Assembly: GCF_003148685.1 (NCBI RefSeq)
Contig: NZ_QGGR01000005.1
Coordinates: 248,001-312,000, forward strand
Direction: 5' to 3'
Origin: Actinoplanes xinjiangensis
Lineage (GTDB): Bacteria; Actinomycetota; Actinomycetes; Mycobacteriales; Micromonosporaceae
DNA length: 64,000 nt
This document shows, in pieces, positions 1 to 64,000 of this stretch (position 1 is its first letter; each line of letters starts with the position of its first letter). The translations under genes were made by a program, and so were the position numbers. The notes beneath the pieces are model-generated. The model was not told the origin of the DNA. It ran no database searches and worked only from the letters and a program-made list of their open reading frames with translations.

Positions 1-1232
1 CGGTGTCCAAGCAGGGCATCCGGGCCGAGCTGCACGGTGTGGCGATCGTCAAGGTCGGCGGCAACGAGGGGGCGATCCGGGCGGCCGCCCAGCGGTTCCT
101 GCACCAGCAGGCCGAGATCGAGGACTTCACCCGTGAGGTGCTGGCCGGTGCGCTGCGGTCGATCGTCGGCCGGCTCACCATCGAGGAGATCATCCGGGAC
201 CGGGCGGCGTTCGCCAGCGCGGTCGCCGAGGAGGCCGAGCACTCGATGACCAACCAGGGTCTGGTGCTCGACGCGTTCCAGTTGCAGGACATCGTGGCCG
301 AGGGGTCGTACCTGCAGGATCTGGGTCGTCCGGAGGCGGCGCGCGTGCTCAAGGACGCGGCCATCGCCGAGGCCCGGGCCCGGCAGGCCGCCGAGCAGGA
401 GCGGCTGCTCGCCGAGGAGGCGATCGCCGAGGCGAACCGGAACCTGTCGCTGAAGCAGGCCGGCATCCAGGCCGAGATCGACGCGGCGAAGGCGCAGTCG
501 GCGGCGGCCGGCCCGCTGGCCCAGGCCGAGCGGGACCAGAAGATCCTGGCCGAGCAGCAGAAGGTGGCCGAGCAGAACGCCGAGCTCAAGCAGCGTCAGC
601 TCGACACCGAGGTGCGCAAGCCGGCCGACGCCGCCCGGTACCGGGTGGAGCAGGAGGCCGAGGCGGCCCGCAGCGCCGCGGTGCTGCACGCCGACGCGCA
701 GCGGCAGGCCACCATCGCGGCCGCGCAGGCGCAGGCCGAGACGGCCCGCCTGACCGGTGAGGGTGAGCGGGCCCGTCGTGCCGCGCTGGCCGAGGCGCAC
801 GCGATCGAGGGTGCCAAGGAGGGTGAGGCGGAGCAGCGCCGGCGTACCGCGATCGCCGAGGCGATCGAGCGGGAGGGCTCGGCCGAGGCCGCGGCGATCC
901 TCGCGAAGGGTCAGGCCGAGGCGGAGGCGATGGCGCGCAAGGCCGAGGCGTTCGCGCAGTACGGCGACGCGGCCGTCATCGACCTGCTGGTGAAGGTGCT
1001 GCCGCAGGTCGTCGAGGCGGCCAGCGCCCCGCTCGCCAACGTCGACAAGCTGACCGTCATCTCGACCGACGGCGCGACGTCGCTGACCAAGTCGGTGGCC
1101 GGCAACGTGGCGCAGGGTCTGCAGATCGGCACCGATCTGACCGGCATCGACCTGACCGGGCTGCTGGCCCGGCTCGGCGGCGGCAAGGTGAACGGCGAGC
1201 ACCCGGCGGTCGAGGGCAAGGTCCAGGACTGA
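1..1232 (+). CDS. Flotillin-like SPFH/band-7 protein, C-terminal part (5' end outside window)
   Basis: This is the last ~410 codons of a flotillin-family scaffold, a membrane-associated protein of lipid microdomains. The reading frame is open from the first base, and flotillins have an N-terminal membrane hairpin and SPFH start that are missing here, so the gene begins upstream; the GTG at position 3 is internal. The visible part starts in the SPFH domain (KQGI-AELHGVAIVKVGG, then LAGALRSIVGRLTIEEI), followed by a long Ala/Glu/Arg coiled coil (about residues 110-320, with many AEA, AEQ and AEAxA heptads) and the Gly-rich tail typical of flotillins. It ends six bases from the convergent lipoprotein gene. 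Function is inferred from family; confidence in the family is high. Confidence 0.85.
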   Translation, partial: VSKQGIRAELHGVAIVKVGGNEGAIRAAAQRFLHQQAEIEDFTREVLAGALRSIVGRLTIEEIIRDRAAFASAVAEEAEHSMTNQGLVLDAFQLQDIVAEGSYLQDLGRPEAARVLKDAAIAEARARQAAEQERLLAEEAIAEANRNLSLKQAGIQAEIDAAKAQSAAAGPLAQAERDQKILAEQQKVAEQNAELKQRQLDTEVRKPADAARYRVEQEAEAARSAAVLHADAQRQATIAAAQAQAETARLTGEGERARRAALAEAHAIEGAKEGEAEQRRRTAIAEAIEREGSAEAAAILAKGQAEAEAMARKAEAFAQYGDAAVIDLLVKVLPQVVEAASAPLANVDKLTVISTDGATSLTKSVAGNVAQGLQIGTDLTGIDLTGLLARLGGGKVNGEHPAVEGKVQD

Positions 1233-1238
1233 GCGGAC

Positions 1239-1829
1239 TCACCCGGCCGGCAGGCAGCTGCCGGTCGGGTTGTTCTCCAGCCGGAGCTGGGTGAAGTCGG
1301 TGCCGACGAGTTTGAAGGCGAACACCAGCCGGTCCTTGCGGCACGCTTTGCTGTCGGCGCCGACGGCGTGACCGTCGGCCTTGATGATGATCTCCCCGGA
1401 CGTCACCTCCAGTCCGGTCACCCATGGCCGGCGCAACTCGGCGGTGGGACTGCTGAGCAGCGGCTGATCGATCCGCCAGGGGCGCTGGGCCGGGGACGAG
1501 CCGTCGAAGACCTCCACGGTCGAGCTGTCGCACGCGCGGGCGACGAGCGCGTCGGCGATGCCGTCGCCGGTCACGTCGGCGGTCACCACCTGCTGGACGG
1601 TCGGCTCCCGGGTCTTGTCCTCGCACGGCAGGACGAAGGTGTCCCAGTCGGCGTCCTTGCCGGCGCTCGCGAGGTTGCCACCGGGTGCCTCGGCCTCGGG
1701 CAGGTCGGTTGACGTGGACGCCGACGCGGATGCGGTCGCCGAGGGCGACACGGACGGGGTGCTCTCTCCACCGGACGTGCACCCGGCCACCAGCATCAGC
1801 GCCACAAAGGGGACAAACCTCATGATCAC
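1239..1829 (-). CDS. Putative lipoprotein with FG-GAP-like motif
   Basis: A 196-residue predicted lipoprotein: short signal peptide with lipobox LVAGC, then a Ser/Thr/Pro-rich linker (about residues 20-45) and a globular domain. The stretch DVTGDGIADALVA resembles the calcium-binding loop of FG-GAP/VCBS repeats, but only one copy is visible. The GTG start at 1829 overlaps the stop of the thiolase-like gene as GTGA, which argues for translational coupling; an ATG two codons later (1823) is an alternative. It lies at the end of the steroid operon and may be cotranscribed, but nothing in it points to steroid metabolism. Function unknown. Confidence 0.7.
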   Translation of the reverse strand: MIMRFVPFVALMLVAGCTSGGESTPSVSPSATASASASTSTDLPEAEAPGGNLASAGKDADWDTFVLPCEDKTREPTVQQVVTADVTGDGIADALVARACDSSTVEVFDGSSPAQRPWRIDQPLLSSPTAELRRPWVTGLEVTSGEIIIKADGHAVGADSKACRKDRLVFAFKLVGTDFTQLRLENNPTGSCLPAG

Positions 1830-2965
1830 AGACTAGAGGCGAGGACCAGTCCGCTCGTCGGAACTCCGGTTCCCGCGGTGACCAGCACCGGGCCGTCACC
1901 GGGCACCTGGTTGACGGCGGTGCCGCGGATCTGGCGGACCGCTTCGGCGATGCCGTTCATGCCGTGGATGTACGCCTCCCCCAGCTGCCCACCGTGCGGG
2001 TTCACCGGCAGCCGGCCGCCCAGCTCGATCCCGCCGTCCGCGATCAGGTGCCGGGCCTCCCCCCGGGGGCAGAAACCGAGTTCCTCCAACTGCATGAGGA
2101 CGTACGGGGTGAAGTGGTCGTACAGCACGGCGGTGCGGATGTCGGCCGGACCGTACCCGGATCGCCGCCACAGCTGCCGCGCGACCACCCCCATCTCCGG
2201 CAGCGCCCCCATCTCCGGCCGGTAGTAGCTGGTCATCACGTACTGGCCGGGCCCGCTGCCCTGTGCCGACGCGGCCACCACCGCGGGCGGCCGGGCCAGA
2301 TCACGGGCCCGCTCCAGCGACGTCACGACCACCGCGACCGCCCCGTCACTCTCCTGGCAGCAGTCGAGCAGCCGCAACGGTTCGGCGATCCACCGGGACG
2401 CGCGATGGTGGTCGAGGGTGATCGGCCGGCCGTGGAACCACGCGTACGGGTTGGTCGCCGCATGCCGCCGCGCCGCCACCGTGACCCGGCCGAAGTCGTC
2501 GGCGCTCGCTCCCGAGTCGTGCAGGTAGCGCCGGGCGACCATGGCGACCTGCGCGGCCGGGGTGGCCAGGCCCATCGGCGCGTGCCAGCCCGCGTCCGGG
2601 TCGGGTGAGGCGTAGGCCTGGCCGAACCGCCGGCCGGACCGCTCGTTGAGGGCGCGGTAGCAGACCACCACGTCGGCCAGCCCGGCGTCGACGGCGAGGA
2701 CCGCCTGCTGCACCACCGCGCACGCGGCGCCTCCGCCGTACCCGATCCGGGTCAGGAACGTCAGTTCGGCGATGCCCAGCTCGCGGGCGACGGCGATCTC
2801 GCTGTTGCCGTCCATGGTGAAGGTGACCAGGCCGGAGACGTCGGCGGGGCGCAGGCCGGCGTCGTCGAGGGCGGCCCGGATCGCCTCGACGGCCAGGCGC
2901 AGCTCGCTTCGGCCGGAGTCCTTGGAGAACTCGGTGGCGCCGATCCCGGCGATCGCGGCGGTCAC
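1826..2965 (-). CDS. ltp2: Thiolase-fold lipid-transfer protein, Ltp2-type steroid side-chain aldolase
   Basis: A 379-residue thiolase-superfamily protein of the SCPx/Ltp branch. In mycobacteria Ltp2 acts with the DUF35 domain of ChsH2 to split the 17-hydroxy C3 side-chain CoA ester by a retro-aldol reaction, releasing propionyl-CoA and the 17-keto steroid. Visible family marks are AAIAGIGATEFSK at the N-terminus, GGGAACAVVQQAVLAV, YDHFTPYVLMQLEELGFC and the C-terminal NPHGGQLGEAYIHGMNGI. GTG 2965 is chosen because it overlaps the upstream stop as GTGA and the protein then begins exactly where the family does; the longer frame to 3121 is Arg-rich shadow. Its position directly after a ChsH2/ChsH1-type gene supports the assignment. 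Substrate (cholesterol or another sterol) is inferred. Confidence 0.85.
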   Translation of the reverse strand: MTAAIAGIGATEFSKDSGRSELRLAVEAIRAALDDAGLRPADVSGLVTFTMDGNSEIAVARELGIAELTFLTRIGYGGGAACAVVQQAVLAVDAGLADVVVCYRALNERSGRRFGQAYASPDPDAGWHAPMGLATPAAQVAMVARRYLHDSGASADDFGRVTVAARRHAATNPYAWFHGRPITLDHHRASRWIAEPLRLLDCCQESDGAVAVVVTSLERARDLARPPAVVAASAQGSGPGQYVMTSYYRPEMGALPEMGVVARQLWRRSGYGPADIRTAVLYDHFTPYVLMQLEELGFCPRGEARHLIADGGIELGGRLPVNPHGGQLGEAYIHGMNGIAEAVRQIRGTAVNQVPGDGPVLVTAGTGVPTSGLVLASSL

Positions 2966-4230
2966 GAGGCCACCGCGCCGTCCCCGGAGAGGCCGGCGCC
3001 GTCGGGGGGCGCCACCTCGACGGTTCCGGTGACGTGCACGCCGGAGGCGGTGCGGCCGGTCACCTCGACACGGTCGCCGAACACCTGGCCGGTGAAGGTA
3101 AGGGTGTCGTAGGCGTGGCACGGCGTACCCAACCGGATCCTGATGCTCCTGATTCTGATCGCCGGGCCGAGCCGGTCGGTGACGAAACGCTGGACCAGAC
3201 CGGTGGTGGTGAGGATGTTGACGAAGATGTCCTTTCCGCCGAGGCGGACGGCGGCGTCACGGTCGTGGTGGACGTTCTGGAAGTCCCGGGTCGCCAGCGC
3301 GGTGCTGATGATCAGCGTGGGGGTGACGTGCAGTTCCCACGGGTCCAGCGTGGGCACGTCGGGGTGCCAGACCGGCAGGCCCGCGTCGAACGCGACACGC
3401 ACCGGGTCGCCGATCTCCGGGCGCGGGCCGCGGTACTCGGCGACCATCCGAACGCCTTCGGCGAGATCCACGAGCGCGATCGTGTACGGGGCACGCCGCC
3501 CCGGTACCGGCGGATGGTGGTGGACGACGTAGCTGTGGATCGTTCCGGCGCCGGTGGCCACGGTGTACTCCGGCTTGACGGAACCGCAGTCGGGGCAGGC
3601 CGGGCCGGGCGGGTGGCGCAGGGCACCGCACGCGCCGCAGCGTTGCAGGCGCAGTTCGCCGGCGGCGACGCCGTCCCAGAAGAAGGTGTTGTCCGCGGTC
3701 ACCACCGGCCGGATCGGCTCGGCGCGCGGGGTCTCCGGTGGCTTCTCCGGCCGGTACCGCAGGATCCGGAACGTCATCTCGGCGACCGGCTCGTCACCGA
3801 CCAGCCACCTGGTCGTGGTGGTGATGAACCAGCCCTCACCGAGCGAGGTGCGCTTCGGGCCGACCACCGAGGTGAGCCGGCTGCGGACGGTGACCTCTTC
3901 GCCGACCCGCAGGTACCGGTGATAGGTCTGCGCGGAGTCGGTGGCGACCACGGCACCGAACCCCGACCTGTCGCAGGCGCCGGACACGACCTGGAGCGGA
4001 TCGTCGGCGGACGGCGGCGCCAGCCCGCGCATCGTCCAGACCTGGATCATGGCGGGTGGCGCGGTCCCGGTGCGTTCGTAGGACGGGTTCGCGTCGCCCA
4101 TCGCCTCCAGCCAGGACCGGATCATCGGCAGGTTGACCGGATCCCGGCCGGGTTTCGCCGGGGTCTCCCCCGCCGGTAGCAGCAGGTCCGCTGCCGCGAG
4201 CGGGGAGGACGGGGCGGCCTCCGTCGTCAT
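2962..4230 (-). CDS. Fused ChsH2-ChsH1-type steroid enoyl-CoA hydratase with DUF35 domain
   Basis: This 422-residue protein joins three domains. An N-terminal MaoC-like hotdog (about 30-160, MIRSWLEAMGDANPSY) is followed by a DUF35 OB-fold with a zinc ribbon (about 175-290, CGACGALRHPPGPACPDCG) and a C-terminal MaoC hotdog (about 295-410). The last carries the hydratase Asp and His in ATRDFQNVHHDRDAA and IFVNILTTTGLVQRFVTD, sequences typical of ChsH1. In mycobacteria ChsH2 (MaoC plus DUF35) and ChsH1 are separate proteins that form a heterotetramer hydrating the C3 side-chain enoyl-CoA of cholesterol; here they are one chain. The DUF35 part is the docking partner of the aldolase encoded next. 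Domain calls are firm; the exact substrate is inferred. Confidence 0.87.
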   Translation of the reverse strand: MTTEAAPSSPLAAADLLLPAGETPAKPGRDPVNLPMIRSWLEAMGDANPSYERTGTAPPAMIQVWTMRGLAPPSADDPLQVVSGACDRSGFGAVVATDSAQTYHRYLRVGEEVTVRSRLTSVVGPKRTSLGEGWFITTTTRWLVGDEPVAEMTFRILRYRPEKPPETPRAEPIRPVVTADNTFFWDGVAAGELRLQRCGACGALRHPPGPACPDCGSVKPEYTVATGAGTIHSYVVHHHPPVPGRRAPYTIALVDLAEGVRMVAEYRGPRPEIGDPVRVAFDAGLPVWHPDVPTLDPWELHVTPTLIISTALATRDFQNVHHDRDAAVRLGGKDIFVNILTTTGLVQRFVTDRLGPAIRIRSIRIRLGTPCHAYDTLTFTGQVFGDRVEVTGRTASGVHVTGTVEVAPPDGAGLSGDGAVAS

Positions 4231-4234
4231 GGCT

Positions 4235-5377
4235 TCACCTCGGCACTCTCGGCAGGCCCAGGCCCGCGCTCGCGATGATCTCCCGCTGGATCTCGTTGAC
4301 CCCGCCGCCGAACGTCATCACCAGGTCCCGGCGCTCGTGCACGTCGAGCCAGTCGAGCAGCTCCGCCGTCGCCGGATCACCCGGGTCGCCGTGGCGGGCG
4401 ACCACCTCGGACAGTTCCTGCTCGAGCCGCAGCAGCCGCTCCGACGAGAAGACCTTGGTCGCCGAGGCGTCCGCGGGCTGCGGCGCGTCCCCGGCGACCT
4501 GCCAGTTGAGCAGCTCGTTCACGCGGCGCGCGGCGTGGGTGCGGGCCAGGGCGCGGCGGACGTCCGCCTCCTTCTCGACCCCCGCGGCGTACGCCCAGTC
4601 GCGCACCCGATCGAACAGGGCACCCATCCGCCCGGCCGGCCCGAGCATGACGCGTTCGTGGTTCAGCTGGGTGGTGATCAGTCGCCACCCGTCGCCCTCA
4701 CCACCGACCCGCCGCGCGACCGGCACCCGTACACCGCTGAGATAGGTCGCGTTGACGTGATGCGTCCCGTCGCACGTGATGATCGGCGTCCACGAATAGC
4801 CCGGATCCCGCGTGTCCACGATCAGGATCGACAGCCCGCGGTGCCGCTGCGCCGACGGGTCGGTCCGGCAGGCCAGCCACAGGAAGTCCGCCTCGTGCGC
4901 CCCGGTGGTGAACGTCTTCTGCCCGTCGACCACGTACTCGTCGCCGTGCCGCACGGCCCGCGTCCGCAGCGCGGCCAGATCGGTGCCCGCCTCCGGCTCG
5001 GTGTAGCCGATCGCGAAATGCAGCTCCCCGGCCAGGATCCGCGGCAGGAACTCCCGCCGCTGCTCCGCCGACCCGTGCGCCAGCAGGGTCGGCGCGACCG
5101 TCTGCAACGTCACCGCGGGCAGCGGCACGTCGGCGCGCGCCGCCTCGTTGACGAAGATCTGCTGCTCGGCATGGCCGAGCCCACGGCCGCCGTACTCCTC
5201 CGGGAACCCGAGTCCCAGCCACCCGTCGCGGCCGAGGCGGGACACCAGGTCACGAAACGCGGCACCATGCCGTTGCCGCAGCAGCACGCGCCGCTCCGCG
5301 GGCGTCAGGACCGTGCCGAGGTACGACCGGAGCCGCGCCTGGAGCCTCTGCTGTTCCTCGGTCAGTTCGATGAACAC
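4235..5377 (-). CDS. chsE2: Acyl-CoA dehydrogenase, ChsE2/FadE29-type subunit
   Basis: A 380-residue acyl-CoA dehydrogenase that, with its partner gene upstream, would form the alpha2beta2 enzyme dehydrogenating steroid CoA esters with a short side chain. Visible marks are FIELTEEQQRLQARLRSYL, the FAD/substrate motif FAIGYTEPEAGTDLAALRT, VDGQKTFTTGAHEADFLWLACRTD, and LNHERVMLG, where the Glu sits at the usual catalytic-base position. GTG 5377 is the start that aligns with the family and overlaps the upstream stop by 16 bases; the longer open frame upstream is Arg/Pro shadow. The gene order ChsE1-ChsE2-ChsH-Ltp2 matches the mycobacterial igr operon. Confidence 0.85.
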   Translation of the reverse strand: MFIELTEEQQRLQARLRSYLGTVLTPAERRVLLRQRHGAAFRDLVSRLGRDGWLGLGFPEEYGGRGLGHAEQQIFVNEAARADVPLPAVTLQTVAPTLLAHGSAEQRREFLPRILAGELHFAIGYTEPEAGTDLAALRTRAVRHGDEYVVDGQKTFTTGAHEADFLWLACRTDPSAQRHRGLSILIVDTRDPGYSWTPIITCDGTHHVNATYLSGVRVPVARRVGGEGDGWRLITTQLNHERVMLGPAGRMGALFDRVRDWAYAAGVEKEADVRRALARTHAARRVNELLNWQVAGDAPQPADASATKVFSSERLLRLEQELSEVVARHGDPGDPATAELLDWLDVHERRDLVMTFGGGVNEIQREIIASAGLGLPRVPR

Positions 5378-6339
5378 ACGCGCTCCCCCAGGACCGTCAG
5401 CCGGTACTCGCCGCCGCCGAGGAACCGGACCAGGTCCCGGATCAGCGCGGTGTGCCGGTGCAGCGGGTAGTCGATCGACAGGCCGAGCCCGCCGTGCAGG
5501 TGGTGGCAGGTGCGGGCGGCCGGTGGCGCCTCGGCGGTGAACCACTGGGCGGCGATGTCGAGGTCGTCGTCGGCGTCGCGGCCGGTGCCGAGCCGCCAGA
5601 GGGCGCCGGTCACCGCCAGGTGCAGGGTGCGGCCGGCCACGTAGACGTCGGCGATCTGCTGCGCGACGGCCTGGAAGGTGGCCAGTGGCTTCCCGAACTG
5701 CTCCCGGGTCCGCACGTGCTCGGCGGTCAGCGCGAGTGCTCCGGCGAGAGCCCCGTCCCCCAGCGCACAGGCCCCGGCGAGGGCGCATCGATGCAGATCC
5801 GCGTGGCACTCCGCGCCGCTCAAGGGCTGCGCCGGGGCGTTGTCGAGGCGCAGGATGCCGTCGGTCAGGGTGACGCCCGGGGCGGCCGGGTCGACGATCA
5901 CGACGGCCGGGCCGGCGACCGTCACCAGCAGCCGGTCGGCGGCGGTGACGCCGGTCTTGACGCCGGTGACCGTCCCGTCCGGGGCGAGCGCGGTGCGGGG
6001 CGCGGCCGGCAGCGGGTCGCCGGGTTCGGCGAGGGCGGCGCCGAGCGCCGGGCCGGTCAGCAGTTCGTCCTGCTGCGCCCGGGTGCCCCAGCGGGCGACC
6101 GGCAGGACGCCGAGCGCGAGGTGGTGCAGGGCGGGGACGTCGACGGCGCGGCGGCCGATCGCGGTGAGCACGAGCGCGGTCTCCAGCACACCGAGCCCGG
6201 CCCCGCCGAGTCGCTCCGGGACGGCCAGTGTGAGCAATCCGGCCTGGCCGAGCGCGGCCCACGGCTTGTCGGTCCCGTCCAGCACCTCGGCCGCGAGACG
6301 GGTGATCGCCTCCTGCGTCTCGTCCAGCCGGAAATCCAT
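5362..6339 (-). CDS. chsE1: Acyl-CoA dehydrogenase, ChsE1/FadE28-type subunit
   Basis: A 325-residue, short acyl-CoA dehydrogenase starting MDFRLDETQEAITRLAAEVL, close in length and opening to FadE28 (ChsE1). In ChsE1-ChsE2 each active site is built from both subunits, so this partner is expected to supply part of the FAD site and not act alone. LTAEHVRTREQFGKPLATFQ and ADVYVAGRTLHLAVTGALWRL are standard dehydrogenase C-terminal motifs. The ATG at 6339 lies 9 bases from a KstR operator, so repression of the whole operon from here is likely. It is the first gene of a four- or five-gene minus-strand operon. Confidence 0.83.
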   Translation of the reverse strand: MDFRLDETQEAITRLAAEVLDGTDKPWAALGQAGLLTLAVPERLGGAGLGVLETALVLTAIGRRAVDVPALHHLALGVLPVARWGTRAQQDELLTGPALGAALAEPGDPLPAAPRTALAPDGTVTGVKTGVTAADRLLVTVAGPAVVIVDPAAPGVTLTDGILRLDNAPAQPLSGAECHADLHRCALAGACALGDGALAGALALTAEHVRTREQFGKPLATFQAVAQQIADVYVAGRTLHLAVTGALWRLGTGRDADDDLDIAAQWFTAEAPPAARTCHHLHGGLGLSIDYPLHRHTALIRDLVRFLGGGEYRLTVLGERVCSSN

Positions 6340-6348
6340 GAGACAGAT

Positions 6349-6362
6349 TAGAACACGTTTCA
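6349..6362. promoter_or_regulatory. KstR operator (TAGAACACGTTTCA)
   Basis: The 14-mer fits the KstR consensus TnnAACnnGTTnnA at every fixed position. It lies in the divergent intergenic region between the chsE1-type gene and kstR, close to both starts, so it can serve autorepression and control of the catabolic operon. The consensus is known from mycobacteria and rhodococci; binding here is inferred. Confidence 0.85.
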
Positions 6363-6440
6363 GTTTATGGTCGCCACCGCCGGGTGACACGGGGACGCAA
6401 CGTCCCGTTGCTAGGCTTGATTCACCGGGAAGGAGAGACC

Positions 6441-7070
6441 ATGGCGACAGCGAGAACGAGTACCACTACGCGCAGTGCTCTAGCGGGCGCTGAGGTGGAG
6501 CAGGGTTCGGCCGCACAGCGTGATCGGCGGCGGCGGATCCTCGAGGCGACGCTGGCGCTGGCCTCCAAGGGCGGTTACGACGCGGTGCAGATGCGCACGG
6601 TCGCGGAGCGGGCCGGGGTGGCCCTCGGCACGCTCTACCGCTACTTCCCGTCGAAGATCCACCTGCTGGTGTCGGCGCTCGCCTCCGAGTTCGAGTCGAT
6701 CCAGGAGAAGCTCGGGCGCAAACCCATTCCGGGCGATACGCCGTACGATCGGATGATCTTCGTCCTCGGCCGGATGACCCGCGCCATGCAGCGCGAACCG
6801 CTGCTCGCCGAGGCCATGACGCGGGCCTTCATGTTCGCCGACCCGTCAGCGTCCGCCGAGGTCAACGCGGTGGCGCGGCTGATGGAGGAGATGTTCACCC
6901 GGGCCATGCACTCCGGCGACGACGTCGAGCCGACGGCGGACGACCGGGCGAAGGCGCGGGTGATCGGTGACGTGTGGCTGTCCAACCTGGTCGCGTGGGT
7001 GACGCGCCGGGCCTCGGCCAACGACGTGGTCAACCATCTCGAGTTGGCCACCCGCCTGCTCCTGCACTGA
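6441..7070 (+). CDS. kstR: TetR-family repressor of steroid catabolism KstR
   Basis: A 209-residue TetR-family repressor very like mycobacterial KstR. The DNA-binding segment GGYDAVQMRTVAERAGVALGTLYRYFPSKIHLLVSAL is nearly the known KstR sequence (here quoted in part: GGYDAVQMRTVAERAGVA, then GTLYRYFPSK), and the ligand domain keeps MTRAMQREPLLAEAMTRAF and VIGDVWLSNLVAWVTRRASA. KstR responds to a steroid CoA thioester and represses ring and side-chain genes. ATG 6441 is preceded by a clear AGGAGAG Shine-Dalgarno. A frame-compatible GTG at 6384 would add a tail overlapping the promoter and is rejected. The adjacent operator is described separately. Confidence 0.95.
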   Translation: MATARTSTTTRSALAGAEVEQGSAAQRDRRRRILEATLALASKGGYDAVQMRTVAERAGVALGTLYRYFPSKIHLLVSALASEFESIQEKLGRKPIPGDTPYDRMIFVLGRMTRAMQREPLLAEAMTRAFMFADPSASAEVNAVARLMEEMFTRAMHSGDDVEPTADDRAKARVIGDVWLSNLVAWVTRRASANDVVNHLELATRLLLH

Positions 7071-7083
7071 TCCGCCCGCCCAC

Positions 7084-7149
7084 TCCGCCGCGCCTCGCGG
7101 GATACCGCTGTGACGCACTCCCACAGGGTCGGCGCGAGGTGGCGGCGGA
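7084..7149. terminator. Imperfect inverted repeat between convergent genes
   Basis: TCCGCCGCGCCTCGCG at 7084-7099 pairs with CGCGAGGTGGCGGCGGA at 7133-7149 with one or two mismatches around a loop of about 33 bases. It sits in the short gap between the stops of kstR and the SRPBCC gene, so a two-way terminator is likely. No T-tract is present. Confidence 0.45.
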
Positions 7150-7162
7150 CGCGGTGGAGCCG

Positions 7163-7594
7163 TTACTGGACCAGGTCGGTCAGCTTCTCCAGGGCCTGCC
7201 TGGCGGCGGGACCGGCCTGCTTCTCCAGCATGGCGGCCATCGGGCCGTTGAGGGCGGGCCCGATGAACTCCATCTCGTAGGTGATCTTCGAGCCGGCGCC
7301 CTCGGGTTCGATGATGAAGCGGTTCTTGGCCTTGACACCCATCGGGCCGTCGCCGGCCATCTCGAGACGGTTCGGGGCGTCCGCCGTGACGACCTTCCAG
7401 GCCATCTCGGCGGGCATGCCCATCAACTTCACCTTCTGCTTGTACGTGGCGCCCTCCGTCACCGCGGCCGGCAGGTCACCGGTGAAGCCCTGGTGCATGC
7501 TGTTCCACTCGGGGGTCCGGGGCAGATCGGTGACGACCTGCCACACCTTGTCGGGCTCGGCGGCGGAGTTGGCCGAGACGGTCACCTTGGGCAT
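7163..7594 (-). CDS. SRPBCC (START/polyketide-cyclase-like) family protein
   Basis: A 143-residue SRPBCC-fold protein, a family with a deep hydrophobic pocket for lipids and steroids. Motifs are PDKVWQVVTDLPRTPEWNSMHQGF at the N-terminus and the amphipathic C-terminal helix AARQALEKLTDLVQ. ATG 7594 is chosen because AGGAGG lies seven bases upstream; the ATG at 7600 abuts that Shine-Dalgarno. It follows kstD-type gene on the same strand with a 67-base gap, so shared KstR control from the operator at 9347 is plausible. Ligand and role are unknown; a steroid-binding job is inferred from context only. Confidence 0.75.
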   Translation of the reverse strand: MPKVTVSANSAAEPDKVWQVVTDLPRTPEWNSMHQGFTGDLPAAVTEGATYKQKVKLMGMPAEMAWKVVTADAPNRLEMAGDGPMGVKAKNRFIIEPEGAGSKITYEMEFIGPALNGPMAAMLEKQAGPAARQALEKLTDLVQ

Positions 7595-7661
7595 GAGCAT
7601 TCCTCCTGGTTCAGGCGACCGGCCGGGCGGAACTGGTCCGCCGGCCGGCCGCGAGGTCCTG

Positions 7662-9305
7662 TCAGCCGCCGGCCCCGATGTCGAGGCCGGCCACGTGTCC
7701 GAAGGTCATCGCCGGCCCGAGGGTGGATCCGGCACCGGCATAGCTGTGGCCCATCACCGCGGCACTGGCGTTACCGGCCGCGTACAGGCCGGGGATGACC
7801 GTGCCGTCCGGGCGCACCACCCGGGCGCGGGCGTCGGTGACCAGGCCGCCTTTGGTGCCCAGATCCCCGGGCACGATCTTGAACGCGTAGTACGGCGGCA
7901 GCCAGATCGGCGCGAGGCACGGGCTGGGCCCGTTCGTCGGGTCGGCGAAGTAGGCGTCGTAAACGCTGTCACCGCGGTGGAAGTCGGGGTCCCGGCCACT
8001 GCGGGCCTGTCCGTTGAACCGGCTGATCGTCGCGCTCAGCGCCGCCGCCGGTACGCCGATCTTCGCGGCCAGCCCGGCAAGCGTCCAGTCCTTGACCAGG
8101 GCACCCGACGAGTACCAGTCGGCCGGGTAGGGCAGCAGCGGGGCCAGGTCCTTGAACAGGTAGCGGTTGCGGTAGTCCTGGTCGGTGATCATCCAGCAGG
8201 GGACGTGGCCCTTGTCGTACATGGTGTGCACGACGTCGCTGTAGGGCGCGGCCTCGTTGACGAATCTCCGGCCGGCCTGGTTGACGAAGACGGTGCCGGG
8301 CAGGGTCCGTTCGGACAGGCAGAACCACGGCTCACCGGGCAGCGGGATCATCGGTCCCCACCAGGCGTCGTCCATCAGAGCGAGAGCGGCGCCGGCCCGC
8401 TCGCCGGCCTCGATGCCGTCGCCGGTGTTGGAGTCGGCGCCGATCGTCCAGTCGGTGCCGATCGGGGCGGCCTGGAACTGTTTGCGCATCCGCTCGTTGT
8501 GCTCGAACCCGCCGCTGGCGACCACCACGGCACGCCGGGCCCGGATCAGCGTCTCGGCACCGTCGTGCCGGGCCAGCACCCCGGCGACCCGCCCGTTCTC
8601 CACGTGCAGGTCGAGCAGCGGGGTGTCGAGCCAGACCGGCACCCCGGCCGCGATCAGCCCGGCCCGCAGCCCGCCGGCCAGCGCCTGGCCCATGGTGACC
8701 GGCTTCTGCCCCCGGGCGGCGGCCTGAAGGTAGCGCCAGACGATCTCGGAGGCCACCACCAGGCCGCGCGGGTGCCGGGCGATCAGCGACAGCCACTTGT
8801 AGTCGACCGTGTAGACCACGGTGCCGGGCGGGCTCGCCTGATAGGGACCGTTGAGACGGGCCAGTTCGTCGCCGAGGATGTTGGCGTCGAGGGCCTGCGG
8901 CTCGATCGAGCGGCCGTTCGGCATGCCGCCGGGCAGCTCGGGATAGTAGTCGGGGTAGCCCTCCATCCACGCGAACCGCAGGGGGGTCCACTTCTGGAGG
9001 TAGGCGATGGCTCGCGGGCCGGAGGTCAGGAAGGCCCGGCGGCGGGCCGCGGGCACCTCGGGACCGACCACGGCGGCCAGGTAGGTGTCGGCCTTGCTGA
9101 AGGTGTCGGGCACTCCGGCGGCGAGCAGGACGTCGTTGTTCGGCACCCAGATCCCGGAGCCGGACCGGGCCGACGATCCACCGTAGACGGACGCTTTTTC
9201 GATGAGAACCGTGTTCAGCCCGGAGCGGGCCGTTGTCAGCGCGGCTGTCATGCCGGCGGCGCCGGCACCCACCACGACCACGTCGTATTCCACGGTGACC
9301 GCCAT
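7662..9305 (-). CDS. kstD: 3-oxosteroid 1-dehydrogenase-like FAD flavoprotein
   Basis: A 547-residue flavoprotein of the fumarate reductase/KstD family that introduces the C1-C2 double bond in 3-ketosteroid ring A. The N-terminal FAD motif is VVVVGAGAAGMTAALTTARSG, with IEKASVYGGSSARSGSG following; the C-terminal part has YYAFKIVPGDLGTKGGLVTD, the region carrying the active-site Tyr and Gly in characterised KstDs, and GLYAAGNASAAVMGHSYAGAG. Length is normal for the family. Its start lies 42 bases from a KstR operator at 9347-9360. A 4-ene dehydrogenase with another steroid preference cannot be excluded from sequence alone. Confidence 0.85.
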   Translation of the reverse strand: MAVTVEYDVVVVGAGAAGMTAALTTARSGLNTVLIEKASVYGGSSARSGSGIWVPNNDVLLAAGVPDTFSKADTYLAAVVGPEVPAARRRAFLTSGPRAIAYLQKWTPLRFAWMEGYPDYYPELPGGMPNGRSIEPQALDANILGDELARLNGPYQASPPGTVVYTVDYKWLSLIARHPRGLVVASEIVWRYLQAAARGQKPVTMGQALAGGLRAGLIAAGVPVWLDTPLLDLHVENGRVAGVLARHDGAETLIRARRAVVVASGGFEHNERMRKQFQAAPIGTDWTIGADSNTGDGIEAGERAGAALALMDDAWWGPMIPLPGEPWFCLSERTLPGTVFVNQAGRRFVNEAAPYSDVVHTMYDKGHVPCWMITDQDYRNRYLFKDLAPLLPYPADWYSSGALVKDWTLAGLAAKIGVPAAALSATISRFNGQARSGRDPDFHRGDSVYDAYFADPTNGPSPCLAPIWLPPYYAFKIVPGDLGTKGGLVTDARARVVRPDGTVIPGLYAAGNASAAVMGHSYAGAGSTLGPAMTFGHVAGLDIGAGG

Positions 9306-9346
9306 GGCATCCCCATCCGCCGTGTCGTTTACCCCTCCGCAATAAC

Positions 9347-9360
9347 TAGAACAGGTTATA
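9347..9360. promoter_or_regulatory. KstR operator (TAGAACAGGTTATA)
   Basis: All fixed positions of TnnAACnnGTTnnA are met. It lies between the divergent kstD-type gene and the thioesterase gene and could control both. Binding is inferred from the consensus and from the kstR gene 3 kb away. Confidence 0.85.
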
Positions 9361-9415
9361 GGAGTGTGATGAGATTCACTAGGTCTGATGCCTCCGCGTA
9401 TAGCAGCCTGTTGCT

Positions 9416-10063
9416 GTGAGCGAGATCGAGAACGGCCATGGACTAAAGCGCCGCCGGGAGGCCATCACCGGACTGGGCGACGCACTACGGCTGCTGATCG
9501 AACAGGCGACCGCCACCGAGGCGCCGACCGAGGAACTGCTCCGGGCCGCCGAGCTGATCCGCCGGGCGGCAGCGCCCCTCGGTGAGCGGGTGCGCGGCCG
9601 CTTCGAGACCGCGGCCGCCGACGATCTGCTCGGCGGGGTGCGCCTCTACAACCCGGTCACCGGGGCCGGCAGCGCGTTCGCTCCGCCGTTGGAGATCCAC
9701 CGCGACGGCGACGGCGCGGTGGGCACCTGCACGCTCGGCCGGGCCTTCGAGGGGCCGCCGAGCTTCGCGCACGGCGGGGTCAGCGCCATGCTGCTCGACC
9801 AGATGCTCGGCTACGCGGCCGGCGCCGCCGGGCACCCGGGCATGACCGTGCGCCTCGACACGGGCTACCGCCGGCCGGTGCCGCTCTACACCCCGCTGCG
9901 GCTCACCGCCCGCGTCGCCGGGATCGACGGGCGGCGGGTCACCGTGACCGGCACGATCACCACCGCCGCCGAGCCCGGTGACGTCCTCGTCGAGGCGACC
10001 GGGGTCTTCGTGGCGCTGCGTGCCGAGCAGGCGCGGCGGCTCTTCGGCCCGGTGCTGGGCTGA
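9416..10063 (+). CDS. PaaI-type hotdog thioesterase
   Basis: A 215-residue protein with a helical N-terminal extension (about 1-75) and a hotdog thioesterase domain. The family signature is PPSFAHGGVSAMLLDQMLGYAAG, where HGG and the following acidic Asp form the active site, and RLDTGYRRPVPLYTPLRLTARV follows. It should hydrolyse an acyl-CoA thioester. The GTG start gives MSEIENGHGLKRRRE. It faces away from kstD with a KstR box in the gap, so it probably salvages CoA during steroid breakdown; the substrate is unknown. Confidence 0.82.
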   Translation: MSEIENGHGLKRRREAITGLGDALRLLIEQATATEAPTEELLRAAELIRRAAAPLGERVRGRFETAAADDLLGGVRLYNPVTGAGSAFAPPLEIHRDGDGAVGTCTLGRAFEGPPSFAHGGVSAMLLDQMLGYAAGAAGHPGMTVRLDTGYRRPVPLYTPLRLTARVAGIDGRRVTVTGTITTAAEPGDVLVEATGVFVALRAEQARRLFGPVLG

Positions 10064-10064
10064 C

Positions 10065-11249
10065 CTACTCGGCGACCCGACGCATCAGGTCGCCGTCCGG
10101 CACGGTGCCGGCGCCGATCCGGGCCAGAGCGCGTTCCCGCAGCTCCGGCAGGAGGCCGGTACGCTCGGACAGCCACGTCACCCAGGCCGGCAGCAGGGCG
10201 AGCAGTGCGTCGGCGCCGTCGCGGTACTCGTCGCGGATCTGGTGCGACACCGACGCGACCCGGTGCGGGGAGCAGGTGTCGAACAGGGCGGGTGCCGCCG
10301 CCGGCCACGAGTCGAACAGGTCCTCGGCCAAGACCTCCAGATCGGCCGGCTCCGGGCCCCAGGCCCGCCTGCGCCACCACGAGACGAACCGCTCCGGGCC
10401 CACGTCCAGCGCCGTCTCCGGTGCGCTCGGCGACAGCACCGGCGGCAGGTCCAGGACCACCTCGGCCAGGCGGCGGCAGCGGTGGTACTCGGTGAACTGC
10501 TCGGCCGACTCCCCGCCCAGCGTGGCGACCTCCTCGGTTTTCGGCAGCAGATCCGCCAGCAGGCCCGAGTCGTCGATCCGGCGCCACGACGTGCCACCGG
10601 CCGCGAACGCGCCCACCCCGACCTGCCACGCGGCCAGCGCCTCCTCCGGCGAGGCGTAGAAACCGGCGTGCACCGGCAACGGGATGAAGCCGCACGCGTC
10701 GATGTCCCACAGATACCAGCGGACCGGGCCCTCCGGTGTCGCGAACGGGGCGACCACGGCGAACCGGCTGCCGTAGCGGTCCCGGGTCCAGCGCACCTCG
10801 CCGGCCACCTCCGGATCGAGCGACTCCATTCCGGTGTCGGCCAGCAGCGCCGACGGCAGGATCGCGGCCAGCGCGGCCCGCACCCGCCGGGCCGGTTCGC
10901 CGTCACCGGCGTCCTCCAGCACACCGGCCAGCGCGGCGGCCAGGTGATCGGGCCCCACGTACTCCTCGGTGGGCCGCTCGTCCAGGTCGGCGAGCAGTGG
11001 GCCGAGGCGGGCGCACAGGTCGTCCTCCAGGGCGGTGCCCGTCGCGGAGGAGGCCGTCAGCTCGCCGGCCAGCACCACGGCGTGCGGGCGGGCCAGCTCG
11101 ATGCGCATCGCCCGGCCCGACTCGTGAGCGGCGGCCACATCGCGCAGTGACTGCGCCATCCGCACCTGCCGGGTGTGCGCGCGACGGCGCTCGCCCCGGG
11201 CGGCGGCAGTGGACTTCGACGACTTCTTGCGTTTACGGGAGACCGGCAC
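10065..11249 (-). CDS. Conserved hypothetical protein, Trp-rich
   Basis: A 394-residue protein with no signal peptide or membrane helix. It opens with a basic tail (RKRKKSSKSTAAARGERRRAH), then a mixed region with many Trp (RWYLWDIDACGFIPLPVHAGFY, VSWWRRRAWGPEP, LPAWVTWLSERTG). I do not recognise a family. GTG 11249 is preferred because the residues upstream of it overlap noncoding sequence and no ribosome site is visible there. Its stop is one base from the convergent thioesterase stop, so the two transcripts meet tail to tail. Codon use is normal for the window. Confidence 0.65.
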   Translation of the reverse strand: MPVSRKRKKSSKSTAAARGERRRAHTRQVRMAQSLRDVAAAHESGRAMRIELARPHAVVLAGELTASSATGTALEDDLCARLGPLLADLDERPTEEYVGPDHLAAALAGVLEDAGDGEPARRVRAALAAILPSALLADTGMESLDPEVAGEVRWTRDRYGSRFAVVAPFATPEGPVRWYLWDIDACGFIPLPVHAGFYASPEEALAAWQVGVGAFAAGGTSWRRIDDSGLLADLLPKTEEVATLGGESAEQFTEYHRCRRLAEVVLDLPPVLSPSAPETALDVGPERFVSWWRRRAWGPEPADLEVLAEDLFDSWPAAAPALFDTCSPHRVASVSHQIRDEYRDGADALLALLPAWVTWLSERTGLLPELRERALARIGAGTVPDGDLMRRVAE

Positions 11250-11321
11250 GGGCCGAGAATATGTGGCGCTCTCGGCCCGGGTCCTCCCCACGTCACCCAC
11301 ACGGGCGTCTGCGTCCGTTTT

Positions 11322-12374
11322 TTAACAGCGCTCCGGCCGCCACCCGTCCGAGCCGCGCAGGAACGCCTCGACGGTGCTGGATGCGGCCTGCTCGGCGGTC
11401 AGCTGTGGACGGTTCTCCGAAACCAGCGCGCCGGGGCCGTAGTTGCGGTACTCGGCGAAGCGGGCCTGCTCCCACGGCCAGGTGCCGAAGTCGCTCCAGG
11501 CGGCATCCGGGATGTGCGGGCCGATCCACGACTGCCGGATGATCGTCTGCCCGATCGCGTTCGGGTCGTTGCTCGGATGCCAGGGACGGCCCAGCAGGAC
11601 CGTGCCGGCCGGGGCGTCCGACGTGAACCGGCAGTGGTCGAAGAGCAGACCGTGCGGGTTGGTGATGTCGGTGCTCGGGGCGGTGACGTACCCGTTCGGG
11701 GTGGTCCCCCGGTTCAGTGAGTGGACGCGGCAGCGGTCGAACACCGCGGTGGCCCGGCCGAAGATGAAGTCGACGTCACCCTCCACGTAGCAGTCGCGCA
11801 GGTAGACCCGGGCGATCACCCCGGCCGCGCTGCTGTTGACGTAGAGGGTGTCCTGGTTGGCCAGGAACCGCACCCGGTCGAAGACCAGCCGGTCGGCCCG
11901 GGTCAGCACGGCGACCGCCTGCCGGTTGGTGATCTCCGGGTGCGCGGCCTCGTCGAACAGGTTCGCGAACGTCAGGTTCGACGCACGGAACCCGGCACCG
12001 TCCACGGTCACCGACGCGCTGCCCGAGGTGCCCCAGGTGCCGCCGCCCGGCTTGGGGGTGCCGTTGGCCCGGTCGTCGGCGATCACCACGTCCGCCGGGC
12101 GGCGCCCCAGACCGCGCAGCTCGATCAGCGGCTTGGTGGAGGGGACGATCACCTGCCCGAGGTACGTGCCGGGACGCACCCCGATGACGTACGGCCGGGT
12201 GGCGCCGACGGGAGCGGCGTCGATCGCTGCCTGGATCCCGCTGTGGTCTCCGCTGCCGTCCGCCGCCACGAGCAGATCCGGCCGCCGTCCACCGGCCGAG
12301 GCCGGCGCGGGGACCAGGCCGGTGGCCACGATGCCGAGGCCGGACGACATGCCAAGGAAGGTACGCCGACGCAT
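11322..12374 (-). CDS. Secreted pectin methylesterase (carbohydrate esterase family 8)
   Basis: A 350-residue pectinesterase that removes methyl esters from homogalacturonan outside the cell. The N-terminus MRRRTFLGMSSGLGIVATGL looks like a Tat-type or Sec signal, cleaved after ASA. The catalytic motifs are complete: NQDTLY (Asp175), EGDVDFIFG (Asp202) and LGRPW (Arg263), with GTTPNGYVTAPS between. ATG 12374 has AGGAGAG upstream. A perfect LacI-type palindrome lies 37 bases before the start, like those before the GDSL esterase and the pectate lyase elsewhere in the window, so induction by pectin breakdown products is likely. Confidence 0.92.
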   Translation of the reverse strand: MRRRTFLGMSSGLGIVATGLVPAPASAGGRRPDLLVAADGSGDHSGIQAAIDAAPVGATRPYVIGVRPGTYLGQVIVPSTKPLIELRGLGRRPADVVIADDRANGTPKPGGGTWGTSGSASVTVDGAGFRASNLTFANLFDEAAHPEITNRQAVAVLTRADRLVFDRVRFLANQDTLYVNSSAAGVIARVYLRDCYVEGDVDFIFGRATAVFDRCRVHSLNRGTTPNGYVTAPSTDITNPHGLLFDHCRFTSDAPAGTVLLGRPWHPSNDPNAIGQTIIRQSWIGPHIPDAAWSDFGTWPWEQARFAEYRNYGPGALVSENRPQLTAEQAASSTVEAFLRGSDGWRPERC

Positions 12375-12410
12375 ACCACTCTCCTGCCTACTGATGGGGA
12401 TTGCGCTGGG

Positions 12411-12424
12411 GGAAAGCGCTTTCC
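12411..12424. promoter_or_regulatory. LacI-type operator (GGAAAGCGCTTTCC)
   Basis: A perfect 14-base palindrome upstream of the pectin methylesterase, with the central CG typical of LacI/GalR-family operators. Close variants precede the two other pectin genes (29612, 42529). The repressor is not in this window. Confidence 0.75.
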
Positions 12425-12520
12425 TAAGCACGCTAGGCCAGGCATCGGGCAACGTCAACGAAATCTTCGGCCGAGTGACAGCGGTGGATAGAGTGTCGGG
12501 GGACTGTGGAGGGTGGTCCG

Positions 12521-14062
12521 ATGCGGGAACCCATTACTCGAAGGACTCTGCTGCGCGGCACGGCGGGAGGCGTGGCGGCGGTGGCCGTCGGGTCGCCGGC
12601 CGTCGCCGGCGCCGGGCCGGTTCCCCGGCTCGTGCGGGAGCTGGAGGAGAGGATCCGGGCCGGGATGGCCGCCTACGGCATCCCGGGGGTCGCCTACGGG
12701 CTCTACCACCGGGGCCGGGAGTATGTGGGCGGCTTCGGGGTCACCGACGTGTCCGCGCCCGAGCCGGTCGACGGCGACACCCTCTTCCGGATCGCCTCGA
12801 CCACCAAGACCTTCACCGGTACGGCGGTGATGCGCCTGGTCGAGCGGGGCCGCCTGGATCTGGACCGGACGGTGCGCAGTTACCTGCCCGGGTTCCGGAC
12901 CGCGGACGAGACGGCGTCACGGCGGGTCACCCTGCGCCAGGTGCTCAACCACAGCGCGGGCTGGCTCGGGGACTCCTTCGTGGACACCGGCGGCGGGGAC
13001 GACGCGCTGGCGCGGTATGTGGCGGCGATGGCCGGGTTGCCGCAGCTGACCGAGCCGGGACGGGTGTTCGCCTACAACAACGCGGCGATCGGGGTGGCCG
13101 GGCGGATCCTCGAGGTCGCGACCGGGCGGGTCTACGAGGACGCGCTGCGATCACTGGTCCTCGACCCGCTGAGCCTGCGGCAGAGCGCGTTCACGCCTCA
13201 GGACGTTCCGGGGGCGCGGGTGGCCGTACCTCATGGATTCGATCTCGAGGGAAACGTCGTGGCCGTGCCGGAGGCGCTGGCCATCCCCCGCAGCCTGCAC
13301 TCCTTCGGTGGGTTGTTCTCCAGTGCCCGGGATCAGGTGCGGTGGGCCCGGTTCCACCTCGGTGACGGTGGGCCGCTGCTGACGCGGCGGTCGTTGCGGG
13401 CCATGCGGTGGCGCCCGGGGCCGCCCGGCATGCTGTTCGTGGAGGTCGACGGGGCCGGGGTGACGTGGATGCTGCGGCCGAGCGCCGAGGGGCCGCGGAT
13501 CGTGCAGCACGGCGGTGACCTGGGCGGGCAGCACTCCGGGTTCCTGTTCGTGCCGGAGCGGGAGTTCGCGCTGACCCTGCTGACCAACTCGGAGGGCGGT
13601 CCGCAGCTGGTGTCCGAGCTGTTCGCCGACGACTGGGCGCTGAGCCGTTTCGCCGGGCTGCACAATCTGCCGGCCCGGCCGCGTGTGCTGCCCCCGGCGG
13701 AGCTGGCCGCCTACGAGGGGCGTTACCTCGGTCAGCAGGTCGGCGTCGACGGTTCGGTGGCGTCGCTCGAGCTGGAGCTGGTCGGCGCGGGTGGGCGGCT
13801 GAGCGTGCGGCTCGGTGGGCGAGAGGCCCTGGTGCTGCCGTTCTACCGGCGTGACCGGGTGCTGGTGTGGACGCCGGACGGCGCCGACACGTACAGCCGT
13901 GGTGACTTCGTGCGCGATCCGGACGGCGCGGTGGGCTGGTTCCGGTTCGGCGGCCGGCTGTACCGGCGGCACCCGCTCGGGACCGCGGCGGCGCTGCGGG
14001 TCACCCCGGCGGTGCTGATCCCCGGCACGCTGCCGTATCCGCGGTCTACGACACCAGGGTGA
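12521..14062 (+). CDS. Secreted serine hydrolase, beta-lactamase/class C (AmpC-like) family
   Basis: A 513-residue serine beta-lactamase-fold hydrolase (esterase, D-peptidase or related). The Tat signal is TRRTLLRG, ending near VAGAG. The active-site Ser and Lys are in STTK (93-96), the YxN motif is YNN (185-187), and HGG in VQHGGDLGG takes the place of KTG. A C-terminal lipocalin-like domain (about 385-500) is common in this family. ATG 12521 has GGAGGG nearby and starts the Tat motif correctly; the frame opens slightly earlier. It diverges from the pectin methylesterase, so the LacI-type operator could touch it too. Substrate unknown. Confidence 0.85.
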   Translation: MREPITRRTLLRGTAGGVAAVAVGSPAVAGAGPVPRLVRELEERIRAGMAAYGIPGVAYGLYHRGREYVGGFGVTDVSAPEPVDGDTLFRIASTTKTFTGTAVMRLVERGRLDLDRTVRSYLPGFRTADETASRRVTLRQVLNHSAGWLGDSFVDTGGGDDALARYVAAMAGLPQLTEPGRVFAYNNAAIGVAGRILEVATGRVYEDALRSLVLDPLSLRQSAFTPQDVPGARVAVPHGFDLEGNVVAVPEALAIPRSLHSFGGLFSSARDQVRWARFHLGDGGPLLTRRSLRAMRWRPGPPGMLFVEVDGAGVTWMLRPSAEGPRIVQHGGDLGGQHSGFLFVPEREFALTLLTNSEGGPQLVSELFADDWALSRFAGLHNLPARPRVLPPAELAAYEGRYLGQQVGVDGSVASLELELVGAGGRLSVRLGGREALVLPFYRRDRVLVWTPDGADTYSRGDFVRDPDGAVGWFRFGGRLYRRHPLGTAAALRVTPAVLIPGTLPYPRSTTPG

Positions 14063-15197
14063 GGTTCTTACCGTCCGCCTTGAGCAGCAGAAACTTCGGG
14101 ACCGCGCGGGTGCCGTCGTCGTTGAAGCTCATCGGGCCGGACAGTCCGGCGTAGTCGGTGGCGCCCAAGGCGGTACGGATGGCCTCGTGGTCGGTGCTCC
14201 CGGCACGTTTGATCGCGTCCACCGCCACCATCACGGCGTCGTAGGACTCGGCGGTCGACGGGCCGGGGGCGGTGCCGTAGGCGGCCTTGTACCGCTGCGC
14301 CCAGTCCTTGAGCTCCGGCATGAACTCGGGCACGATCAGTGCGGTTCCGTAGATCTCACGGCTCTCGGCCGCGGACAGGTCGGCGAGCAGCGGGCCGTCG
14401 GTGGCACCGTCGCCGACGACCACCTTGCCGGTGAAGCCTTCACCCCGCAGATCCTTGATCAGCTGGTTGGCCTCGCCGTAGTAGCCGGTGTAGTAGACGA
14501 CGTCGGCCCTGCTGTCGATGATCGAAGCGGCGATGCGCCGGTAGTCCCCGGCCCCCTGGCTCAGCTTCAGCTCACCGACCACCTTCAGCTTTCCGGTCTT
14601 GCGGGCCCGCTTGGCCGTGGAGTCGGCCAGGGTGATCGGGAAGCTGGTGCCGTCGTGGACCACCGACAGGCGGCTTCCGCCCAGCTTCTTCATCCAGTCG
14701 ACGGCGAACTCGGCCTCGGCGATGACCGTGCCGCAGATCAGGAACAGGCTGTCGTAGCCGGGTTCGAGCAGATCCGTCGAGTTCGCCAGCGCGATGATCA
14801 TCGGCACGCCGGCGTCGTGGAAGATCTTCAGGGTGGGCACCACGGCACTGCTGCAGTAGCCGCCGACGAAGGCCGCCACGTCCTTCTTGATCACGGTCTG
14901 GGCCGCGGTGACCGCGGTTCCGGGATCGCAGGCGTCGTCCTCGGCCACCAGTTCGATCTGCCGGCCGAGCACCCCGCCGGCGGCGTTGACCTCGCTGACC
15001 GCGAGTTTGGCGGCGTTGACCATCGCCTCGCCGGAGTAGCTGTTGCGGCCGCTGATCGGGGCGAGGCTGCCGAGGCGGATCGGCCCGGCCCCCGCCGACG
15101 TCGCGGCCGGCTGCGGGGTCTCCTCCTCACCGCAGGCGGACAGTCCGGCCAGCAGCAGGAGAGCGGTCAGTACGGCGGCACTTCGGGGACCTGGCAC
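14046..15197 (-). CDS. ABC transporter substrate-binding lipoprotein, branched-chain amino acid type
   Basis: A 383-residue periplasmic-type binding lipoprotein (lipobox LSAC) of the LivJ/LivK fold. Family marks are IRLGSLAPISGRNSYSGEAMVNAAKLAVSEVNAAGG and YTGYYGEANQLIKDLR. No permease or ATPase gene is adjacent, so it is an orphan and may feed a transporter encoded elsewhere, possibly the liv-type system at 32-36.6 kb; that link is a guess. GTG 15197 is preceded by GGAG. Its last 17 bases overlap the tail of the convergent hydrolase gene. Confidence 0.88.
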   Translation of the reverse strand: MPGPRSAAVLTALLLLAGLSACGEEETPQPAATSAGAGPIRLGSLAPISGRNSYSGEAMVNAAKLAVSEVNAAGGVLGRQIELVAEDDACDPGTAVTAAQTVIKKDVAAFVGGYCSSAVVPTLKIFHDAGVPMIIALANSTDLLEPGYDSLFLICGTVIAEAEFAVDWMKKLGGSRLSVVHDGTSFPITLADSTAKRARKTGKLKVVGELKLSQGAGDYRRIAASIIDSRADVVYYTGYYGEANQLIKDLRGEGFTGKVVVGDGATDGPLLADLSAAESREIYGTALIVPEFMPELKDWAQRYKAAYGTAPGPSTAESYDAVMVAVDAIKRAGSTDHEAIRTALGATDYAGLSGPMSFNDDGTRAVPKFLLLKADGKNLTLVS

Positions 15198-15298
15198 GAG
15201 CTACTCCGATCGGTGGTCTCACCGGTCCGATCGACGGGCCCGCGCCAAACCTGAACCGGTTTCCTTGAACACGTGCCCCGGCTGCCGACAAACAGGGT

Positions 15299-17287
15299 GT
15301 GTTGGGGCGCATACGTGGGCGAGGCCGCAGCCTGCTGATGACAGCAGCGCTGGCGGTCGTCCTGCTCGCCCTGGCCGGATACGTGCTGCAGGGCACGATC
15401 AACACCACCCGCGCGACCGAGATGCAGAGCGACGCCCTGACGGTGGACATGAAGTTCACCGAGGCACGGATCGCCGTCGCGATGCAGGAGGTGAACCTGC
15501 GCCATTACCAGGTCGAGCCGTCGGTGGCCGTACGGGAGAGGTTCGACCGGGTCGCGGCCGAGGCCGAGCGGAACCTCGCGGAGATCGCCGGGTCGTCCGG
15601 TGAGCGCGCCCGGGAGGACGCGAAGCGCCTGCTGGCCGGTCAGATCGCCTATCGTGAGCTGGCCGAGGACCTGATCGCGCGGGTGGCCGACAGCGACCCG
15701 GACTTCATGTCGTTCGACCGGCTCCAGGTGACACCGGCGTTCTACTCTCTGCAGAACGACGTGGACGAGGTGTCGCGGGCCTATCACGAATACGCCCAGC
15801 AGCAGGTGACCGCGCTCGGCCGGCAGCAGGGCCGGCTGCTGGTCGGCACCGCGATGGGATTCGGCGTGGGCCTGACCCTGGTCGCCGGGATCATGCGGAT
15901 GGTGCTCGGCTACCAGCGGCGGCTCGTCGCCCAGGCCGCCGACAGCCGTCATCAGGCCCTGCACGACGCGCTGACCGGGCTGCCGAACCGGGCCCTGTTC
16001 CAGCGGGACCTGCACAAGGCCCTGGCCCGGGACGGTCAGATCGCTCTCATGATCATCGACCTGGACGGGTTCAAGGCCGTCAACGACACGATCGGCCACC
16101 ACGCCGGTGACCAGGTGCTGATCGAGGCCGGGCGGCGGCTGGCCGGGCACGTGCACTCCCCCGCCGTGGTCGCCCGGCTCGGCGGTGACGAGTTCGCGGT
16201 GCTGCTGCCCCAGGTGAGCGGCCTGTCCGAGGCCACCATGCTGGCCGACCGGCTGGTGGCCGAACTGAACCGGGATTTCGTACTCGACGACCGGCCGGCC
16301 GCGATCAGTGGCAGCCTGGGTCTCGTGCTCAGCCCGGCGAACGCTCCCGGCGACGCGGACGAACTGTTCCGGCACGCCGACTCCGCGATGTACCGGGCGA
16401 AACGGCACGGCGGCGGTGTCGCGGTGTACGACCCGGGCACCGACGCCGACCAGCCGGACGACCGGTTGGAGCTCTTCGCCGACCTGCGGGTCCTGGTGGA
16501 GACCGGCGACCCGGAGGGCCGGCTGGAGCTGCACTACCAACCGCAGCTGCGCCTGCGTGACGGCCTGGTCACCGGCGTCGAGGCGCTGGTCCGCTGGCAG
16601 CACCCGACCCGCGGGCTGATCATGCCGGAAACCCTCCTGCCGGTCGCCGAGCGCGGCGGCCTGGCGGTCGCGCTCACCTATCACCTGCTGACGGTGGCCG
16701 CGCGGCAGGCGGCGGGCTGGCTGGCCGGGGGCTGGCAGGGCCGCGTGTCGGTCAACGTGCCGACCGGCGCGCTCGACGACGAGAGCTTCGCCGAGAACGT
16801 CCTCGCGACGATCGGCGCGGCCGGGCTCCCGCCCCACATGCTGCGGCTGGAGCTGACCGAGACCGGCATCATGGCCGAATCCGCAACCGCCGTGGACACC
16901 CTGCGCCGGATCAGCCGGAGCGGCGTGACCGTGTCGGTCGACGACTTCGGCACCGGGTTCAGCTCGCTGGTGCAGCTGCGGGACGTGCCGGCCGACGAGC
17001 TGAAGATCGACCGGACCTTCCTCGGCAACCTCACCCCGGGCACTCCGGACGAGGTGATGGTGCGCACCTCGATCGACCTGGGGCACAACCTCGGCCTGGA
17101 GGTGGTGGCCGAGGGCGTGGAGGACGTGGCGACGCTGATCCACCTCCGCGACATGGGCTGCGACTACGCCCAGGGGTACGCGCTGGCCCGGCCGGTCCCC
17201 TCCTCCGAGCTGGTGGGCGCCTGCTGGGTCGCCGAGGCGACGATCGCGCGGACGCTCGGCTACGCCACGTCGTCACCGGCCCTCTGA
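15299..17287 (+). CDS. Membrane GGDEF-EAL c-di-GMP protein
   Basis: A 662-residue bifunctional protein. Two membrane helices (about 12-33 and 183-203) frame an extracytoplasmic four-helix-like sensor region; then come GGDEF (about 225-385) and EAL (about 400-650). The cyclase motif is RLGGDEFAVL, intact. The phosphodiesterase residues are all visible: EALVRW, NVP, ELTETG, DDFGTGFSSL, KIDRTFL, EGVED and QGYALARP. Both activities are therefore possible. The GTG at 15299 is the earliest start; TTG follows as the next codon. It overlaps the convergent small gene by 28 bases. Confidence 0.9.
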   Translation: MLGRIRGRGRSLLMTAALAVVLLALAGYVLQGTINTTRATEMQSDALTVDMKFTEARIAVAMQEVNLRHYQVEPSVAVRERFDRVAAEAERNLAEIAGSSGERAREDAKRLLAGQIAYRELAEDLIARVADSDPDFMSFDRLQVTPAFYSLQNDVDEVSRAYHEYAQQQVTALGRQQGRLLVGTAMGFGVGLTLVAGIMRMVLGYQRRLVAQAADSRHQALHDALTGLPNRALFQRDLHKALARDGQIALMIIDLDGFKAVNDTIGHHAGDQVLIEAGRRLAGHVHSPAVVARLGGDEFAVLLPQVSGLSEATMLADRLVAELNRDFVLDDRPAAISGSLGLVLSPANAPGDADELFRHADSAMYRAKRHGGGVAVYDPGTDADQPDDRLELFADLRVLVETGDPEGRLELHYQPQLRLRDGLVTGVEALVRWQHPTRGLIMPETLLPVAERGGLAVALTYHLLTVAARQAAGWLAGGWQGRVSVNVPTGALDDESFAENVLATIGAAGLPPHMLRLELTETGIMAESATAVDTLRRISRSGVTVSVDDFGTGFSSLVQLRDVPADELKIDRTFLGNLTPGTPDEVMVRTSIDLGHNLGLEVVAEGVEDVATLIHLRDMGCDYAQGYALARPVPSSELVGACWVAEATIARTLGYATSSPAL

Positions 17288-17628
17288 GCAGGGTCGCCAC
17301 CGGCCCTCCGTGCGGCGTCGTCGGCGGCCCGCTGAACCGCGTCGTCACCGGCCCGCTGCCGGCGCTGCAGGCGCAGCTGCTCCAGCCGGCGCCAGCGGTT
17401 GAAGACCTCGACGGCGGCCTCGACCGGTTCCGGGGCACGGCCGGCCTTCCACGGGCGGGGCAGGAACGATTCGGCGCCCAGCCAGAGCAGGTCACTCATC
17501 GGAACCGTGCCGCCGAGCATCCGCATCAGCTCCCCGGCCACCTGGAAGGCGTGGTCGCTACGCCGCCACTCCTCCAGCGTCGAGCCACCCTTAAGCAACT
17601 CTGCGTGATCGTCTGGATGCAGTTCCAT
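17260..17628 (-). CDS. Small hypothetical protein with degenerate C-terminal repeats
   Basis: A 122-residue acidic protein beginning MELHPDDHAELLKGGSTLEEW. ATG 17628 is preferred because AAGGG lies at a good distance; a TTG three codons earlier is too close. The last 30 residues are a degenerate repeat built on RAGDDAVQRA / ADDAARRAGG / DPAQRAGDD, encoded by imperfect copies in the DNA at about 17270-17360, part of which overlaps the end of the GGDEF-EAL gene on the other strand. No family recognised. Confidence 0.55.
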   Translation of the reverse strand: MELHPDDHAELLKGGSTLEEWRRSDHAFQVAGELMRMLGGTVPMSDLLWLGAESFLPRPWKAGRAPEPVEAAVEVFNRWRRLEQLRLQRRQRAGDDAVQRAADDAARRAGGDPAQRAGDDVA

Positions 17629-17789
17629 GTGCGGCAACCCTTCGCGGCAGCTTAAAACACCAGGTCAGGCTGGCACTCTGACGGCGCGAAGGCGAAACTG
17701 TCAATACCACGTAGCGTAGTCGAGGACGAAGATCACCTGCTGTCGAGCCCTTTCCTCAGGCCCGGGCGGAAAAAGCCGATAGTCTCAGC

Positions 17790-19316
17790 GTGATCGGGAG
17801 CGGATCGATACGGCACGACCCGGTGCTCGCTGTGGCAGCGGCGTGGACCCTTCTCGGGACCGCACTGTTCTTCATCCTCGACGGCCACTCGGACACCCAG
17901 GTCAACGTGTACTGGGCGTTCCAGGTACCACTCGACGCGCTCCTCGCGTACTCCTCGTGGCGGGTCTTCCGGATCGCCACCGGCGCCATCCGCAGATTCT
18001 GGCGGTTCATGGCCATCGCGGGCACGCTGTTCACCTTCGGCGACATCGTCCAGACCCTCACCTCGTTCTGGGAACGTGACGAGTGGTCGACCGCGGGCGG
18101 CACCGTCCAGTCGACGTGTTTCGCGGTCGGGCTCAGCCTCATCGTGATCGGCATGCTGATCCATCCGCACGCCGGGCGCAGCGGCAAGGACCGCCTCGCG
18201 TTCTGGCTCGACTCGGCGACCGTCCTGGTCGGCGGCGCCGTGGTGGCCTGGTGCTTCGCGATCAACTCGGAGGATCGCGAGACCAACCTGATCGGCGCGC
18301 TGTTCGGCGCCGCGGTCACGCTCACCTCGGCGTTCGGCGCGGTGAAGATGATCCTCAGCGGCAACGCGCCGATGCACCGGCACGCGGCCGTCCCGCTGAT
18401 CCTCGCGGCCGTCGTCAACGCGGCCGGCCTGTTCGCCACACCCGAAGCCGACGGGGCACTGCCGGCCTACGCCTACGCCATCCGGTTCCTGCCGTCGCTG
18501 CTCATCGCCGTCGGCCCGCGCGTGCAGGAGATCATCGCGCAGTTCGACCAGTACGCCTTCGGCTCACGGCGGCGCAAACCGTACAGCCTCCTGCCGTACG
18601 GATCGATCCTGGTCGTCTTCTCCGTCATGATCGTCATGCTGTCGCAGAACGAGGACAAGGACGCCCGCCTGTGGGGCACGGTCGGCGGCCTCGGTGTCAT
18701 CGTCGGCCTCGTGGTGGCCCGGCAGCTGCTCGCCTTCCACGACAACAAGCGGCTCATCGGCCAGCTCGACACCACCCTCACCGAACTGCGCGAACACGAG
18801 ACCCGGCTACGGCGGCAGGCACTCTTCGACGATCTGACCGGACTCGCCAACCGCACCCACTTCCGCGAGGAGGTCGACGCGACCCTCGCCGACGCCGAAC
18901 CCGGCAGCGTGTCCGTGCTGCTGATCGACCTGGACGGGTTCAAGGGCGTCAACGACACCCTCGGGCACGCGGCCGGTGACGCCCTCCTCGCCGGGGTCGC
19001 CGAGAAGATGCGCGCCGCGGTCCGCACCGGGGACCTGCCGGCCCGGCTCGGCGGTGACGAGTTCGCCGTACTGCTGCGCGACTGCGATGCCTGCGACGCG
19101 GAACGCACCGCCCAGCGCATCCTGCAGGCGCTGACCGAACCGATCATGATCGACGGTGCGCCGGTGCGCGCCAACGCCAGCATCGGTGTGGCCAGCGCGG
19201 AGGAGGGCGACGACCTGCGGACGCTGCTGCACGCCGCGGACACCGCCATGTACGCGGCCAAGCACGAAGGCAAGGGCACCTGGATGCGCTACGACCACAG
19301 CATGCTGGCCGCCTGA
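17790..19316 (+). CDS. Membrane-anchored diguanylate cyclase (GGDEF)
   Basis: A 508-residue protein: about eight membrane helices (1-315, including LLGTALFFILDG, LIVIGMLIHPH, YGSILVVFSVMIVMLS) then a short coiled linker (TTLTELREHETRLRRQALFDDLTGL) and a GGDEF domain with intact RLGGDEFAVL and YAAKHEGKGT. It should make c-di-GMP in response to a membrane or envelope signal. There is no EAL domain. It is the second cyclase in this stretch, with the EAL-containing gene 0.5 kb away, so the two may balance c-di-GMP locally. GTG start; no strong Shine-Dalgarno seen. Confidence 0.88.
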   Translation: MIGSGSIRHDPVLAVAAAWTLLGTALFFILDGHSDTQVNVYWAFQVPLDALLAYSSWRVFRIATGAIRRFWRFMAIAGTLFTFGDIVQTLTSFWERDEWSTAGGTVQSTCFAVGLSLIVIGMLIHPHAGRSGKDRLAFWLDSATVLVGGAVVAWCFAINSEDRETNLIGALFGAAVTLTSAFGAVKMILSGNAPMHRHAAVPLILAAVVNAAGLFATPEADGALPAYAYAIRFLPSLLIAVGPRVQEIIAQFDQYAFGSRRRKPYSLLPYGSILVVFSVMIVMLSQNEDKDARLWGTVGGLGVIVGLVVARQLLAFHDNKRLIGQLDTTLTELREHETRLRRQALFDDLTGLANRTHFREEVDATLADAEPGSVSVLLIDLDGFKGVNDTLGHAAGDALLAGVAEKMRAAVRTGDLPARLGGDEFAVLLRDCDACDAERTAQRILQALTEPIMIDGAPVRANASIGVASAEEGDDLRTLLHAADTAMYAAKHEGKGTWMRYDHSMLAA

Positions 19317-19348
19317 CACATTCTTCATGATCAGTCGTTGCTGTCGAC

Positions 19349-20289
19349 GTGAGTTTCTCGTTCCGGCACGGCGACGTGGCCGTGCACATCACCGTCGACC
19401 CGGCGGACGGCCACAGCGCCTGCCGCCTGCCGGGCGCCACCACCGGCGGTGAGACGATCCTCTACCCGCCGGCGCACGCCGACCTGGTCCTGCCGGTCAC
19501 CGACCCCGGCGACGTCGAGCTGCACTACCGGCCCGGTCTCGGCAGCTGGCGCTCCGGCCTCAGCGAGAGCGAGTTCAGCCGCTACGCGGGCATCCCGTAC
19601 GGTCTGCTCGGGCGCCACCTGGTGATGTTCCTGTGCACCGAGGCGTTCCGCTGCCGTACCCGCACGATCAACCTGCACCCGCACCGCGTCTACGCGTTCC
19701 TGGCCGCCCTGGGCTCCCTCTCCGAACAGACCGTCCGCGGCGGCTGGTTCACCGAACTCGAGGGCCAGCTCCAGCGCACCCTCCGCCACGGCTGGATCGG
19801 CGAACAGCCCGGCGCCACCGGAACCCTCGTCTCCACCCGCAGCCGCCGGAACCACGGCCTTCTCGACTCCACCGCGGCATGCCCACCGGTGATCACCCTG
19901 GACGCCGAGTTCGCCAAGTCGGCCCTCCGCTGGATCCCCCTCGACAGCGAAGCCGTCCGCGTCCTCAGCCGCCACTCGTGCACGGCCCTCGACGTGTACG
20001 CCTGGCTCACCTACATCGGCACACACCTCGACGAGGCACGCGAGTTCACCTGGGAATCCGTGCACGCCCGCTTCACCGCGCTCCCGCCCGCCGGGGGCCT
20101 CTCCCCCGCGGCCGGTGCCTCTTCCGCCGGTGATCCGGCCGCCTTCCGGCCCGTCTTCGAGGCCTGCCTGGAGGAGATCCGCAAGGTCGCCGCCATCCGT
20201 CGGTCACCGCCGACGCCTCCGGCGTCCAGATCCGCCCGGCCTCCGGGTGCGTCGGCTCGCTCCAGAGCGCGTGGCCTCTCCCTCGCTGA
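19349..20289 (+). pseudogene. Plasmid-type RepA replication initiator homologue, frameshifted near its 3' end
   Basis: The frame from GTG 19349 encodes a protein matching plasmid RepA initiators (RepA_C family). GIPYGLLGRHLVMFLCTEAFRCRTR corresponds to the usual LPYG-PRLLLAWVCTEAVRT block (quoted in two parts: GIPYGLLGRHLVMFL, CTEAFRCRTRTI), and IPLDSEAVRVLSRHSCTALDVYAWLTYI to the DLRALKRSPLALDLYAWLTY block. After FEACLEEIRKVAAI the frame turns Arg/Pro-rich and stays open to 20560, but the -1 frame continues the family tail as PSVTADASGVQIRPASG and stops at 20289. One missing C in the CC at 20197-20198 would restore one frame. This is either a real pseudogene, a sequencing error, or programmed shift. 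It sits 32 bases after the cyclase gene. Confidence 0.7.
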
Positions 20290-20412
20290 CCCCCATCCGG
20301 TACGAGCCACGAACAGAACCGTCCCCTACACCGCGACGCCAGCCGGCCACCGGATCACAGCGCGACCGCCGGGCGTATGCGACGGTCACCGGGCCACCCG
20401 CCCACCGGCCAC

Positions 20413-20456
20413 GCCGGCACACCAGCCGTCCCCGTGTCATCGGCTGGTGTGCCGGC
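20413..20456. terminator. Strong hairpin between convergent repA-like and lexA-like genes
   Basis: GCCGGCACACCAGCCG (20413-20428) pairs perfectly with CGGCTGGTGTGCCGGC (20441-20456), a 16-bp stem with a 12-base loop. It lies 35 bases past the lexA-like stop and 124 past the corrected repA-like stop, so it can terminate both. Its place supports ending repA at 20289. Confidence 0.7.
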
Positions 20457-20490
20457 GCCCATCCCTCCGCCGCCGCGTGCCCCGTCGGGG

Positions 20491-21189
20491 TCAGAGGCGG
20501 CGGAAGACACTGACGACCTTGCCGAGGATGACGGCGTCGTCGGCGGGGATCGGCTGGTAGGCCGGGTTTCTCGGGAGCAGCTCGGTGTGGCCGTCACGAC
20601 GGCGGAAGACCTTGACCGTGGCCTCGTCGCCGATCATCGCGGCCACGATCTCCCCGTTCTCGGCGACCGGCTGCTGACGGATCACGACGACGTCACCGTC
20701 ACAGATCGCGGCGTCGACCATCGAGTCTCCCTTGACGTTCAACGCGAACAGCGTGCCACCGCCGACCATCGCCGCCGAGACGGTCAGATGGTCCTCGACG
20801 TGCTCCTCCGCCAGGATCGGTGCGCCGGCGGCGATGGCGCCCAGCAGCGGGATCGTCACCAGCCGCCGCTCGGTGCCCGGCCGCTCAGCACCCCCGAACC
20901 GGCTCCCGTCATCGGGCCGCCCGCCGCCGGCTGTCCGGTGCTCGGGCGCGGGCCGGCACAGCTCGACCGCGCGGGAGTTGTTGGGCTGCCGACGGATCAG
21001 GCCGTGTTTCTCGAGGACGCCGAGCTGATAGGAAACGGACGATGGCGAGACCAGCCCGACGGCGGCGCCGATCTCCCGGACCGTCGGTGGGTAGCCACGC
21101 TCCCGGACCCACTCCTCGATCACCGCGAGGATGCGCAGTTGGCGGACGGTCAGAAGAGGACGACGATCTGCACCGCTGTCGATGCTCAT
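20491..21189 (-). CDS. LexA-family self-cleaving repressor (probable paralogue)
   Basis: A 232-residue LexA-type repressor. The winged helix is LTVRQLRILAVIEEWVRERG then PPTVREIGAAVGLVSPSSVSYQL. The linker is about 35 residues. The self-cleavage site is Ala121-Gly122 in GAIAAGAPI, with catalytic Ser156 in VKGDSMVDA and Lys193 in ATVKVFRR, so it should respond to RecA filaments. The N-terminus is shorter than that of typical actinobacterial LexA, and the promoter region has no SOS box (CGAAC-N4-GTTCG); it has a different palindrome. This suggests a second LexA-like regulator, not the main SOS repressor. It converges on the repA-like gene. Confidence 0.85.
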   Translation of the reverse strand: MSIDSGADRRPLLTVRQLRILAVIEEWVRERGYPPTVREIGAAVGLVSPSSVSYQLGVLEKHGLIRRQPNNSRAVELCRPAPEHRTAGGGRPDDGSRFGGAERPGTERRLVTIPLLGAIAAGAPILAEEHVEDHLTVSAAMVGGGTLFALNVKGDSMVDAAICDGDVVVIRQQPVAENGEIVAAMIGDEATVKVFRRRDGHTELLPRNPAYQPIPADDAVILGKVVSVFRRL

Positions 21190-21207
21190 GGCGGCACCCT
21201 ACCCCAT

Positions 21208-21229
21208 GATTAGATCAGATGTACTAATC
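21208..21229. promoter_or_regulatory. Inverted repeat GATTAG-N10-CTAATC, candidate operator of the LexA-like protein
   Basis: Six-base arms with a ten-base spacer sit 19 bases upstream of the lexA-like start and about 86 before the divergent gene. The site is AT-rich in a GC-rich region and may also hold the promoter. Autoregulation is inferred. Confidence 0.5.
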
Positions 21230-21314
21230 GTGACCGGAAACCGCACGTTCGGGGGACACCGGGCCGGGCCCGACGCCCGATGTCCTCGGGGCCGTGACTG
21301 GCCAGGATCATCCG

Positions 21315-21821
21315 ATGCCGACCATCTGGGAGTACGCGGACCAGGTCGCGGCGGGTGACACCGGTTCCTGGCTGGCCGCCACCCGGCGCACCGCCATCCT
21401 GCTCGCACCGACGCACCCCGTGATCACCCTGCCGCGGCGGGTTCCGGTGCACCAGGTACTCGTGCAGACGACCTCGCTCGTCGTCTACGGGCGCACCTTC
21501 GGCTCCCGGGTCCCCGGCCACATCGTCTCCGGCCCGGAACTCGCGGCCTGGGTCACCGAACACGCCCTGCCCGGCCCGAACACCGCGCCCGGCAACCTCG
21601 CCTCCGCGGTCCGGCGACTGCTCGACACGGTCGCCGGCATGCTCCGGGCCGCCGGGCACCAGGTCCCCGACCCGGGACTGCGCTCCCTGCACCGGCACTC
21701 CCAGGACCCGGTGATCCAGCAGTGGCACGACCTCACCGACGTCGACGACGCCTTTCCCGGCCCCCTACTCTGCCTCGGCGTAGCCGCCATGTCCGACACC
21801 TTCGGCCCGGCCATCGTCTGA
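21315..21821 (+). CDS. Hypothetical protein divergent from the LexA-like gene
   Basis: A 168-residue soluble protein beginning MPTIWEYADQVAAGDTGSWL, with no signal peptide or membrane helix. I do not recognise a family. ATG 21315 has AGGA at a good distance; a GTG seven codons earlier (21294) is possible. It shares the intergenic palindrome with the LexA-like gene, so co-regulation is plausible. The region ends LLCLGVAAMSDTFGPAIV. Confidence 0.6.
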   Translation: MPTIWEYADQVAAGDTGSWLAATRRTAILLAPTHPVITLPRRVPVHQVLVQTTSLVVYGRTFGSRVPGHIVSGPELAAWVTEHALPGPNTAPGNLASAVRRLLDTVAGMLRAAGHQVPDPGLRSLHRHSQDPVIQQWHDLTDVDDAFPGPLLCLGVAAMSDTFGPAIV

Positions 21822-21933
21822 CTTCGGCGGCGGGGCTCCGCGCCCGGGAACCGTCGCCCAGTCACCGGTCTCCGGATGGTGCGGGGGGATGAATGCCGGC
21901 GGACCGGAGGGACGGGGTCCCTATGCTTCGCGC

Positions 21934-22401
21934 ATGACACGGTTCACGGGGATCGCAGACCTGCTCGCGCGGGACGAACTCGGCACCAGTGGGTGGCACA
22001 CCGTCGACCAGTCCCGGATCGATCGGTTCGCCGAGGTCACCGGCGATCGGCAGTGGATCCATGTGGATCCGCGGCGGGCGGCCGGCGAAGGGCCGTTCGG
22101 CGGCACGATCGCACACGGGGCGCTCACGCTCTCGCTGTGCGTCACGTTCCTCACCGAGATCCTGCACGTCGACGGGGTGACGTTCGTCGTCAACGGCGGC
22201 TTCGACAAGGTCCGGTTCCAGGCGCCGGTCCGGGCCGGGGCGCGATTGCGCGGTGTGGTGCGTCTGCTGGAGTCGCGGCCGCTCGGGTCCGGCGCGCGGA
22301 TCGTCGTGCGTACCCGGGCCGAGATCGAAGGCGAGAAGCGGCCGGCCTGCGTGGCCGATCAGGTGCTCGCCCTCTACACCGGGCCGGGCCCCTCCGCATG
22401 A
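21934..22401 (+). CDS. MaoC-family (R)-hydratase
   Basis: A 155-residue single-hotdog hydratase that would add water to a trans-2-enoyl-CoA. The catalytic Asp38 and His43 are in TGDRQWIHVDPRRA, followed by the conserved FGGTIAHGALTLSL. It resembles NodN/MaoC-type proteins common in actinobacteria. ATG 21934 starts the family-typical MTRFTGIADLL; the frame extends 15 codons upstream without support. No linked partner gene; the natural substrate is unknown. Confidence 0.85.
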   Translation: MTRFTGIADLLARDELGTSGWHTVDQSRIDRFAEVTGDRQWIHVDPRRAAGEGPFGGTIAHGALTLSLCVTFLTEILHVDGVTFVVNGGFDKVRFQAPVRAGARLRGVVRLLESRPLGSGARIVVRTRAEIEGEKRPACVADQVLALYTGPGPSA

Positions 22402-22427
22402 GCCCCGGAGTCACCCGCGGGTACGGC

Positions 22428-23009
22428 TCAGGAGTTCGCCGGGGCGGGGGCGGCCGCCTGGAGGGAGCCGATACGGAGGGCCGCGATCCCGATGCCCCGC
22501 CCGTCGGCCTCCGGGAGGTCCACCGAGTCGGCGGCCACGCCGGTGGAGTCCGGGTCGGCGATGAACTGCCAGGCCACCCCGACACCGCAACCCCGGCCGC
22601 CCGCGGTGCAGGAGTCCCACTGGAGGAGGGAGCGGGCACTGGCGCCGGGTTGCAGGACGATCGCCGGTCCGGCCTCGCCGACCTTGCGGGTGGGCACCTT
22701 CACGATCTCGCCGGGCGGCGTGACCAGGGCGACGTCCGCCCAGCCCTGGATCCGGCAGGCGCCGCCGGCGGTGTTGGTGAGAGTCAGTACCGCTTCGCGC
22801 ACCGGGGAACCGCCCTGTCCGGTGACGGTTCCGGCCAGGTCGTCGGTGAGGCAGTCGGGACCCGGTACGGCGGTGTCCACGGCACCCGCGGCGGCCTCGG
22901 TGGCACCGCCACCACCGACGAGGGCGACGGCGACACTCGTGACGAGCAGGGCCGGGGTGAGGGCCATGAACGTCCGGAGGGCGATGGAGCGCGGGCTGTT
23001 CCGTGTCAT
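22428..23009 (-). CDS. Secreted DUF4232-type protein
   Basis: A 193-residue exported protein: basic N-terminus, one hydrophobic helix (LVTSVAVALVGGGG) and an extracellular domain of the DUF4232 kind, with CLTDDL, VLTLTNTAGGACRIQGWADVALV and a second Cys pair in SCTAGGRGCG. The domain probably has an immunoglobulin-like fold with two disulfides. ATG 23009 is the start that gives a signal-anchor. Its stop is 26 bases from the convergent hydratase stop. Function unknown. Confidence 0.7.
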   Translation of the reverse strand: MTRNSPRSIALRTFMALTPALLVTSVAVALVGGGGATEAAAGAVDTAVPGPDCLTDDLAGTVTGQGGSPVREAVLTLTNTAGGACRIQGWADVALVTPPGEIVKVPTRKVGEAGPAIVLQPGASARSLLQWDSCTAGGRGCGVGVAWQFIADPDSTGVAADSVDLPEADGRGIGIAALRIGSLQAAAPAPANS

Positions 23010-23106
23010 GGCGGTTACTCTTCCGAAGGCGCCGGGCCGTTGATCGACCCGGCTCGACGGCTGGCACGAAGCCGGTAGCGACATCCCGTGTGGAGGATCG
23101 AAAGAC

Positions 23107-23652
23107 ATGCCCCAACCCTGGTCACGGACCGTTGACCTGCTCGGCCGGGAGCGGATCCATGACATCGTCGTCGTGGCGATCCAGGATCCGAAGGCCCCGG
23201 AGGAGCCCGCGGATCCGATGGGTGAGGTCTACCTGCGGCTCGACCACGGCTATCTGAGGTTCTCCTCGGTGAACGGTCACGGTGGTCTGCTCGCCGAGCA
23301 CCTGGGCGCCCTCGATCTCCAGTCCTACCGTGACGAGTTCCCGGGCAACGTGGTCATCCCGGTCCGGGTGGGCAACCACTTCATGGGCGAGGCGTGGGAG
23401 ACGCGGTGCGTCCGGATCGAGTACCTCACCAATGAGGAGTCGGACCTCGATCAGGGCATCGTGCGCAGCGTCGAGCTGGTCCTCGAATACGGCCACCGGA
23501 TCGTCCTCGACCCGATGTACACCTGGGGTGTGCGCGTGGGTAACACCGACCCGTGGCCGGATGCGATCACCGAAGGGCCGTGGACGTTTCAGCGTCACTC
23601 GGTCGACTGCCCGCCTCCGCCAGGGGCGGCGCACGGCGTACCGAAGGACTGA
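23107..23652 (+). CDS. Hypothetical protein
   Basis: A 181-residue soluble protein, MPQPWSRTVDLLGRERIHDI, acidic and Val-rich, with YLRLDHGYLRFSSVNGHGG and MYTWGVRVGNTDPWP. No family recognised. Its last 86 bases overlap the 3' end of the MFS gene on the other strand; both frames look coding, and the Pro-rich tail (CPPPPGAAHG) of this protein lies in the overlap. GTGGAGGATCG precedes the ATG and gives a ribosome site. Confidence 0.65.
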   Translation: MPQPWSRTVDLLGRERIHDIVVVAIQDPKAPEEPADPMGEVYLRLDHGYLRFSSVNGHGGLLAEHLGALDLQSYRDEFPGNVVIPVRVGNHFMGEAWETRCVRIEYLTNEESDLDQGIVRSVELVLEYGHRIVLDPMYTWGVRVGNTDPWPDAITEGPWTFQRHSVDCPPPPGAAHGVPKD

Positions 23653-24817
23653 GGGTCGCCGCGATCGCGGCGCCGAGCATGATCGCGGACAGCGACCACA
23701 GCGAACCCGTCGTGCCGGCCCAGGTCAGCATCAGGCCACCGGCCAGGGATGCGATCGGCATGACACCCCAGGTCAGCGTGCCGGCGGCGCTCATCACCCG
23801 GCCGAGCAGCTCGTTCGGGACCACGACGCCCGCATAGGTGAAGATCACCACGTTCCAGAGCGGGCCGACGAATGCGGTGAGCGCCCCGATCATTCCGATC
23901 TGCCAGGGGCTCGTGGTCAGCAGGAACAGGGGCAGCAGCGCGGCCCACACCCAGTTGACGCCGACCAGGACCGTGCGGAACGACACGATGCGATGCAGGC
24001 GGCCCGCCGCGAACGCGCCCAGCAGCCCGCCGGCACTGTAGACGCCGAGCATCAGGCCGATGTCCGATGCGGATCCGCCCTGCCGGCCGGCCAGCACCAC
24101 CAGGACCAGGATCAGTGCCTGGAAGACGAAGTTGCTGGCCGCGATCAGCAGCATCGACGCCCGGATCAGCGGGTTCCGCCAGACGTACCGCAGGCCGGTG
24201 ACCGCCGCACGCACCAGCGGCTCGGCCGGGCCCTCCGGGGGCTTCTGCAGATCACGGCGGAGGAAGAGCAGGCCCACGGCGGCGATGAGATAGGAGATGC
24301 CGTCGATCAGGAACGGTGCCGCCCGGTCCAGTCCGAACAGGGCGCCGCCGATCGGTGGGCCGGCCAGAGTGGCGCCCCGGCTGCGCGCCTCGTTCGCCGC
24401 GATCGCCGTCGCCAGCTGGCCCGGTGGGACGACCATCGGCAGGGCGGCGTCCTGGGCGAGCCCGAAGAAGACGAAACACACACCCTGGATGAACGCGACC
24501 ACACACAACTGGGCGATCGTGAACAGGCCGGACCAGATCGCCAGCGGGACGCTCAGCAGCGCCACGGCGGCGACGATCTCGCTGATCAGCAGGATGAGCC
24601 TGCGGTTCCAGCGGTCGACGAGCGGGCCGGCCGGCAGGTTCGCGATCAGGTGCGGCAGGGTGCCCGCCGCGCCGACCAGACCCGCGTCGAGCGGTGAGCC
24701 CGTGGTGGCCAGGACCAGCAGGGGTGTGGCCGTGCTGCTGATCGCGGCGCCCAGGCTGGAGATCACCTGGCCGCTCCAGAGCAGGGTGAAGTCGCGGTTG
24801 CGCCAGAGCGACGTCAC
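23567..24817 (-). CDS. MFS exporter
   Basis: A 416-residue major facilitator of the EntS-like class, with twelve predicted helices. It begins MTSLWRNRDFTLLWSGQVISSLG, the usual opening for these drug or siderophore exporters, and has LPAGPLVDRWNRRLILL as motif A. Its GTG start overlaps the stop of the ArsR-type regulator as GTGA, so the pair is cotranscribed and the regulator probably controls this exporter. The substrate cannot be told from sequence. Confidence 0.88.
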   Translation of the reverse strand: MTSLWRNRDFTLLWSGQVISSLGAAISSTATPLLVLATTGSPLDAGLVGAAGTLPHLIANLPAGPLVDRWNRRLILLISEIVAAVALLSVPLAIWSGLFTIAQLCVVAFIQGVCFVFFGLAQDAALPMVVPPGQLATAIAANEARSRGATLAGPPIGGALFGLDRAAPFLIDGISYLIAAVGLLFLRRDLQKPPEGPAEPLVRAAVTGLRYVWRNPLIRASMLLIAASNFVFQALILVLVVLAGRQGGSASDIGLMLGVYSAGGLLGAFAAGRLHRIVSFRTVLVGVNWVWAALLPLFLLTTSPWQIGMIGALTAFVGPLWNVVIFTYAGVVVPNELLGRVMSAAGTLTWGVMPIASLAGGLMLTWAGTTGSLWSLSAIMLGAAIAATLSPSVRRAPPLAEAGSRPSDAETSTALR

Positions 24818-25362
24818 GACGGCGTGGGGAACGCGTTGAACAGGACGGTGATCAGGCGGGCCCCGTCGGAGGCCTCGGCGGGGTAGCGATGCCAGCGGCT
24901 CATGAAGGCGACGTACTCCTCGGTGAATCGGGCCAATTCCTCGGCGGTGAGGGTGGTGGTGCTGTTCGAGTGCATGGCCGCCTCACCGAAGGCGCCGAAC
25001 GACTGCGGGTCGGCCAGGAAGGTGTGCAGGTCCTGCTGGGCCTGGTCCATCCACCGGCGCCCGATCGCGTCGGCTGCCGCGGCGATCGCCGGATCGTCCG
25101 ACTCGAACGGCAGGCGCAGGTCGAGCGGGATCGGCTTCCAGTAGCGGCGGCGGCCGGCGGACCGGTCGGTGTCCTCCTCGATGAACCCGAATCGCTCCAG
25201 CTGCCTCAGGTGGTAGCTGGTGGCACCCCGGTCGGCCTCGAAGCGGGCGGCGAGGTCGGCGGAGGTGGCCGGGCCGAATCGGTTCAGGTGGGTGAACATC
25301 TGCTGCCTCAGCGGGTGGGCCAGTGCCTTCAGCGAGTCGATGTCCGTCAGGTTGCGGCGCAT
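24814..25362 (-). CDS. ArsR-type winged-helix regulator (HTH_20)
   Basis: A 182-residue regulator: winged helix in about 10-85 (LKALAHPLRQQMFTHLNRFG, then ATSADLAARFEADRGATSYHLRQLERFGFI) and a C-terminal helical domain with WMDQAQQDLHTFLAD. No metal-binding Cys motif is seen, so it is probably a ligand sensor. ATG 25362 is chosen because the family starts there; the upstream extension runs through the operator. It is the first gene of a two-gene operon with the MFS exporter. Confidence 0.82.
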   Translation of the reverse strand: MRRNLTDIDSLKALAHPLRQQMFTHLNRFGPATSADLAARFEADRGATSYHLRQLERFGFIEEDTDRSAGRRRYWKPIPLDLRLPFESDDPAIAAAADAIGRRWMDQAQQDLHTFLADPQSFGAFGEAAMHSNSTTTLTAEELARFTEEYVAFMSRWHRYPAEASDGARLITVLFNAFPTPS

Positions 25363-25369
25363 GAGTGAG

Positions 25370-25393
25370 AAGATATCTTTGCAAAGACTTCTT
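25370..25393. promoter_or_regulatory. Near-palindromic operator centred on TTTGCAAA
   Basis: AAGATATCTTTG (25370-25381) is followed directly by CAAAGACTTCTT; the halves match at 10 of 12 positions. It lies 7 bases before the ArsR-type start and is AT-rich. A CTTTGCAAAG core is typical of HTH_20 ArsR-like regulators, so autorepression is likely. Confidence 0.65.
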
Positions 25394-25440
25394 CTCAACC
25401 CCCGTGTCAGTGAGAAGTCACCGATGACCCCGAAGGTTCC

Positions 25441-25652
25441 GGCTGGTTCTCACCGCTGTCTCAGCGGTGCTGAGAGACCGGTGAGAACCAGCCGAGGTCT
25501 TCGGTCGGTCGCTGAGGCAGCGGTGAGAACCAGCCAGGGCCTTCGGGGCGCTGAGACAGCGGTGGGAACCAGCCGACTACTGCGGACCGCTGAAACTGCG
25601 ATGCGAACCAGCCGAGGGCTCCGGACTCCTGAGACAGCGGTGGGAACCAGCC
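25441..25652. repeat. Array of 25-bp REP-like repeats, 39-bp period
   Basis: One inverted copy (25441-25465, starting GGCTGGTTCTCACCGCTG) is followed by five direct copies ending GTGAGAACCAGCC or GTGGGAACCAGCC at 25469, 25511, 25550, 25589 and 25628. The last three steps are exactly 39 bases. The first pair forms a hairpin. The same sequence recurs as single palindromes at 33863 and 43437. The array fills the gap between the ArsR-type promoter and the 3' end of the membrane-protein gene; no gene is seen in it although the plus frame is open. Confidence 0.8.
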
Positions 25653-25701
25653 GGGAAGAGGGTGGGCCGCGCGGGCCGGAGACGTCGGGTCGACGGTGGT
25701 A

Positions 25702-27042
25702 TCAGCGGACGAACAGCAGGAAGAGACCCGCCCAGGTGCACGCGATCATGAAGAGGACCAGCGGCAGTTCGTCGGCCACCACGGCGAGGGTAGGGCGCCG
25801 CGCGGCGGACGTCAGCGAATGGTCGTGGGCGACGATCACGCCGATCGCGTGCCCGATCAGGATCAGCGCGATCTGCGCCGTGGCGATCGCGGCCGGTGCC
25901 GGCTGGGGATCCCAGCCGGCCGTCGGGAGGCCGAACAGCAGCAGGACGCCGCGTGGGGCCTCGACGATCAGCAGGGACAGATAGTGGGCCAGCGTGTAGC
26001 CGACCGCGATCGGGATCAGCGACAGGGAGACGTCTACGCGGCCGGCGGTCCAGCGGACGGCCAGGAAGACCAAGGCGCAGAGCAGGACGAGGGCGGCTGT
26101 GCCCGGCAGCAACGGTGACCCGGCGCGCTCGATCACATCAGCCCAGACGGGGGACGCCGAAACGCTGTCGAAGACGGTCGACCCCCACCAGACCGCGATG
26201 AATCCGGCGATCCCGGCAGCGGCAAGCGGAGTGGCGGCGGTGCCGGAGGCGGTCGCGGCGGCGGTAGCTGTGGCGGCGGTGCTGGCGACGCTGGTGGTGG
26301 TGGCGTTGGCGGCGCTGGCGGCGCTGGTGGTGGTGGCGGCGGTATTGGCGGCGGCGGACGGTATCGGGAGCGGTGGGGCGGCGGCCAGACCGGAGAGCGG
26401 CTGCCGGTGGCGGAGCGGGCTCAGACGGCCGGCCAGGGCGGAGTAGACCTCGAAACAGTCGCCGCGAGCGAACCACTCCTCGCCCCGGTAGAGCGCGAGG
26501 ATCACCTGGCTCAGGGCGTACCCCGTGATCCATAGGCCGACCGCGACCGGATCGCCGTGGTGCGGCACCAGCAGCTCGAACCAGACGAATGCCAGCAGGA
26601 ACGCGGTCGCCGGCCAGGATGAGCGGGGGCGGCCGGGTGGCAGCGGGCGCAGCCCGTGCCGCGGCAGCCCCAGCAGGGTGAAGATCGTGCGCAGAGGGTT
26701 CACCGCCCGCCACACCGGCCCGAAGATCACGCTGATCGGAATCAGTCCCACCCAGAGCCAGACGAAGAGGGCGTGCGCCGCCGGGTTCCCGTCGCGCGGG
26801 CCGGCGACGGCGAACCCCGTGACATACAGAGCCAGCACCAGCACCGGGTAGCGCAGCCATCGGGCCACACCGAACCGGCGCGGTTCGGACGGTTTCAGCC
26901 GCGGCGTGCGCCACCAGAGCGCGGCGATCAGAAACGACACCACGACGGTCGCGGCGCCGGCCTGCAACACCAGATCGAGCGGCAGCGGCAGCCCTTCGGC
27001 GCTGCCCACCCCATGCGCGAGCGGCGCCAGCGGTCCGGTCAC
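25702..27042 (-). CDS. Polytopic membrane protein, fenitrothion-hydrolase-like family
   Basis: A 446-residue membrane protein with about ten helices. The opening LAHGVGSAEGLPLPLDLVLQAGAATVVVSF resembles actinobacterial proteins often labelled fenitrothion hydrolase, a name from one Burkholderia gene; real function is unknown. A loop of about 45 residues made of Ala, Thr and Ser (around residues 225-275) is encoded by GGCGGT/GGTGGC-like repeats at 26220-26370 and looks like slippage growth. GTG 27042 has GAGGGA six bases upstream and is preferred over the GTG at 27066. It is third in the operon with the next two genes. Confidence 0.65.
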   Translation of the reverse strand: MTGPLAPLAHGVGSAEGLPLPLDLVLQAGAATVVVSFLIAALWWRTPRLKPSEPRRFGVARWLRYPVLVLALYVTGFAVAGPRDGNPAAHALFVWLWVGLIPISVIFGPVWRAVNPLRTIFTLLGLPRHGLRPLPPGRPRSSWPATAFLLAFVWFELLVPHHGDPVAVGLWITGYALSQVILALYRGEEWFARGDCFEVYSALAGRLSPLRHRQPLSGLAAAPPLPIPSAAANTAATTTSAASAANATTTSVASTAATATAAATASGTAATPLAAAGIAGFIAVWWGSTVFDSVSASPVWADVIERAGSPLLPGTAALVLLCALVFLAVRWTAGRVDVSLSLIPIAVGYTLAHYLSLLIVEAPRGVLLLFGLPTAGWDPQPAPAAIATAQIALILIGHAIGVIVAHDHSLTSAARRPTLAVVADELPLVLFMIACTWAGLFLLFVR

Positions 27043-27126
27043 GGTCGTCCCTCTTTCACCAACCACGAGGGGGTACGCCGTGCACAGCCCCCGACCGCAA
27101 CCACCCCGCCCGTGGCGCCAAGGGTG

Positions 27127-28443
27127 TCACGCCTTACCTGCCGTAGGCGACTGCTCCGGAGAGACCACCCCGACATCGCCGCCCGCCCCGGCGACCGACC
27201 CACTCCCAGCAACCGCGCTGTCCTCAGCGACCGACCCCCTCGCAGCGGCCGACCCGCTCTCAGCAACCGACCCGTCCACAGCAACCGATCCACTCACAGC
27301 AACCGACCCGTCCACAGCAACCGATCCACTCCCAGCAACCGACCCGTCCTCGGCGACCGAACCACTCCCAGCAACCGACCCGTCCACAGCAACCGATCCA
27401 CTCACAGCAACCGACTTACTCTCGGCGGCCGATCCATCCACAGCGACCGACGCACTCCCGGCGACCGACCCACTGCCAGCAACCGGCCCGCCGGCAGGCT
27501 CGCCGGTGGGTGAACCGCTGTCACCGGCGGCTTTCCGGGCCAGGTCGCCAAGCACTCGGGCGCCGGCCACGGCAACGCCCGCGCCGAGCCCGAGGGCCAG
27601 AGCGACCAGGATGCGCTCGATCACCGCCGGACCTTCGAACGGGAGGACGGCGCGATGGAACGAGGTGACGTCCGGGAGGACGAAGACCGCGGTCAGGGCC
27701 GCTCCCCCGCAGACCGCCAGAACGCCCGCCGGCCGGCCGCGGAAGGTGGTCACCGCGCCGCCGATGATCAGGGGCCAGGCGAGGAGGTTGATGCCGGCGG
27801 CGCTCAGGAACGTGCCGGCCGGTGGGGCGGACTCGACGGCCAGGGTGGAGCCGATCACGTGGGCGATCGAGGCGGTGGCCGCGACGGCTCCGGCGGTGGC
27901 GAGCAGGAGGTCGGCCCGGCGGGTCCGGCGGGACAGCAGGACGGTCGCCGTGGCGGTGAGGGCGGCCGCGAGCCACCAGAGTGGGGCGGCGGGGCGCCGC
28001 TCGCCGACGAGGGTGCCGGTGACGACGACGGTGGTGCCGGCGGCGTCCAGCGGGATCGTCCACGAGACGGTCTTCCCGGCGGCGACCGAGCGGCCGTCCG
28101 GGGTGGAGCGTGTGTCGATCCAGGTCAGCTCGGCGCCGGGTGGGATCGTGGCGGGTGTGGCCGTACCGCCGCCGGGGTTGATCGTCACCGGGCCGGTCGT
28201 GCCGTTGCGCAGCCGCAGCCGTGCGCCGTCCTCGATCGCGGTGATCTCCAGGCCGGGGACCGCGGGGAGCACCGAGACGACCCGCCCCCGTGCGTCGGTG
28301 GCCGTGAGGCCGCCCGCGTGCGCCGCCGCGGGCCCACCGGTGACGGCGAGCACGCCGGCCACCGCGAGCAGCGCGGACAGCATGCGAACAGCCCGGCGGC
28401 GACCCGGGGACAGGGCGGAGCGGGGCGGGTGGGGGTGGATCAC
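27127..28443 (-). CDS. Secreted/membrane protein with long Ser-Val-Ala-Gly repeat tail
   Basis: A 438-residue protein. GTG 28443 overlaps the upstream stop as GTGA. A signal peptide (MLSALLAVAGVLAVTGG, after a basic leader) leads to a beta-rich extracellular domain (about 45-160), then about six helices (to residue ~345) and a low-complexity tail of about 95 residues built on SGSVAVDGSVA. The domain layout recalls copper-resistance CopC/CopD fusions, but the His and Met copper ligands are not evident, so I do not assign this. The tail is described as a repeat separately. Confidence 0.6.
   Translation of the reverse strand: MIHPHPPRSALSPGRRRAVRMLSALLAVAGVLAVTGGPAAAHAGGLTATDARGRVVSVLPAVPGLEITAIEDGARLRLRNGTTGPVTINPGGGTATPATIPPGAELTWIDTRSTPDGRSVAAGKTVSWTIPLDAAGTTVVVTGTLVGERRPAAPLWWLAAALTATATVLLSRRTRRADLLLATAGAVAATASIAHVIGSTLAVESAPPAGTFLSAAGINLLAWPLIIGGAVTTFRGRPAGVLAVCGGAALTAVFVLPDVTSFHRAVLPFEGPAVIERILVALALGLGAGVAVAGARVLGDLARKAAGDSGSPTGEPAGGPVAGSGSVAGSASVAVDGSAAESKSVAVSGSVAVDGSVAGSGSVAEDGSVAGSGSVAVDGSVAVSGSVAVDGSVAESGSAAARGSVAEDSAVAGSGSVAGAGGDVGVVSPEQSPTAGKA
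27191..27490. repeat. 18/36-bp minisatellite inside a coding region
   Basis: About sixteen degenerate 18-base units of the form CCGACCCGTCCACAGCAA or CCGATCCACTCACAGCAA alternate, giving a 36-base higher period and the protein tail SGSVAVDGSVA. GC is lower than in neighbours. Unit length is a multiple of three, so copy changes keep the frame. Confidence 0.8.
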
Positions 28444-29495
28444 CTGGGCAGGTGCTGGACGCTGCGGGCGACCAGCACGGTGGCGGCACCGGTCAGGGCG
28501 GTCAGGGTCAGCAGGCCGGTCACCATGTGGATGTTGAACCCGGTGCCGCCCTCCTGGATCTTGCCGACGAGCAGCACCGTACCCCAGGCGACCGGGGGTG
28601 TGACCAGGCCGAACAGGATCCAGCGGCCGTTGCTCGGGATCTTCAGGAGGGGGGTGACCAGGCGCCACACGACCTCGATGGCGAAGGAGACGGCGGCCAG
28701 GGTCAGCGCGGGCCACCAGTCGTCCTTGGAGTCGAACATCAGGTGCATGAGCACGGCGATGATCGCGACCAGGACGGACGGGAGACCGAGCGGGAGTGGC
28801 CAGCGGCGGCCGATGACGATGAACGGCAGGAGCAGCAGGATGGTGCTGACGACGTAACCGTGGACGAGCTGGGCGTCCGGCGAGAAGATCGGCACCGGCT
28901 CGTGACCGCTGCCCAGGTGGCGGAAGCCGATCGCCGAGGCGTGCAGTGAGTAGATGTGGACCGGCAGGACGGCGAACAGGGTGGAGACGCCGACCAGGAA
29001 GCCGCCGCTCAGGCCGAGCCGGTCACCGGGGCCGGCGGCGAGCATCAGCGACGGGCCCATGGCGACCAGGGCCATGCCGAGGATGATGAACTCGTGGCTG
29101 GGGCTGACGAAGATCTCCATGTCGCGCTCGATGCCCCAGATGTTGTGCCACAGCGTGTCGACACCACCGCCGACCAGCAGGAACGCCATCCCGGCCAGGG
29201 GCAGGCGCAGGGCGTTGGGCAGGGCGAGCACCGACCGGTAGGTGGGGATGCCGGGCAGCCGGGACCGCATGATCCAGAGCAGGGTGAACCCGGAGGCGGC
29301 GATGCCGGAGTAGAGCACGCCGTGCCACGGCGTCCAGAACGTCTCCAGCTCGGGGGTGGTGGCATGCGCATACGCGTCGAGCTGCAACCCGATGACCAGC
29401 CAGGCGCCGGCGACCAGCAGCACCCATCGCTCGCGAGCGGTGAACGACGCCCCCGCGTCCTCCGTGGGCCGTGCCCGTTCCACGGATGTCGTCAC
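28440..29495 (-). CDS. Polytopic membrane protein of unknown function
   Basis: A 351-residue membrane protein with about nine helices and His-rich short loops (YAHATTPELETFWTPWHG, VDTLWHNIWGIERDMEIFVSPSHEFI, VHIYSLHAS). These His/Trp/Glu positions could bind metal or haem but I know no proof. GTG 29495 has AGAGGAG at a good distance; the earlier GTG abuts it. It is first of three minus-strand genes, with GTGA coupling to the second, so the three products probably form one membrane system. Confidence 0.65.
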   Translation of the reverse strand: MTTSVERARPTEDAGASFTARERWVLLVAGAWLVIGLQLDAYAHATTPELETFWTPWHGVLYSGIAASGFTLLWIMRSRLPGIPTYRSVLALPNALRLPLAGMAFLLVGGGVDTLWHNIWGIERDMEIFVSPSHEFIILGMALVAMGPSLMLAAGPGDRLGLSGGFLVGVSTLFAVLPVHIYSLHASAIGFRHLGSGHEPVPIFSPDAQLVHGYVVSTILLLLPFIVIGRRWPLPLGLPSVLVAIIAVLMHLMFDSKDDWWPALTLAAVSFAIEVVWRLVTPLLKIPSNGRWILFGLVTPPVAWGTVLLVGKIQEGGTGFNIHMVTGLLTLTALTGAATVLVARSVQHLPR

Positions 29496-29611
29496 GATAA
29501 CCACTCCTCTGTTCGAATCCGGCGACCGTAACCTACATCGCGCGTGTTACATGAATCGATCCCCTCGCACCACCCTTTGGTCAACGCCGTTCTGATAGCG
29601 CTCCACCAGCA

Positions 29612-29625
29612 GGAAAGCGCTTGCC
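29612..29625. promoter_or_regulatory. LacI-type operator (GGAAAGCGCTTGCC)
   Basis: It differs by one base from the perfect palindrome before the pectin methylesterase and lies 33 bases upstream of the GDSL esterase start. Shared control by one repressor is inferred. Confidence 0.7.
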
Positions 29626-29657
29626 TACATCGACGCTCCTTGATTGAATGTGTCGTC

Positions 29658-30482
29658 ATGCAGATCCAAAGGAGAACGTTGCTCCGCGCCGGCGTCGGCG
29701 GGGCGATCGCCGGTGCCCTCACTCTCGCCGAACCGGCCCTCGCCGGTCACCGGCCGACCGTCTTCGTCGCCGGGGACTCGACCGCCGCCACCTACGCGGT
29801 CGCCGACCACCCCCGGGCCGGCTGGGGACAAGCCCTGCCCGTCTTCCTGCACCGCCACGTCCGGGTGGTCAACGAGGCGCTGTCCGGGGCCAGTTCCAAG
29901 AGCTTCGCCGACCTGGGCCGCCTCGACCGGATCCTCGCCGCGATCCGGCCCGGCGACGTGCTGCTCGTGTCGTTCGGGCACAACGACCAGAAGACCACCG
30001 ATCCGGCCCGCGGCACCCTCCCGTGGACCACGTTCCAGGAGTATCTGCGGCTCTACCTGGACGGGGCGCGCGCCGCCCGCGCCCGGCCGATCCTGGTCAC
30101 CCCGGTCGAGCGCCGACGGTTCACCGCGGACGGCACGCCGTATCCGTCGCACGGCGAGTACCCCGACGCGATGCGTGCCCTCGCCGAGGCGACCCGCACC
30201 CCGCTGATCGACCTGACCGCGCTGTCGTTCCAGCGGTGGGGCGCGCTCGGTCCGGAGGCCACCAAGGAGGACTTCCTGTGGCTGGAGGCCGGTGAGTCGG
30301 TCAACCACCCGGACGGGGTGCAGGACAACACGCACTTCCAGGCGCACGGCGCGATCGAGGTGGCCCGGCTCGTGGTCGCGCACGGTCGCGGGATCCCCGG
30401 CCGGGACGGGCGCGCACTGCGGCGTACCGCCATCCCCGACGACGTGCTGCGCTGGCCCGCCACCCGCCCGGCCGAGAGCTGA
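29658..30482 (+). CDS. Secreted GDSL esterase, rhamnogalacturonan acetylesterase type
   Basis: A 274-residue SGNH-fold esterase that should remove acetyl groups from pectin rhamnogalacturonan. The Tat-type signal is QRRTLLRAG; block I is FVAGDSTAATY (Ser41), block III FGHNDQKTTD, and the catalytic Asp-His pair is in DNTHF. Length and order fit carbohydrate esterase family 12. ATG 29658 begins the signal; upstream codons are not supported. The LacI-type operator upstream links it to the methylesterase and pectate lyase. Confidence 0.88.
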   Translation: MQIQRRTLLRAGVGGAIAGALTLAEPALAGHRPTVFVAGDSTAATYAVADHPRAGWGQALPVFLHRHVRVVNEALSGASSKSFADLGRLDRILAAIRPGDVLLVSFGHNDQKTTDPARGTLPWTTFQEYLRLYLDGARAARARPILVTPVERRRFTADGTPYPSHGEYPDAMRALAEATRTPLIDLTALSFQRWGALGPEATKEDFLWLEAGESVNHPDGVQDNTHFQAHGAIEVARLVVAHGRGIPGRDGRALRRTAIPDDVLRWPATRPAES

Positions 30483-30486
30483 TGTC

Positions 30487-30512
30487 GCGCGGGGTCCGAC
30501 CGGGCCCCGCGC
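30487..30512. terminator. GC hairpin after the GDSL esterase gene
   Basis: GCGCGGGG and CCCCGCGC form an 8-bp stem with a 10-base loop, five bases after the stop. No T-tract follows. It also lies in the short leader of the next gene. Confidence 0.4.
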
Positions 30513-30530
30513 CCGGGTTATGGTCGGCTC

Positions 30531-31397
30531 ATGACCCAGCCTGCGACGCACACCCTGGACGCTCCCGGCGCTGTCATCACCTACGACGTACGCCCGCCGT
30601 CGGCGCCGTCCGCGGAGCCGCCTCTGATGCTGATCGGCTCGCCGATGGACGCGAGCGGTTTCGCCACCCTGTCCGGGCACTTCAGCGACCGGACCGTGAT
30701 CACCTACGACCCGCGGGGCACCGCCCGTAGTGAACGCACCGACCCGGCCCCGGAGTCGACGCCCGAGCAGCACGCCGACGACATCCGTCGCGTCATCGAG
30801 GCGGTCGGCGGCCCGGTCGACCTGTTCGCCAGCAGCGGCGGCGCGGTCAACTCCCTCGCGCTCGTCGCCGCCCACCCGGACCTGGTCCGCACGCTCGTCG
30901 CCCACGAGCCGCCGGCGGTCCGGATGACACCCGACCACAAGGACGCCGAGGCCGCCGTGCTCGGCATCCGCAGCCTGTACGAGCGGTCCGGCCTCGGCCC
31001 GGCGATGGTGAAGTTCATCCAGATCGTCTCGCTGCAGGGCCCGGTGCCGCCCGGTTTCGCCGAGGAGATCGGCCCCGACCCGTCCGCGTTCGGCCTGCCC
31101 ACCGAGGACGACGGCACCCGCAACGACGCGCTGCTCGGCCAGAACCTGGTGACCTGCTGCCTCTACGAGCCCGACTTCGATGCTCTGCGGGCCGCACCGA
31201 CCCGCATCGTCATCGGCGTCGGCGCCGAATCGGCGGGCGAACTGGCCCACCGCAGCGGCCTGGGCGTCGCCGAGCGGCTCGGCCTCTCCCCCACCGTCTT
31301 CCCGAGCAACCACGCCGGCTTCCTGGGCGGCGAGTACGGCCAGCACGGCGACCCGGTCCCGTTCGCCACCACCCTCCGCCAGGTCCTGGCGACCTGA
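30531..31397 (+). CDS. Alpha/beta-fold hydrolase
   Basis: A 288-residue alpha/beta hydrolase. The nucleophile elbow is LFASSGGAVNS (Ser102), the oxyanion region MLIGSPMDASGF and ITYDPRGTARSE, and the catalytic His is in FPSNHAGFLGG. It resembles actinobacterial hydrolases placed near TetR or antibiotic genes, but the reaction is unknown. ATG 30531 begins the family-like MTQPATHTLDAPGA. The nearest genes do not suggest a pathway. Confidence 0.82.
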   Translation: MTQPATHTLDAPGAVITYDVRPPSAPSAEPPLMLIGSPMDASGFATLSGHFSDRTVITYDPRGTARSERTDPAPESTPEQHADDIRRVIEAVGGPVDLFASSGGAVNSLALVAAHPDLVRTLVAHEPPAVRMTPDHKDAEAAVLGIRSLYERSGLGPAMVKFIQIVSLQGPVPPGFAEEIGPDPSAFGLPTEDDGTRNDALLGQNLVTCCLYEPDFDALRAAPTRIVIGVGAESAGELAHRSGLGVAERLGLSPTVFPSNHAGFLGGEYGQHGDPVPFATTLRQVLAT

Positions 31398-31403
31398 CGA
31401 GGG

Positions 31404-31596
31404 TCAGGCCGAGTCGAACAGGTCTTCCAGCATGGCCCGCGACCTGGCAGGCAGGGGTTCGTTCGGAAAGAACCGCTCGCTTGCCGCGCCACCGACGATG
31501 AACAGGTCAGCCACCACGCCGCGGCGCACCAGTCGATCACCGAGCGGTGAAGGCACGCTCCAATTCTGCTCAGCCGAGCAGGGCGTCGTCGGTCAT
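31404..31596 (-). pseudogene. Remnant of a nucleotidyltransferase-like toxin gene
   Basis: Three pieces of one gene are visible on the minus strand. ATG 31596 overlaps the antitoxin-like stop as ATGA and reads MTDDALLG, then TGA where an Arg codon (CGA) would continue as AELERAFTA. A two-base loss then shifts to a frame reading LGDRLVRRGVVADLFIVGGAA in two parts (LGDRLVRRGVV, ADLFIVGGAA), the start of the DUF6036/AbiEii-type nucleotidyltransferase fold with its GGAA. The core is deleted and the sequence jumps to PLPARSRAMLEDLFDSA and a stop at 31404. Nonsense, frameshift and deletion together mark it as dead. Family name is from memory of such gene pairs. Confidence 0.65.
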
Positions 31597-31961
31597 GCGG
31601 CCTCGAGGTCCCGAGCGGAGAGGTAGACACCATGCTTCCGGAAGGCTGCGGGCGCCCAGACGAGCGCCTCCATCCGCTTCGACCGCAGTGACGACGGAAA
31701 CCACGGCGTCTCGAGCGTGCGCGTCTGAGTCCAGGCAGGAGGGGCAAGGTCGTGCTGCTCCGCGATCGCCGCGAGCAGTACATCCCAGTTGGGCTCACCT
31801 GTCAGAGCGGGCTCACCGGCGAAGAGCGGTGGCTGCCGATCGGCGGGCTCCCAGCGATACTCCTCCAGGAACTCCCAGACGTACTTCCATCTGACCTTCT
31901 CATCGGTCTCCCGCGAGAGGTGACCGGCGAGGCCGGCCATCGTCATCGGCTGGTAGCTCAT
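31593..31961 (-). CDS. Antitoxin-like partner of the decayed nucleotidyltransferase
   Basis: A 122-residue soluble protein (MSYQPMTMAGLAGHLSRETDEK, with WKYVWEFLEEYRWEPADRQPPLFAGEP, WDVLLAAIAEQHDLAPPAW). In actinobacteria proteins of this kind precede DUF6036 nucleotidyltransferase genes with overlapping start and stop, as here. ATG 31961 has GAGG at five bases. The reading frame is intact although the partner is broken. Whether it still has a role, or only persists, is unknown. Confidence 0.6.
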   Translation of the reverse strand: MSYQPMTMAGLAGHLSRETDEKVRWKYVWEFLEEYRWEPADRQPPLFAGEPALTGEPNWDVLLAAIAEQHDLAPPAWTQTRTLETPWFPSSLRSKRMEALVWAPAAFRKHGVYLSARDLEAA

Positions 31962-32001
31962 GATCACCTCATTCGTCGAGTACACCGCGGCGCCCTCGAT
32001 C

Positions 32002-32991
32002 CTATGACGGCCGTCGGCCGGTCCGGCGGAGGGCGGGGACCAGGCCCCGCGGGAGATAGAGGACGCAGACGATCAGGAGTACGGCGTAGACCGCGTAGGA
32101 GAGGACACTCGGCGCGTAGTCCGGCATGCCCGGCTGGGTGCCCAGCGTGTTCAGGACCTGGACCAGCAGGATGATCACGGTGGCGCCGACGACCGGGCCG
32201 GCGATCGTGCCGAGGCCGCCGACCACGGCCATCACCACGAACTCGATGGAGAGCAGGACCGGGAACGAACCCGGGGACAGGTAGCCCAGGTAGAAGGCGT
32301 AGACGCCGCCGGCCAGGCCGGCCATCGCGGCGGACAGGGTGAAGACGGCGAGGCGGTGACGGCCGATCGCCACCCCGCTGGCGGCCGCCGCGGTCTCGCT
32401 GGTCGCGGCGGCACGGAGGGCGCGGCCGGGGCGGGAGTCGACGATGTTGCGCGCGATCAGCAGGGCGGCGGCCAGGACCAGCCAGGCGGCGTACGCGTAA
32501 CCGAGATCGCGGAGTTCGACCCCGAGGACGGTGAGCCGTGGAATGCCCTGGAGCCCGATGGCACCGCCCGCCCAGTCGGCCTGTGCCAGCAACGACAGCA
32601 GGATCAGCTGGACGGCGAGGGTCGCGAACGCCAGGTGGTGGCCGCGCAGGCGCAGCAGCGGGGCGCCGAGGAGCACCGCCGCGACGGCCGCGGCCACCGG
32701 GGCGAGGGCCAGGCCGAGCAGCGACGGCACGCCGTGGACCGCGGGCAGCGCCGCCGCGTACGCGCCGATGGCGTAGAAGGACGCCTGTCCCAGCGAGACC
32801 TGTCCGGCGTACCCCATCAGCAGCGAGACGCCGACGGTGACCGTGGCCGCCAGCAGGAGCAGCACGAACGTCGCGAGATGGCGCTCCGGCAGGAGCGGCG
32901 GCAGGGCCAGCGTGAGCACCGCGACCACCGCGATCGCCCACCGGTTCACCGTGCCGCCCCGGCCGCGTGCGGGCGGAACCGGCCCACTCAT
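32002..32991 (-). CDS. livM: Branched-chain amino acid-type ABC permease LivM
   Basis: A 329-residue permease with about nine helices; LLLAATVTVGVSLLMGYAGQVSLGQASFYAIGAYAAA and GVAIGRHRLAVFTLSAAMAGLAGGVYA are standard LivM motifs (given in part: GYAGQVSLGQASFYAIGAYA). ATG 32991 overlaps the livH stop as ATGA. The open frame upstream to 33393 is shadow of livH. It forms the transmembrane channel with LivH. Confidence 0.93.
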   Translation of the reverse strand: MSGPVPPARGRGGTVNRWAIAVVAVLTLALPPLLPERHLATFVLLLLAATVTVGVSLLMGYAGQVSLGQASFYAIGAYAAALPAVHGVPSLLGLALAPVAAAVAAVLLGAPLLRLRGHHLAFATLAVQLILLSLLAQADWAGGAIGLQGIPRLTVLGVELRDLGYAYAAWLVLAAALLIARNIVDSRPGRALRAAATSETAAAASGVAIGRHRLAVFTLSAAMAGLAGGVYAFYLGYLSPGSFPVLLSIEFVVMAVVGGLGTIAGPVVGATVIILLVQVLNTLGTQPGMPDYAPSVLSYAVYAVLLIVCVLYLPRGLVPALRRTGRRPS

Positions 32992-33848
32992 CGGGCGGTC
33001 TCCGGGACCGGGCCGGTGCGGGCCGCCTGGACGATCATGACGGTGAGCATCAGCACCAGGGCGACCTCCATCTGGTAGGCGCCGCCGCCGTAGCCCGCGA
33101 CGAGCGTCTGGGTGACGCCGAGCAGCAGGCCGCCGGCCAGGGCGATCATCGGCCGGGTCAGGCCGCCGAGGACCGCCGCGGCGAAACCGTTGACGATCAG
33201 GGTGACGTCGCTGTCGAACGTGACCTGCTGGACCGGTGTGGTGAGGACCCCGGCCAGGCCGCCGAGCGCGCCGCCGATGGTGAACGCGAGCAACCCCATC
33301 CGGCGGACGTCGATGCCGACGACCTGCGCGGCGTAGCGGTTGGAGGCGCACGCGGTCAGTGCCCGGCCCAGGTCGGTGCGGGCGAAGAACCACGCCATCA
33401 ACGCGAACACTGGTGCGGTCACGGCGAGGATCAGCAGGTAGTGGGCGGGAAGGCGGGCGCCGGCCACCTCGGCGACCCCGGTCAGGCCCGGGAAGGAACG
33501 GGGCTGGTCGCCCCAGATCAGGACCTCGACGGCGTACGCGAGAACGCCCAGCCCGAGAGTGACGATCAGCGAGGTTCCGGGGCTGGTGCCGGGGCGGCCG
33601 ATCGCGACGACGCCGACGATCAGGCCCGCGAGCGCGCCGAGGGCCACGCCACCGAGCTCGGCGACGCCGTGCGGGAGGCCGGCAGCGAGGAGGGTCGACG
33701 TGAGCAGGGCGGCGAGGACCGCGAACCCGCCCTGCGCGAAGTTGACGACCCGGGTCACCCGGTAGATCGCGACCAGTCCACTGGCGACCAGCGCGAACCC
33801 GGCCCCGATGCCGAGCCCGGTGATCAGGTATCCGATCAGGTCACTCAT
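32988..33848 (-). CDS. livH: Branched-chain amino acid-type ABC permease LivH
   Basis: A 286-residue permease with about eight helices, starting MSDLIGYLITGLGIGAGFAL. Family motifs are VVNFAQGGFAVLAALL and GALGGLAGVLTTP. ATG 33848 has AAGG upstream. It follows livF after a 146-base gap that holds a hairpin repeat and a tandem duplication, unlike the tight overlaps in the rest of the operon, so expression of the permeases may be set separately. Confidence 0.93.
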   Translation of the reverse strand: MSDLIGYLITGLGIGAGFALVASGLVAIYRVTRVVNFAQGGFAVLAALLTSTLLAAGLPHGVAELGGVALGALAGLIVGVVAIGRPGTSPGTSLIVTLGLGVLAYAVEVLIWGDQPRSFPGLTGVAEVAGARLPAHYLLILAVTAPVFALMAWFFARTDLGRALTACASNRYAAQVVGIDVRRMGLLAFTIGGALGGLAGVLTTPVQQVTFDSDVTLIVNGFAAAVLGGLTRPMIALAGGLLLGVTQTLVAGYGGGAYQMEVALVLMLTVMIVQAARTGPVPETAR

Positions 33849-33862
33849 CGCGCGCCTTTTCC

Positions 33863-33915
33863 GGCTGGTCGTCACCGCTGTCTCGGGTCCCCCGAGACAG
33901 CGGTGGGAGCCAGCC
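33863..33915. repeat. REP-like palindrome within the liv operon
   Basis: GGCTGGTCGTCACCGCTG (33863 on) and the matching right arm ending CAGCGGTGGGAGCCAGCC form a stem of about 24 bp with mismatches and a short loop. It is the same family as the copies at 25441 and 43437. Within an operon such a hairpin could stabilise upstream mRNA or attenuate the permease genes. Confidence 0.75.
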
Positions 33916-34007
33916 GGTCATGGGGTGACCGGGACAGCGGGGCGGGCCGGCCGGGGTCATGGGGTGACCGGGACGGGGGGCGGGCCGGCCGGAGTCATGG
34001 GGTCACC
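33916..34007. repeat. Tandem duplication of the livF 3' end (39 and 38 bp units)
   Basis: Units at 33916-33954 and 33955-33992 share GGTCATGGGGTGACCGGGAC and GGGCGGGCCGGCCGG; a third partial unit from 33993 contains the real livF stop (TCA 33995-33997). The stop-codon region is thus present three times. Slippage or unequal exchange is likely. Confidence 0.75.
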
Positions 34008-34672
34008 GTCACGTGGCCGCCGAGGTAGGCGGCGGTCACCCGCGGGTCGCGGGCCAGGGTGGCGGCGGGGCCGTGCAGGACGATGCGGCCGGACTCCAGG
34101 ACGTAGGCGTGCCGGCACAGGTCGAGGGCGAGGCGGGCGTTCTGTTCGATCAGGAGGACGGACAGGTTCCGGGTGGCGTGCAGGTTCCGGAGGTGGCCGA
34201 CCAGCGACGTGACGATCATCGGGGCCAGGCCGAGGCTCAGTTCGTCGATGACCAGGACCTCCGGGTCGGCCATCAGGGCCCGGCCGATCGCGACCATCTG
34301 CTGCTGGCCGCCGGAGAGGGTGCCGGCCCGGCGCGAGCGGATGGCGGCCAGGTCCGGGAGCAGGTCGTAGATGGGAGCGGTGTCGCGGCGACGTCTGCGC
34401 CAGGCGCCGAGACGCAGGTTGTCGTCGACGGTCATGTCCGGGAACATCTCGCGGCCCTCGGGGACGTGGGCCAGACGACCGTGGACGGTGATCGTGCCGG
34501 AGTCCGGGCGGATCAGGCCGCAGAGAGCTTTGACCAGGGTGGACTTGCCGGCTCCGTTGGCGCCGATCAGGGCGGTCATCTCGTTCTCGGCGACGGCCAG
34601 GGTCACGTCGTCGAGGGCGGTGGCACCGGCATACCGGACGGTCAGGTTGTCGATCTGGACGGCCCCGGTCAT
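33995..34672 (-). CDS. livF: Branched-chain amino acid-type ABC ATPase LivF
   Basis: A 225-residue ATPase: Walker A GANGAGKST, signature LSGGQQQM, Walker B VLVIDE, and the LivF-specific HVPEGREMFPDMTVDDNL. Its ATG overlaps the livG stop as ATGA. Second of the two ATPases that drive the transporter. Confidence 0.95.
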   Translation of the reverse strand: MTGAVQIDNLTVRYAGATALDDVTLAVAENEMTALIGANGAGKSTLVKALCGLIRPDSGTITVHGRLAHVPEGREMFPDMTVDDNLRLGAWRRRRRDTAPIYDLLPDLAAIRSRRAGTLSGGQQQMVAIGRALMADPEVLVIDELSLGLAPMIVTSLVGHLRNLHATRNLSVLLIEQNARLALDLCRHAYVLESGRIVLHGPAATLARDPRVTAAYLGGHVTVTP

Positions 34673-35469
34673 CCGGCGACACCTTCCACGCCGGGGTGGG
34701 GCTCGCTCGGGCGTACCGTCTCGGGTCCCAGGTATGCGGTTCTGACCTCGGGGTTTGCGCGGACCTCGGCGGGGGTGCCGTCGGCGATGACGCGGCCGAG
34801 GTCGAGGACGGTGATCCGGTCGGCGAGGCGCATGACGAAGGCGACGTCGTGCTCGACCAGCAGGATCGTGAGGCCTTCGGTGCGCAGACGGGTGATCAGG
34901 GTGGCGAGGTGTTCGCGTTCGGCGGCGCGCAGGCCGGAGGCCGGCTCGTCGAGCAGGAGCAGGCGCGGCTCGCCGCAGAGGGCGCGGGCCAGTTGGAGGG
35001 ATCGTTGCTGGCCGAGTGGCAGCTCCTCGGCGGGGCGGTCCGCCCAGTCGGCGAGGCCGACACGGTCCAGGCAGGTCAGCGCCTTCTCCCGGATGCGGCG
35101 TTCGTCGCGGTGATGGCGGGGCAGGCGCAGGGCGGCGGCGAGGAACCCGGCGCGGGTGACGGCGTGCGCGCCGACCATGACGTTCTCGAAGGCGGTCATG
35201 CCGTGGAAGACGCGGGCGGTCTGGAAGACGACGCCGATGCCGCGCCGGTGGGCGGGGCGGCGCTCGACGCGGATGCCGTCGAGCGCCACCGTGCCGGTAT
35301 CGGCGGCCAACTGGCCGCCGATCAGGGCGAACAGGGTGGATTTTCCGGCGCCGTTCGGGCCGATCACGGCCCGCAGCTCGCCGGCGGGGACGGTCAGGCT
35401 CACGTCGCGGACGGCGTAGACGCCCCCGAACGCGCGGGAGACCTTGTCGACGGTCAGTTCCACCGTCAC
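34669..35469 (-). CDS. livG: Branched-chain amino acid-type ABC ATPase LivG
   Basis: A 266-residue ATPase: Walker A GPNGAGKST, signature LPLGQQRSL, Walker B LLLLDEPASGL, and the LivG C-terminal extension (RTAYLGPETVRPSE). GTG 35469 overlaps the binding-protein stop as GTGA. Confidence 0.95.
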   Translation of the reverse strand: MTVELTVDKVSRAFGGVYAVRDVSLTVPAGELRAVIGPNGAGKSTLFALIGGQLAADTGTVALDGIRVERRPAHRRGIGVVFQTARVFHGMTAFENVMVGAHAVTRAGFLAAALRLPRHHRDERRIREKALTCLDRVGLADWADRPAEELPLGQQRSLQLARALCGEPRLLLLDEPASGLRAAEREHLATLITRLRTEGLTILLVEHDVAFVMRLADRITVLDLGRVIADGTPAEVRANPEVRTAYLGPETVRPSEPHPGVEGVAG

Positions 35470-36626
35470 TTGAACCGGCCTCTGGTGAAGTCGGTGGGTA
35501 CGAACTTTCCGCCCTCGATCGTGTTGACCGCGATGAAGTCGGTGGTCAGGCCGGAGTGGTCGGTCGCGGAGTAGGTGTAGGTGCCGTTCGGGGTGGTGAG
35601 GGTCAGGCCTTCGAGGGCGTCGCGGACCTTCGCCCGGTCGGTGCCGCCGGCCTTCTCGATCGCGGCGGCCAGCAGTTTCACGCCGCTGTAGCCGTCCTGG
35701 GCGAACTGGGGTGGCGGGTAGCCGTACTTGGTGGTGAAGGCGCTGGTCAGCTCGTCGACGGCGGTCTTCAGCTCACCGGCGGGGAGGTGCTCGCCGACGA
35801 CCCCGACCGAACTGGCGATGATCGCGCCGTCGGCGGCCGGGCCGGCCGGGTCCAGGAACAGTTTGCTGGCCTGCGAGCCGGTCAGCATCAGCGGGATGGT
35901 CAGGCCGGACGCGGCGTACCCCTTGGTGATCGCGACGGCCGGGGCGCCGGTCCCCCACAGCATCAGCGCCTGCGCGTCCGACGACCGGACGTGGGTGAAG
36001 ATCGCGCCGAACTCGGTGGCGGTGGTCTGGAACTCCTCGATCGGGCCGAGGGTCACGCCGTACTGGGCGGCCTTGGCCTGCATGCCTTTGAAACCGGCGA
36101 CCGCGTAGCTGCTCTTGGTGTCGTAGGCGACGGCGATCCTGGTCAGCTTCGCCGACTGGAGGTACTGCAGGGCGGCCTCGGCGTAGGTGCCGGACAGGGC
36201 GGGGACGACGAAGACGTACGGATGGATGGGGTTGACCTGCTCGTCGGCCGGGGTGAGCGAGACGTAGGGGATCTCCTCGCGGTCCACCAGCGGGATGGTG
36301 GCGAGCGCGGAGTTGCTGAACGGCGACCCGATGATGGCGTCGGAGCCGTCCTTCAACTCGTTGAACGCGAGGACCGCCTGGTCGGGCAGGCTCTTGTCGT
36401 CGCGGACGGACAGTTCGATCCGGCGGCCCCCGACGCCCCCGGCCGCGTTGATCTTCTCGACGGCGAGGGCCACGGATTTCTGATTCTCGGTGCCGAGCGG
36501 CGAGTAGTTGCCGGTGAGCGAGACGATCTGGCCGACCCGGATCGGGTCGTCGCCGTCGGCCGCCTCGTTGCCGCAGGCGGTCAGGGCTAGGGCGAGGGCC
36601 AGCAGGAGCGGCCCGGTTCTGCGCAT
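35466..36626 (-). CDS. ABC substrate-binding lipoprotein, branched-chain amino acid/aromatic type
   Basis: A 386-residue binding lipoprotein (MRRTGPLLLALALALTACGN, lipobox LTAC) with IRVGQIVSLTGNYSPLGTENQKSVALAVEKINAAGG of the LivK fold (in part: VGQIVSLTGNYSPLGTENQ). It is the first gene of a five-gene operon. Its divergent neighbour is a PaaX-family regulator, a family that senses aryl-CoA esters, so an aromatic acid is a candidate cargo; this is inference. A sigma70-like promoter is visible upstream. Confidence 0.92.
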   Translation of the reverse strand: MRRTGPLLLALALALTACGNEAADGDDPIRVGQIVSLTGNYSPLGTENQKSVALAVEKINAAGGVGGRRIELSVRDDKSLPDQAVLAFNELKDGSDAIIGSPFSNSALATIPLVDREEIPYVSLTPADEQVNPIHPYVFVVPALSGTYAEAALQYLQSAKLTRIAVAYDTKSSYAVAGFKGMQAKAAQYGVTLGPIEEFQTTATEFGAIFTHVRSSDAQALMLWGTGAPAVAITKGYAASGLTIPLMLTGSQASKLFLDPAGPAADGAIIASSVGVVGEHLPAGELKTAVDELTSAFTTKYGYPPPQFAQDGYSGVKLLAAAIEKAGGTDRAKVRDALEGLTLTTPNGTYTYSATDHSGLTTDFIAVNTIEGGKFVPTDFTRGRFK

Positions 36627-36653
36627 GAGGAACCTCCTCGCTGAGGTTCATCG

Positions 36654-36698
36654 AAGTTAGGCTCTGTCTTCAACGGCCGTCAAGAAAGTGCCTAACAT
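36654..36698. promoter_or_regulatory. Overlapping divergent promoters with mirrored -10 boxes
   Basis: Minus strand: TTGACG (36683-36678), 18 bases, TAACTT (36659-36654), about 28 bases before the binding-protein gene. Plus strand: TTCAAC (36669-36674), 18 bases, TAACAT (36693-36698), only seven bases before the PaaX-type ATG, implying a leaderless mRNA. Both -10 boxes lie in the arms of an inverted repeat GTTAGGC (36656) / GCCTAAC (36690), a likely operator. A second palindrome core ACGGCCGT lies between. Confidence 0.55.
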
Positions 36699-36705
36699 CT
36701 AGCGC

Positions 36706-37518
36706 ATGCCGCCGAATCCCTCGACCCTGCTGCTCATGCTTCTCGGGGACTTCGTCCTGGACCGGGACGTGTGCGTGTTCTCCGGCAGCGCCATCGACGT
36801 CCTGGGCCGGCTCGGCGTCTCGTCGCACGCCACCCGGTCCACCCTGGCCCGGATGGTCAACCGGGGACTCCTGCGCCGCCAGCGGCACGGCCGGAAGATG
36901 TACTTCGGGCTCACCGACCGGGCCGCCGCGATCCTGCACGACGGCCGCTCCCGCATCTGGGAGACCGGCGCCGTCAACGACAGCTGGGACGGGACGTGGA
37001 CGCTGCTCTGCTTCTCGCTCCCCGAATCCTGGCAGCGGCAACGGCACGACCTGCGGTCGCAGTTGGCGTGGTCCGGGTTCGGGCCGTTGCAGGGTGGACT
37101 GTGGATCGCCCCGGGCGTGGTGCCGGCCCAGTCGATCGTCACCGGGCTGGGGCTGTCCGCCCACGCGCGGGTGTTCCACGCCCGGGCGGCTGAACTCACC
37201 GACATCCGCGGCATGGTGCGCGACGCCTACGACCTGGAGGAACTCGCCGGTCGTTACCACGCGTTCCTGGCCCGCTGGGAAGGCCCGGCGCCGTTCGGTG
37301 ACCCCCTCGCGGCCCGGATCGGTCTCGTCGCCGAATGGCTCGGCGCGATCCGGCGCGACCCGCGGCTGCCGGTCGCGCATCTGCCGCCGGACTGGCCCGC
37401 GGTGCGCGCCCAGACCCTCTTCCGCGACCTGGAAGCCGCCTCACTGCCGCCGGCGCGCGACCTCGCCGCGTCCCTCCTGGACCTTCGACCCGATGAGGTA
37501 CGCGCCACGCGCCCCTAG
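36706..37518 (+). CDS. PaaX-family transcriptional regulator
   Basis: A 270-residue regulator with an N-terminal winged helix (LLLMLLGDFVLDRD, SSHATRSTLARMVNRGLLRRQRHGRKMYFGLT), the PaaX central domain (WDGTWTLLCFSLPESWQRQRHDLRSQLAWSGFGPLQGGLWIAP, in part) and a C-terminal domain. PaaX-type proteins repress aromatic degradation or transport genes and release on binding an aryl-CoA. It diverges from the liv-type operon. The ATG is probably the first transcribed codon. Confidence 0.88.
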   Translation: MPPNPSTLLLMLLGDFVLDRDVCVFSGSAIDVLGRLGVSSHATRSTLARMVNRGLLRRQRHGRKMYFGLTDRAAAILHDGRSRIWETGAVNDSWDGTWTLLCFSLPESWQRQRHDLRSQLAWSGFGPLQGGLWIAPGVVPAQSIVTGLGLSAHARVFHARAAELTDIRGMVRDAYDLEELAGRYHAFLARWEGPAPFGDPLAARIGLVAEWLGAIRRDPRLPVAHLPPDWPAVRAQTLFRDLEAASLPPARDLAASLLDLRPDEVRATRP

Positions 37519-37543
37519 ACCATGCCGAGGTCGTCGGCCGGTT

Positions 37544-37569
37544 CCCGGTGCTGTCCCGAGGGCACCGGG
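37544..37569. terminator. Hairpin between convergent PaaX-type and HAD genes
   Basis: CCCGGTGC (37544-37551) and GCACCGGG (37562-37569) form an 8-bp stem with a 10-base loop in the gap between two convergent stops. A two-way terminator is likely. Confidence 0.5.
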
Positions 37570-37570
37570 G

Positions 37571-38266
37571 TCAGACGCCGAGCAGGGCAGCCGCCGACTC
37601 CAGATCGAGGGCGTGGGCGGTGGGAGCGGGCTCGTCGGGATCGGCGGCGTACTCACCGGTGAGGACCCGGATCGAACGGGCCCCCAGAGCCGCGGCCACC
37701 GCCATGTCCGTCGTGGGGCGGTCGCCGATCACCACCAGGTCGGACGGGTGGACGCCCAGGGTCTCGGCGGCCTGGCGCAGGCCCTCGGGGTGGGGTTTGC
37801 GCAGGGTGCGGCCGCCCAGTTCGTCGGTGATGACGATCGTGGTGAAAGCTTCGGCCAGCCCGGTGGCGGCCAGTTTGGCCCGCTGGATCGCCGGGTTGCC
37901 GTCGGTCAGGCAGGCCACCGGGTAGCGGGAACTGATCGCGAGCAGCGCGTCCAGGGCCCCCGGATAGCGGGGCAGCCGGCGCGGGCGGTAGGCGGTGAAG
38001 GCGTCCACCAGCACCGGGATCAGCCCGGCGGCCAGATCGGGGGCGATGCCGTAGGCGGCCAGCGCCCGGTCGATGGTGCCGGCCCGGTCCGACCCGGCCA
38101 GGAACTGCCGGCGGAGCGCGCGGCTCAACCGGACCGGGTCGAGCCCGGCGGCGGCCCCGGCACGGCCGACCGCACGGGCCGCGCCGTAGAGGTGACTGCC
38201 CTGCGGGAACAGGGTGTCGTCCAGGTCGATGACGACGGCCAGAGGGGGTCTCTCGATCAGGTCCAT
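37571..38266 (-). CDS. HAD-superfamily hydrolase
   Basis: A 231-residue phosphatase-like protein. Motif I VVIDLDDTLFPQG has both Asp, motif II is CLTDGNPAIQ, motif III Lys in RKPHPEG and motif IV VVIGDRPTTDMAVA. A helical cap lies between I and II. ATG 38266 has GGAGG eight bases before it. Substrate unknown; no linked pathway. Confidence 0.87.
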   Translation of the reverse strand: MDLIERPPLAVVIDLDDTLFPQGSHLYGAARAVGRAGAAAGLDPVRLSRALRRQFLAGSDRAGTIDRALAAYGIAPDLAAGLIPVLVDAFTAYRPRRLPRYPGALDALLAISSRYPVACLTDGNPAIQRAKLAATGLAEAFTTIVITDELGGRTLRKPHPEGLRQAAETLGVHPSDLVVIGDRPTTDMAVAAALGARSIRVLTGEYAADPDEPAPTAHALDLESAAALLGV

Positions 38267-38347
38267 GACGGAAACCTCCACAGTCCGGGCATGAGTGATG
38301 GCGCGACCTGCCAGATCGGCCGCGCCATCACCGCAGTTGAGGGTTCG

Positions 38348-39148
38348 TCACTCGTTCACATGCTTGTCGAAGCCGATGTACAGGCGGGCCGACGCGTTCG
38401 CCCCGAGCGCACCGAGCGTCTCCAGCTCACGCAGCCGCAGCAGGGCCGGGTGCTGCGCGTACGCCTCGGCGGCGTCGGCGAGCCGGCGCAGCGCGTCGAC
38501 CTCGGCGTCGGCGCGGATCCGCTTGGCCTCGGCGTCGGCCTCGGCGGCCAGCCGTGCGGCGTCGGCACGCGACGTCGCCTCCAGCAGTTCCCGGTCGGCC
38601 TTGGTACGGGCCTCGACCATCTGTGCCTCCGCCAGGCGCTGGGCGGTGAGCACCCGGTTCATCACGTCCTGAAGGTTGCCCGGGAACACCAGGTCCTTCA
38701 CGTCGGCACGGATGATCTGCACGCCGTAGCCCGCCGACACACCCTCGACGTCACGCAGGATGTCCTCGGACAGCTGGTTGCGGTTGGTGAGGATGGCGTC
38801 GAGGTTCATCGACGCGAGCGACCGGCGGGCGGCGAGCTGCACGTCGCTGTAGACCCGGTCGCTGTAGTCCGACACCCGCTCGACGGCGGCCACCGGATCG
38901 GTGACCCGGAAATGCGTGATGATGTTGACCCGGACGGCGACCTTGTCGGCGGTCAGGATCTCCTGGCCCTTGATGTTGAGCTCACGCTCACGCAGGTCGA
39001 CCTGGACGACGTCGACCGTGGCCACCCGGCCACCCAGCCGGCGGCGCCGCGGCAGCTCGTACCGGCCCGGCTCCAGGACCTGGTCGAATCGGCCGTCCAC
39101 GTAGCGCAGGCCACGGAAACCACTGCGAATGATCACCTCGTCGGTCAT
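38348..39148 (-). CDS. Stomatin/slipin-like SPFH protein
   Basis: A 266-residue SPFH protein without a clear N-terminal membrane helix. Motifs are RYELPRRRRLGGRVATVDVVQVDLRERELNIKGQEI and VQIIRADVKDLVFPGNLQDVMNRVLTAQRLAEAQM (in part), then a coiled coil (about 180-235) and a conserved C-terminal strand. ATG 39148 has GAGG at eight bases. Proteins of this kind build membrane rings and guard proteases. No NfeD partner gene is adjacent. Confidence 0.85.
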   Translation of the reverse strand: MTDEVIIRSGFRGLRYVDGRFDQVLEPGRYELPRRRRLGGRVATVDVVQVDLRERELNIKGQEILTADKVAVRVNIITHFRVTDPVAAVERVSDYSDRVYSDVQLAARRSLASMNLDAILTNRNQLSEDILRDVEGVSAGYGVQIIRADVKDLVFPGNLQDVMNRVLTAQRLAEAQMVEARTKADRELLEATSRADAARLAAEADAEAKRIRADAEVDALRRLADAAEAYAQHPALLRLRELETLGALGANASARLYIGFDKHVNE

Positions 39149-39354
39149 CGGGTACACCTCATTACTTCATTGCTGCGATACATCGAAAGAAAGGGAGGCC
39201 CCGTAGCGGTTCCGATGGGAAGGATCGGTCGCGGATGATGGCAGCGGACAAGCCTGGTTTGATCGCCTGTGCGCCCGCTGCTTACGCGCTTTCTTCTGCA
39301 ACCGCCGGGGCCGATCGCCATTCTTCAGTGCGCGGCGGCCGGTTCACAACGCAT

Positions 39355-40242
39355 TTACCAGTGCAACCGCAGCGCGAGCCGGCGCGACGGGGTCTCGTGG
39401 TCGTCGGCGTCGACGACGGCCAGCAGCCGGGCACCGTCCGCGGTCGTCCCCCGCAGGGCCAGACCCTCCACCTTCTCGGCGCCGGGGATCTCGGCGAACA
39501 CCGGCGGCTCCCCGTCCGCCCCGAGCAGGGCCAGCCCGGACGCCACCACCGGGCCGTCGTCGACCGCGTTCGGGGTGTCCTCGGCGGCGGCGCTCACCAG
39601 CACCCGGCCGTCGGGGAGCGCCACCGCGTCGGTGACCGCCAGCGCCACCCCGTGGGCGACACCGAGGTCGTACCGGCGTACCCCATGGATCTCGATGGTG
39701 TCCGGACCGGCCTCACCGCGCACCGCGGCGAGCAGCGCGGCCACCTCGACCTCCGCCGACGCCGTCGCCGCGCCGGCCGCCAGGTTGGCGCGCTGGAACC
39801 AGCGCAACCGGTCGCCGGCCAGGCAGGCGCCCTCCAGGTTGAGCTGGTCCTCGCGCAGCCCGAGAGCGGCGGCGACGGCCAGGTAGAGCGGTCGCAGATC
39901 GGCGACCGTGAAACCGTCGGCGCCGACCAGCGAGGCCCGCATCCGCGCCGGTGACGACCCCGAGCCCAGCAGCAGGACCTCGCCACCGGGAACCGCGCAC
40001 GCCGCCTCGAAGTCGGGTTTGAGATGTTTGGTGCCGGCGGCGGAGCTGAACGTCTCCAGACCGTCGACCGGGTCGACCACCCGCAGCGCCGTGGTCGCGC
40101 CCGGCCGCAGCCAGGCCGCATGGGTGGCGTCGTCCTGCGCCACCAGCCAGCCGTCACCGAACGGGGCGATCGCCGAGGCCGCCCGCACCGGCGAGCCGTC
40201 GTCGAAGGTCAGTGCCGAGGTGTCCTCGATCTCCAGCCGCAC
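39355..40242 (-). CDS. Hypothetical protein of DUF6929-like type
   Basis: A 295-residue soluble protein with repeated beta-strand patterns ending in Asp/Gly turns (FGDGWLVAQDD, VLLLGSGSSPARMRASLVGADGF, VTDAVALPDGRVLVSAAAEDT), like a six-bladed propeller. I recall such proteins as DUF6929, with modest certainty. GTG start at 40242, 20 bases from the stop of the upstream oxidase gene, so the two may be cotranscribed. Function unknown. Confidence 0.65.
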   Translation of the reverse strand: MRLEIEDTSALTFDDGSPVRAASAIAPFGDGWLVAQDDATHAAWLRPGATTALRVVDPVDGLETFSSAAGTKHLKPDFEAACAVPGGEVLLLGSGSSPARMRASLVGADGFTVADLRPLYLAVAAALGLREDQLNLEGACLAGDRLRWFQRANLAAGAATASAEVEVAALLAAVRGEAGPDTIEIHGVRRYDLGVAHGVALAVTDAVALPDGRVLVSAAAEDTPNAVDDGPVVASGLALLGADGEPPVFAEIPGAEKVEGLALRGTTADGARLLAVVDADDHETPSRRLALRLHW

Positions 40243-40262
40243 GCCCCCGATTCTCGCATCCG

Positions 40263-40694
40263 TCAGCGCAGCCTGGCGCCGTAGACGTGATCCACCTTCA
40301 GCGCCATCAGGACCCGGCGGTCGTCGACCATGACCCGCCGGTACTCGGCCCAGTCCGGGTGCTCACCGGCCGCGGCCCGGTAGTAGTCGACGAGAGCCTG
40401 CACCTCGGGGCCGTCCGGGTCGTCGCCCGGGCCGATCAGCGTCACCGGGCCCTCGGCGGTCGCCCACGCCCAGCCGTCCGGGCTCGTCACCTCGAAGGCC
40501 GCCCGCGGGTCACGGCGCAGGTTGGCGGCCTTCGCCCGGTTCGCGGTGATCGAGACGTAGATGGTCTCGGTTGTTCGGTCGTACCACGGCGTCACCGGTG
40601 AGAGCTGCGGCAGACCGTTGGCCTTGATCGTGGCCAGGACACCGATCTTGGCTTCTGCAAGCAATTGACGAGGGTCGAACGAAGAGTCGGTCAT
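40263..40694 (-). CDS. PPOX-class split-barrel protein (F420- or FMN-dependent)
   Basis: A 143-residue split-barrel flavin/deazaflavin protein. KIGVLATIKANGLPQLSPVTPWYDRTTETIYVSITANRAKAANLRRDPRAAFEV (in part: LATIKANGLPQLSPV, RAKAANLRRDPRAAF) is the pattern of F420-dependent oxidoreductases of actinobacteria. Substrate unknown. ATG 40694; the gene sits between a hypothetical gene and the repeat-rich membrane-protein gene. Confidence 0.8.
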   Translation of the reverse strand: MTDSSFDPRQLLAEAKIGVLATIKANGLPQLSPVTPWYDRTTETIYVSITANRAKAANLRRDPRAAFEVTSPDGWAWATAEGPVTLIGPGDDPDGPEVQALVDYYRAAAGEHPDWAEYRRVMVDDRRVLMALKVDHVYGARLR

Positions 40695-40748
40695 ATCCCT
40701 GCCAATCCTCGGGTGGGGTGCGGTATTCCGGGTTCCCGTCCGGATCGA

Positions 40749-40774
40749 CGCCCGACCGGCGTGCCGGTCGGGCG
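40749..40774. terminator. Perfect hairpin between the membrane-protein and oxidase genes
   Basis: CGCCCGACCGGC and GCCGGTCGGGCG form a 12-bp perfect inverted repeat with two central bases, 62 bases after the stop of the minus-strand membrane-protein gene. Terminator likely, no T-tract. Confidence 0.55.
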
Positions 40775-40835
40775 TGCCAGTTGGGCGTGGCGCGCGGGCG
40801 TGGCGCGGCGGTTTCGGGGATCCGGGCGCCGACCG

Positions 40836-42065
40836 TCAGGCCGCCATGCGCAGGACCGCGGCGAACAGGACGGCGCCGGACAGCAGGGCGAGCAGCACCC
40901 GCGGCTGGCGCAGGCCACGCCACCAGGGCAGAACCCAGAGCAACGCCCACACTCCGAGGAAGCCGAGAACGTGGACGCGAATCACGCCCCAGGTGAGTTC
41001 CTCGCATCCGTTGACCGCCCTGACGTTGTCACACATCGACGGCGCGTAGCTGTCGGAGCCCAGGATCACGATGCCCCAGAACGCCACCAGCACCGGTGCC
41101 GCGAACAGCGTCACCACCGGAACCGAGATGTATCCCAGCCGGTCCCGTCGGCGGTCCGACATCCAGCGTTGCAGACCCCGGGGCCGGCCCTCGGCCTCCT
41201 CGTAGTCGTCGTCGCCGGCCTCTGCAGCTCCGGCCTCTGCCACTCCGGGCTCTGCCGTTCCACGCTCTGCCGTTTCGGACTCTGCTGTTCCGGCCGAGAG
41301 ATCGGCGTCGGCATCGATGCCCATGGCGTCGTCGAAGTCAGGCGTGGTCTCAACGGCGGGGACGCGATTGCCGGCGCTCGTTGCTGCTGCCACCGCGGCA
41401 GCGAGGGCGGCCGCATCGGCGGCGGCGTCTGCGGCTTCGGCAGCCGCACGGGCGGCGCGGGCGGCGGCCTCCGCGGCGACTTCGGCGGCTGCCGCGGCGA
41501 TCGCCGCCGCGGCGGCAACGTCAGCCGGCCCGACATGGATGCCCGCATCATCAGTGACCGGCTGGTTCTCGGTGGTCGGCGCCTTCGATACGGCCTCCTG
41601 GATCTCCGAGTGGTCCACCTCAGCAGCGACCTCGACCGGCTCTCCCGCGGCAACGACCTCGACCGACTCACCCTCAGTCACGACCTCCACCGAGTCCCCC
41701 TCAGTCGCGACCTCGACCGGCCACTCCCCCGTCACAACCCCAGCCGGTTCTCCCTCCGTCGCAACCTTGACCGGCACCTCCTCGGCCGCGGCCTCGACCG
41801 ACTCCCCCTCAATCGCGACCTCGACCGACCCTTCCCCCGTCACAACCCCAGCCGGCTCTCCCTCGGTCGCAACCTTGACCGCCCCTTTCTCAGTCACGAC
41901 CTTGACCGGCACTTCCTCAGTCGCGGCCTGCACCGGCGCGGAGTCGTCGTCGTGCACCGTGGATTCCGGACGCGCACGGACACCCCCGTCTCCGGGCGCG
42001 GCAGTGCCGGTGGTGGAGACCGTGCGAGATGATGCCGCGTCGGCCGCGGTGCTGAGTTCGGACAT
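40836..42065 (-). CDS. Membrane protein with long repetitive acidic N-terminal region
   Basis: A 409-residue protein in three parts. Residues ~45-155 are tandem imperfect repeats of EVATEGESVEVVTEG type (roughly 24-codon higher unit with EPAGVVTGE). Residues ~180-235 are nearly pure Ala with Glu/Arg, a likely single helix, and then an acidic segment (AESETAERGTAEPGVAEAG). The C-terminus has three membrane helices (ISVPVVTLFAAPVLVAFWGIVIL, VIRVHVLGFLGVWALLWVL, VLLALLSGAVLFAAVL). The large N-part is probably cytoplasmic and disordered. ATG 42065. Function unknown; the repeats look recently expanded in the DNA at 41630-41930. Confidence 0.65.
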   Translation of the reverse strand: MSELSTAADAASSRTVSTTGTAAPGDGGVRARPESTVHDDDSAPVQAATEEVPVKVVTEKGAVKVATEGEPAGVVTGEGSVEVAIEGESVEAAAEEVPVKVATEGEPAGVVTGEWPVEVATEGDSVEVVTEGESVEVVAAGEPVEVAAEVDHSEIQEAVSKAPTTENQPVTDDAGIHVGPADVAAAAAIAAAAAEVAAEAAARAARAAAEAADAAADAAALAAAVAAATSAGNRVPAVETTPDFDDAMGIDADADLSAGTAESETAERGTAEPGVAEAGAAEAGDDDYEEAEGRPRGLQRWMSDRRRDRLGYISVPVVTLFAAPVLVAFWGIVILGSDSYAPSMCDNVRAVNGCEELTWGVIRVHVLGFLGVWALLWVLPWWRGLRQPRVLLALLSGAVLFAAVLRMAA

Positions 42066-42185
42066 GAGGCGTGATCATAGACAGCCGTCGCCCTTTGTCG
42101 AATACCCACCGATCGGCAGGTGGAGCACGGTGCATGGACGTGCAGCGATGCCCCGATGTACGCGGATGGACAGGGTCCACGGGTG

Positions 42186-42476
42186 ATGACATCAGTGCCC
42201 GGCCGGACGACGTTGATGGTCGCGGCAGCGATCCCGTTCGGCTTCATTCTGATGACGTTCGAGGACACGTGGATGAATGACCTGGCCGACGACGGCACCG
42301 GCCCCGTTCATGTGACGGCCGGGCTGTGGGCGGTCTTCCTGCTGTTCTTCCCCGGGGCGATGCTGTGGCGTTTCCCGCGTGCGCGGACGGCGGCGGTCGC
42401 CGGCTGGGCACTCGCCCTGCTACCGGCAGCAGGCCTGGTGGCCTGGGCCCACAGTCTGATGACGACTGCCGGCTGA
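42186..42476 (+). CDS. Small three-helix membrane protein
   Basis: A 96-residue protein with three hydrophobic helices (LMVAAAIPFGFILMTF, VTAGLWAVFLLFFPGAMLW, VAGWALALLPAAGLVAWAH). ATG 42186 or the GTG one codon before is the start; the longer frame from 42120 has a hydrophilic leader without support. No family recognised. It diverges from the repeat-rich membrane protein. Confidence 0.55.
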   Translation: MTSVPGRTTLMVAAAIPFGFILMTFEDTWMNDLADDGTGPVHVTAGLWAVFLLFFPGAMLWRFPRARTAAVAGWALALLPAAGLVAWAHSLMTTAG

Positions 42477-42528
42477 GCCCGCCAGCGCTCGCCATCACCT
42501 TAAGAGATCCTTAAGTCTGCTCCGCAGG

Positions 42529-42542
42529 GGAAACCGCTTTCT
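42529..42542. promoter_or_regulatory. LacI-type operator (GGAAACCGCTTTCT)
   Basis: It keeps GGAAA-CGCTTTC with two changes from the perfect site at 12411 and lies 55 bases before the pectate lyase start. Third member of the set; binding inferred. Confidence 0.65.
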
Positions 42543-42597
42543 CGCAGGATCCGTGCCAAGGGAGAGAAACCCCGCCCCTGCGAGCGAAAGGCACATG

Positions 42598-43368
42598 ATG
42601 GCTGATTCCCGGCGTATCAGAGGCAGAGCGATCGGGGCGGCGGTGATCGCTCTCGGACTGGGTGCGGCCGTCGTCTTCACGAACTTCGCGTCGGCGGCGG
42701 TGCCCGAGGCCAGCGGCGAGCAGGTGGTCACCGAGACGATCGAGGTCACCGGGGTCTTCGACGGCGAGAACAAGCGGTTCATCGGTGGCGGCGCGCTGGG
42801 CGGCGGCGGACAGGAGGAGGGGCAGGACCCACTGTTCCAGCTCGCGGACGGCGCGACGCTGCGCAACGTGATCCTGGGCAACCCTGCTGCCGACGGCGTG
42901 CACTGCGCCGGCAGTTGCACCCTGTCCGGAGTCCACTGGGAGGACGTCGGCGAGGATGCCGCGACGTTCCGGGGCACGAACGCGACCGTGGTGATCGAGG
43001 GCGGCAGCGCGGCGAAGGCCGACGACAAGGTCTTCCAGGACAACCGGGGCGCCGGCGGATCGGTGACCATCCGTGACTTCGAGGTCGCCGACTTCGGCAA
43101 GCTCTACCGGTCGTGCGGCAACTGTTCCACCCAGGCAGCCCGCACGGTGACGATGGAGAACATCACCGCGACCGCGCCGGGTGACGTGCTGGCCGGCATC
43201 AACTCCAACCTCGGCGACCGCCTGACGATCGACGGCGTGACCCTGGTCGGCGACGACATCGAGCTGTGCGACCGGTTCGAGGGCAACGACACCGGCGACG
43301 AGCCCACCAAGATCGGTTCCGGACCGGACGGCACGAGCTGCATCGCGAGCAACGTGACCGGTCCGTAA
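42598..43368 (+). CDS. Secreted pectate lyase (polysaccharide lyase family 3)
   Basis: A 256-residue lyase that cleaves polygalacturonate by beta-elimination with calcium. The signal peptide is IGAAVIALGLGAAVVFTNFASA. Family 3 marks are VFDGENKRFIGGGALGGGGQ, QDPLFQLADGATLRNVILG, ADGVHCAGSCTLSGVHWEDV and the basic/acidic core KADDKVFQDN; DFGKLYRSCGNC carries the conserved Lys and Arg region with disulfide Cys. ATG 42598 has AAAGG six bases upstream; ATG 42595 is too close. With the methylesterase and acetylesterase it completes a pectin-degrading set. Confidence 0.93.
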   Translation: MADSRRIRGRAIGAAVIALGLGAAVVFTNFASAAVPEASGEQVVTETIEVTGVFDGENKRFIGGGALGGGGQEEGQDPLFQLADGATLRNVILGNPAADGVHCAGSCTLSGVHWEDVGEDAATFRGTNATVVIEGGSAAKADDKVFQDNRGAGGSVTIRDFEVADFGKLYRSCGNCSTQAARTVTMENITATAPGDVLAGINSNLGDRLTIDGVTLVGDDIELCDRFEGNDTGDEPTKIGSGPDGTSCIASNVTGP

Positions 43369-43436
43369 GACCCCCGCCGGGGCAGACGGTCCCCCAGTTA
43401 CCTCCGGCTGCCCCGGCGGGCCCCGCTGTCAAAGTC

Positions 43437-43489
43437 GGCTGGTTCTCACCGCTGTCTCAAGCACGCTGAGACAGCGGTGAGAACCAGCC
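43437..43489. repeat. Perfect 23-bp-stem REP-like palindrome
   Basis: The left arm (43437-43459, starting GGCTGGTTCTCACCGCTG) is exactly complementary to the right arm (43467-43489), with a seven-base loop AGCACGC. Same family as 25441 and 33863. It lies between the convergent pectate lyase and transglutaminase-like genes and may terminate both. Confidence 0.85.
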
Positions 43490-43615
43490 GGACTTCGCAC
43501 TTCGACGCCCGAACACCCGACGCCCCGGCGCCCGACGCCCCGGCGAGCAGGCGGCCCCGAACCCGGCCGCGCCCGCATGACCACCGGCCGCGGGTGGCGG
43601 GTGGGGTTCCTTGGT

Positions 43616-45934
43616 TCAGGGAGGGGGTTCGGTGGTGGGTGTGCGGTTCCAGCGCAACGGCCCCGGGTGTACGGACCACCAGACCCGCCGCCACCACGAG
43701 CGACGCCCCCGCAGCGCCACGGCGTAGGCGACCGCCTGCTCCCCCGCGACCCGTGCTTGCACCGCATCGGCGGCCTCCGGCGCGAACCCGGCCGTGTTGA
43801 CCGCGTCCACCAGCCCGTCCAGCTCGGGCAGCGGCACCGCGTCCACGACCGGTGACTGCTCGTCCACCGGCACCGCCCGCCGCAGCAGACCGGTCCGCTG
43901 CACCGGCCGGGGCAGCACCGCCGCATGCCGTACCGCTTCGGTGGCCGACAGGTGTGCCGGAACCGGCCGCCCGGCCAGCCGCAGCGCGTCGGTGAACTCG
44001 AGCCACGCCCCGGTGATCCGCTGCCCCGGGCTTCCGCCGGTCAGCCGTCGCCGGCGCTGGGCGTTCCGCTGGAAGGCCACCGCCCCCGCCGCCGCCCCGA
44101 TCAGCAACAGCAGCCCACCGGACGTGCCGGACGCGACGAGCACCGCCGGCGGCCCGGCCTGCACGGGTGGGGCGGCGATCTGCGGCGCCGCCGACTCGGG
44201 GCCGGTGGCGGTGGGCGGTGGCGGTTCCGACTGGGACGGCGGCGGGCTCGGTGTGGGCGGGGTGAAGTCCTCCTCGACCGGCCGTACCTCGTCGGTCTTC
44301 GGCATCGGGTCGAACGCCACCCACCCGAGTCCGTCGAAGTAGACCTCCGGCCAGGCGATCGCGTCGCCGGCGGTGACCGCGCCGCCGGCGGCCGGTGCGG
44401 TGAATCCGACGACGACCCGGCTCGGCAGGCCGGTCAGCCGGGCGAGCACCGCGTACGCCGCCGCGAACTGCTCCGACGTGCCCTTCTGCCCGCCGATGTC
44501 CCGCCTGCCGAACAGGAAGTGCCGCAGGTTGGGAAGAGCGTGCCCGCTGGGCGCGTCGGCGACGTGCTGGTAGTGCTCGGCGAGGAACGCCTCGATCGCG
44601 ACGGCCCGGTCGTACGGCGCCCCGTTGCCCTCGGAGAGGTGCTCGGCGAGTTTCTCCACCTGGTCGGGGGTGTCGGCGCCGATGGCCAGGTAGCGGAGGA
44701 CCGCGTCCCCGGACGGCACGTTCGCGATCGGCAGCTGGTTGAGATCCGGGTTCTGGACCTGGGACACCGCCGTGTAGTGCAGACCTTCGGCGAGTCCCTC
44801 GGGCCGGATCAGGGTGCCGCTCGCCGCGTCGAAGGCGACCCGGGCCCCGGTGATACGGGTCGGCGTCGGCACTGCCGGGAGCAGCCGCCCGGTGAGCCCG
44901 GTGATGGTGATCTGCTGCTGGGTCTCGGTGACTTCGGTCCCGGCGGGCACATCGGGTGACGGCAGCACCCGGCCGGCGTTGCGGTAGACCCCGCCGACCT
45001 TCCAGGTGACCCCGTCGTAGTCGGAGAGGACGGCGAGCCGCAGCCGCACATCCCGGCCTGCGGTCTTCCCTGGGGAGGAGGCCGAGGGCGCCGGTGTGGG
45101 GGCGGCGGGATCGCCGGGGCGGAACTCCAGGAGGGGCTGTTTCGGATCGAGCGCCCAGCCGGAGATCCGGTTCAGCGGGCTCTCGTCGAGGCTGTCCACG
45201 CGCGGCGGCTGCACGTACCGTCGGGGGTCGACGGGTGTCGCGGTGACGTGGTCGCCGACCCACGGGCCGGCCGCCGCGATCACGCCGAGCAGCACCGCCA
45301 GCCCGGCGACCGCCCCGCCCACCGCGCGCACCCGCACCGCCGCGGGCGTACCCGAACCGGTTCCGGAGGCCGCGGCGAGGGCCGCCACCACCAGGCCCGC
45401 CAGAGCCAGGGTGTATCCGGTGGCCGCCGACGCGTTCGGCCCGACCACGTAGAGCGCCGCCGCGTACACGGCCACCGGCGGCACACAGCCGAGCAGCACG
45501 CGGCCACTGCGCACCGCCACCTCGGCGGCGGCGAGCCCGGCGATCCAGATCGCGGCGACCGCGACGACCACGGTGTCCGGTGCGGTCTCGACCGGGATCA
45601 TCGCGGTGAGCAGCCGCGGAATCCCGTTGCCCAGCGCGTCCCGGGCCACCGCGACCGACAGCCCGGCGGCTCCGGCGGCCAGATGCAGAGCCAGCGCGAG
45701 ATAGCCGCCGAGCAGCACGGTGGAGATCGGCGCGACCGCCCACGACGGCAGCCGCCGCATCGCGGCCCCGGCACCGACCGACCCGACCGCGGCGCCCGCG
45801 GCCAGCCGGAACATCAGGTCATCGGCGAAGATCCGGCCCAGCACGGCCCCGGCCAGCACCAGCATCCCGGCGAGCGCCACCGGCACGACGGCGCGGCGCA
45901 CACCACCGCCGATCCTCGAGACGGGCGTCACCAT
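43616..45934 (-). CDS. TgpA-like membrane transglutaminase-fold protein, catalytic Cys and His replaced
   Basis: A 772-residue protein: about seven N-terminal helices (DUF3488 region, ~13-220), an extracytoplasmic transglutaminase-like core (~300-550), another helix (~600-625) and a DUF4129-like tail with a Pro-rich end. The core reads KGTSEQFAAAYAVLARLTGLPSRVV, with Ser487 where the nucleophile Cys normally is, and AGDAIAWPEVYFDGLGW with Ile526 where the His is; Asp542 remains. It should therefore not act as a transglutaminase or protease by the usual triad. ATG 45934 overlaps the DUF58 stop. Last gene of a five-gene operon. Confidence 0.85.
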   Translation of the reverse strand: MVTPVSRIGGGVRRAVVPVALAGMLVLAGAVLGRIFADDLMFRLAAGAAVGSVGAGAAMRRLPSWAVAPISTVLLGGYLALALHLAAGAAGLSVAVARDALGNGIPRLLTAMIPVETAPDTVVVAVAAIWIAGLAAAEVAVRSGRVLLGCVPPVAVYAAALYVVGPNASAATGYTLALAGLVVAALAAASGTGSGTPAAVRVRAVGGAVAGLAVLLGVIAAAGPWVGDHVTATPVDPRRYVQPPRVDSLDESPLNRISGWALDPKQPLLEFRPGDPAAPTPAPSASSPGKTAGRDVRLRLAVLSDYDGVTWKVGGVYRNAGRVLPSPDVPAGTEVTETQQQITITGLTGRLLPAVPTPTRITGARVAFDAASGTLIRPEGLAEGLHYTAVSQVQNPDLNQLPIANVPSGDAVLRYLAIGADTPDQVEKLAEHLSEGNGAPYDRAVAIEAFLAEHYQHVADAPSGHALPNLRHFLFGRRDIGGQKGTSEQFAAAYAVLARLTGLPSRVVVGFTAPAAGGAVTAGDAIAWPEVYFDGLGWVAFDPMPKTDEVRPVEEDFTPPTPSPPPSQSEPPPPTATGPESAAPQIAAPPVQAGPPAVLVASGTSGGLLLLIGAAAGAVAFQRNAQRRRRLTGGSPGQRITGAWLEFTDALRLAGRPVPAHLSATEAVRHAAVLPRPVQRTGLLRRAVPVDEQSPVVDAVPLPELDGLVDAVNTAGFAPEAADAVQARVAGEQAVAYAVALRGRRSWWRRVWWSVHPGPLRWNRTPTTEPPP

Positions 45935-47070
45935 CCGCGCATCCCGTCCCAGGCGGCGGCGAACTCGGCGCCGTCGACGGCCTCGATCACCAACAGGCGG
46001 TCGGTGGCCGCGGCAGGCGACGAGTCCCGGTCGCCGAGGACGGCGGCGAGAGCGATGGGGTACGCCGTCCGCAGCCCACTGACGGCCCCGAGGTCGTCAC
46101 GCCCACCCGGCCCGGTCAGGAAGATCAGGGTGTCCCCGATCTTCTGCGCCCGCAGCCGGCGCAGAGTGGCCGCGAGGTCGCCGTCGCCGAGTGCCGCCTC
46201 GGTCAGCACGTCCAGGTGCGGCCCGGTCGCCGTGCCGCCGACGAGGTGCAGGCTGACCGGAAGGTCCTCCCGGACGGCCGCGACCACGATCGACGCGGCG
46301 GCCTCACAGGCGTCCTCGAAGCTGTCGTCCCGATGCGCGGTGGCCCGGTCGTCGAGGAGTACGACGATCGTGGGTTCCGCGGTGTCCAGCTGTTCGCGGA
46401 CCATCAGTTCGCCCACCTTGGCGCTGCTGCGCCAGTGCACCCGCCGCAACTCGTCGCCCGGCACGTATTCCCGCAGCGTGTCGAAGGCGATCGTCCCGTG
46501 CGGCACCTTGTCGACGCTGCCGTCCAGGCTCCGGGTGAGCCCGGCCGGTGTCGCCCGCAGCGGATGCACCTTCGGATAGACCCGCACCATGATCGTCTCG
46601 CCGTAGGCCCGGGCCAGGGTGATCAGCCCGAGCGGGTCACGGCGGGTGACGTGCAGCGGCCCGATCGGCACCAGCCCGCGCCGATGGGTCGGCACCGGAT
46701 AGGTCTCGACGGTGTCGTGTCCGGCCCGCAACCGCAGCAGCGGCACCTGCACGGACGTGGTGCCGCAGCGGTCGGTGGCGACGAGGGTGGCGGCCCGCAT
46801 CCGGCTGGTGTTGCTGATGGTGAGGGTGACGTTCGCCGGTTCGCCGCGGGAGACCCGGTCGGGATCGGCCACCCGGGTGACGCCGAGACGCGGCCGCCAG
46901 AACGCGAACGCCACCGCCGCCAGCACCGCGATGCCGGCGGCCGCGCCGAGCAGCGCCAGATCCGGATATCCGTAGCGGAAACCGGCGCCGAGCAGCGCGG
47001 CCGCTCCGGCGATCAGGCCGATGCCACGGGCGGTGAGGCCGGAACGGGTGGTCTGGGCGGAGCGGCGCAA
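45928..47070 (-). CDS. DUF58 protein
   Basis: A 380-residue protein with two N-terminal helices (GLIAGAAALLGAGFRYGY, GIAVLAAVAFAFWRP), a beta domain and the DUF58 motif DTLREYVPGDELRRVHWRSSAKVGELMVREQ, followed by a von Willebrand A-like fold (PTIVVLLDDRA). DUF58 proteins pair with MoxR ATPases. The start appears to be TTG at 47070, four bases after the MoxR stop; no better start is seen. Confidence 0.88.
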   Translation of the reverse strand: MRRSAQTTRSGLTARGIGLIAGAAALLGAGFRYGYPDLALLGAAAGIAVLAAVAFAFWRPRLGVTRVADPDRVSRGEPANVTLTISNTSRMRAATLVATDRCGTTSVQVPLLRLRAGHDTVETYPVPTHRRGLVPIGPLHVTRRDPLGLITLARAYGETIMVRVYPKVHPLRATPAGLTRSLDGSVDKVPHGTIAFDTLREYVPGDELRRVHWRSSAKVGELMVREQLDTAEPTIVVLLDDRATAHRDDSFEDACEAAASIVVAAVREDLPVSLHLVGGTATGPHLDVLTEAALGDGDLAATLRRLRAQKIGDTLIFLTGPGGRDDLGAVSGLRTAYPIALAAVLGDRDSSPAAATDRLLVIEAVDGAEFAAAWDGMRGW

Positions 47071-47074
47071 CGGA

Positions 47075-48046
47075 TCAGGCCGGTACGTGCTGGTCGGGCA
47101 GCGGAACGGGCACCGAGCGCAGCGCGTCGGCGAGCACCTCGGCCGGGGTCACCCCACGGAGCTGGGCGTCGGCGGAGAGCAGCACCCGGTGGGCGAAGAC
47201 TGGCTCGACCAGGTCCTTGAAGTCCTCCGGCAGGACGTAGCCACGGCCGTTGATCAGCGCGTACGCCGAGGCGGCACGGGTCAGGGCGATCACGCCGCGG
47301 GGGCTGACGCCGACGCGGACCTGCGGGTGGTTGCGGGTGGCGGCGGCCAGGCGCACGGCGTACGCGTAAAGGGGGTCGGCGATGTGCACCGCCGCGACCA
47401 TCCGGGTCATCTCGCCGATCATGGCGGTGTCGGTGACCGGTTCGAGGTTGTCCGGTGACCGGACCGCGGCGCCGCGCAGCACCTCGATCTCGACGTCCTC
47501 GGACGGGTACCCCACGGACAGTTTGACCAGGAAGCGGTCGAGTTGAGCCTCGGGCAGCCGGTAGGTGCCGTCCATCTCCACCGGGTTCTGGGTGGCGACG
47601 ACGAGGAACGGCTGCGGCACCGGGTGCGGCACGCCGTCGACGGTGACGCGGCGTTCCTCCATCACCTCGAGCAGCGCCGACTGGGTCTTCGGTGAGGCCC
47701 GGTTGATCTCGTCGGCGATCACCAGGTTGGCGAAGACCGGCCCGGGGTGGAACTCGAATCCCCGGTTCGCCTGGTTGAAGACGGTCACCCCGGACACGTC
47801 GGAGGGCAGCAGATCGGGGGTGAACTGGATGCGCCGCCACTGGCCGCGGATGGAGGCGGCCAGCGCCCGCGCCAGGGTGGTCTTGCCGACGCCGGGCACG
47901 TCCTCGAGCAGCACGTGGCCCTGGGCGAACATCGCGGTCAGCGCCAGCCGGACGACCTCGGGCTTGCCGAGGACGACGGTGCCGATGCGGTTGGCGAGTT
48001 CACCGGCGACGTCGGCGAATCCCTGGATGTGGGCGGGAGTCAGCAC
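47075..48046 (-). CDS. MoxR-family AAA+ ATPase
   Basis: A 323-residue ATPase: Walker A GVGKTT in EDVPGVGKTTLARAL, Walker B VIADEINRA, sensor 1 VATQNPVE and the arginine finger region EAQLDRF. MoxR proteins act as chaperones for VWA-domain partners such as the adjacent DUF58 protein. GTG 48046 overlaps the upstream stop by seven bases and begins LTPAHIQGFADVAG, as in the family; earlier codons in the open frame are shadow. Confidence 0.92.
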   Translation of the reverse strand: MLTPAHIQGFADVAGELANRIGTVVLGKPEVVRLALTAMFAQGHVLLEDVPGVGKTTLARALAASIRGQWRRIQFTPDLLPSDVSGVTVFNQANRGFEFHPGPVFANLVIADEINRASPKTQSALLEVMEERRVTVDGVPHPVPQPFLVVATQNPVEMDGTYRLPEAQLDRFLVKLSVGYPSEDVEIEVLRGAAVRSPDNLEPVTDTAMIGEMTRMVAAVHIADPLYAYAVRLAAATRNHPQVRVGVSPRGVIALTRAASAYALINGRGYVLPEDFKDLVEPVFAHRVLLSADAQLRGVTPAEVLADALRSVPVPLPDQHVPA

Positions 48047-50634
48047 GTCGACAGGTCTGCCAGGTCGTCCCCGCCGTCGAGGTTCAGCCACGCCCACGGG
48101 ATGTACGTCTTGCCCTCATAGTCCACCTGGATCCACCACGTGCTTCTCTTGTCCTTGTTGTAGACGAACGCGTAGACCGATTCACCGGTCTTCTTGCAGT
48201 ACGTCTTCAATCTCGTCCCGTTCTTCACCCAGCCGGCCTGCTCATCGTCGTCCTGCCTGGTGACCTTGAAGATCTCGTTGCCGTTGCGACCGTCGACCTC
48301 TTTGTCGCAATACGTCTTCTGATCACCGGAGTCGCCGTTGATGCAGGTGGCCGTGCCGTAGAGGGCGTCGGTCGTCTTCGCCATGCCCTTGGCGGCGTCG
48401 CCGGCCGCGTTCTTGGCGGTGACCGTGAACGTGTAGGCGGTACTCGGTTTCAGACCGCTGGCGTTCAGCGACGAGCAGCTGCCGGTGGAGCCCTTGCCGC
48501 CGCCGGTCACGGTGAGCGTGCACGTGGTCGTACCGCCGCCGTTGTTCACCGAGAACGTCACCTTGGCCGTGTTGTAGGTCGGATCCACCCCGGTGACGGT
48601 CACCGTGGGAGCCGCCACGGTGCGCGCCGACGCGGTCGCTGCCGCCCCGGGCCCGGCCTCGTTGACCGCCGTCACCTCGACCTGCACGTTGGCGCCGTCG
48701 CCGAGCCCGGTGAGGGTGGTCGCGGTCTCGGTGACCTCGGTCTCCTTCCCGCCGGCCTTCACCACGTACTTCGTGATGGGCCGCCCGTTGTCGACCGGCG
48801 CCGTCCACGTCACCGACACCGCCCCGGCCTGCCCGGCGACGGTGGCGGCGCCGAGGTTCTCCGGCGCGCCCGGTACGGCGAACGGGACCACGCTGTTGCT
48901 GACCGCCGACGCCTTCGACCCGGCGCCGATGTCGTTGATCGCGACGACCGTGAACGCGTAGGACTTGCCGAACTCGATCTGGTTGGCCGCCACCGACAGC
49001 TCGGTGCCGGTCGCCTCACCGATCGGAGAGGTGCCGCCCTCGGTCACGGCCGTCACCGCATACCGCACGATCTCGTGGCCCTGACCGTTGGCGGCCGGCC
49101 AGGTGATCGCGACCGTGCCGTCCGGCCTGGCCTCGGCGACCGGGGGTCCCGGCGCGTCCGGGACCTCGGCCGTCGGCATGACCTCGTTGCTGCTGCGGCC
49201 CGGCCCGTCGCCCTTGCGGTTGACCGCGTGCACCTCGAACTTGTATTTCTGCCCGTTGATCAGCTGGTCCACCACCAGCGAACGCTGGTCGGCGCCGACC
49301 TGGAAGGTGCGGCCCGCACCGGCCACCACGTACTTGGTGATCGCGGCGCCGTTGTCCGGCGCCGCCTGCCAGGAGACCCGGACCTCGGCGTTCCCGGCCG
49401 CGGCCCGCACGCTGCGCGGGGCGCCCGGCTCGGCTGCCTGCGGCTTCCTCGGCTTCTCCTTCTTCGGCGGGGCGGGCGGCGCCTTGACCGGCGGCGGATC
49501 CCCGCCGAGGACGTCGTCGTCGTACTTGTCGACGGTCCGGACCTCGTGGTTGTCGTCGACGACGCGGGCCGTCGAGGAGCCCGGCGCGTTGATGAACAGC
49601 CGGTTCTCCCGGACCTCCAGCTCCAGGTCGCCGCCGGGCCGGTCGATGTCGATCGGCGCCTGCTGCCGGCCGGTGCTGTCGAAGACGTGCACCGTGCCGT
49701 CGTTCTCCGGCACATACAGATAACCCTGATAGGTGACTGCCGGCCGCAGGTCACCCCCCGAGTCGGGGATGGTGACGTCACGCACACCGCCGGCGGTGAC
49801 GGTGTAGACCCGCCGCTCGTCCGGCACGGTGACCGCGATCATGTCGTCCTCGGAACGCGGCGGCAGCTGCCCCGGGGAGTTCAGCGGCAGCGTCGTCGGC
49901 TGGCCGGCGCCCTTGTCGTCCACCCGGACCAGCACGTTCGTGGTCCGGTCCAGGACGGCGACGCCCTTGTCCAGAGCGGTGACCGCCAGATCGTGGCTGG
50001 GCGCGGCGACCGGATCGGTGCGCAGCCTGCTCGCCCCGGCCTCACCGGCCTCGATCGCCGTCACGGTGCCCTCGCTGGGCACGGCGACCCACAGCCGGCC
50101 GGCCCCGTCGAACAGACCGCCACTGATACCCGGCGGGAACTGCAACGGCTCCCCCACCGGCTGCACGGTCGACGGATCCACCTGCTGCACCTTGCCCTGC
50201 ACCGCGTCGACGACGAACGCGTCGTCACCGTGCAGCGCCACGCTCACGCCGATGCCCGGCTCGAGCTGCTGGCTCCAGAAGACCTGCAGGTCGGTGAGGT
50301 CCATCGAGGCGATCGAACCGGTGTTGACGTCACGAAGCAGCACGAACCGGTCACTCTGGCTGACCTGCACCTGGTGACGCAGCGCCTGTGGCACGTCGGC
50401 ACGGGTGTCGATGCGGGCGCTCACCCCGTTGAGCCGGGCCAGCTCGCCGGCCCCTTTGCTCCACACCCAGGACGCGGCGTCGAAGCTGGCCAGCGCGTCG
50501 TCGGCGGCACCGAGCCCGCGCACGGTGAGCCCGAGACCGGCCACCAGAACGGCGACGGTCGCCATCGTGACCAGTCGGCCCCGGCTGAACATCCGGCTTG
50601 CACGCCCCGATGTGCTGGCGTCAGTGCTGGTCAC
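48040..50634 (-). CDS. Membrane-anchored beta-propeller and fibronectin III protein
   Basis: An 864-residue protein: N-terminal helix (VTMATVAVLVAGLGLTV), a propeller-like region (~60-385), a Lys/Pro-rich hinge (PPVKAPPAPPKKEKPRKP), four fibronectin III-like domains (~410-770, with PGAPRSVRAAAG, PDAPGPPVAEARPD, PGAPENLGAATVAG, VAAPTVTVTG) and a Cys-containing SH3-like end (TYCKKTGESVYAFVYNKDK). It is exported and anchored. Its stop overlaps the MoxR start, so it belongs to the MoxR operon and could be a surface client or sensor. GTG 50634. Confidence 0.82.
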   Translation of the reverse strand: MTSTDASTSGRASRMFSRGRLVTMATVAVLVAGLGLTVRGLGAADDALASFDAASWVWSKGAGELARLNGVSARIDTRADVPQALRHQVQVSQSDRFVLLRDVNTGSIASMDLTDLQVFWSQQLEPGIGVSVALHGDDAFVVDAVQGKVQQVDPSTVQPVGEPLQFPPGISGGLFDGAGRLWVAVPSEGTVTAIEAGEAGASRLRTDPVAAPSHDLAVTALDKGVAVLDRTTNVLVRVDDKGAGQPTTLPLNSPGQLPPRSEDDMIAVTVPDERRVYTVTAGGVRDVTIPDSGGDLRPAVTYQGYLYVPENDGTVHVFDSTGRQQAPIDIDRPGGDLELEVRENRLFINAPGSSTARVVDDNHEVRTVDKYDDDVLGGDPPPVKAPPAPPKKEKPRKPQAAEPGAPRSVRAAAGNAEVRVSWQAAPDNGAAITKYVVAGAGRTFQVGADQRSLVVDQLINGQKYKFEVHAVNRKGDGPGRSSNEVMPTAEVPDAPGPPVAEARPDGTVAITWPAANGQGHEIVRYAVTAVTEGGTSPIGEATGTELSVAANQIEFGKSYAFTVVAINDIGAGSKASAVSNSVVPFAVPGAPENLGAATVAGQAGAVSVTWTAPVDNGRPITKYVVKAGGKETEVTETATTLTGLGDGANVQVEVTAVNEAGPGAAATASARTVAAPTVTVTGVDPTYNTAKVTFSVNNGGGTTTCTLTVTGGGKGSTGSCSSLNASGLKPSTAYTFTVTAKNAAGDAAKGMAKTTDALYGTATCINGDSGDQKTYCDKEVDGRNGNEIFKVTRQDDDEQAGWVKNGTRLKTYCKKTGESVYAFVYNKDKRSTWWIQVDYEGKTYIPWAWLNLDGGDDLADLSTC

Positions 50635-50732
50635 CGCGGCGGCCCTCCCCGTGTCGGCGCCTCAAGGACGTGGGCCACCTTAGCGAAACGACGGTCCCCG
50701 TCGATACCCGTGTCCCGCGCCTGTGGACAAAG

Positions 50733-52292
50733 TCAGCCCCGTTCGGTGCACACCTGGTTCGAGCTGGCGTACCGGTCGGAGGTATAGACGGCCACCACTG
50801 CAAAGCAGTACTGGAGATCCGGATTCAACCCCGCCACCGTCGTCCTGACCTTGCCCAGACCGACCTGCGCCACCGGCTTGAGCTGCTGACCCTCACGCGC
50901 CATCGTGATCATGAAGGGCGCCTTCCCACCACTCGGATCGCGCCACGTCACGTCGATCGCCGAGCCGCGATCCTTCAGCTTCACCCCGGTCGGCGGCGCA
51001 CCCGACAGCTGCGGCGCACCCGCCGAGGCGGTCGCCACCGGCGTGACCGGCTTCTCACCCTCCCGGCCGATCAGCACCACCACCAGGGCACCCACCGCGA
51101 CCAGCGCGACCAGCGTCGTGACAACGGTCAACCCCACGGCAAGACCACGACCACCCTTGCGGTACGGCACACCCGCACCGTTGTCCTGCTGAGGCGTCCC
51201 CGGCCACCCGGTGATCGGCACGGCCCCGTGCTGCACCGGCGGGTATCCGCCCTGGTGAACGGGCTGCGGGTTATCCACAGTGCGGTATCCGCCCTGGTGG
51301 GCGGCCTGCTCGACGGCGTGCGCCGGAGGCGTGACCGGATACCCGCCCGAAAACGGGTGCTCCGCCACGGACGGCCGCCGCTGCTCCGGCACGGCAGGCG
51401 CCGCGTCCCACGGATTCCCGAACCGCCCGTCCGGCTGCGGCTGCGGCTGCGGCTGCGGCTGCGGCTGCGGCTGCGGCTGCGGCTGCGGCTGCGGCTGCGG
51501 CTGCGGCTGCGGCTGCGGCTGCGGCTGCGGCTGCGGCTGCGGCTGCGGCTGCGGGATGAACGTCGTCTCCGCGCGTGAGACGTGCCCCGGGCGGGTGACC
51601 GGAAGCACATCGGTCGGCCGTTCCCATGCCGCTCGCGCATCCGCATCCCCGCCCCTCGGCCGGGGAACCGGACCCGGCGTCACCGCAGGCGGGAACGCTG
51701 TCGCCTGCGTCACGGCCGGCGTGACGTCGGCGACCGGAGCCACGATCCGCTGCACGGGCGCCTGATCGGTGGCAGGGGCCACATCGGCGACCGGCGGTGT
51801 CGGCACGACACTGGGAGCAGTCGTCGGCGGGGCGTCCGGCCGTACCGTCGCGCCTGAAGAATCCTCGCCCAGGTAGGACCGCGCGTGAACGACGAACTGA
51901 TGGCCCTCGCCGAGGGCCGCCGGCCCGTTGGCGGCCACCCGGCCGAACGCCTTCCGCGCCTCGTGCCGGTTGCCCAGCTCCTGGGCGACGATGCCGAGGT
52001 CGTAGGAGATGTGCAGCATGAGCGGATCACCGTCGCCGAGCCGCCACTGCCCCGCCGCGTAGGCGTCCTCGAGCATCCGCCGCGCCGCCATCGGATCATC
52101 CGACTGCAGGAACACCCCGGCCAGCTCCCGCTGGGCGGTGAGCACGTCCGGTTCGTCCTCCCCCAGGTTCTCCCGCCCCAACTCCACGGCCCGCTCCAGC
52201 AGAACCTGAGCCGACCCGAGATCACCCGACGCGATCAGGGCACGCGCACGTTCGATGGCGGGAGTCAGGGGGGATCGGGACACGTCCGCCAT
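50733..52292 (-). CDS. TPR protein with (Pro-Gln)20 linker, one membrane helix and FN3 domain
   Basis: A 519-residue protein: N-terminal tetratricopeptide-like helices (~5-130, ERARALIASGDLGSAQVLLERAVELG, HISYDLGIVAQELGNRHEARKAFG), a long Pro-rich region containing a run of Pro-Gln pairs, a membrane helix (LAVGLTVVTTLVALVAVGALVVVLIG) and an extracytoplasmic fibronectin III-like domain with two Cys. The TPR side is inside and the FN3 side outside. ATG 52292 is the first good start; the frame upstream crosses the promoter. It heads the MoxR operon 98 bases before the next gene. Confidence 0.78.
   Translation of the reverse strand: MADVSRSPLTPAIERARALIASGDLGSAQVLLERAVELGRENLGEDEPDVLTAQRELAGVFLQSDDPMAARRMLEDAYAAGQWRLGDGDPLMLHISYDLGIVAQELGNRHEARKAFGRVAANGPAALGEGHQFVVHARSYLGEDSSGATVRPDAPPTTAPSVVPTPPVADVAPATDQAPVQRIVAPVADVTPAVTQATAFPPAVTPGPVPRPRGGDADARAAWERPTDVLPVTRPGHVSRAETTFIPQPQPQPQPQPQPQPQPQPQPQPQPQPQPQPQPQPQPQPQPDGRFGNPWDAAPAVPEQRRPSVAEHPFSGGYPVTPPAHAVEQAAHQGGYRTVDNPQPVHQGGYPPVQHGAVPITGWPGTPQQDNGAGVPYRKGGRGLAVGLTVVTTLVALVAVGALVVVLIGREGEKPVTPVATASAGAPQLSGAPPTGVKLKDRGSAIDVTWRDPSGGKAPFMITMAREGQQLKPVAQVGLGKVRTTVAGLNPDLQYCFAVVAVYTSDRYASSNQVCTERG
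51433..51552. repeat. Hexanucleotide repeat (GGCTGC)20
   Basis: Twenty uninterrupted copies of GGCTGC, read on the minus strand as alternating Pro and Gln codons. A pure run of 120 bases implies recent slippage and likely length variation among strains. Confidence 0.95.
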
Positions 52293-52452
52293 GCTGCCCG
52301 TTTCCCCCGCCGGGCGCCACACCCCCGGGAACGACCGGCCCCCGCTTCGACCGGGGTCCGGGGCCGTATATAGTTCTGTCCGTGCAGCCGACAGGGCAGC
52401 CAAAACCCAGGTGAAAGCCAGGGCGGCGGTCCCGCTAAACTGCACGTAGCAG

Positions 52453-52537
52453 GTCCGGGTGGCGGAATGGCAGACGCGCTAGCTTGAGGTGCTAGTGCCC
52501 TTTATCGGGCGTGGGGGTTCAAGTCCCCCCTCGGACA
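52453..52537 (+). tRNA. tRNA-Leu (anticodon GAG)
   Basis: The acceptor arms GTCCGGG and CTCGGAC pair with one G-U; the anticodon stem CTAGC / GCTAG encloses TTGAGGT with anticodon GAG; a long variable arm (GCCC ... GGGC) marks a class II tRNA; the T arm is GGGGG TTCAAGT CCCCC. CCA is not encoded. Read codon CUC. Confidence 0.96.
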
Positions 52538-52562
52538 CAGATTAAGCACACGGCCGAAGTCG

Positions 52563-52823
52563 TCAGAGACGACCTCGGCCTTCAGTGTTTTCAGGTCGAG
52601 TTAGGTTTTCCGCAGGCCGATGCCGGCTCACCGGGGACGGGGTACGGACCCGGCCCTGCTCCAGCCGGGAATAGTAATCCGGCGACAGCGCCGCCAGACC
52701 CGCCACCTCCTCCCGGCGCAGACCGGGGGTGCGGCGCCGGCCACCACCGGGCAGACCGACGTCCTCGGGCCGTAAACGCTCCCGCCGGTGGCGAAGGAAA
52801 TCCCCGAGCGCTTTGTCGTCCAT
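52563..52823 (-). pseudogene. Truncated MmyB-like helix-turn-helix regulator
   Basis: Eighty-six residues: LGDFLRHRRERLRPEDVGLPGG, RRRTPGLRREEVAGLAALSP and DYYSRLEQGR are the strongly conserved start of MmyB-like regulators (usually about 280 residues). After RTPSP the match ends and the frame runs into unrelated residues before a stop 26 bases from the tRNA. The ligand domain is gone, so this is a 5' fragment. The tRNA next to it is a common integration site. Confidence 0.75.
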
Positions 52824-53287
52824 GTCGACCTCCCCTCGCGCCGGTGTGAATCCAGCATCGCCGGAAGGAACCGGGATATGAAGGCCACGTTCAGCCTAGG
52901 TGTCCCATACCGTGGCTACCGCCTGATCCCTGCCATCGCCAACATGCACGGACAGCATTCGTTCTCCTGCGATGCAGGCATCGGCGTTCGTTCAGAGGCG
53001 CGACGGAGAAGGCGGTTCAGCCCGGGCCTGGCGGTCACTGCCGCCGGGCCCGGACGGTCCCATGGAGATCGCCGGTGGTGGCCATGTCGACGAAGAGTTC
53101 AGCGAGCGCGTGTCCGGACGTGGTCATGGCGGCCTCCTCAAGCGGTTGATGCGCCGAGCCTGGGCCGGATCCCTCGGGCGTAACCAGGCACAGCCCGTCC
53201 GAGGATCATTCGTCCCGGCCCGGCCTCTTCGTCTTCACGGCCACGCCGGGGCCGCCGAGCACCCCGAACCTGCACCGGGCCCCGATG
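52824..53287. other. 464-base region of apparent gene debris
   Basis: No convincing full gene is seen. It holds one small ORF with a good ribosome site (listed separately). Near 53250 on the minus strand CRFGVLGGPGVAV resembles the start of SARP/BTAD regulators but stops within 27 codons. Together with the truncated regulator this looks like a decayed stretch beside a tRNA. Confidence 0.5.
53035..53127 (-). CDS. Possible 30-residue ORF with strong ribosome site
   Basis: ATG 53127 follows GAGGAGG by five bases, the best such site in the region, and encodes MTTSGHALAELFVDMATTG then DLHGTVRARRQ and a stop. It could be a small protein or the start of a lost gene. No family recognised. Confidence 0.3.
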   Translation of the reverse strand: MTTSGHALAELFVDMATTGDLHGTVRARRQ

Positions 53288-56200
53288 TCACAGCGTTCCC
53301 CGGCGCATCACCCGCCGGCGCAGATGGCGTCCCGTGGCGACGGCCACGGCCGTGTGCACCAGTAGGACCACCGCACCCACCGCCAGCAGCACGGTGACCC
53401 GCGGCCAGCGGGGCAGTGGGAGGTCCGGCGGGTACGGGCCGGCGAGCGGCAGGGCCCAGCCGGTGACCAGCCACGCGATCGCCGCGACCAGCAGTCCGAT
53501 CACTACGGCGACGGCGACCAGTGCCGGGTACGTCCAGAGCATCGCCTGGCCGGCCGGGCCGGGACGCAGCCCCTGGGCCCGCAGCGCGGCGAGGTCCTCG
53601 GCCCGGCGGCGCCGGTCCACCGCCGCCGCCAGCACCAGTGCGCCCGCTCCCAGCAGTACGGCCAGAGCGCCGGCCAGTACGTGGAACCAGAGCGCCAGCG
53701 CCGGCCCCTGTTGTTCGAGGCGGCGGCGTGACTGATCGGAGCGGACGTCGGCGATGACGGTGAGCCCCTGTGCTGAGACCCGGTCCAGGATGTCCGGCGG
53801 TGCCGCCGCGTTGAGCCAGATCTGGGGCGCGTTGCCGAGGCCGACGTTCATGGTCATCCGGTCCGCGTACTCGAGGTCGACCACGACGGCCCGGCGGCCC
53901 AGCTGGGGCACGACCGGCAGGGTCTCGGTGTTGGTGATCAGCATGGGCGTGGAGTCCAGGCCGCTGATGACGTCGTCGGCGAGGGGGTCACCGGCCACGA
54001 CGGCCGGGATCGGGTCCGGGGTGCTGGCCGGCTTGATCCAGACGAGCGGGGTGTCGCTGACCGATTCGGCGAAGTTGAGTCGCAGGCCGTCCGGCGCCTG
54101 CGTCAGCCGTACCTCCGGGATTGTCCGCCAGCTGTTCGGGTCGGCCAGCTGGGCCGGGGGCAATACTTCCCGGTCCGGGCCGGTGGCGCGCACGCCGTGG
54201 AGCATCACCTCGGCGGTGATGGGGAACGAGCCGGTCCGGGCGAGCCCGATGCCGTCGATCCGGCATCCTTCCTGGCAGACCGCGATCCTCTGCTGGTACG
54301 TGACCGACCGGTTCTGCAGCTCGCCGAGCTCGACCACCGCGTCACCGGTCCCGTCCAGCGACGATACCGACACCTGGAGCCGCAGGCCTTTCGTGCCCGG
54401 TACCAGGCCGGACGCCGACACGTCGAGGGCGATGTCCGGGCCGGGGAACTGCGGTGGAGCGGGCAATTCCGGGCGCAACCGGCTGGCGACCTGGGCCGGC
54501 CCGGGTCCGTCGCTCGACCACGCCGCGACGGCCGCCAGCCGGGTGGAGTCCACGGCCAGGCCGGGTGCGTCGGCGGCGGAGCCGCCCGGGGGCAGCCGGG
54601 TGACCGCCATGGCGAAGTCACCGTCCGGGTCGATCCGGCGCACCGCGGCCAGCAACTGCTGGGGTTGTGCCGTCTGCACGGTGAGGACCCGGTCCGCACC
54701 GATGCCGAGGGTGGCCTCGACGGCGCGGCCGGCGGCGGCGGTGTCCACCGCGCAGGTCGCGTATCCGGCCACGGCCGTGGTGGCCACCAGCAGTGCGAAG
54801 AGCCGGCCGGCGCCGGGTCGGCGGGCGAGCTGCAGACCGGCCAGGGCGACACCGAGGCGGCCGCGGTGCAGGGCGCGGACCGCGTACCGGCTGATCAAGG
54901 GGAGCAGGGCGCGGGCGGCGAGCAGGCCGAGGGCGAGCATCAGGATGGCGGGTGCGAGCAGGCCCATCCCGGTCAGTGAACCCTTGGAGAGTACGAGCTG
55001 GACCGAGGCGATGATGGCGAGGAGTACGGCGAGCGCCTCCGCCGCAATCGCCCACCGGCCGTTGGCGGTCGAGGGGTTCCGGCGCAGCAGTCCGGCGACC
55101 GAGCCGACGAACTGGCGGCGCTGGGCCACCATCACCGACAGCAGCGCAGCCCCTGTGGCCAGTGGTGCGTAGCGCAGTGAGCTCCAGTCGGAGGGGATGC
55201 CGCCGTCCGGCAGGACGATCGCCGCGATCGCGTTGACCAGCAGCTGCCCGATCACGCAGCCGCACAGCGCGCCGGCCAGGACCGCGATGAGGCTTTCGCC
55301 GGCCGCCAGCCACCACCGCGTCCACCATCGCGACCCACGCAGCGCGACGACCGCCAACTCGCTCTGCCGGCCCTCGAGGCCGTAGCCGACGGTGAGGAAG
55401 ATGGTGAAGCAGGCGAGCAGGATCAGTGGTGCGGCCAGCACCGGCACGAGCGGCCGGGTCGACGACTGTCCGATGTCGATGCGGTCCAGCAGCGCCGTCA
55501 TGCCGGTGTCGATCTGCACCGCCATGCCGACGTCGGCGGTGGTCTGCTGCAACTCCTGCAGGTCGGCCCGGAGCTGGCCGAGACGGTCGGGGTGCAACGC
55601 GGCCGGGCCGGCCCGGCCGTCCATCGCCAGCGCGATCTTGCCGTGGTCCATCGTCTGCTGCGTCACCGCGGCGGTGAAGATCGGTTCGCCCGGGCCGGTC
55701 TCCGGTGTCGCGGTGAAGTAGCCGCGGGCGCCCCAGAAGCTGTCACCCGGGTCGGTCGGCCGGTAGGTGCCGGCGATCAGAAGGCGCCGCGGCTTGCCGT
55801 CCGGTAGCCAGGCCTTCCGCCGCGGATCCGGACTCGGCAGGGCCGACCGCAGCTCGACCGAGTCGCCCGCCTTGAGGTTGAGCCGCTGCGCCGTGTGCTC
55901 CCCGAGCAGTACATCGCCCTCGGCGGCCAGGCAGCGGCCGGTCAGGATCTGCAGGTGGGCGCAGACGTCCTGGCGGTAGACGAAGCGCCCGGCGTTCGCC
56001 GGGTTCGAGTCGATGCCGATGACCCAGTACTCCGCCGAGTAGACGTAGGTGAAGCCGGGCAGGGCGACCAGCGCCGTGGCCACGTCGCCGAACTGCACCC
56101 CACCCTGCTCCGCCGGGTCCGGGACCTGGCTCGGGTCCTGGGTGTCCTCGTCGGTGGCGACGCGCTCGTTCTGTTCCGCCCTCGCCACCAGGCCCAGCTC

Positions 56201-56365
56201 GTTCGGCGCGGCGGTGGCGATCTGGCCGACGGCGACCGCGCGGCCGACCGCGAGCAGATAGGCCGGCGCGGCGACCGCGGAGGTGACCGCCAGCAGGCCG
56301 AGCAGTGCCAGGGTGACGGCCTGCCCGCGGCGGTGCCAGAGCATGACGAAGACCAGCGAGATCAT
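53288..56365 (-). CDS. Large FtsX-type ABC permease (first of a pair)
   Basis: About 1,025 residues with an N-terminal helix (GQAVTLALLGLLAVTSAVAAPAYL), a MacB-like extracytoplasmic domain, FtsX-type helices (~320-560), a second large extracytoplasmic domain with paired Cys (CQEGC), and a final three-helix FtsX unit (ALWFHVLAGALAVLLGAGALVLAAAV). ATG 56365 overlaps the upstream gene's stop as ATGA. No ATPase gene is adjacent on this strand. The family exports lipids, peptides or lipoproteins; the cargo is unknown. Confidence 0.83.
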   Translation of the reverse strand: MISLVFVMLWHRRGQAVTLALLGLLAVTSAVAAPAYLLAVGRAVAVGQIATAAPNELGLVARAEQNERVATDEDTQDPSQVPDPAEQGGVQFGDVATALVALPGFTYVYSAEYWVIGIDSNPANAGRFVYRQDVCAHLQILTGRCLAAEGDVLLGEHTAQRLNLKAGDSVELRSALPSPDPRRKAWLPDGKPRRLLIAGTYRPTDPGDSFWGARGYFTATPETGPGEPIFTAAVTQQTMDHGKIALAMDGRAGPAALHPDRLGQLRADLQELQQTTADVGMAVQIDTGMTALLDRIDIGQSSTRPLVPVLAAPLILLACFTIFLTVGYGLEGRQSELAVVALRGSRWWTRWWLAAGESLIAVLAGALCGCVIGQLLVNAIAAIVLPDGGIPSDWSSLRYAPLATGAALLSVMVAQRRQFVGSVAGLLRRNPSTANGRWAIAAEALAVLLAIIASVQLVLSKGSLTGMGLLAPAILMLALGLLAARALLPLISRYAVRALHRGRLGVALAGLQLARRPGAGRLFALLVATTAVAGYATCAVDTAAAGRAVEATLGIGADRVLTVQTAQPQQLLAAVRRIDPDGDFAMAVTRLPPGGSAADAPGLAVDSTRLAAVAAWSSDGPGPAQVASRLRPELPAPPQFPGPDIALDVSASGLVPGTKGLRLQVSVSSLDGTGDAVVELGELQNRSVTYQQRIAVCQEGCRIDGIGLARTGSFPITAEVMLHGVRATGPDREVLPPAQLADPNSWRTIPEVRLTQAPDGLRLNFAESVSDTPLVWIKPASTPDPIPAVVAGDPLADDVISGLDSTPMLITNTETLPVVPQLGRRAVVVDLEYADRMTMNVGLGNAPQIWLNAAAPPDILDRVSAQGLTVIADVRSDQSRRRLEQQGPALALWFHVLAGALAVLLGAGALVLAAAVDRRRRAEDLAALRAQGLRPGPAGQAMLWTYPALVAVAVVIGLLVAAIAWLVTGWALPLAGPYPPDLPLPRWPRVTVLLAVGAVVLLVHTAVAVATGRHLRRRVMRRGTL

Positions 56366-59300
56366 CGACGGTCCTCTTTCGGATCGGCACCGCGTCCGGC
56401 GGCGGTGCCGGCCGGTACGCCGCCGGCATGCCGGTCGGGCGGCGGCGCGGAGCCGGGCGCTCGCAGGTTGCGAAGGAGCGGGAGCACCGACAGCCATCCG
56501 GTCATGCCGAGCATGACCAGGGCGACCAGCGCGGACAGCGTGAGCACAGCGCCGCTGAGCGTGGCCGGCGGCGGCAGCACCGCCCAGCCGTCGGTGAACG
56601 GTGGCACGATGATCCGGGTGAGCGGCCCGACCAGCGAGGCGGCGAACACACCGATCGACAGACCGGCCAGTACGATGGCGGCCGTCCCGGCATAACCGGT
56701 GGTGAATGCGACCGGGGCGGGTAGTCCCTGCAGGCGCAGCGCCTCGAGTTGCCCGCGCAGGAGGGGCCGGTCGACGGCGACAGCGACGGCTGTCGTGGCC
56801 GCGGCGAGCAGCAGCGCCGCCACACCGGCCAGGAACCCGAACCGCGCGACGGCGGCCGGTCCCTGGCGGCCGAGGACGGCGGATCGTTCCGCGGCGCTGT
56901 CGTCCGTGATCACGGTGAGCCCGGCCGCGGTCAGGTCGGCCACCAGGCCCGAGCGGGCGCCGGCGGAGAGCCAGACCTGGAACTCTCCGGGCGGCTCGCT
57001 CTCACCCGTGACACGGCGGGTGGCGTCCAGGTCGACGAGGATGCCGTCCGTTCCGAGCCTGGGCAGGGCTTGCGCGGTGCCGGCGACCCGCGCCGGGACC
57101 CGGCCGAACGAGTTCAGCAGCGGGTCGGTGAGCCGCCATTCGGCCGGGGCTTCGCCGACCAGTACCACCGGCAGGGGCATCGAGGTGTCGGATGCCCAGA
57201 CCTCGGTGCCGCTCGACGGCGCTGCCAGCTCATTGCGGTCGGCGGACAGCCGCAGGCCGTCGCCGGTCGTGGCGATGTCGATGGCGACGTCACCGTTGGC
57301 GGGCCGCCACCAGCCGATATTGCCGAACTGGGCGGGGTCAAGGACCTCCGCCGCCGGGCCGTCCTGCCGCAGGCTCTGCAGCGTCACCACGGTGTCCGGC
57401 GGGAGCGGGGTCCCCTTGCCTTTCCGGTCCGGCGCGGTCAGCCTCCAGCGGACCAGGCGACAGCCGGGCGCGGCGGCGCATCCGGGCGCCGGAGCCGAGA
57501 CCGTCCTCTCCCCCGCGGCCGGAACACCGAAGTCGACCTGCACCGGCAGGCCGGTGCCCTCGTGCTGGAGCAGCAGCTCGACGGTGACCGGGGCGGTGCC
57601 CTCGTACCGTGCCCGGAGAGTCAACCGGTCGCCGGTGACCATCGGCAGTTGCTTCACGCTGCCGGCCGCCGTCGCGTCCGGGAGCAGACCGACCGGCCCG
57701 AACTCGGGGCGCCACTCGGCGACCGCGGCGAGCCGCGTGGTGTCCACGGCCAGCACCCGCGGGATGGTCGTGGTGTCGGCGACCACCGCCATCGCCTCCC
57801 GGCCGCCCGGATCGGCCCGCCGGACCGCCGCGAGCAGCGCCGTACGGTTCGGCGCCTGGACCTTGAGCACCCGGGCGGCGCCCAGCTCCGCGGCGCTGCG
57901 ATCGGCCCGAACGGTTTGGTCGGCGGCCAGCCCGCCGGCCGCCGTGGTGAAGCTGGCGACCGCCACGACGATCAGGGCGAACACCCGGTCGGCGCCGCGT
58001 TGCCGGGAGATCTGGACGGCGGTGAGGCCGAGCCGGAGCCACCCGCCGGGCAACGCCAAGCCGACGGCCCGGTCTGCGACGCGTACCAGCAGCCGGGCGG
58101 CCAGCAGTGCCATGGCCAGCGCGGCGAGCGCGGGTGCGGCGGCCTTGAGGCCGTCCTCCGACCCGCCGGACCGCGCCTGGTAGACCGCGGCGACAGCGAG
58201 TGCGGCGAGCACCTGGTCGACCAGGGTGGAGCGCCAGTCGGCGCGTCCCGTCGCCGAGCGCTGCAGTAGCACCGCGACCGGCTGCCGCAGCATCAGCGCC
58301 TCACCGAGGATCAGTACGAGCAGGCTGCCGAACAGTACGGCGGCGACGGCGGCTCCGACGAGTAGCAGCGCGGCGCCCCGGTCGACCGGGGGCACCGACC
58401 CGGCGAGGCCACCGGCGAGCAGGAGCCCGGCGGGCGCACCGACCAGCACACCGAGCAGCAGCGGCACCAGGTGTTGTCCCCAGGCCAGCCGCAGGATGTC
58501 GCCCCGGCTCAGGCCGTGCAGTTTGAGCAGCGCCACGTCGGTACGCCGGTCCCGGCCGGTGCAGCGCCCGGCGATCCCGATCGCGAACCAGGTCAGGATC
58601 AGCGTCTGCAGGCCCGCGGTGAGAACGCCGCGGCGCACCGTGTCCCGGTCCTCGGCGATGCGCTCCAGCACCGTGTCGATGCCGGTGATCATCCGCAGCC
58701 GGTTCAGGCTCAGCCGGGCCTCGGCAGCGTCCAGCGCGACACCGAGGCGCTGCGCGCGGTCGCCGCGGATCAGGTCTGGCGGGACCTGGACGTCGTAGGT
58801 GAGTGTCGGCTCCGCGAACAGGGGGGAACCGAACGTCTCGACCGGTGTGAAGACCGGGTCGAGTCCGGGGGTCTCGGCCCGGAACAGCGGGTTGCTCCAG
58901 TACGGGTCCGCGGGATCGCGTAGCGAGTAACGGGCGACGACCGTGAACTGGAGCGGGGTGCTCAGCCGGCCCAGCAGGGTCAGTTTGTCGCCGGTCTTCA
59001 GCCCGAGGTTCTGGGCGGTGGCGGTGCTGACCGCGATCTGGAGGGGGGCGGACGGGCAGGGCCCGTCGAGGCGGACGTGCTGACAGAGGTCGTCCCGGTA
59101 GGCGACCGCCATGTTCGCGTCTCCGCCGGCCCGGGTGACGCTCAGCCGTAGCTGGATCCCGCGCACCGGCTGGTCCAGTGAGCTGGACAGCTCACCGGCG
59201 GCGACGGCGGCGAACCGGCGGAGCGCGTCGGCGGCGTCGTCCTGGGTAGTGGTCTCGGTCTGGATCGAGACGTTGCGCTGGGCCGCCGAGGCGGCGCTCA

Positions 59301-59445
59301 GCTGCGCCTCGGCGGCGCGGGTCGCGGCTGCGTAGGCATACCAGGGACCGGCGGCCGCGACGGCGGCGGCCAGCGCGGTCAGCACAAAGATCGCCAGTAC
59401 CTGCGCGGTCCGCGCCCGCACCGCGTCGAAAACGAGCGCGAACAA
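56362..59445 (-). CDS. Large FtsX-type ABC permease (second of a pair)
   Basis: About 1,027 residues with the same layout as its neighbour: N-terminal helix (AQVLAIFVLTALAAAVAAAG), extracytoplasmic domain with Cys (LCQHVRLDGPCPSAPLQ), FtsX helices, a second domain with a Cys pair (CAAAPGC), and C-terminal helices. TTG 59445 is preferred because GGAGGGTGGAG lies just upstream and the family starts LFALVFDAVRARTAQ; the open frame further upstream is noncoding. The two proteins align along their length and may form a heterodimer. Confidence 0.8.
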   Translation of the reverse strand: MFALVFDAVRARTAQVLAIFVLTALAAAVAAAGPWYAYAAATRAAEAQLSAASAAQRNVSIQTETTTQDDAADALRRFAAVAAGELSSSLDQPVRGIQLRLSVTRAGGDANMAVAYRDDLCQHVRLDGPCPSAPLQIAVSTATAQNLGLKTGDKLTLLGRLSTPLQFTVVARYSLRDPADPYWSNPLFRAETPGLDPVFTPVETFGSPLFAEPTLTYDVQVPPDLIRGDRAQRLGVALDAAEARLSLNRLRMITGIDTVLERIAEDRDTVRRGVLTAGLQTLILTWFAIGIAGRCTGRDRRTDVALLKLHGLSRGDILRLAWGQHLVPLLLGVLVGAPAGLLLAGGLAGSVPPVDRGAALLLVGAAVAAVLFGSLLVLILGEALMLRQPVAVLLQRSATGRADWRSTLVDQVLAALAVAAVYQARSGGSEDGLKAAAPALAALAMALLAARLLVRVADRAVGLALPGGWLRLGLTAVQISRQRGADRVFALIVVAVASFTTAAGGLAADQTVRADRSAAELGAARVLKVQAPNRTALLAAVRRADPGGREAMAVVADTTTIPRVLAVDTTRLAAVAEWRPEFGPVGLLPDATAAGSVKQLPMVTGDRLTLRARYEGTAPVTVELLLQHEGTGLPVQVDFGVPAAGERTVSAPAPGCAAAPGCRLVRWRLTAPDRKGKGTPLPPDTVVTLQSLRQDGPAAEVLDPAQFGNIGWWRPANGDVAIDIATTGDGLRLSADRNELAAPSSGTEVWASDTSMPLPVVLVGEAPAEWRLTDPLLNSFGRVPARVAGTAQALPRLGTDGILVDLDATRRVTGESEPPGEFQVWLSAGARSGLVADLTAAGLTVITDDSAAERSAVLGRQGPAAVARFGFLAGVAALLLAAATTAVAVAVDRPLLRGQLEALRLQGLPAPVAFTTGYAGTAAIVLAGLSIGVFAASLVGPLTRIIVPPFTDGWAVLPPPATLSGAVLTLSALVALVMLGMTGWLSVLPLLRNLRAPGSAPPPDRHAGGVPAGTAAGRGADPKEDRR

Positions 59446-59718
59446 ACTCCACCCTCCCCCGATCAACGGGCAGGCTACGCGATAGCCACAGCATGTGGGG
59501 GGCCACTGTGGATCCACGGCGAACCGTGACTCGGCCGGACGGTCTGATCACTACGTTGCGCACCGCCCGCCGGCAGGTGACCGCGGCCCCGTCGATCCAT
59601 TTCGGGACATCGCCGGCACGCCTTCGGGCTCGGCTCGGCGCTGTTCGGCCTGCGCCGGTTCTACGCACGAGCGGCGGCATGCGAGTGTGGCGGGGAGGGT
59701 ATCTGCGGATCACGGGGG
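59446..59718. other. Intergenic region between divergent genes
   Basis: A 273-base gap between the permease pair and a small membrane-protein gene. Open frames on both strands are Arg-rich and look like noise. It should hold promoters for both directions but none is clear. Confidence 0.5.
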
Positions 59719-60180
59719 GTGATTGAGCTGAGCACCGTCCTTGTGCTGGCCGGTATCGCGCTCATTCTGTGCGGTGTGGGCGTAACGATCATGCAGTTGC
59801 GTCCCGGCGAAACCGGCATCGGCCTGCTGCGAGGCGGCAATGCCGAAACCCGCCGGGCCGTGCGCCGGGCGATCCGGGAGGGTGAGACCGAGGACCCCGG
59901 AGTCGACCGGCTGGCCCGCGCCGCGCTCCAGGCGATGGTGCCACCCCGTTGGGCGCGTTACCTCTTCGCGACGATGCTGGCTCTCGCGGTTCTCCTACTG
60001 GCGACCGGCTCCCATACGGTCACCGACATCGCGGTGCGCACGTCACAAGTGCTTCTGTGGTCGGGCCTGCTCGTGCTGAACGTGGTCAACCAGCGCCGCT
60101 TCGACAACTACCGGGGCTTGCGTCCGGTCCGGGCGGACCGCGACACCACAAGCGCAAGCGACCGGGCCGGCCCGGCCTGA
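59719..60180 (+). CDS. Small membrane protein of unknown function
   Basis: A 153-residue protein with a first helix (TVLVLAGIALILCGVGVTIM), a charged cytoplasmic stretch (RRAVRRAIREGETEDPG) and two more helices (YLFATMLALAVLLLATG, TSQVLLWSGLLVLNVV). The GTG at 59719 directly follows GGGGGG, an unusual spacing, so the exact start is unsure. No family recognised. Confidence 0.6.
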   Translation: MIELSTVLVLAGIALILCGVGVTIMQLRPGETGIGLLRGGNAETRRAVRRAIREGETEDPGVDRLARAALQAMVPPRWARYLFATMLALAVLLLATGSHTVTDIAVRTSQVLLWSGLLVLNVVNQRRFDNYRGLRPVRADRDTTSASDRAGPA

Positions 60181-60244
60181 CGGCGCGCCGCGACCGCGGT
60201 CACCGACCCGCCGGCCGGTGCGACCACGGCGTGCCCGGATCGCT

Positions 60245-60277
60245 GATGGGCACGGCCGGGACCGCACCGTGCCCATC
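60245..60277. terminator. Perfect 11-bp hairpin between convergent genes
   Basis: GATGGGCACGG (60245-60255) and CCGTGCCCATC (60267-60277) form a perfect stem with an 11-base loop in the gap between two convergent stops. Two-way terminator likely. Confidence 0.65.
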
Positions 60278-60301
60278 GGCGAGAACTCGACGGCTCAGAT
60301 G

Positions 60302-61636
60302 TCAGGCGAGCGGGACGAGGCCGATGTCGACGACGGCCTCGCCGGCGTCGGTCACCTCCACCACGGCGCTCCAGCCCTGGGGGTAATAGTCACCGGTGCT
60401 GCCGATGACGTCCGAATCGCCCGCGTCGTCGCCGACGTCCGGCACGGTGAACCGGTAGGGCGACTCGACCATCAGATAGACGTTCGCCACATAGCGGCCC
60501 GGCTTCAGCCGCGCGAAGTAGGTGCCCGCTTCGATGAGGTGGGCGCGGGGGACGTCCCAGTCCGGTTCGGTGCCCTCCAGCACGAACTCGATCTTGCCCA
60601 CCTTTCCGTACGCGCTCGGCTCGTCCGCGTCGCGCCGGCCGTCACGGTCGTCGTCCAGCCAGGCTCGGCCACTCATCGTCCCCTCGGCGAAGTAGACCGT
60701 GCCGCCCTGAGCGGTGTTGTTCCCGGTGCTCTCCTCCGGGCTCGTCGTGGCGACGGTGGCGGTGAAGACCAGCGGCCCGTCCGGGGTGCCCGGTCCGGCG
60801 ACCAGCCGGAGCCGCAGCCAGTTGTACAGCTGTGTCACGTCGTACAGACCGTCGTGGGCGCATTCGACGGCCCGGTCGGCATCCGTACCGACCAGGGCGC
60901 AACTCCAATCGGGGTGATCGGGGTCGAGTGACGCCGCGCGCACGGTCGGGGGCAGCGGGATCCGCACCGTGACGTCGTGCGCCGGGCTCCCTCCGGCGTT
61001 GTCGATCTCGACGTGCAGGTCGAACTGCTGGTTCGCCTTGACCTGCTGGGCGGGATCGACGGAGACACTGTTGACCGCGATGTCGGCGGGGCTCGGCACG
61101 ACGTACCGGAAGGTCGTCTGACCGCTGTTGTTGCTCAGCGAGCGCTCGCGCGTGGTGGTGGACACCGATCCGCTCATCGTGACCGTGTCGCCCACCGTCC
61201 CGGCGGGGAGCAGGACCGTCAGGTTCAGGCCCTCGACCTCACCGGCACCGACGGTACGCCCGTTGGTGCATGCCCACGTCGCGGTCGAGGTGTCGCAGGT
61301 CCAGCCGAACTGTTCGTTCTCGGCGGGATCCATCGTGCTGCCCGGCGGCGGGGTGAAGTGGAACGTCACCCGGGCCGCGGCTCTCGTACCGATATTGGTG
61401 ACGAACGCCTGCACGAACGCCCGTGCACCGCGGCCGCCCAGGTAGGACACGTCGGTGGACTCCGGGCGCCAGGCGAACTCCAGGTCCGCCCGGCCGGCGG
61501 CTGCCCCGGCCACCACGCCGGCGGGCCCCGTAGCGGCCGCCGCCGGATTCGCGAGCACCGTCGCCGTCGCGAGTGCCACCGTCAGGGCCGGCAACGACGC
61601 CAGGAGCGTCCGCACCGACCGCGATATCTTGATCAT
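60302..61636 (-). CDS. Secreted protein with DUF11-like and SdrD-B-like domains
   Basis: A 444-residue secreted protein: signal peptide (LLASLPALTVALATATVLANPAAA), two DUF11/CARDB-like beta domains (~45-180, ~185-320; VQAFVTNIGTRAAARVTFHF, LHVEIDNAGGSPAHDVTVRIP) and a C-terminal SdrD-B-like domain (GRAWLDDDRDGRRDADEPS, probably calcium-binding). No cell-wall anchor motif is seen, so it is probably released. ATG 61636 follows GGGGGAG closely. Likely structural or adhesive, but this is inferred from domains. Confidence 0.75.
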   Translation of the reverse strand: MIKISRSVRTLLASLPALTVALATATVLANPAAAATGPAGVVAGAAAGRADLEFAWRPESTDVSYLGGRGARAFVQAFVTNIGTRAAARVTFHFTPPPGSTMDPAENEQFGWTCDTSTATWACTNGRTVGAGEVEGLNLTVLLPAGTVGDTVTMSGSVSTTTRERSLSNNSGQTTFRYVVPSPADIAVNSVSVDPAQQVKANQQFDLHVEIDNAGGSPAHDVTVRIPLPPTVRAASLDPDHPDWSCALVGTDADRAVECAHDGLYDVTQLYNWLRLRLVAGPGTPDGPLVFTATVATTSPEESTGNNTAQGGTVYFAEGTMSGRAWLDDDRDGRRDADEPSAYGKVGKIEFVLEGTEPDWDVPRAHLIEAGTYFARLKPGRYVANVYLMVESPYRFTVPDVGDDAGDSDVIGSTGDYYPQGWSAVVEVTDAGEAVVDIGLVPLA

Positions 61637-62013
61637 GATCTCCCCCGTTGAAGCCGTCCGCCGGTGCAGGCCACGCCTGCCGTTCACCATTCCCCAGGCC
61701 AACCGGCGATCAGAGGCATCGTAAACCCTCGATCTGTCACGGTGGGGCCGACTTCCCCCGGCCGGAATGGGATCCGGAACCGCGCGGAATGGCATCGGAA
61801 ACGGGATCTCGAATCATGCCGATCGGGGCGTGACTCTAGAATTCGGCCCGTTTTGTTAGGTTTCCTTATGTTTACCGGGGGTTTGCGGAGGCGGGGTTGC
61901 AAAGAAATCCCGGGGAGTGCAAGATCGCATCGACATTTGTCAACTCCTATGTGTATCCGGCAGATTCTCCGAGCTTCATCGCCGGTATGCATGGGACAAA
62001 CGAGGGGAACACA
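61637..62013. other. 377-base intergenic region with AT-rich patch
   Basis: No gene seen between two divergently transcribed secreted-protein genes. An AT-rich stretch near 61850-61876 (TTTTGTTAGGTTTCCTTATG) stands out from the GC-rich background and may hold a promoter for the downstream plus-strand gene. Several GGAA-type short repeats occur at 61766-61805. Confidence 0.5.
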
Positions 62014-62457
62014 ATGTCTTCCGTCGTCCAGCACCGCCGGCCTCTCCGGGCCCTCGCGATCGGGGTGGTGGCCGGGCTCACCGCCGGGATCGCCGTCGCC
62101 GGCGCACCGGCCATGGCCGCCCAGACCTACTGGCCCGTCAGCGGCACCCTGAACACCGGTGGCCACCTGGTTCAGTACTCGTCGTGGCGCGTCCACGAGG
62201 CCAACGGGCGGGCGGGACTCGACGTGAACAACAACGTCGGCTCCTGTGGCCAGCCCATTCGCCTCGGGCTGCGGAACATGCTCGGTGACCAGGTCACCGC
62301 GTCGAACGTCTACACCGGTACGTCGGCTGGGCTGAAGTACTTCACCATGGCCAGCAGCGGCAGCACCACCATCCCGGCGAACTACTACGCGATCAACGGC
62401 CGGATGACCGCGTGCAGCGGCACCGACAACACGTGGGCCGGTCAGATCTACATCTGA
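62014..62457 (+). CDS. Small secreted protein
   Basis: A 147-residue protein with a clear signal peptide (RALAIGVVAGLTAGIAVAG, cleavage near AMA-AQT) and a mature part of about 110 residues with two Cys (NVGSCGQP, MTACSGTD) that could pair. It is rich in Asn, Thr and Tyr. ATG 62014 follows AGGGG; the earlier ATG at 61987 is less likely. No family recognised. Confidence 0.65.
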   Translation: MSSVVQHRRPLRALAIGVVAGLTAGIAVAGAPAMAAQTYWPVSGTLNTGGHLVQYSSWRVHEANGRAGLDVNNNVGSCGQPIRLGLRNMLGDQVTASNVYTGTSAGLKYFTMASSGSTTIPANYYAINGRMTACSGTDNTWAGQIYI

Positions 62458-62537
62458 TCGGGTACCGGTCAAGTCCTGTCACCGGTGGGTGGGGCACGAT
62501 GTCGGTGCCTCACCCCCTTCCCCTGGAGAACCGAGCC

Positions 62538-63047
62538 GTGCTCAAAAACATCCGTGGTGTAGCCGTACCACTGCTTGCTCTCGGGTTTTTGCCGGGGTGT
62601 TCCGGCGGAGACGGAAGTGGCACCGTCGACGACACGGCGCAGAAACTGCTCAAGCCGCCCGCCGTGGTGGAGGAATACAAGGCGAAAGCCGCGGCATATC
62701 CGTTCCCGCTACCGGCGAATTACCAATTCCCGGCCACGATGCCGGAGCCTGCCGAGAACGTCCTCTCCGAGCCGGGCATCGGCACCGTCTACGCCGATCG
62801 GTACTGGCAGTGTGCGTGGATGGCCGAATGGCTGCAGAACCGGAAGGACACCGAGCGCGCCGCCACCGCCATGAACTGGCTGGAGCGTTTCCGGGAGAGC
62901 GACTTCATGCGGAGGTATCTGGAGCCTCCGGGCCCGGAGCAGTGGACCGACTCGGTGCTGGCCGAAGCCAAGCTGGGCGACCCGACCAAGCTTCGATCGA
63001 TGTACGGCGGCTGCCAAGAGGTCGCCGGCATGCCGCCGCTCGCATGA
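62538..63047 (+). CDS. Lipoprotein of unknown function
   Basis: A 169-residue lipoprotein (MLKNIRGVAVPLLALGFLPGCSGG, lipobox LPGC) with a helical mature part that keeps two Cys (WQCAWMAEWL, MYGGCQEV). GTG 62538 has GGAG nearby. Its stop overlaps the start of the next gene as ATGA, so it belongs with the export system that follows and may assist it. Confidence 0.65.
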   Translation: MLKNIRGVAVPLLALGFLPGCSGGDGSGTVDDTAQKLLKPPAVVEEYKAKAAAYPFPLPANYQFPATMPEPAENVLSEPGIGTVYADRYWQCAWMAEWLQNRKDTERAATAMNWLERFRESDFMRRYLEPPGPEQWTDSVLAEAKLGDPTKLRSMYGGCQEVAGMPPLA

Positions 63048-63856
63048 GGCGGTGTACCCGCTGGGCGCTGATCGCCGGGCTGGTCGCACTGCTGCCGGGG
63101 TGCTCGGCCCCGGCCGCCCGGCAGGAGCCCGAACCCCCGGCCGCGGAACCGCGACAGGTGACCGTCGCGCGCACCTCGATCGTCAGCGTCGTCACGCTCC
63201 AGGCGACCGTCGTCACCACACCGACCACCACGATCACCGCACCGGCGGCGGGAGTCGTGGTCGGGTTCACCGGGAACGGCTACCGGTTCCGGGCCGACGG
63301 ACGCACGAGCCTCGTCACCCTGCCGGACCAGACCGAGTTGCAGTCCGAGCTGGTCGAACCGGGCCGGGCGGTGCTGGCCAACTTTCCGATCGCGACGGTC
63401 CGCGGCACCGGTTTCGGGTTACGCGCACCGGTCGACAACAACACCCTGATCCGGTTGTACGCCGGGTCACTCGACGGGACACAGGCCCAGATCAAGAAGG
63501 GTCCCGGCCCGTTCTCCTGTCCCCTGGTCAACCACATCCCCACGGCCGGCGCGCCGGACCCGGGCAGTCTGGCACTGACCTGTGTGGTGCCGGCGGACGT
63601 CCGGGTCTTCGCGGGCATGGAGGCGGTCATGGCGGTCACCACCGGGGAGCGCACCGACGTGCTGAGCCTGCCCGTGGAGGCCGTCGCGGGCACGGCCGGA
63701 TCGGGAAAGGTCACTCGCAGGACGGCCGACGGGTGGAGCTCCCAGCCGGTGACGCTGGGGATCACCGACGGCGTCACGGTGGAGATCACCGACGGACTGG
63801 CGGAGGGCGACGTCGTACGGCTGCCGGCCCCCGACCTCGACGGCGTCGGATCATGA
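63044..63856 (+). CDS. Lipoprotein adaptor (HlyD/RND-like) of an ABC exporter
   Basis: A 270-residue lipoprotein (lipobox LPGC) with a barrel-like adaptor region (VTVARTSIVSVVTLQATVVT, ITAPAAGVVVGF) and a C-terminal domain like periplasmic adaptors (VLSLPVEAVAGTAGSGKVTRR, VTVEITDGLAEGDVVRLPAP). The coiled-coil hairpin of classic HlyD is absent. It overlaps the lipoprotein gene before and the ATPase gene after by ATGA, so the three are one operon. Confidence 0.75.
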   Translation: MRRCTRWALIAGLVALLPGCSAPAARQEPEPPAAEPRQVTVARTSIVSVVTLQATVVTTPTTTITAPAAGVVVGFTGNGYRFRADGRTSLVTLPDQTELQSELVEPGRAVLANFPIATVRGTGFGLRAPVDNNTLIRLYAGSLDGTQAQIKKGPGPFSCPLVNHIPTAGAPDPGSLALTCVVPADVRVFAGMEAVMAVTTGERTDVLSLPVEAVAGTAGSGKVTRRTADGWSSQPVTLGITDGVTVEITDGLAEGDVVRLPAPDLDGVGS

Positions 63857-64000
63857 CCACCCTGGAGTTGACCGCCGGCGCCAAGTCCGTGTCCCTGCCG
63901 GGTGGCCGGCCGCTGCCGGTGCTGACCGGCGTCGACCTCAGCGTCGAACCCGGGGAGACGCTCGCCATCCAGGGAGCGTCCGGCTCCGGGAAGAGCACAC
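63853..64000 (+). CDS. ABC transporter ATPase, MacB-like, N-terminal part (3' end outside window)
   Basis: The first 49 codons read MTTLELTAGAKSVSLPGG, then VLTGVDLSVEPGETLAIQGASG and Walker A GASGSGKST at the window edge. The combination of adaptor, ATPase and probably an FtsX permease beyond the window is the usual MacAB-like plan. ATG 63853 overlaps the adaptor stop as ATGA. Confidence 0.88.
   Translation, partial: MTTLELTAGAKSVSLPGGRPLPVLTGVDLSVEPGETLAIQGASGSGKST

Follow-up and report, generated by a model that had tools for sequence, protein, structure and literature searches.

A ChsH2-DUF35-ChsH1 fusion in a predicted KstR-type operon of Actinoplanes xinjiangensis, and its fused and split counterparts in actinobacteria

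The fused gene and its operon

The window analysed here, a stretch of 64,000 nucleotides from the Actinoplanes xinjiangensis genome, carries on its reverse strand an open reading frame (2962..4230, stop included) that runs from an ATG start to a TGA stop and codes for 422 residues with zero internal stops. In phmmer searches against solved chains, residues 18-167 of the product resemble M. tuberculosis ChsH2 (4wnb_A, E 3.9e-42), residues 173-294 the DUF35 domain of T. curvata ChsH2 (6ok1_B, E 7.2e-29) and residues 297-410 M. tuberculosis ChsH1 (4wnb_B, E 6.2e-37). An earlier note on this DNA had proposed that the two hydratase subunits of mycobacteria are one polypeptide here, with the DUF35 docking domain in the middle of the chain; the order ChsH2, DUF35, ChsH1 is borne out by phmmer and Pfam, and the central position of DUF35 by the domain matches. 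The Pfam families FAS1_DH_region, zf-ChsH2 and OB_ChsH2_C all exceed their cut-offs; for the C-terminal MaoC domain the score is 22.9 bits, under the cut-off of 27, so that the identity of this domain rests on the phmmer match to ChsH1 together with the structural model. On the 4wnb_B match it is of the ChsH1 type, as the note had it.

Along the chain, the ChsH2-type MaoC domain (residues 24-162; 3745..4161, reverse strand, as are all parts of the gene) has Tyr51 at the place of the catalytic His, as located by phmmer and alignment. Profile borders delimit a first linker (residues 163-174; 3709..3744) with a dN/dS of 0.5-2.2 in eight comparisons over few sites. It is followed by the DUF35 domain (residues 175-292; 3355..3708), a zinc ribbon plus OB fold recognised by Pfam and phmmer with cysteines at 198, 201, 212 and 215; by a DUF35-ChsH1 junction of 5 residues between profile borders (3340..3354), which is ordered in the model; and by the ChsH1-type MaoC domain (residues 298-409; 3004..3339; phmmer and alignment), which holds Asp316 and His321. 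When 67 fused proteins are aligned, all of them share Asp316, His321, His322 and Asp323, and 65 have Cys at each of the four zinc-ribbon positions. Column 51, in the first MaoC domain, is Tyr in 50, Trp in 10, another residue in 5 and a gap in 2, with His in 0. What speaks against calling this domain His-less is that 15 of the 67 have a His elsewhere within residues 49-54, inside an inserted loop. Whole-gene dN/dS against eight relatives is 0.23-0.33; for the DUF35-ChsH1 junction, taken together with the 10 residues flanking it at either end, it is 0.25-1.07 (few sites), below the value for the first linker. At E 0.001 the genome has a single match to the fused protein, and the nearest sequence to it by identity is that of A. 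philippinensis (87%). We regard it as confirmed that an intact frame joins a ChsH2-type MaoC domain, DUF35 and a ChsH1-type MaoC domain in one chain, and that the earlier observation was real.

The fusion is the third gene of a tightly packed series in the order chsE1-type, chsE2-type, fusion, ltp2-type. The first two, chsE1-type (5362..6339, reverse strand) and chsE2-type (4235..5377, reverse strand, start inferred), have acyl-CoA dehydrogenase domains and take their names from their place in the operon. The ltp2-type aldolase gene (1826..2965, reverse strand) matches 6ok1_A at E 1.7e-162 and scores 643 bits against NF005892 (cut-off 469), and its start overlaps the stop of the fusion in the sequence GTGA (2962..2965, reverse strand). 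A pattern search finds the KstR box TNNAACNNGTTNNA without mismatch 9 bases ahead of the chsE1 start (6349..6362), the consensus being the one listed for PMC1995591. Divergent from the operon lies kstR (6441..7070, forward strand; NF033703, 323 bits, cut-off 280), and further on kstD, coding for 3-oxosteroid 1-dehydrogenase (7662..9305, reverse strand; NF005882, 861 bits, cut-off 788), with a second exact box upstream of it at 9347..9360, found by the same search. With at most one mismatch, the pattern occurs 8 times in the window against 2.33 expected, and three of the matches are exact (6349, 9347 and 36352), the third (36352-36365) lying far from the operon. These features point to a KstR-type igr operon, in which KstR control is predicted from the boxes and the neighbouring kstR.

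Beside kstD there is a gene for an SRPBCC-fold protein (7163-7600, reverse strand) that matches the NCBIfam Rv0910 family toxin at 160 bits (cut-off 100). In the sequence to the left of the window (L184) we find a 1198-residue frame (1606-5202, reverse strand) with pieces of an FAD-binding domain and, in its middle and at its end, long repeats rich in Ser/Pro/Gly and in Ala/Thr/Pro; a second KstD-like FAD protein (5021-6625, forward strand) and an FAA_hydrolase-domain protein (822-2612, reverse strand). The KstD-like and FAA_hydrolase-domain proteins suggest that the steroid gene region continues leftward.

The gene neighbourhood was compared across related loci, with ltp2 counted where at least 1.3 kb of downstream sequence was available and the chsE genes where at least 2.7 kb was available upstream. 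On this basis ltp2 lies no more than 300 bases downstream in every locus counted, whether one-gene (65 of 65), two-gene (49 of 49) or three-gene (9 of 9). Upstream, chsE2 is present throughout the same three classes (38 of 38, 48 of 48 and 8 of 8), and chsE1 in all one-gene (38 of 38) and three-gene loci (8 of 8) and in 40 of 48 two-gene loci. Against this operon support stand eight fused loci of distant clades, outside the main chsE count, with no same-strand chsE2 in the 1.2-1.5 kb upstream. A distant fused clade of six loci (L139, L152, L155, L156, L160 and L161; family f28) has ltp2 downstream and no same-strand chsE2 directly upstream, and one of the eight (L180), inspected over a wider range, has chsE-like frames on the opposite strand. 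The upstream part of the operon is therefore not kept in every fused lineage.

Predicted structure of the chain

The AlphaFold2 model of the window fusion as a single chain has a mean pLDDT of 92.6 and a pTM of 0.87. The residue blocks from 281 to 310, which span the DUF35-ChsH1 junction, reach pLDDT 93-97; the 12-residue first linker is less sure, at 81-88. Taken as one rigid body, the model fits 5i7n with Z 26.0 (2.3 A over 250 residues) and the human MFE-2 hydratase 1s9c with Z 24.0 (2.6 A over 249 residues), while 226 of 233 residues are fitted to HtdX (3wew) at 2.5 A. All 35 VIA-align rows with Z of at least 22 are double-hotdog chains or fatty acid synthases, aligned over 221-260 residues at 2.3-3.2 A and spanning the chain from about residue 1-25 to about 407-413. 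Since so few residues are aligned across so long a span, DUF35 would appear to be left out of the rigid-body fit. By itself, the DUF35 of the model fits 6ok1 with Z 18.5 (1.2 A over 119 residues).

A fusion from Aeromicrobium, modelled in the same way, fits 5i7n with Z 26.9 (3.2 A over 262 residues; pTM 0.70), and its second junction, of 16 residues, is of low confidence. From the models of these two fusions we conclude that both MaoC domains are predicted to pair in cis as a double hotdog, with DUF35 outside. Against this reading, Foldseek alignments to the same double-hotdog chains pass through the insert and give an rmsd of about 5 to 17 A. Across the 67 fusions, the second junction has 4-10 residues in 44 and 14-42 in 23; of the 30 fusions in the genus group, 24 have a second junction of 5 residues and the remainder one of 6 or 8.

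Distribution and history of fused and split loci

The same fusion was sought in other actinobacteria, and it is found in many members of the window's genus group and in further actinobacterial lineages. In a survey of the family, 68 of 354 genomes have a match at E 1e-15. Within the genus group, 30 of the 31 genomes matching at that threshold, the window's own included, encode all three domains as a single open frame, and the one split genome (G088) has an ATGA overlap. Two further genera of the same family (G117 and G364) are also fused, and the ten split loci read in the family overlap by ATGA or GTGA. In a first sample of the genus the fusion was present in 18 of 36 genomes, again including the window's own, and many members of the genus are without it. 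A search of the class found a match at E 1e-15 in 159 of 394 genomes, with loci taken from part of the listed matches, and a phylum-wide sample found one at E 1e-40 in 27 of 396; among the matches listed, none of the 8 from outside the class extends across all three domains.

These searches yielded 180 loci with all three domains, of which 145 remained after identical domain sequences were dropped, a step that also merged identical genomes present in two collections. This set, a biased sample drawn in part from the best 80 of 552 relatives of a fused query, comprises 67 one-gene, 68 two-gene and 10 three-gene loci, and natural two-gene and three-gene counterparts of the fusion are present among actinobacteria. 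Beyond Actinoplanes and its near kin, fused records come from Rhizocola, Catelliglobosispora, Nocardiopsis, Trebonia, Aeromicrobium, Nocardioides jensenii, N. allogilvus and Nocardia stercoris, as well as from MAGs of Streptosporangiaceae, Nocardioides and Gordonia. One genus (g108), whose family also includes an Aeromicrobium-like fusion, has all three states among its 11 loci, with 9 three-gene, 1 two-gene and 1 one-gene. In the three-gene loci of this genus (L164 and L166-L173), the ChsH2 MaoC domain, DUF35 and ChsH1 are separate genes, and the boundary between MaoC and DUF35 is a short overlap, such as GTGA or TGATG, or one stop codon; in one of them (L149/L173) a single stop codon in the same frame separates the two. 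In the three-gene locus from outside this genus (L040, genome G346), MaoC and DUF35 lie in different frames, a state that may be due to a sequencing frameshift.

A distant single-chain relative with 31% identity by blastp (L046 in genome G243; 4334-5617, reverse strand) has the order MaoC, OB remnant, MaoC; the OB remnant is just below the Pfam cut-off and the zinc ribbon is missing, with 3 Cys in 428 residues. Long matches akin to it occur in four further genomes (G250, G270, G200 and G181).

A maximum-likelihood tree of all 145 loci, quickly built and under one model, requires 12 changes of the fused/split label, 8 of them forced by starred branches, against an average of 48 for shuffled labels. 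One fused locus (L077) sits on a long branch. A single origin for all 67 fusions was rejected on this quick, one-model tree (p-AU 7.4e-12, 809 log units). Holding the 30 fused loci of the Actinoplanes group together improves the likelihood by 11.7 log units (p-AU 0.83), and one origin within that group, as judged from these sequences, is not rejected. If costs are set equal and the root is split, the tree fits either 8 gains with 5 losses or 3 gains with 9 losses, depending on rooting; over the roots and costs considered it permits anything from 0 to 13 gains, and gain is indistinguishable from loss. According to the available text of PMC12502768, the genes are split in mycobacteria and Comamonas, which suggests, but does not prove, that the split arrangement is older than the fused.

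Proposed working of the one-chain hydratase and its known counterparts

How might such a chain work? By homology, the gene product would be a one-chain ChsH1-ChsH2 hydratase acting on the C3 side chain of steroids, whose two MaoC domains are modelled as pairing within the chain as a double hotdog. The C-terminal domain would supply the catalytic pair Asp316/His321, and the N-terminal MaoC domain, without the His, would hold the steroid rings; a catalytic half and a ring-holding half would, again by homology, make one active site per chain. DUF35, placed outside between the halves, is expected to bind Ltp2, the product of the next gene, so that with Ltp2 docked there the hydrated product would be cleaved and the unfavourable hydration pulled forward. 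One chain fixes the ratio of the hydratase halves at 1:1, and the fixed stoichiometry put forward in the earlier note therefore stands. The dock would be anchored at both ends, through a fast-evolving stretch of about 12 residues towards ChsH2 and an ordered one of about 5 towards ChsH1, and the shortness of the latter should restrict the swing of the aldolase. The fusion in Actinoplanes and Couchioplanes would have had one origin, for which the simplest route would be to lose the brief stop/start overlap that split relatives show. Taken as a whole, a single-chain ChsH1-ChsH2 hydratase with a cis double hotdog, a doubly anchored Ltp2 dock and one origin in Actinoplanes-Couchioplanes is the best reading, to which we assign a probability of about 0.85. 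Several observations weigh against this reading: in the Comamonas Shy-Sal pair, which has a 26-residue loose linker, 93% of the intermediate escapes (PMC12329534, available text), Comamonas MaoC and DUF35 remain functional when produced separately (PMC12502768, available text), and 9 of the 11 loci of genus g108 have three separate genes.

Could the fusion be an artefact? In split relatives a few bases are shared between genes read in different frames, and a single indel would be enough to join them, but 30 genus-group genomes are fused and whole-gene dN/dS is 0.23-0.33 over eight comparisons, on which grounds chance or assembly error as the source of the fusion is excluded; there is no frame break to be seen either, and the clean frame described in the earlier note is upheld. 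A joined gene might alternatively give a domain-swapped dimer, its halves pairing between two chains so that the product is a cross-linked tetramer with no self-contained chain. In mycobacteria the enzyme forms an alpha2beta2 tetramer (PMC12502768, in the part available) and a domain of about 118 residues lies between the halves here, both of which favour swapping, but in both modelled fusions, which come from separate clades, the single chain has its halves paired in cis, and we consider a swapped dimer unlikely.

A more serious contender grants the enzyme and denies the fusion any benefit of its own: neighbours with a 4-base overlap would fuse and split by single indels, giving the same enzyme complex every time. 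The gene that comes next is ltp2 whether a locus has one, two or three genes, the tree has its 12 state changes and its mixed gains and losses under either rooting, all three states occur inside genus g108, and separated domains work in Comamonas (PMC12502768, available text). On the other side, the fusion is kept in 30 of the 31 matching genus-group genomes, and the genus-group second junction is 5 residues long in 24 of 30; weak support comes from the dN/dS of the junction with its flanks, 0.25-1.07 over few sites. We judge the chances of this explanation to be about even. Its converse is that the short-junction fusion is a selected answer to the unfavourable hydration, in which DUF35 pinned to both halves would hold the aldolase in one orientation and hand the hydrated steroid-CoA on to Ltp2 with little escape, in contrast to the loosely tethered Shy-Sal pair; lineages with long junctions or three genes would use diffusion. 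This we think improbable. The natural three-gene loci, Shy-Sal without channelling and the Comamonas parts active apart all speak against a need for linkage. The overall interpretation of the earlier note is, on balance, partly supported.

In the open-access main texts available to us, including PMC11321319, PMC12502768, PMC12329534, PMC10398937, PMC8708139, PMC7807495 and PMC8399759, no mention of a ChsH2-DUF35-ChsH1 chain was found, although a published remark may exist. The closest known systems are M. tuberculosis ChsH1-ChsH2 (4w78, 4wnb) and the DUF35-Ltp2 complex of T. curvata ChsH2 (6ok1), which have the same three domains, catalytic pair, zinc ribbon and operon partners. The window system has the ChsH2-type MaoC domain without the catalytic His, the four-Cys DUF35, the ChsH1-type Asp/His MaoC domain and the igr-type operon; ChsH1-ChsH2 is, however, encoded there by two genes and forms an alpha2beta2 tetramer, whereas here one frame codes for one chain, which makes it a fused variant and no plain member of the group. 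Like the single-chain double-MaoC hydratases (MFE-2 hydratase 2, ChsH3, CasD and CasQ), it has both halves in one chain as a double hotdog, in its case in a predicted model. ChsH3, CasD and CasQ are fused MaoC pairs without DUF35, described together with Shy in the available text of PMC11321319, whereas the window fusion has one.

Comamonas Shy-Sal, of which 9myr is the DUF35-aldolase part, likewise has MaoC and DUF35 in one chain and a DUF35 that docks a thiolase-like aldolase. Shy differs in having one homodimerising MaoC domain, an N-terminal DUF35 joined by the loose linker and a C5 side chain as substrate (available texts of PMC11321319 and PMC12329534), whereas the window fusion has two MaoC domains and DUF35 mid-chain. 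As far as the available texts go, the Shy-Sal pair has no significant channelling (PMC12329534), the Comamonas MaoC and DUF35 parts are functional when expressed apart (PMC12502768), and channelling in ChsH1-ChsH2-Ltp2 is named as an open case (PMC12329534). A one-chain hydratase is a simpler part for structural work and for steroid biocatalysis. Nature gives the same enzyme with zero, one or two covalent tethers on its docking domain, and with junctions short or long; the channelling question is therefore testable with close homologues from soil bacteria.
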